From assembly GCA_946478635.1 (NCBI GenBank), contig CAMLCX010000094.1, forward strand, positions 1 to 12,639: DNA of 12,639 nucleotides. The letters run 5' to 3'. The DNA comes from an uncultured Pseudomonadota bacterium (GTDB lineage: Bacteria; Desulfobacterota_B; Binatia; UBA9968). Of this stretch, positions 1-12,639 are shown one piece after another. The translations under genes and the position numbers were made by a program. The notes below the pieces were generated by a model, which saw nothing but the letters and a program-made list of their open reading frames with translations, was not told where the DNA came from and searched no databases. Each line of letters opens with the position of its first letter. Position 1 is the stretch's first letter.

Positions 1-468
1 GGCGAGATCCGCTTCGATAGTTTTATCTTCATGCACACCATCGGCCGGCCGGTGGAAACGTTCATTCAGTTCGCGGGACTGATGTACGGCGGCGTTGCCG
101 AACGCTTTCCCAAGCTGCGCGTCGCTTTTCTCGAATGCGGCGTTGGCTGGGTGCCCTATTGGATGGAACGCATGGATGAAGAATGGGAAAAGCGAGGCAA
201 GGTCGAAGCGCCGCTCTGCAAAAACAAACCGAGCGAATATATCAAGCGCGGCAATTGGTTCTTTGCCATGGAACCTGAAGAAGAAACGTTGCCTTACGTC
301 ATCGAACGAATCGGCGAGGACAAAATCATTTTTGCCTCCGACTATCCCCATTGGGACGGTATCTTCCCCCATGTGGTTTCGACCATTCGCGGCCGCAAAG
401 ATATTTCCGAGTCAGCCAAAAATAAGGTTTTAGGCGAGAACGCCAAGCGCTTTTACGGCTGGCAATGA
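1..468 (+). CDS. Amidohydrolase_2 family protein, C-terminal part (5' end outside window)
   Basis: The frame is open from base 1, so the ATG at 31 is internal and the N-terminal half with the first metal-binding motif lies upstream of the window. About 155 residues are visible. They carry the second half of an amidohydrolase_2 (COG2159) TIM barrel: FPKLRVAFLECG followed by a W-x-P-Y-W-x-E-R-M helix, then YIKRGNWFF, and the late-barrel motif IIFASDYPHWDG, whose Asp is the family's conserved metal/catalytic acid, and a C-terminal NAKRFYGW ending. Family members are metal-dependent hydrolases or non-oxidative decarboxylases of small carboxylic acids. The protein parallels the amidohydrolase at 1577-2713 block by block, so the two are paralogs. 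Its TGA stop overlaps the ATG of the next gene (ATGA), which implies one transcript. The substrate cannot be told from sequence. Confidence 0.9.
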   Translation, partial: GEIRFDSFIFMHTIGRPVETFIQFAGLMYGGVAERFPKLRVAFLECGVGWVPYWMERMDEEWEKRGKVEAPLCKNKPSEYIKRGNWFFAMEPEEETLPYVIERIGEDKIIFASDYPHWDGIFPHVVSTIRGRKDISESAKNKVLGENAKRFYGWQ

Positions 469-1475
469 GGCCGTTTCGGCTGATCTTGGGTTTTGTGCTC
501 TCATGGAGCGCGGTTAACTGGCCGTTGGATCTTTCCCGCGGCGCCGATGCGCCAGTAACGCGCAAAGTGCGCATGGCTTTCACGTCGTTGTCCTCGGTGA
601 TGTGCCCGCCGTGGATCGCGCGTGAAGCGGGTATTTTTAACAAGCATGGTTTGGACGTCGAAGTGATCGCCACGCCGACTGGCGTGGAAGGCATGAACGC
701 TCTCATTGCCGGCGAAGTGCAGTTCCTACAAATCTCCGGTGGCACAACGGCGAGCGCGGCGCTCGGCGGCGCAGACGTGACGGTTGTCGGCACAACGCTG
801 GATTCACTGGTGCAGAGCTTGATGGTGCGTCCGGAGATCGAAAAGCCCGAGCAACTTAAAGGCAAATCGCTCGGCATCACCCGGTTTGGCACTTCGATCG
901 ATGTCGGCGCGCGCCTGGCACTGCGCCATTTCGGGCTTGCGCCGGAAAGAGATGTCGCGATCGTCCAGGTCGGCGGCATGGAGTCCATGGTCACGGCTCT
1001 GCAAACCAATCGCATCCAAGCCGGCATTCTTTCGTATCCGGCAATCACGCAGGCGCTAAAACTCGGCCACCGGGTGCTGCTCCAGGTCGCGTCACTGGGA
1101 ATTCCCTATGCCTTTACGGGCATGACGACACGCGGGCGTTTGATTCGCGACGATGCCGATTTAGTGCGGCGCTATATGATGGCGCAAACCGAAGCCATCG
1201 CTCGCGCGAAACGGGATAAGAATTTCGCTCTCAAGGTCATGGGCAAATATCTGCGCACCACCAACCCGGCGGCCCTCGCGGAGGCCTACGACATCGACGT
1301 GCAGAAGCATATGCTGCGGGTGCCGCTCACCACGGCGGAGGCGATGAAGTCCGTGCTCGAGGATTTGGCGGGCAGAATTCCCAAAGCCAAAGACGCCGAT
1401 CCGCGAAAGTTCTTCGACGATTCTTTTGTGCGCCAAATACAGTCGAGCGGCTTTATCGACTCGCTCTATCAATAG
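465..1475 (+). CDS. ABC-type substrate-binding protein, NMT1/SsuA/TauA-like
   Basis: A 336-residue periplasmic solute-binding protein. Residues 1-27 form a signal peptide: MRPFR, then a hydrophobic LILGFVLSW core, with a likely cleavage site near the Ala residues at 27-29. The mature part has the NMT1/TauA layout: REAGIFNKHGLDVEV (about 53-67), a GVEGMNALIAGEVQF stretch (73-87) lining the first lobe, and KGKSLGITRFGTSID near 136-150 at the lobe hinge. Such proteins deliver small organic anions or amines to an ABC importer. No permease or ATPase gene is visible nearby, so it is solitary here, as many paralogs of this family are. The start ATG overlaps the upstream amidohydrolase stop by 4 nt, which points to translational coupling and to a shared role, such as capturing the amidohydrolase substrate (inference). 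Confidence 0.9.
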   Translation: MRPFRLILGFVLSWSAVNWPLDLSRGADAPVTRKVRMAFTSLSSVMCPPWIAREAGIFNKHGLDVEVIATPTGVEGMNALIAGEVQFLQISGGTTASAALGGADVTVVGTTLDSLVQSLMVRPEIEKPEQLKGKSLGITRFGTSIDVGARLALRHFGLAPERDVAIVQVGGMESMVTALQTNRIQAGILSYPAITQALKLGHRVLLQVASLGIPYAFTGMTTRGRLIRDDADLVRRYMMAQTEAIARAKRDKNFALKVMGKYLRTTNPAALAEAYDIDVQKHMLRVPLTTAEAMKSVLEDLAGRIPKAKDADPRKFFDDSFVRQIQSSGFIDSLYQ

Positions 1476-1512
1476 TTTCCGCGGAACATCCTCGGACCGT
1501 TCGCTTCGCCCG

Positions 1513-1542
1513 TTGAATCCCGAATGAAACGCTTGTTATAAG
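1513..1542 (+). promoter_or_regulatory. Candidate sigma70-type promoter upstream of the second amidohydrolase
   Basis: A TTGAAT -35 box at 1513-1518 is separated by 18 nt from a TATAAG -10 box at 1537-1542. The -10 sits inside an imperfect inverted repeat (CTTG at 1532-1535, CAAG at 1543-1546), which could be an operator. It lies 35 nt before the TTG start at 1577, in the 101-bp gap after the substrate-binding protein. Seen by eye only. Confidence 0.4.
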
Positions 1543-1576
1543 CAAGTTAAAGCCAAGGGGATGGAGGATTGCCCAA

Positions 1577-2713
1577 TTGAAAGTCATCGACGCCGACGGC
1601 CATGTCGAAGAGAACCCGATAACATTCAGCGACAAATATTTCGATCCTGCCTTTCGCGGTCAGCGCCCTCAGGTCATCGCCGGCAATGAAGAAGGACTTG
1701 CCTATTGGATGATCGATGAGCAGCTCTTCCCGCGCCGGGTCGGCCGCGGCTGCAACAATCTCGGCACTCCCGTCAGCTATCAGGGGAAACCGGTGCGCCA
1801 TGCGCTGCGCAAGCCCGACACGGTGGCGAGCATGGAGCTCACGAATTTGCACGAGCGGCTGCAAATCATGGACGAGGAAGGTATTGCACTCCAGGTGCTC
1901 TATCCGACCCTCTTCCTGGCCTATCCGCTTAGCTGCAACCCGGCGTATGTCACGGCGATGTGCGACGCATATAACCGTTGGCTAGGCGATATTCTATCGG
2001 GGCAGGATCGTCTCAAATGGGTCGGAGTGGTCAATCTCGACGACATTCCCGCGTCCGTGAAGCAGGTCAAGGAAGCAAAAAAACTCGGCGCAGTCGGCAT
2101 GATGATCTTGGGTACGGCCGGAGACCGCTTGCTCGATGATCCGAGTCTCCTGCCGTTTTATGAAGCGATGGCGGAATCCGGTTTGCCCTTGGCGGTCCAC
2201 GTCGGTTGGGCCTGTCCTGCGATCAATAATTTATATTCCCACATTTATCCCTCCGGCGTGATCGCGTTCTCGATGCCGGTATTGATGGGCATGGTCTCAA
2301 TGATAAGCGGCGGGGTCTTCGACCGCTTTTCCAGCCTACGAGTTGTATTTCTCGAAGCCGGCTGTCTCTGGGTTCACTTCATTCTCGAAAGACTGCATCA
2401 TCGCTATCAGCACTCCGCCAAAAATCTGGCGAACATCGTTTCGCGCACGGCGCCGATCGAGAAGCTAGCGCCCATGGAATACATCAAAAAGGGCAATCTT
2501 TATTTTAGCGCCGAAGTCGAGGATGTTTTGCTGCCACAAGTCTTGGACCTGGTGGGCGACGGTCAGATCCTGTTTGGCTCCGACATGCCGCACGGCGACC
2601 GCGAGCGCTTCGCCGCACGGATGCTGCAGGAAAGACCTGATATCAGCGAGATCGCAAAGTCCAAAATTTTGGAATCAAATCCGATGCGTTTCTATGGCTT
2701 ACCTGTTCTCTGA
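1577..2713 (+). CDS. Amidohydrolase_2 family protein (full length, TTG start)
   Basis: A 378-residue metal-dependent hydrolase/decarboxylase of the amidohydrolase_2 (COG2159) type. The TTG start is chosen because GGAGG (1563-1567) lies 9 nt upstream and translation begins directly with the family's opening motif, VIDADGHVEE, whose D7, H9 and E11 occupy the first metal-binding strand. The nearby ATG at 1561 is in another frame. Later landmarks are H208 in LAVHVGW, FSSLRVVFLEAG (251-262) with E260, and GSDMPHGD (334-341) with D336, the conserved catalytic acid. The ending NPMRFYGLPVL is typical. All key residues look intact. The chemistry could be C-C hydrolysis, decarboxylation or amide/lactone hydrolysis; sequence alone does not decide. 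It is a paralog of the fragment at 1-468 and lies in the same direction, 101 bp after the substrate-binding protein. Confidence 0.9.
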   Translation: MKVIDADGHVEENPITFSDKYFDPAFRGQRPQVIAGNEEGLAYWMIDEQLFPRRVGRGCNNLGTPVSYQGKPVRHALRKPDTVASMELTNLHERLQIMDEEGIALQVLYPTLFLAYPLSCNPAYVTAMCDAYNRWLGDILSGQDRLKWVGVVNLDDIPASVKQVKEAKKLGAVGMMILGTAGDRLLDDPSLLPFYEAMAESGLPLAVHVGWACPAINNLYSHIYPSGVIAFSMPVLMGMVSMISGGVFDRFSSLRVVFLEAGCLWVHFILERLHHRYQHSAKNLANIVSRTAPIEKLAPMEYIKKGNLYFSAEVEDVLLPQVLDLVGDGQILFGSDMPHGDRERFAARMLQERPDISEIAKSKILESNPMRFYGLPVL

Positions 2714-2719
2714 ATTGCA

Positions 2720-2732
2720 GCAGCGAAGCTGC
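2720..2732. repeat. Small GCAGC hairpin after the amidohydrolase stop
   Basis: A 5-bp stem (GCAGC at 2720-2724, GCTGC at 2728-2732) with a GAA loop begins 7 nt after the stop. There is no downstream T-run, so it is at best a weak terminator or part of the adjoining repeat. Confidence 0.35.
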
Positions 2733-2744
2733 ACGCGCGAATTA

Positions 2745-2779
2745 CCCTCTCCCTCTGGGAGAGACGTTAGGGTGAGGGG
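2745..2779. repeat. REP-like palindromic element between convergent genes
   Basis: CTCTCCC (2747-2753) and GGGAGAG (2757-2763) form a perfect 7-bp stem with a TCT loop. A second right arm, GGGTGAGGG (2770-2778), can instead pair with CCCTCTCCC (2745-2753) with one mismatch. Pyrimidine-rich CCCTCTCCC paired with GGGAGAG and AGGGTGAGGG is a common dispersed intergenic palindrome in many Gram-negative genomes. It sits between two convergent genes, where it could also end transcription from both sides. Only one copy falls in this window. Confidence 0.55.
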
Positions 2780-2788
2780 TCGAACGCC

Positions 2789-3340
2789 TCAGCGAATTTC
2801 AAATAACATCACCGTGTGATCGTGGACGAAGGTCCCCGGCACGCGCTCGACGCGATCGGGAACCCAACCTTCAATCGGATAATCATGCGAAACCACGCGC
2901 GTCCCCGGCCTTAATTGGCGCTCCAGCATCGGCCTGAGTTTGGCGTTGAACTCCGGCAGCATGTAAAGCGTCACCACATTCGCGGGCGACACATCCACGG
3001 TAAATGCGTCCTCGGCGCGGAATTCGACGAGATGCTCGACTTTTTCGCGAACGGCAATTTGCCGCGCCTTCGCTACGAGTTCCTGGTCGATCTCTATGCC
3101 AATACCCTTCACGCCGTATATTTTTGCGGCTCTAATTATAATCGCGCCGTCGCCGCTGCCGATATCGTAAACCACGTCGCCTTTTTTAACCCGCGCCATC
3201 TCGAGCATGCGATCGATAACTTCCGGCGTCGATCTGACGAACGGCACTTCGCCGTCGGTCCAGACCGCCACCGATGAACCGCAGCCGGTCGCCAGGAGCA
3301 ACAGTGAACTAAACATCAACCCCTTCAGAATCTGCTTCAT
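2789..3340 (-). CDS. Class I SAM-dependent methyltransferase with lipoprotein-like N-terminus
   Basis: A 183-residue protein from the ATG at 3340; the in-frame ATG at 3376 would add 12 residues ahead of the signal sequence and is less likely. An AAGGCGG stretch precedes the chosen start. Residues 1-20 look like a lipoprotein signal: MKQILKG, a hydrophobic FSSLLLLA core and a TGC lipobox with Cys20. Then follows a Rossmann methyltransferase: motif I VVYDIGSGDGAIIIRAA (56-72, SAM-binding loop DIGSGDG), GIGIEID with E83 for the SAM ribose, and LRPGTRVVSHDYPIEGW (143-159). The pattern recalls the FAM173/ATPSCKMT-type protein-lysine methyltransferases, which are membrane-anchored, but that is a resemblance only. 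A lipidated periplasmic location conflicts with the need for SAM, so the segment may instead be an N-terminal membrane anchor. Confidence 0.85.
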   Translation of the reverse strand: MKQILKGLMFSSLLLLATGCGSSVAVWTDGEVPFVRSTPEVIDRMLEMARVKKGDVVYDIGSGDGAIIIRAAKIYGVKGIGIEIDQELVAKARQIAVREKVEHLVEFRAEDAFTVDVSPANVVTLYMLPEFNAKLRPMLERQLRPGTRVVSHDYPIEGWVPDRVERVPGTFVHDHTVMLFEIR

Positions 3341-3434
3341 CCTCTTCCGCCTTATCATTAGTCTTGCCGACTCCATCGTTATAAGTGATTCGTTTTCTTA
3401 GAGCCAGCCAAAAGCAATGTCCTTGTCTTGCGGC

Positions 3435-3461
3435 TTGACATCATCGGACGTTTGTTATGAA
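3435..3461 (+). promoter_or_regulatory. Candidate promoter of the isochorismatase-fold gene
   Basis: A perfect TTGACA -35 box at 3435-3440 is followed after 15 nt by TATGAA at 3456-3461, which matches the -10 consensus at four positions. The spacing is short. It lies 38 nt before the ATG at 3500, within the 159-bp divergent gap. Confidence 0.4.
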
Positions 3462-3499
3462 TATTCGCCATCACTGCGTGAATCCTTGGGGGTAGTTCC

Positions 3500-4222
3500 A
3501 TGGCAAACTGGGATGACATTCTGACCGCGCGCGATAAAGAAGTTTTCGCGTTATCCGGATTTGGCAAAAAAGCCGGCTTTGGCCAGCGACCGGTGTTGCT
3601 CATCATCGATGTCAATTACAATTTTACCGGCGATAAGCCCGAACCGATTTTACAATCGGTGAAACGCTTCCGCACCAGCTGCGGCGAGGAAGGCTGGGAC
3701 GGGGTTTATAAAATCCGTGAGCTGCTCGCCGAAGCGCGGAAAAAACATTTGCCTACTTTTTACACCACCGCCGAGGAGAATCGCGCCAATTCGACTGTTT
3801 TAGTCGGCGGCTGGGCGGCCAAAAGCAATCGCACCACCGAAGACATGACCGAGCAGTGGGAGAAAGCCAATCAGATCGTCGAGGAAATCGCGCCGCAAGC
3901 CGGCGATATCGTCGTGCACAAGCAGAAACCAAGCGCGTTCTTCGGCACACCGCTCATGAGCATGCTCAATGAGGTGCACGCGGACACGCTGATTGTCACT
4001 GGGACGACCACCAGCGGCTGCGTGCGCGCGAGCGTCATCGATGCGTTTTCCTACAATATGAGAGTTTCCGTCGTAGAGGAATGCGTCTTCGACCGCGGGC
4101 AGGCGTCGCACAAGATCAACCTTTTCGACATGGCGATGAAATACGCCGACGTGATTTCGCTCAAAGAGACGGTCGATTACATCCGCGGCCTGCCGGACAA
4201 CCTCTACGCGCCGGCGCTGTAA
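3500..4222 (+). CDS. Isochorismatase-fold cysteine hydrolase (N-carbamoylsarcosine amidohydrolase-like)
   Basis: A 240-residue protein; the ATG is preceded by a GGGGG run (3488-3492) at 7-nt spacing. The isochorismatase/cysteine hydrolase catalytic triad is visible: D37 in RPVLLIIDVNYNF, K141 in the K-x-x-x-S-A-F-F-G-T motif (141-150), and nucleophile C174 in VTGTTTSGCVRAS, where the preceding T/S residues form the usual cis-peptide oxyanion site. The tail (SVVEECVFDRG, DMAMKYADVIS) is also standard. Family members hydrolyse amides such as N-carbamoylsarcosine, nicotinamide or ureido acids through a Cys thioester. The long N-terminal lead (about 30 residues before the first strand) favours the N-carbamoylsarcosine-amidase-like branch; the true substrate is unknown. 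It is followed 21 nt later by a small broken gene, probably on the same transcript. Confidence 0.9.
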   Translation: MANWDDILTARDKEVFALSGFGKKAGFGQRPVLLIIDVNYNFTGDKPEPILQSVKRFRTSCGEEGWDGVYKIRELLAEARKKHLPTFYTTAEENRANSTVLVGGWAAKSNRTTEDMTEQWEKANQIVEEIAPQAGDIVVHKQKPSAFFGTPLMSMLNEVHADTLIVTGTTTSGCVRASVIDAFSYNMRVSVVEECVFDRGQASHKINLFDMAMKYADVISLKETVDYIRGLPDNLYAPAL

Positions 4223-4230
4223 GCATCATC

Positions 4231-4235
4231 GGAGA
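4231..4235 (+). promoter_or_regulatory. Ribosome binding site deciding the GTG start at 4244
   Basis: GGAGA lies 8 nt before GTG at 4244-4246. It supports translation of the small gene downstream from a GTG start rather than from the internal ATG at 4286. Confidence 0.6.
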
Positions 4236-4243
4236 CTTTCAAC

Positions 4244-4509
4244 GTGAGCGCGCCCAAGACCGACCCAGTTTTGAATGCCGCGATTATGAAAGTCGTGGAT
4301 AACCAGCTCCGCGGCAACAGACGCAACAGACCTTCAAACGTCTCATCGCCGCTGGTATTTCTGAAAATGAAGCAAAGCGCTTGATCGCCTGCGTGGTCTC
4401 AGCCGAAATCTTCGACGTGCTGAAAAAGCAGGAGCCTTTCAACCTAGAGCGCTTCGTTAAAGGTCTCGACAAACTTCCGGCGCTGCCGTGGGACGAAGAG
4501 GAAAGTTAA
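4244..4509 (+). pseudogene. Small conserved-type hypothetical protein, disrupted by a frameshift
   Basis: Two reading frames together read as one protein of about 88 residues. The first frame starts at GTG 4244 behind a GGAGA site and gives V-S-A-P-K-T-D-P-V-L-N-A-A-I-M-K-V-V-D-N-Q-L-R, then becomes Arg/Asn-rich and stops at TGA 4382-4384. The next frame is open from 4303 (after TAA 4300-4302) to TAA 4507-4509 and reads TFKRLIAAGISENEAKRLIA, then CVVSAEIFDVLKKQEPFNLE, then RFVKGLDKLPALPWDEEES. This amphipathic, clearly protein-like tail has no start codon of its own near its beginning. The switch falls at about 4311-4331, where GCAACAGAC occurs twice in tandem (4314-4322 and 4323-4331). The needed change is -1 (or a loss of 1 or 10 nt). 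I recognise a small helical protein of the kind found across many bacteria, but cannot name a function. A base-calling error is possible. Confidence 0.65.
4314..4331 (+). repeat. Perfect 9-bp tandem duplication (GCAACAGAC x2)
   Basis: GCAACAGAC at 4314-4322 is repeated directly at 4323-4331. It coincides with the point where the small gene changes reading frame, which suggests replication slippage. The 9-bp unit alone keeps frame, so an extra indel is required. Confidence 0.8.
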
Positions 4510-4787
4510 TCTCGACCATCGGCCTTCTCCATCCGCAGACGCCACAACCGTAGCATCGATTGAAGCGCAACGCGCCGGTAGCCACCGAAAAGATGCGCAA
4601 TGCGTGTTTCATGGGGCGCCGTCCCTAAAACTTCGCCGCCGAGCATGTCCGTGACTTTCACGGCCACGGTCGTCTCAGAATTGGGCGCATCGAACGGGTA
4701 CCTTCCTTGCGCATATTCTTGTTTGCGCTCCGGCGCGTCGGCGACGGCCGTATTGAACACTTCTCCGTTAAAAGCTGGATCGATCAT
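4506..4787 (-). CDS. Small hypothetical protein, possibly a gene fragment
   Basis: The minus frame from ATG 4787 gives 93 residues; an alternative ATG lies at 4811. Codon choice is GC-rich at third positions and the translation looks like protein, with the run EVFNTAVADAPERKQEYAQG, then RYPFDAPNSETTVAVKVTDM, LGGEVLGTAP and a basic helix RRVALQSMLRLWRLRMEKADG. The T-V-A-V-K-V-T-D-M-L-G block loosely recalls C-terminal tails of adenine-specific DNA methylases, so this may be a remnant of a longer gene, but that is a weak impression. The frame stays open up to 5015 across the start of the MetE-like gene, which is coincidental overlap. No clear ribosome binding site is seen. Its TAA stop (4506-4508) overlaps the plus-strand TAA (4507-4509). 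Function unknown. Confidence 0.45.
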   Translation of the reverse strand: MIDPAFNGEVFNTAVADAPERKQEYAQGRYPFDAPNSETTVAVKVTDMLGGEVLGTAPHETRIAHLFGGYRRVALQSMLRLWRLRMEKADGRD

Positions 4788-4913
4788 GACTCTATCAGCC
4801 GAAATTCCCATGATATTATGCAATCGGCCGGAGAAAGAGCGAAAATCAAGGAAGCTTTTCCACCTGCTAGCTGGGGTCGGAATGAAACAATCATCGTGTC
4901 TCACTAGAAAACC

Positions 4914-6017
4914 ATGATCACGGCCCACGCCGATGTTGTCGGCAGCCTGCTTCGTCCAGCAGGGTTGCTTGCGGCCCAAAAGCAGCTCGACGCCGGAGCC
5001 ATTTCTGCGGCTCAATTCAAAGTAATCGAGGATCGCGCGGTTGACGAGGCGATCGCTTTACAGGAAAGCGTCGGTCTGGAGATCATCACCGACGGCGAGA
5101 TGCGCCGGCAGTCATTTCAGAGTCAAATGACCGCGGCCGTCAGCGGCTTTGGCAAGCATGATCTCGATGCATTTCTCTGGGGAGAGTGGCGCGATGTCGA
5201 GGGCGTGCAGAGAAAACGCCGGCCGCGGCGCCTCGGCGCGGTCGCCAAACTCAAGCGCAATCGCTATCTCTCGGCGGATGAATTTTCTTATCTCAAGAGC
5301 AAAACCAATCGGATCCCCAAGATTACCATTCCGAGCCCAGGCCTGTGGTCGAATTTTTGGTCGCCGAAATATTCGCGCGATGCCTATCCAACACTCGACG
5401 CCTTTCTATCGGACATCGTTCAGATCCTTCGCGAGGAAGTCCTCGAGCTTGTCCGACTGGGAGCTTTGTATATTCAAATCGACGCGCCGCATTATGGGTT
5501 GCTACTCGATCCCGCGACACGGAGCTTCTATGAAGGGCTCGGCTGGAGTTTTGCCAAGTGGCTTTCCCTTGGCATCGATCTCGACAATGCGGTGATGAAG
5601 GGCTTTCCCGACGTGACCTTCGGCTTTCACGTTTGACGTGGCAACCAGGGCAGCCGGTGGCTGTCCCAAGGGGGTTACGAAGTGATTGCCCGCGAATTGT
5701 TTCGGCGCATCGATGCCCAGCGACTGCTCCTGGAGTATGATGATGCCCGGTCCGGCTCGTTCGAGCCATTGAGGGATATCCCGCAAGATAAATTTGTTGT
5801 TCTGGGGCTGGTAACGACGAAACAGCCCGGTCTCGAACCGATGGAAGTGTTGACCCGGCGGATTACCGAGGCCGCCCGGTATGTTTCAATGGAACGCTTG
5901 GGACTCAGCCCCCAGTGCGGATTTGCTTCGTCGATTATCGGCAACCGCATTTCTCCGCAGGATCAAAGGCGAAAGCTCGAGCTTGTGGTCAACCTCGCGA
6001 AAACCGTCTGGCCATGA
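4914..6017 (+). CDS. MetE-like cobalamin-independent methyltransferase; candidate selenoprotein (in-frame TGA, U241)
   Basis: A 367-residue protein if TGA 5634-5636 is read through. It matches the short, single-barrel MetE-C-type (COG0620) family, which moves methyl groups to thiols at a zinc site. The N-terminus has ADVVGSLLRP (6-15) and an EIITDGEMRRQSF block (about 56-68); IQIDAPHY (about 188-195) follows. At 235-244 the protein reads T-F-G-F-H-V-U-R-G-N, where relatives have H-x-C-R-G-N: H239 and residue 241 are the zinc ligands. The other ligands are intact: E274 in LLLEYDDARSG and C335 in SPQCGFASS. U-to-E and E-to-C spacing agrees with the MetE zinc site (E. coli C643-E665-C726 type). 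After the TGA the same frame continues, conserved and without defect, for 126 residues to TGA 6015-6017. ATG 4914 is the only usable start (TAG at 4905), with no strong ribosome site. Alternatives are a nonsense mutation, a base error, or a split gene restarting at GTG 5682 behind a GGGGG run. Confidence 0.75.
5634..5676 (+). promoter_or_regulatory. Candidate Sec codon with bacterial SECIS-like hairpin
   Basis: TGA at 5634-5636 is followed 11 nt later by a strong stem-loop: GGG+CAGCC (5648-5655), loop GGT (5656-5658), then GGCTG (5659-5663), bulged T5664, and CCC (5665-5667). Eight base pairs form the upper stem. AACC (5643-5646) can pair with GGTT (5673-5676) to extend it across an internal loop. 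The loop starts 19 nt after TGA and begins with G, which fits the described bacterial SECIS pattern (E. coli fdhF also has GGU at about this distance and a bulged U, though on the 5' arm). The segment is also coding. Folding and SelB binding are not tested. Confidence 0.55.
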
Positions 6018-6025
6018 CGCTCGCC

Positions 6026-6778
6026 TCAGGCATCCTGCGTCAGCGCTCGCAGCAGCAAGAGCACGCCGATCACGCACAGCAGCGCGAGCAGGCCACGGTT
6101 GAAGTTCCTCTGGTTCACTCGATCTTGGGCCTTGATGCCGGCAAAAAATCCCGCCAGGGTGAACAGCAGTACCTGTATCGACAAAGTGATGGTATCCCAA
6201 TTGAATAAATTCCACGTCGAGATCGCCACCAACTGGCTGAGTTTAGTGATGACAAAAACGGTGGCGAGCGATTTCACGAAAGTGCGCTTGTCTAATTTGA
6301 GACTGTAAAGATAAATCGCCAGCGTCGGTCCCGCAGCGTTGGTCAAACCGTTCAAGAAGCCGCTCACAAAGCCAAATATCGGAGACAGAACTTTCTCCCG
6401 GCGCGGCGAAATAGTGAAATCGACCTTGAGGAGATTCGATAGAACGAAGAGGATCACCATCACGCCGAGACAAAAATTCAAGATCCACAGGGGCGTATTC
6501 ACCAAAGCCATCGTGCCGAGAAACACGCCGATGATTGTCGGTAAAATCAAGCTTGAGAATCGCCGGAAAACTTCGTATGGAAAGCCGTCGCGAATCACCT
6601 GCGCGGAATCCATGAACAGGTTCGGTAGAATCAGCACGGTCACTGCGGTGCGGATATCCAAAAGCAGCGCGATTGTCGGCGTCGCGATAAGGGGAAACCC
6701 GAGACCGGTGGCGCCTTTGACAAAAGCGGCGAGCAAGAGCGCGGCGCCGACGAGAACGTAAGTTAGATCAAATGACAT
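6026..6778 (-). CDS. TauE/SafE (DUF81) family membrane permease
   Basis: A 250-residue integral membrane protein with about eight hydrophobic segments and little soluble sequence. It shows the family's internal two-fold repeat: the first half opens with AAFVKGATGLGFPLIATP (17-34) and the second with FGFVSGFLNGLTNAAGPTLA (136-154), both carrying the G-x-x-x-G/N-x-x-G-P/F signature. TauE/SafE proteins export or import sulfite, sulfoacetate and other small organic anions; the substrate here is unknown. Length is normal for the family. It converges with the MetE-like gene, leaving 8 bp between stops, and its start is only 32 bp from the divergent gene at 6811, so the two must share that short upstream segment. 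No clear ribosome site is seen before ATG 6778. Confidence 0.88.
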   Translation of the reverse strand: MSFDLTYVLVGAALLLAAFVKGATGLGFPLIATPTIALLLDIRTAVTVLILPNLFMDSAQVIRDGFPYEVFRRFSSLILPTIIGVFLGTMALVNTPLWILNFCLGVMVILFVLSNLLKVDFTISPRREKVLSPIFGFVSGFLNGLTNAAGPTLAIYLYSLKLDKRTFVKSLATVFVITKLSQLVAISTWNLFNWDTITLSIQVLLFTLAGFFAGIKAQDRVNQRNFNRGLLALLCVIGVLLLLRALTQDA

Positions 6779-6810
6779 CTGAGAGAGCTTGAGCAGAAGG
6801 AAGATATCTA

Positions 6811-7263
6811 ATGAGATTCTTGAGCCGCACGCCGGTTCGGACCTTCGTTGTTTATCCCGTGATGACGATTGCCTGGGAATTGGTTTTTCGCGGCGGAACG
6901 TTGGTGTTCGACTATCGGTTCTTGCCGCTCATGTTGTGGGGCTATCTCCAGTATCGTCTCTGCGGTCTTTACCGCATCAAACAGGGCGGCGGCGGGCCAG
7001 GCTTGGAAACACCGCCGGAGAGACTTGTTGTCAGCGGGCCGTACGCCTACACTCGCAACCCCATGTACCTCGGCCATGTCATCTTTCTGACCGGCCTAAC
7101 GCTAACGTTGAAATCCTGGCTCGCCGCGTTTATCACTGTCGCTGTCTCCGTCTGGTTTCACACCCGCGTGCTCGGCGATGAGGCAAAATTGATTGACCGG
7201 CTCGGGCCACCCTACGTGAATTATTTGGCGAGCGTAAAACGCTGGATCCCAGGGCTCTTTTGA
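6811..7263 (+). CDS. Isoprenylcysteine carboxyl methyltransferase-like membrane protein
   Basis: A 150-residue membrane methyltransferase of the ICMT/PEMT-like superfamily. An AAGGA ribosome site lies 9 nt before ATG 6811. Hydrophobic segments span about 11-25, 37-52 and 87-118. The signature is complete: GPYAYTRNPMYLG (76-88), which with the later residues forms the SAM pocket, then FHTRVLGDEAKLIDRLGPPY (116-135) with the D-E pair, and the ending Y-L-A-S-V-K-R-W-I-P-G-L-F. In bacteria such proteins methylate small lipophilic or thiol/carboxyl substrates and are rarely tied to prenylcysteine itself, so the target is open. It is divergent from the TauE-like permease and converges on the UbiD-family gene with a 33-bp gap that holds no evident terminator hairpin. 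Confidence 0.88.
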   Translation: MRFLSRTPVRTFVVYPVMTIAWELVFRGGTLVFDYRFLPLMLWGYLQYRLCGLYRIKQGGGGPGLETPPERLVVSGPYAYTRNPMYLGHVIFLTGLTLTLKSWLAAFITVAVSVWFHTRVLGDEAKLIDRLGPPYVNYLASVKRWIPGLF

Positions 7264-7296
7264 TGCAAGACCCTGTGATATAATTCTCCGTTCGCG

Positions 7297-8895
7297 CTAT
7301 GTCTTCTTCCTCTGTCCTGCCTGTTTCGTGCCGGTGGCGAAATAATTGCCTTTCACAGCTTGGGACGCTTCTTCTTCGTCCTGCTCGCTCCAGGCGCCAA
7401 GACTATAACCGTACCAAGGCATCCGCGGTTTGAGCGGCGGCAATTCGAGTTCTTCCCAAATTTGCTTGGAACGCTCCATAAATTCTTTTTTCGGCAGCGA
7501 CACCGGCGTATAAGGCCACGGCCGCACCGCGTTGATCAGCAGCGCTGACGTCGAACCCGGCCGCTTTTCTTCACTCTCCATTCCCGGCGGGTACGTCGAT
7601 GGATCGAGACCGGGGGGTTTTCCTTTTGCAATCGCCACGTCTTCGTCCGGGCGCATACTGTAACAGATTGCCCAATTGATCATGGCGGGATCGTGAATAT
7701 CGACGTCTTCGTCCACTGCGATGCACACTTTGGCGTAACTTCCGCTGAAACCCGCCGAGGCGTTCAAGGCGCGCCAGGCGTCGGCTTTGCTGGCGTTGCG
7801 CATCTTGATGACACAGTAGGCCTGGCCGCTGCCGCTGACTTCATCATGCAGCGCGACGTCGATCACGGCTGCGTTACCGCTGTCGTGGCGCAAAAACTTG
7901 AAGATGATTTTCTCCGTGCCGGTGTGTTTGATTTTGCTCGACTCGCTCGGCGGAAATTGGCTCATCAGCGCCGTGTAGATGGCGTCGCGCCGGTGGGTGA
8001 TGCAACTGACTTCGAGGAACGGCGACATGCTTCTGTGCCCCATGTAACCGGGATATTCGCCGAACGGTCCCTCGGGCTCCACCACGTCGGTGGCAATGGT
8101 TCCTTCAATAAGGATTTCAGCGGTAGCCGGTACGAGCAGATCGACGGTTTTGGCTTGGACGACCTCGATGGGCGCCCCGGCCAGACCGCCGGCCAGTCGA
8201 TACTCGTCAAAATCATAGGGAATTTTTGCTGTGGCGGAATACGCGATGCTCGGTACCACACCGATGGCAATGCACGCTTCGAGTCGCTTTCCTTTGGCTT
8301 TGCATTTCCGCCAGTGCTGCCCCATATGCTGCGAAGTAAAAAATCCGCCGGTGCGATTGGAAGACTTAATCTGGCTGCGGTAATTGCCGATGTTGTAAAT
8401 GCCGGTTTCGAGGTCTTTGGTGATCCAATTGGCGGAAGTAAGATACGGCGCGTTGTCGAACCCTGGAGTGGAAATCGGCACTGGAATCATGTCTAAACCG
8501 TGTCCGTTCAAAAGATCCGCTCCCTGCCAAACCACCTCATGAACCGCTGCCGATTGAACTTGAACCGGTTCGATGGGGTTGAGTTGCGCCTTCGCCCAGC
8601 GTTCGTGAATCTGGTCCGGCTCGCACATCATGCCGATGGCGTATATTTCCGTGGTCGCCGCCAAGGTCCCCACAGTAACAGGCATGCTGTAGCGCCGGCC
8701 TTTGGTGTCGACCACATTCTCGAACATAAAAGCCTTGCGCTGGCCCTCATCGAGACCGCGGAATTGCCAGCGCACCAGGGGCATCAGCTCGGTGTCCTTG
8801 TTGATTTCCCGCTTGATACGAAGCAACTTGCCGCGCTCTTCAAGCACTTTGAGATGCTCACGAAAATCTCGATAATACTCGGTCTTGCTCGCCAT
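7297..8895 (-). CDS. UbiD family decarboxylase (prenylated-FMN type)
   Basis: A 532-residue protein from ATG 8895, supported by GGGAG at 6-nt spacing; the in-frame ATG at 8925 lies upstream of that site. UbiD enzymes reversibly (de)carboxylate aromatic or alpha,beta-unsaturated acids using prenylated FMN with Mn2+ and K+. Residues expected for the cofactor site are visible: GIYNIGNYRS (165-174) with N168 and R173, H190 in TSQHMGQHW, and E231 in FDEYRLAGG; the catalytic acids are E275 and E280 in EPEGPFGEYPGYMG (273-286). Length is near the upper normal range (about 450-520), with a charged C-terminal tail ending KQAGQRKKT. No UbiX-like prenyltransferase is in the window, so prFMN must come from elsewhere. 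With amidohydrolases nearby the substrate may be an aromatic acid (inference). It is divergent from the histidine kinase gene. Confidence 0.93.
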   Translation of the reverse strand: MASKTEYYRDFREHLKVLEERGKLLRIKREINKDTELMPLVRWQFRGLDEGQRKAFMFENVVDTKGRRYSMPVTVGTLAATTEIYAIGMMCEPDQIHERWAKAQLNPIEPVQVQSAAVHEVVWQGADLLNGHGLDMIPVPISTPGFDNAPYLTSANWITKDLETGIYNIGNYRSQIKSSNRTGGFFTSQHMGQHWRKCKAKGKRLEACIAIGVVPSIAYSATAKIPYDFDEYRLAGGLAGAPIEVVQAKTVDLLVPATAEILIEGTIATDVVEPEGPFGEYPGYMGHRSMSPFLEVSCITHRRDAIYTALMSQFPPSESSKIKHTGTEKIIFKFLRHDSGNAAVIDVALHDEVSGSGQAYCVIKMRNASKADAWRALNASAGFSGSYAKVCIAVDEDVDIHDPAMINWAICYSMRPDEDVAIAKGKPPGLDPSTYPPGMESEEKRPGSTSALLINAVRPWPYTPVSLPKKEFMERSKQIWEELELPPLKPRMPWYGYSLGAWSEQDEEEASQAVKGNYFATGTKQAGQRKKT

Positions 8896-9020
8896 GGAAT
8901 GCTCCCAGTTTTTACCTCTTGTCATCTATTGACCGCGTGGCGCAGCTTGTCAAGCCAGGGCCGCGCGCTAAAGATTCATCGCCTGTAAAAGTTGGACTTG
9001 GCGGAGGCGTCAAATCGGCC

Positions 9021-9050
9021 TTGTATCGCGCCAACAGGGTTTGCTACACT
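9021..9050 (+). promoter_or_regulatory. Candidate sigma70-type promoter of the histidine kinase gene
   Basis: TTGTAT (9021-9026) and TACACT (9045-9050) are separated by 18 nt, 39 nt before the GTG at 9090. It lies in the 194-bp divergent gap between the UbiD-family gene and the kinase gene. Seen by eye only. Confidence 0.4.
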
Positions 9051-9089
9051 TAAGATTCTTTTCGTAATCGCCTGGGGTTGTAATAAGCC

Positions 9090-11552
9090 GTGAACGATCT
9101 CCTAGACATGTCTACAAGCGCCCATAATCGATCGCCGGTGAAGCCGGCGCGATCAGGACTCGACACGTTTCGACGGCTGTTGTGGCTATCGGTCCCGTCG
9201 CTTTTAGTCGTGATCTTTACGGCAGACCTATGGGCTCCCGCCGGCCTGGCCTTGCCGTTTTGTTACGTTGCCGGGCTGGTGCTCGTCGTCGCGCTGCCTG
9301 GAACGCGCGAGAAATTGGTCGCGGCTTCGACGGCTACGCTGCTGATGATCGTACATTACTTCTGGGCGGCGGCTGTCCCGGGTGTAGCCGGCTGGGTTTA
9401 TATTTTTAATTATGGACTTTCCTTGCTGTTGATATGGACGGTGACAATCCTAAGCTTGCGCCACCGGCACGCTCAGGAGGAGATGCGCGAAAACGAGCGC
9501 GTTGCCAATGAGCGGCTTGCGCATCTGAAAACAATCTATGCTTCCGCTCCGGTCGGTCTCTGTTTTGTCGATCGGGAGCTTCACTACGTCTCGATCAATA
9601 ATGCACTGGCGGAAATGAACGGGCACTCGCCGGAATTTTTTATCGGCAAAACCGTGCGGGAAGCCGTGCCGGAGCTCGCCGATAGCGTCGAAGCTCATTA
9701 CCGGCGTGTCATTGATACCGGCCAACCGGTGATCGATGAAGAAGTTCAGTCCGGCAATCCCAGCCACCCGTTGGATCGCCGCATCGGACTCTGCAGCTAC
9801 TATCCCGTTCATACGGAGACTGGCCAGTTGCTCGGGGTAAACGTCGCCGTTCGGGATATTACCCGGCGCAAGCAAGCCGAAGCGGACACGCTTTTTCTGC
9901 TCGATCTCGGCGAAGGCATTCGCTTTTCAGCCAACGCGGACGAATTGCTTTGGGCGGTGGCGGTGGCGCTCGGCGAGCATCTCAAGGCAAGCCGCTGCGG
10001 CTTCCTCGAAATCGACGCTGAACACGATCGTATTGCTGTCCAAAGAGATTATCACCCGCACTTGCATTCGCTGGTCGGCAATTTTTCACTAAGCGCAGCA
10101 AGCCCGGCCATTCTCAACGCAGCAGAATCCGGGCAAATTACTGCGATTGCCGACACTGGCATCGATGAGCGCGTGGCAAAAAACTTCGCGGCCTTGCACG
10201 AGTCAAGTGTGCGGAGCTTGGTGATCACGCCTTTGCTCCGAGACGGCGCGCTGGTTTCCGCCCTGGTCGTCGCCAGCAGCGAAGCCCACGAATGGACCGA
10301 ACGAGAAATCACCTTGGTCAACATCGTCGCAGAGCGCACCTGGCTGGCGGTCGAGCGTTTGCGCCTGGACAACGTGTTACGCGAAAGCGATGCCGCGTTG
10401 CGCGACGCGGATCGGCGCAAGGACGAGTTTTTAGCGACCCTGGCCCACGAGCTGCGAAATCCTTTGTCCCTCGTCCGTAACGTGATCACTCTGAAAAAAA
10501 CCCCCGGTGCTCCCGAAACCGACCCTCGATGGGGACAGGATATCATCGAGCGGCAAGTGAGCTACCTCACCCGCTTGACCGATGATTTGTTCGATGTTAG
10601 CCGCATTACCCGGGACAAACTTGTGCTGCAAAAAGAAACGGTGAGTCTGGCGGATGTCATTCGCGCCGCGGTCGAATCGAGCCGCCCGCTCATTGACCAA
10701 AGACAACATGAGCTGACCGTTACGATGTCGCAGGATTCCATTTACGTGGAAGCCGACCGAGTTCGGTTGACGCAGGTTTTTATGAACCTGCTTAATAACG
10801 CCGCCAAGTATACGTCTGATCCGGGACATATTTGGCTAAACGTAGAACAAGCAGGCGATACTGTTGTGATACGGATAAAAGACAGCGGCATCGGCATCGC
10901 GCCGGAGAACCTGCCGCACTTATTTGAACTTTTTTACCAAGTCGACCGATCTTTCACTCGTTCCGAGGGCGGTCTCGGGCTTGGCCTCACGCTCGTACAC
11001 CGGCTGGTCGAAATGCATGGTGGAAAAGTCGAGGTACGGAGCGATGGCGTAAGCCGCGGCAGCGAGTTTATCGTCCACTTACCGGTGCTGCCCGTGACGC
11101 TGATGAGCGACCACACCAACACCGACGACGCCGTTCCGGTTACGGCGAGCCGTTGCCGCCGTATTCTGGTTGCGGACGACTTTCCTCAATCGGCAGCCAT
11201 CCTCGCCCGGCTGCTGCGTCAGGACGGCAACGAGGTGAAAGTTGCCCAGGATGGCATCGAGGCTGTGGAAACTGCCGCGGAATTTCGCCCTGATGTCGCG
11301 GTGCTCGATATTGCTATGCCTGGACTAGACGGCTTCGATGTCGCCCGTGTGATTCGCGAGCAACCCTGGGGAAAAAATGTGTTTTTGATCGCGCTTTCGG
11401 GCTGGGGACAACAGGTCGACCGGCAACGTTCTAAGGAAGCCGGCTTTGACGCCCATCTCACCAAGCCCGCTAGGTATGAAACGCTAATGGAAATTCTCGC
11501 TCGCCTGCCGATGAACCGCGTTGTCGCGTTCGACAGTCATCACGAGCTGTAA
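9090..11552 (+). CDS. Membrane hybrid histidine kinase with PAS, GAF, HisKA/HATPase and receiver domain
   Basis: An 820-residue sensor kinase from GTG 9090; ATG 9108 (M7) is an alternative and neither has an ideal ribosome site (GGGG at 9073-9076 is far). Four membrane segments fall at about 32-46, 50-70, 76-95 and 102-123, then a linker coil (124-148). A PAS domain (about 148-258) ends in the usual NVAVRDITRRKQAE; a GAF domain spans about 268-422. HisKA has phosphoacceptor H453 in LAHELRNPLS. HATPase_c shows the N box MNLLNNAAKY (565-574), G1 DSGIGI (598-603) and G2 GGLGLGL (627-633). The C-terminal receiver (690-805) has D696/D697, phosphoacceptor D740 in VLDIAMPG, S770 and K792. All catalytic residues are present. 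There is no DNA-binding output domain, so a partner regulator or phosphotransfer protein is needed. Being divergent from the UbiD-family gene is the only hint at a target. Confidence 0.93.
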   Translation: MNDLLDMSTSAHNRSPVKPARSGLDTFRRLLWLSVPSLLVVIFTADLWAPAGLALPFCYVAGLVLVVALPGTREKLVAASTATLLMIVHYFWAAAVPGVAGWVYIFNYGLSLLLIWTVTILSLRHRHAQEEMRENERVANERLAHLKTIYASAPVGLCFVDRELHYVSINNALAEMNGHSPEFFIGKTVREAVPELADSVEAHYRRVIDTGQPVIDEEVQSGNPSHPLDRRIGLCSYYPVHTETGQLLGVNVAVRDITRRKQAEADTLFLLDLGEGIRFSANADELLWAVAVALGEHLKASRCGFLEIDAEHDRIAVQRDYHPHLHSLVGNFSLSAASPAILNAAESGQITAIADTGIDERVAKNFAALHESSVRSLVITPLLRDGALVSALVVASSEAHEWTEREITLVNIVAERTWLAVERLRLDNVLRESDAALRDADRRKDEFLATLAHELRNPLSLVRNVITLKKTPGAPETDPRWGQDIIERQVSYLTRLTDDLFDVSRITRDKLVLQKETVSLADVIRAAVESSRPLIDQRQHELTVTMSQDSIYVEADRVRLTQVFMNLLNNAAKYTSDPGHIWLNVEQAGDTVVIRIKDSGIGIAPENLPHLFELFYQVDRSFTRSEGGLGLGLTLVHRLVEMHGGKVEVRSDGVSRGSEFIVHLPVLPVTLMSDHTNTDDAVPVTASRCRRILVADDFPQSAAILARLLRQDGNEVKVAQDGIEAVETAAEFRPDVAVLDIAMPGLDGFDVARVIREQPWGKNVFLIALSGWGQQVDRQRSKEAGFDAHLTKPARYETLMEILARLPMNRVVAFDSHHEL

Positions 11553-11821
11553 ATTCGCCCTGTTTTGCGCACCATTCGACGCTTCACTCAGCCAAATTTG
11601 TATAGCTCAACGCTTCGCCCGGGAGAATACCCGCGCCTAACGCGCTCGCCGCAGCACAATTCTCGCTTCTCCGTCGCTAAGGACCATGCGCGTACTTGCC
11701 GGAAAAATTTTTTGCACTCGAACGCTCGCGAGAAGATTTCAGCGCGGCAAATAACCTTGTGAACAGTGGTGAATTGGGGTAGGTAAGGGTCCAACCGCAT
11801 CGACCGGAACGGGAGGTATTT
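11553..11821. other. Intergenic region with no supported gene
   Basis: Frames across it translate to low-complexity, Arg/Ser-rich sequence without family features. No strong hairpin with a T-run follows the kinase stop. TTGTGA (11757-11762) and TAGGTA (11780-11785) at 17-nt spacing are a weak promoter candidate for the dehydrogenase. Confidence 0.5.
11811..11816 (+). promoter_or_regulatory. Strong Shine-Dalgarno pointing to an ACG start
   Basis: GGGAGG ends 5 nt before ACG at 11822-11824, the in-frame codon where homologs carry their initiator Met. No ATG, GTG or TTG lies in frame between 11783 and the dinucleotide-binding motif. Confidence 0.6.
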
Positions 11822-12639
11822 ACGGCGAATCTCGGTTTTGTCGGCCTTGGCGCCATGGGCAGTCGGATGGTGAAACGGCTGCTCGATGCCGGTCACAGTG
11901 TCAGCGGTTACAACCGCACCAAATCGAAGGCCCAGTGGCTGCTCGACCTGGGCATGAAGTGGGCTGAATCGCCGCGCGCAGCGGCGCAGGCCGGCGACTT
12001 CGTTTTCTCCATGGTCACCAATAGCGAAGCGTTGCGCGCCGTCACCGAAGGACCGGACGGGATTCTCGCCGGCCTCGCGGCGGGAAAAATTTATGTCGAC
12101 ATGAGCACTGTAAGTCCTTCGGCCATCCGCGCGACCGCGCGCCAAGTCGAAGCCAGGGGCGCCGAGATGCTCGACGCTCCGGTATCCGGCAGCCAGATCA
12201 CCGTCGAAGAAGGCAAACTTTCTTTTATGGTGGGCGGTAAACGAGAAACCTTTGATAGAGTCTTGCCGATCCTTCGCGCCATCGGTCCGAAGGCGACCCA
12301 CGTCGGCGCCAACGGTCTGGCCGTGTCGATGAAGATCGCGACGAACTTGAGCCTCGCCGTGCAGATGCTCGCCTTCAGCGAAGGGGTGCTGCTCGCGGAA
12401 AAAAGCGGCATCCCGCGCGAAACCGCCGTGGAAGTTCTGCTCAATAGCGTGATGGCCTCGCCGATGGTCAAATACCGCGGACCGTTCGTGTTGAAAATGC
12501 CCGAGGAAGCCTGGTTCGACGTCAATATGGCGCAGAAAGATGTGATGTTAGCTTTGGAAATGGGCGTCCAGCTCGATGTGCCGTTGCCGACTACAGCGGT
12601 CGCAAATCAAATGCTCACCGCCGCCCGTGCCATGGGTTA
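11822..12639 (+). CDS. NAD(P)-dependent beta-hydroxyacid dehydrogenase (3-hydroxyisobutyrate dehydrogenase family), 3' end outside window
   Basis: 272 residues are visible before the window ends; the family is about 290, so roughly 20 are missing. Reading from ACG 11822 as Met gives M-A-N-L-G-F-V-G-L-G-A-M-G, with the Rossmann G-x-G-x-x-G at 8-13 and YNRT (30-33) after the second strand. Next come FSMVTN (62-67), substrate loop DAPVSGS (118-124), and the catalytic lysine K171 in VSMKIATN (168-175) with N175. The second all-helical domain (EGVLLAEKSGI, FVLKMP, FDVNMAQKD) is typical. These enzymes oxidise 3-hydroxyisobutyrate-like or reduce tartronate-semialdehyde-like substrates; which one is open. 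The frame is open upstream only to TAG 11780, with no standard start codon. The first internal ATG (11852) would remove the first glycines of the nucleotide fold. Confidence 0.88.

Follow-up and report, generated by a model that had tools for sequence, protein, structure and literature searches.

The window (the whole 12,639-nucleotide stretch of DNA analysed here) carries a MetE-like gene which very probably encodes a selenoprotein. In this best explanation, taken as a whole, selenocysteine (Sec) would be inserted at codon 241 by the SECIS/SelB route, would hold zinc as a selenolate and would serve in thiol methyl transfer. The selenoprotein interpretation was put forward in an earlier note on this DNA, and it is supported by the analysis described below.

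Gene and protein family

The features of the gene and its surroundings are listed in Table 1. With the TGA read through, the gene comprises 368 codons: there is a single internal TGA (codon 241), which is followed by 126 residues and a terminal TGA. The read-through translation thus bears out the earlier remark that the gene ends with a TGA as well. With PF01717 (Pfam) the product scores 57.4 bits, where the cut-off is 21; it is a MetE-type barrel protein. It is a single barrel of 367 residues, and its AlphaFold2 model shows the MetE fold.

Table 1. Features of the window

Feature	Position	Strand	Details and basis
Isochorismatase-family hydrolase, upstream neighbour	3500-4222	+	PF00857; context
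MetE-like (PF01717) candidate selenoprotein gene	4914-6017	+	367 residues, Sec at 241; read-through translation, Pfam, 23 aligned TGA relatives, AlphaFold2 model
His239 codon, predicted zinc ligand	5628-5630	+	invariant column; motif counterpart of T. maritima MetE His618
In-frame TGA, predicted Sec codon	5634-5636	+	codon 241, second zinc-ligand position (H-x-C); aligned TGA/Cys in relatives
Predicted bacterial SECIS hairpin	5637-5679	+	upper stem 5648-5655 with 5659-5666; loop GGU 5656-5658; 19 nt past TGA
Glu274 codon, predicted zinc ligand	5733-5735	+	invariant column
Cys335 codon, predicted zinc ligand	5916-5918	+	invariant column
TauE/SafE-family permease, convergent downstream neighbour	6026-6778	-	PF01925; context

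Cobalamin-independent methionine synthase (MetE) has Cys at the second ligand position of its C-terminal barrel, whereas the window gene is predicted to have Sec. MetE also has an N-terminal folate barrel, which is absent from the window product; identity over the T. maritima barrel is 17-18%, and the full-length MetE equivalog model TIGR01371 gives only 30.1 bits against a cut-off of 929.95. The core (folate-independent) methionine synthases MesA-MesD share fold and residues with the window product. They differ by the predicted Sec and are only distantly similar in sequence (21% identity to 3rpd). The closest named families are the PRK06520/PRK06233-type MetE-like proteins, but the window product is below the curated cut-offs of both (252 vs 313 and 227 vs 576). 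The shortfall with NF005085 (PRK06520), which is the closest NCBIfam subfamily (252.3 bits, cut-off 313), is counted against the best explanation. The closest solved structure is 1ypx from Listeria, which has Cys in the H-x-C motif, unlike the TGA of the window.

The zinc ligands of T. maritima MetE are His618, Cys620, Glu642 and Cys704 (PMC539065), and their counterparts in the window gene are His239, codon 241, Glu274 and Cys335. Columns 239, 241, 274 and 335 do not vary across the 30 rows of an alignment (in which the window was entered with Cys in place of the TGA), in keeping with the H-x-C, E and C ligand pattern. H239, E274 and C335, which the earlier note described as intact, are all present. 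S11, E62 and D190 are likewise invariant in the 30 rows and align with the Ser, Glu and Asp through which MetE binds homocysteine; they are equated by motif with Ser433, Glu484 and Asp599, for which these roles are described in PMC7857596. The window enzyme is likely to be a thiol methyltransferase.

Conservation of the TGA

Together with the window gene, 23 further genes from several phyla make up a set of 24 distinct TGA genes. Each has one internal stop only, and in each it is a TGA at codon 241. The aligned residue is Cys in 29 distinct Cys rows, and also in 120/120 full-length relatives among the matches listed. The placement of the TGA at the zinc-ligand Cys of a MetE-like gene is thus upheld, and the search of homologs for either Cys or an aligned TGA found both. 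A chance nonsense mutation had been called unlikely, and the recurrence of a single internal stop at the same codon in 24/24 genes agrees with this; stops scattered elsewhere in relatives were also looked for, and none of the 24 has a further internal stop. One suggestion did not hold: the possible restart codon at 5682 is GTG in 1/24 TGA genes, that of the window alone, and is not conserved.

These counts are given after removal of duplicates. They derive from a scan of genome contigs, which gave 29 loci, and from further loci found in genome searches. The TGA-form record titles in the contig scan are Deltaproteobacteria (5), Acidobacteria (1), Candidatus Poribacteria (1) and uncultured bacterium (1). 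Three partial loci (L027-L029) end before codon 241 and were left out. L026 was left out of both the TGA and the Cys sets, as its stop is at another place and its match is split in two. This MetE-like match (L026:6001-7099) has its TGA elsewhere and probably contains a frameshift.

Of the matches with E 1e-120 or better, 12/13 are of the TGA form in 148 genomes of one class, as are 3/3, 7/7 and 1/1 in sets of 38, 84 and 16 genomes. Among 395 genomes of the phylum of G002, a TGA gene was found in G002 and in G223; the other matches are distant paralogues without stops.

The sequence past the TGA is under purifying selection. In 23 pairs, identity to the window is 62-80% before the TGA and 62-74% after it, and for the latter part five closer pairs give dN/dS values of 0.09-0.21 (many wider pairs have a saturated dS). 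The conserved sequence which had been described for the 126 residues past the stop is therefore confirmed. UGA terminates 9/24 of the TGA genes; it is also the ordinary stop for 5/9 other window genes, so this codon has not lost its stop function in general.

In a quick tree built from 55 rows after masking of the trait residue and omission of 8 distant paralogues, 7 Sec/Cys changes are needed, at least three of which are forced by starred branches. Gain is not distinguishable from loss in this tree, and 25 of its 52 inner branches are weak.

SECIS hairpin

The limits given for bacterial SECIS elements are a loop of 3-9 nt with an early G, 16-37 nt after the UGA, on a stem of at least 4 bp with an energy of -7.5 kcal/mol or lower (PMC13188914, section 5). 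The upper stem in the window lies within these limits, with 8 bp, a GGU loop, a distance of 19 nt past the UGA and an energy of -12.8 kcal/mol. The 48 bases from the UGA fold with a minimum free energy of -25.1 kcal/mol (z -3.54; 0/200 shuffles as low). Rfam and ARAGORN found nothing on the window.

Across the family the picture is uneven. The full SECIS model is passed by 11/24 TGA genes (10 via the +19 hairpin and one via another), none of them Poribacteria-like, and several TGA genes have unremarkable folding z-scores. It is also passed by 9/29 Cys genes, because the coded SRWL motif is itself near-palindromic. Hairpin energy was therefore rejected as a discriminator between TGA and Cys genes. 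Mean stem length differs little (5.9 in TGA genes vs 5.0 in Cys genes).

The loop is more informative. G[G/U] is kept in 24/24 TGA genes, compared with 7/18 Cys genes; 11 of the 29 Cys rows, under about 54% identity, are omitted from this 18-gene comparison. The expectation from Arg codons elsewhere in the same genes is 46% for the TGA genes and 7.6/18 for the Cys genes, so that the TGA genes alone depart from it (Fisher p 7e-6, which overstates the significance given the relatedness of the sequences). Columns 18-30, which are mostly synonymous third positions, are paired in 23/24 TGA genes with four pair types, vs 9/18 Cys genes. The covariation score of the TGA alignment beats 500/500 shuffles, whereas for the Cys alignment 178/500 shuffles score as high. 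Pairs changed on both sides are not above shuffles in the TGA alignment (2 against a shuffle mean of 1.1, with 148/500 as high), nor in the Cys alignment. RNAalifold supports a 6-pair core only. SECIS support across the whole family is moderate, and it varies between genes.

Selenocysteine machinery

The genome of a relative in which the gene is flanked by neighbours in the order seen in the window (L001/G001) has all four of tRNA-Sec, SelA, SelB and SelD. Among eight TGA-form genomes, tRNA-Sec is over the cut-off (69 bits or more) in six and below it in two, SelA is found at 467 bits or more in seven with weak matches only in the eighth, and SelD is over the cut-off in all eight, seven of which have an in-frame TGA in selD as well. 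SelB is over the cut-off in 8/8 of these and in 12/15 more TGA-form genomes, or 20/23; at E 1e-60 it was not found in G223, G533 and G540. Assemblies with missing or weak tRNA-Sec, SelA or SelB may be incomplete. In G007, the genome of L008, tRNA-Sec (76 bits) and SelB accompany weak SelA matches only, which is probably an assembly gap.

The sole Cys gene of the window's class is in G529, where SelB was likewise not found at E 1e-60. SelA is present in 13/17 genomes of the 16 Cys-form loci and L026, so the Cys form is not simply a mark of Sec loss.

Gene neighbourhood

In the phylum of G007, selD lies directly downstream on the same strand in 6/7 TGA-form loci (L113, L093-L096, L098 and L099). 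This adjacency is a link to selenium metabolism that does not depend on the codon. At L113:5609-8081 there is a short open frame between the TGA gene and selD, and selD apparently has its own in-frame TGA.

In the window's class the neighbours are different genes. The TauE/SafE-family permease is convergent downstream in the window and in 9/12 other TGA loci, and an isochorismatase-family gene is upstream in the window and in 5/12; several of these flanks are short. The permease may possibly be linked to sulfur or selenium export. At L001:5261-5933 the upstream isochorismatase-family match consists of two overlapping pieces in different frames, and the gene may be frameshifted. Elsewhere in the window (1-468, 1577-2713 and 7297-8925) two Amidohydro_2 genes and one for a UbiD-family decarboxylase lie close to an NMT1-like binding protein; the set looks like one for the breakdown of small organic compounds.

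Database copies

Databases keep the TGA form as fragments of about 240 residues. When residues 1-240 are used as the query, 120/120 of the matches listed stop at H-V/I/L directly before codon 241. The closest of them is 93% identical to the window, and P0132 is labelled Candidatus Binatia. With the Poribacteria-like G606 form as the query, 111/120 of the matches listed end at this place, another 7 are Cys forms of full length, and the remaining 2 belong to neither kind; 14 clusters among these matches sit on contigs of at least 4.9 Mb, and the G606 copy of the TGA gene is itself on a contig of 5,156,246 bases. The fragment rows reveal the end point of the protein but not the identity of the stop codon. 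With a full-length query all matches listed are Cys forms, because the TGA form is stored in shortened copies that receive lower scores.

Proposed mechanism and alternative explanations

The conserved codon, the hairpin and the machinery argue strongly that the SECIS hairpin past the UGA would bring SelB and Sec-tRNA-Sec to the ribosome, which would insert Sec at position 241. By family, length and predicted fold, the product would consist of one MetE-type barrel and would lack the folate barrel. His239, Sec241, Glu274 and Cys335 are predicted from the alignment and fold to hold the catalytic zinc, and one of the zinc thiolates would thus be a selenolate. The zinc may in turn activate the thiol that takes part in methyl transfer, which is most likely homocysteine. 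The benefit of Sec is a matter of speculation: it may tune the nucleophile, or it may ease the reversal of oxidation of both ligands. A disulfide between both ligand cysteines is described in zinc-free MetE crystals (PMC539065), so a more easily reduced Sec-Cys bond might be an advantage.

The proposed reaction is the part of this explanation that is most open to an alternative. The enzyme might be a selenoprotein without being a methionine synthase, and might transfer methyl or alkyl groups with a different thiol or a selenol as acceptor or donor, for example in organosulfur or methyl-selenium salvage. This shares everything with the best explanation except the substrate. It would suit the selD gene directly downstream in 6/7 loci of one phylum, the TauE/SafE-family neighbour in the window's class, and the existence of homologues tied to methyl-selenium metabolism in another branch of the superfamily (PMC10418091). 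The miss of the closest NCBIfam subfamily points the same way, as the subfamily name may not hold for this clade. However, the columns aligned with the homocysteine binders of MetE (S11, E62 and D190) are invariant, and the alternative substrate is regarded as a tentative possibility, though one of real weight.

Doubts about Sec itself carry far less weight. Gene callers terminate the protein at the TGA, which is also the stop at the end of the window gene, and under the true-stop alternative the gene would be a pseudogene, the TGA would be a sequencing error, or a fragment of 240 residues would be functional. Such a fragment would be without E274 and C335. Moreover, purifying selection past the TGA, its position at the same codon in 24 genes that are otherwise free of internal stops, and its occurrence in independent assemblies (one of them the 5,156,246-base contig) make a true stop extremely improbable. 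Reading of the UGA by a route other than SelB, such as a UGA-reading tRNA inserting Cys or Trp, is very unlikely as well, if by a hair less so. It could account for the weak SECIS of the Poribacteria-like group and for the 3/23 TGA-form genomes in which SelB was not found, but the Sec machinery is present in most TGA-form genomes, and the only Cys gene of the window's class is in a genome without a SelB match. It is also opposed by the loop bases, which are kept in TGA genes only, and by the use of UGA as an ordinary stop in the window.

Relation to known selenoproteins and significance

Redox functions are attributed to most of the prokaryotic selenoproteins that have been catalogued (PMC13188914, section 7). 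In formate dehydrogenase (Mo/W) and [NiFeSe] hydrogenase (Ni), Sec replaces a Cys metal ligand at the active site (same section), as is predicted here. However, these are redox enzymes with other metals, whereas zinc and methyl transfer are predicted for the window gene. Table 1 of the same 2026 review has 119 prokaryotic selenoprotein families or subfamilies; the whole table contains no PF01717 or methionine-synthase entry. No report of a Sec MetE-like protein was found in a full-text search of mostly freely accessible papers. The gene is accordingly rated as a member of a selenoprotein family that is absent from the 2026 list and is derived from a known enzyme family.

It is probable that this is an uncatalogued, non-redox selenoprotein family in which Sec ligates the catalytic zinc of a thiol methyltransferase. 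The family would be widespread in Candidatus Binatia-like and Poribacteria-like bacteria, with several Sec/Cys exchanges, a link to selD in one phylum, and a record hidden as 240-residue fragments. A sizeable set of public proteins is thus stored without the C-terminal third. Natural Cys relatives reach 79% identity to the window protein among the matches listed, which makes a direct comparison of Sec and Cys forms feasible. If the interpretation is true, Sec at the catalytic zinc of a methyltransferase would give this amino acid a role in metal-activated nucleophilic chemistry.
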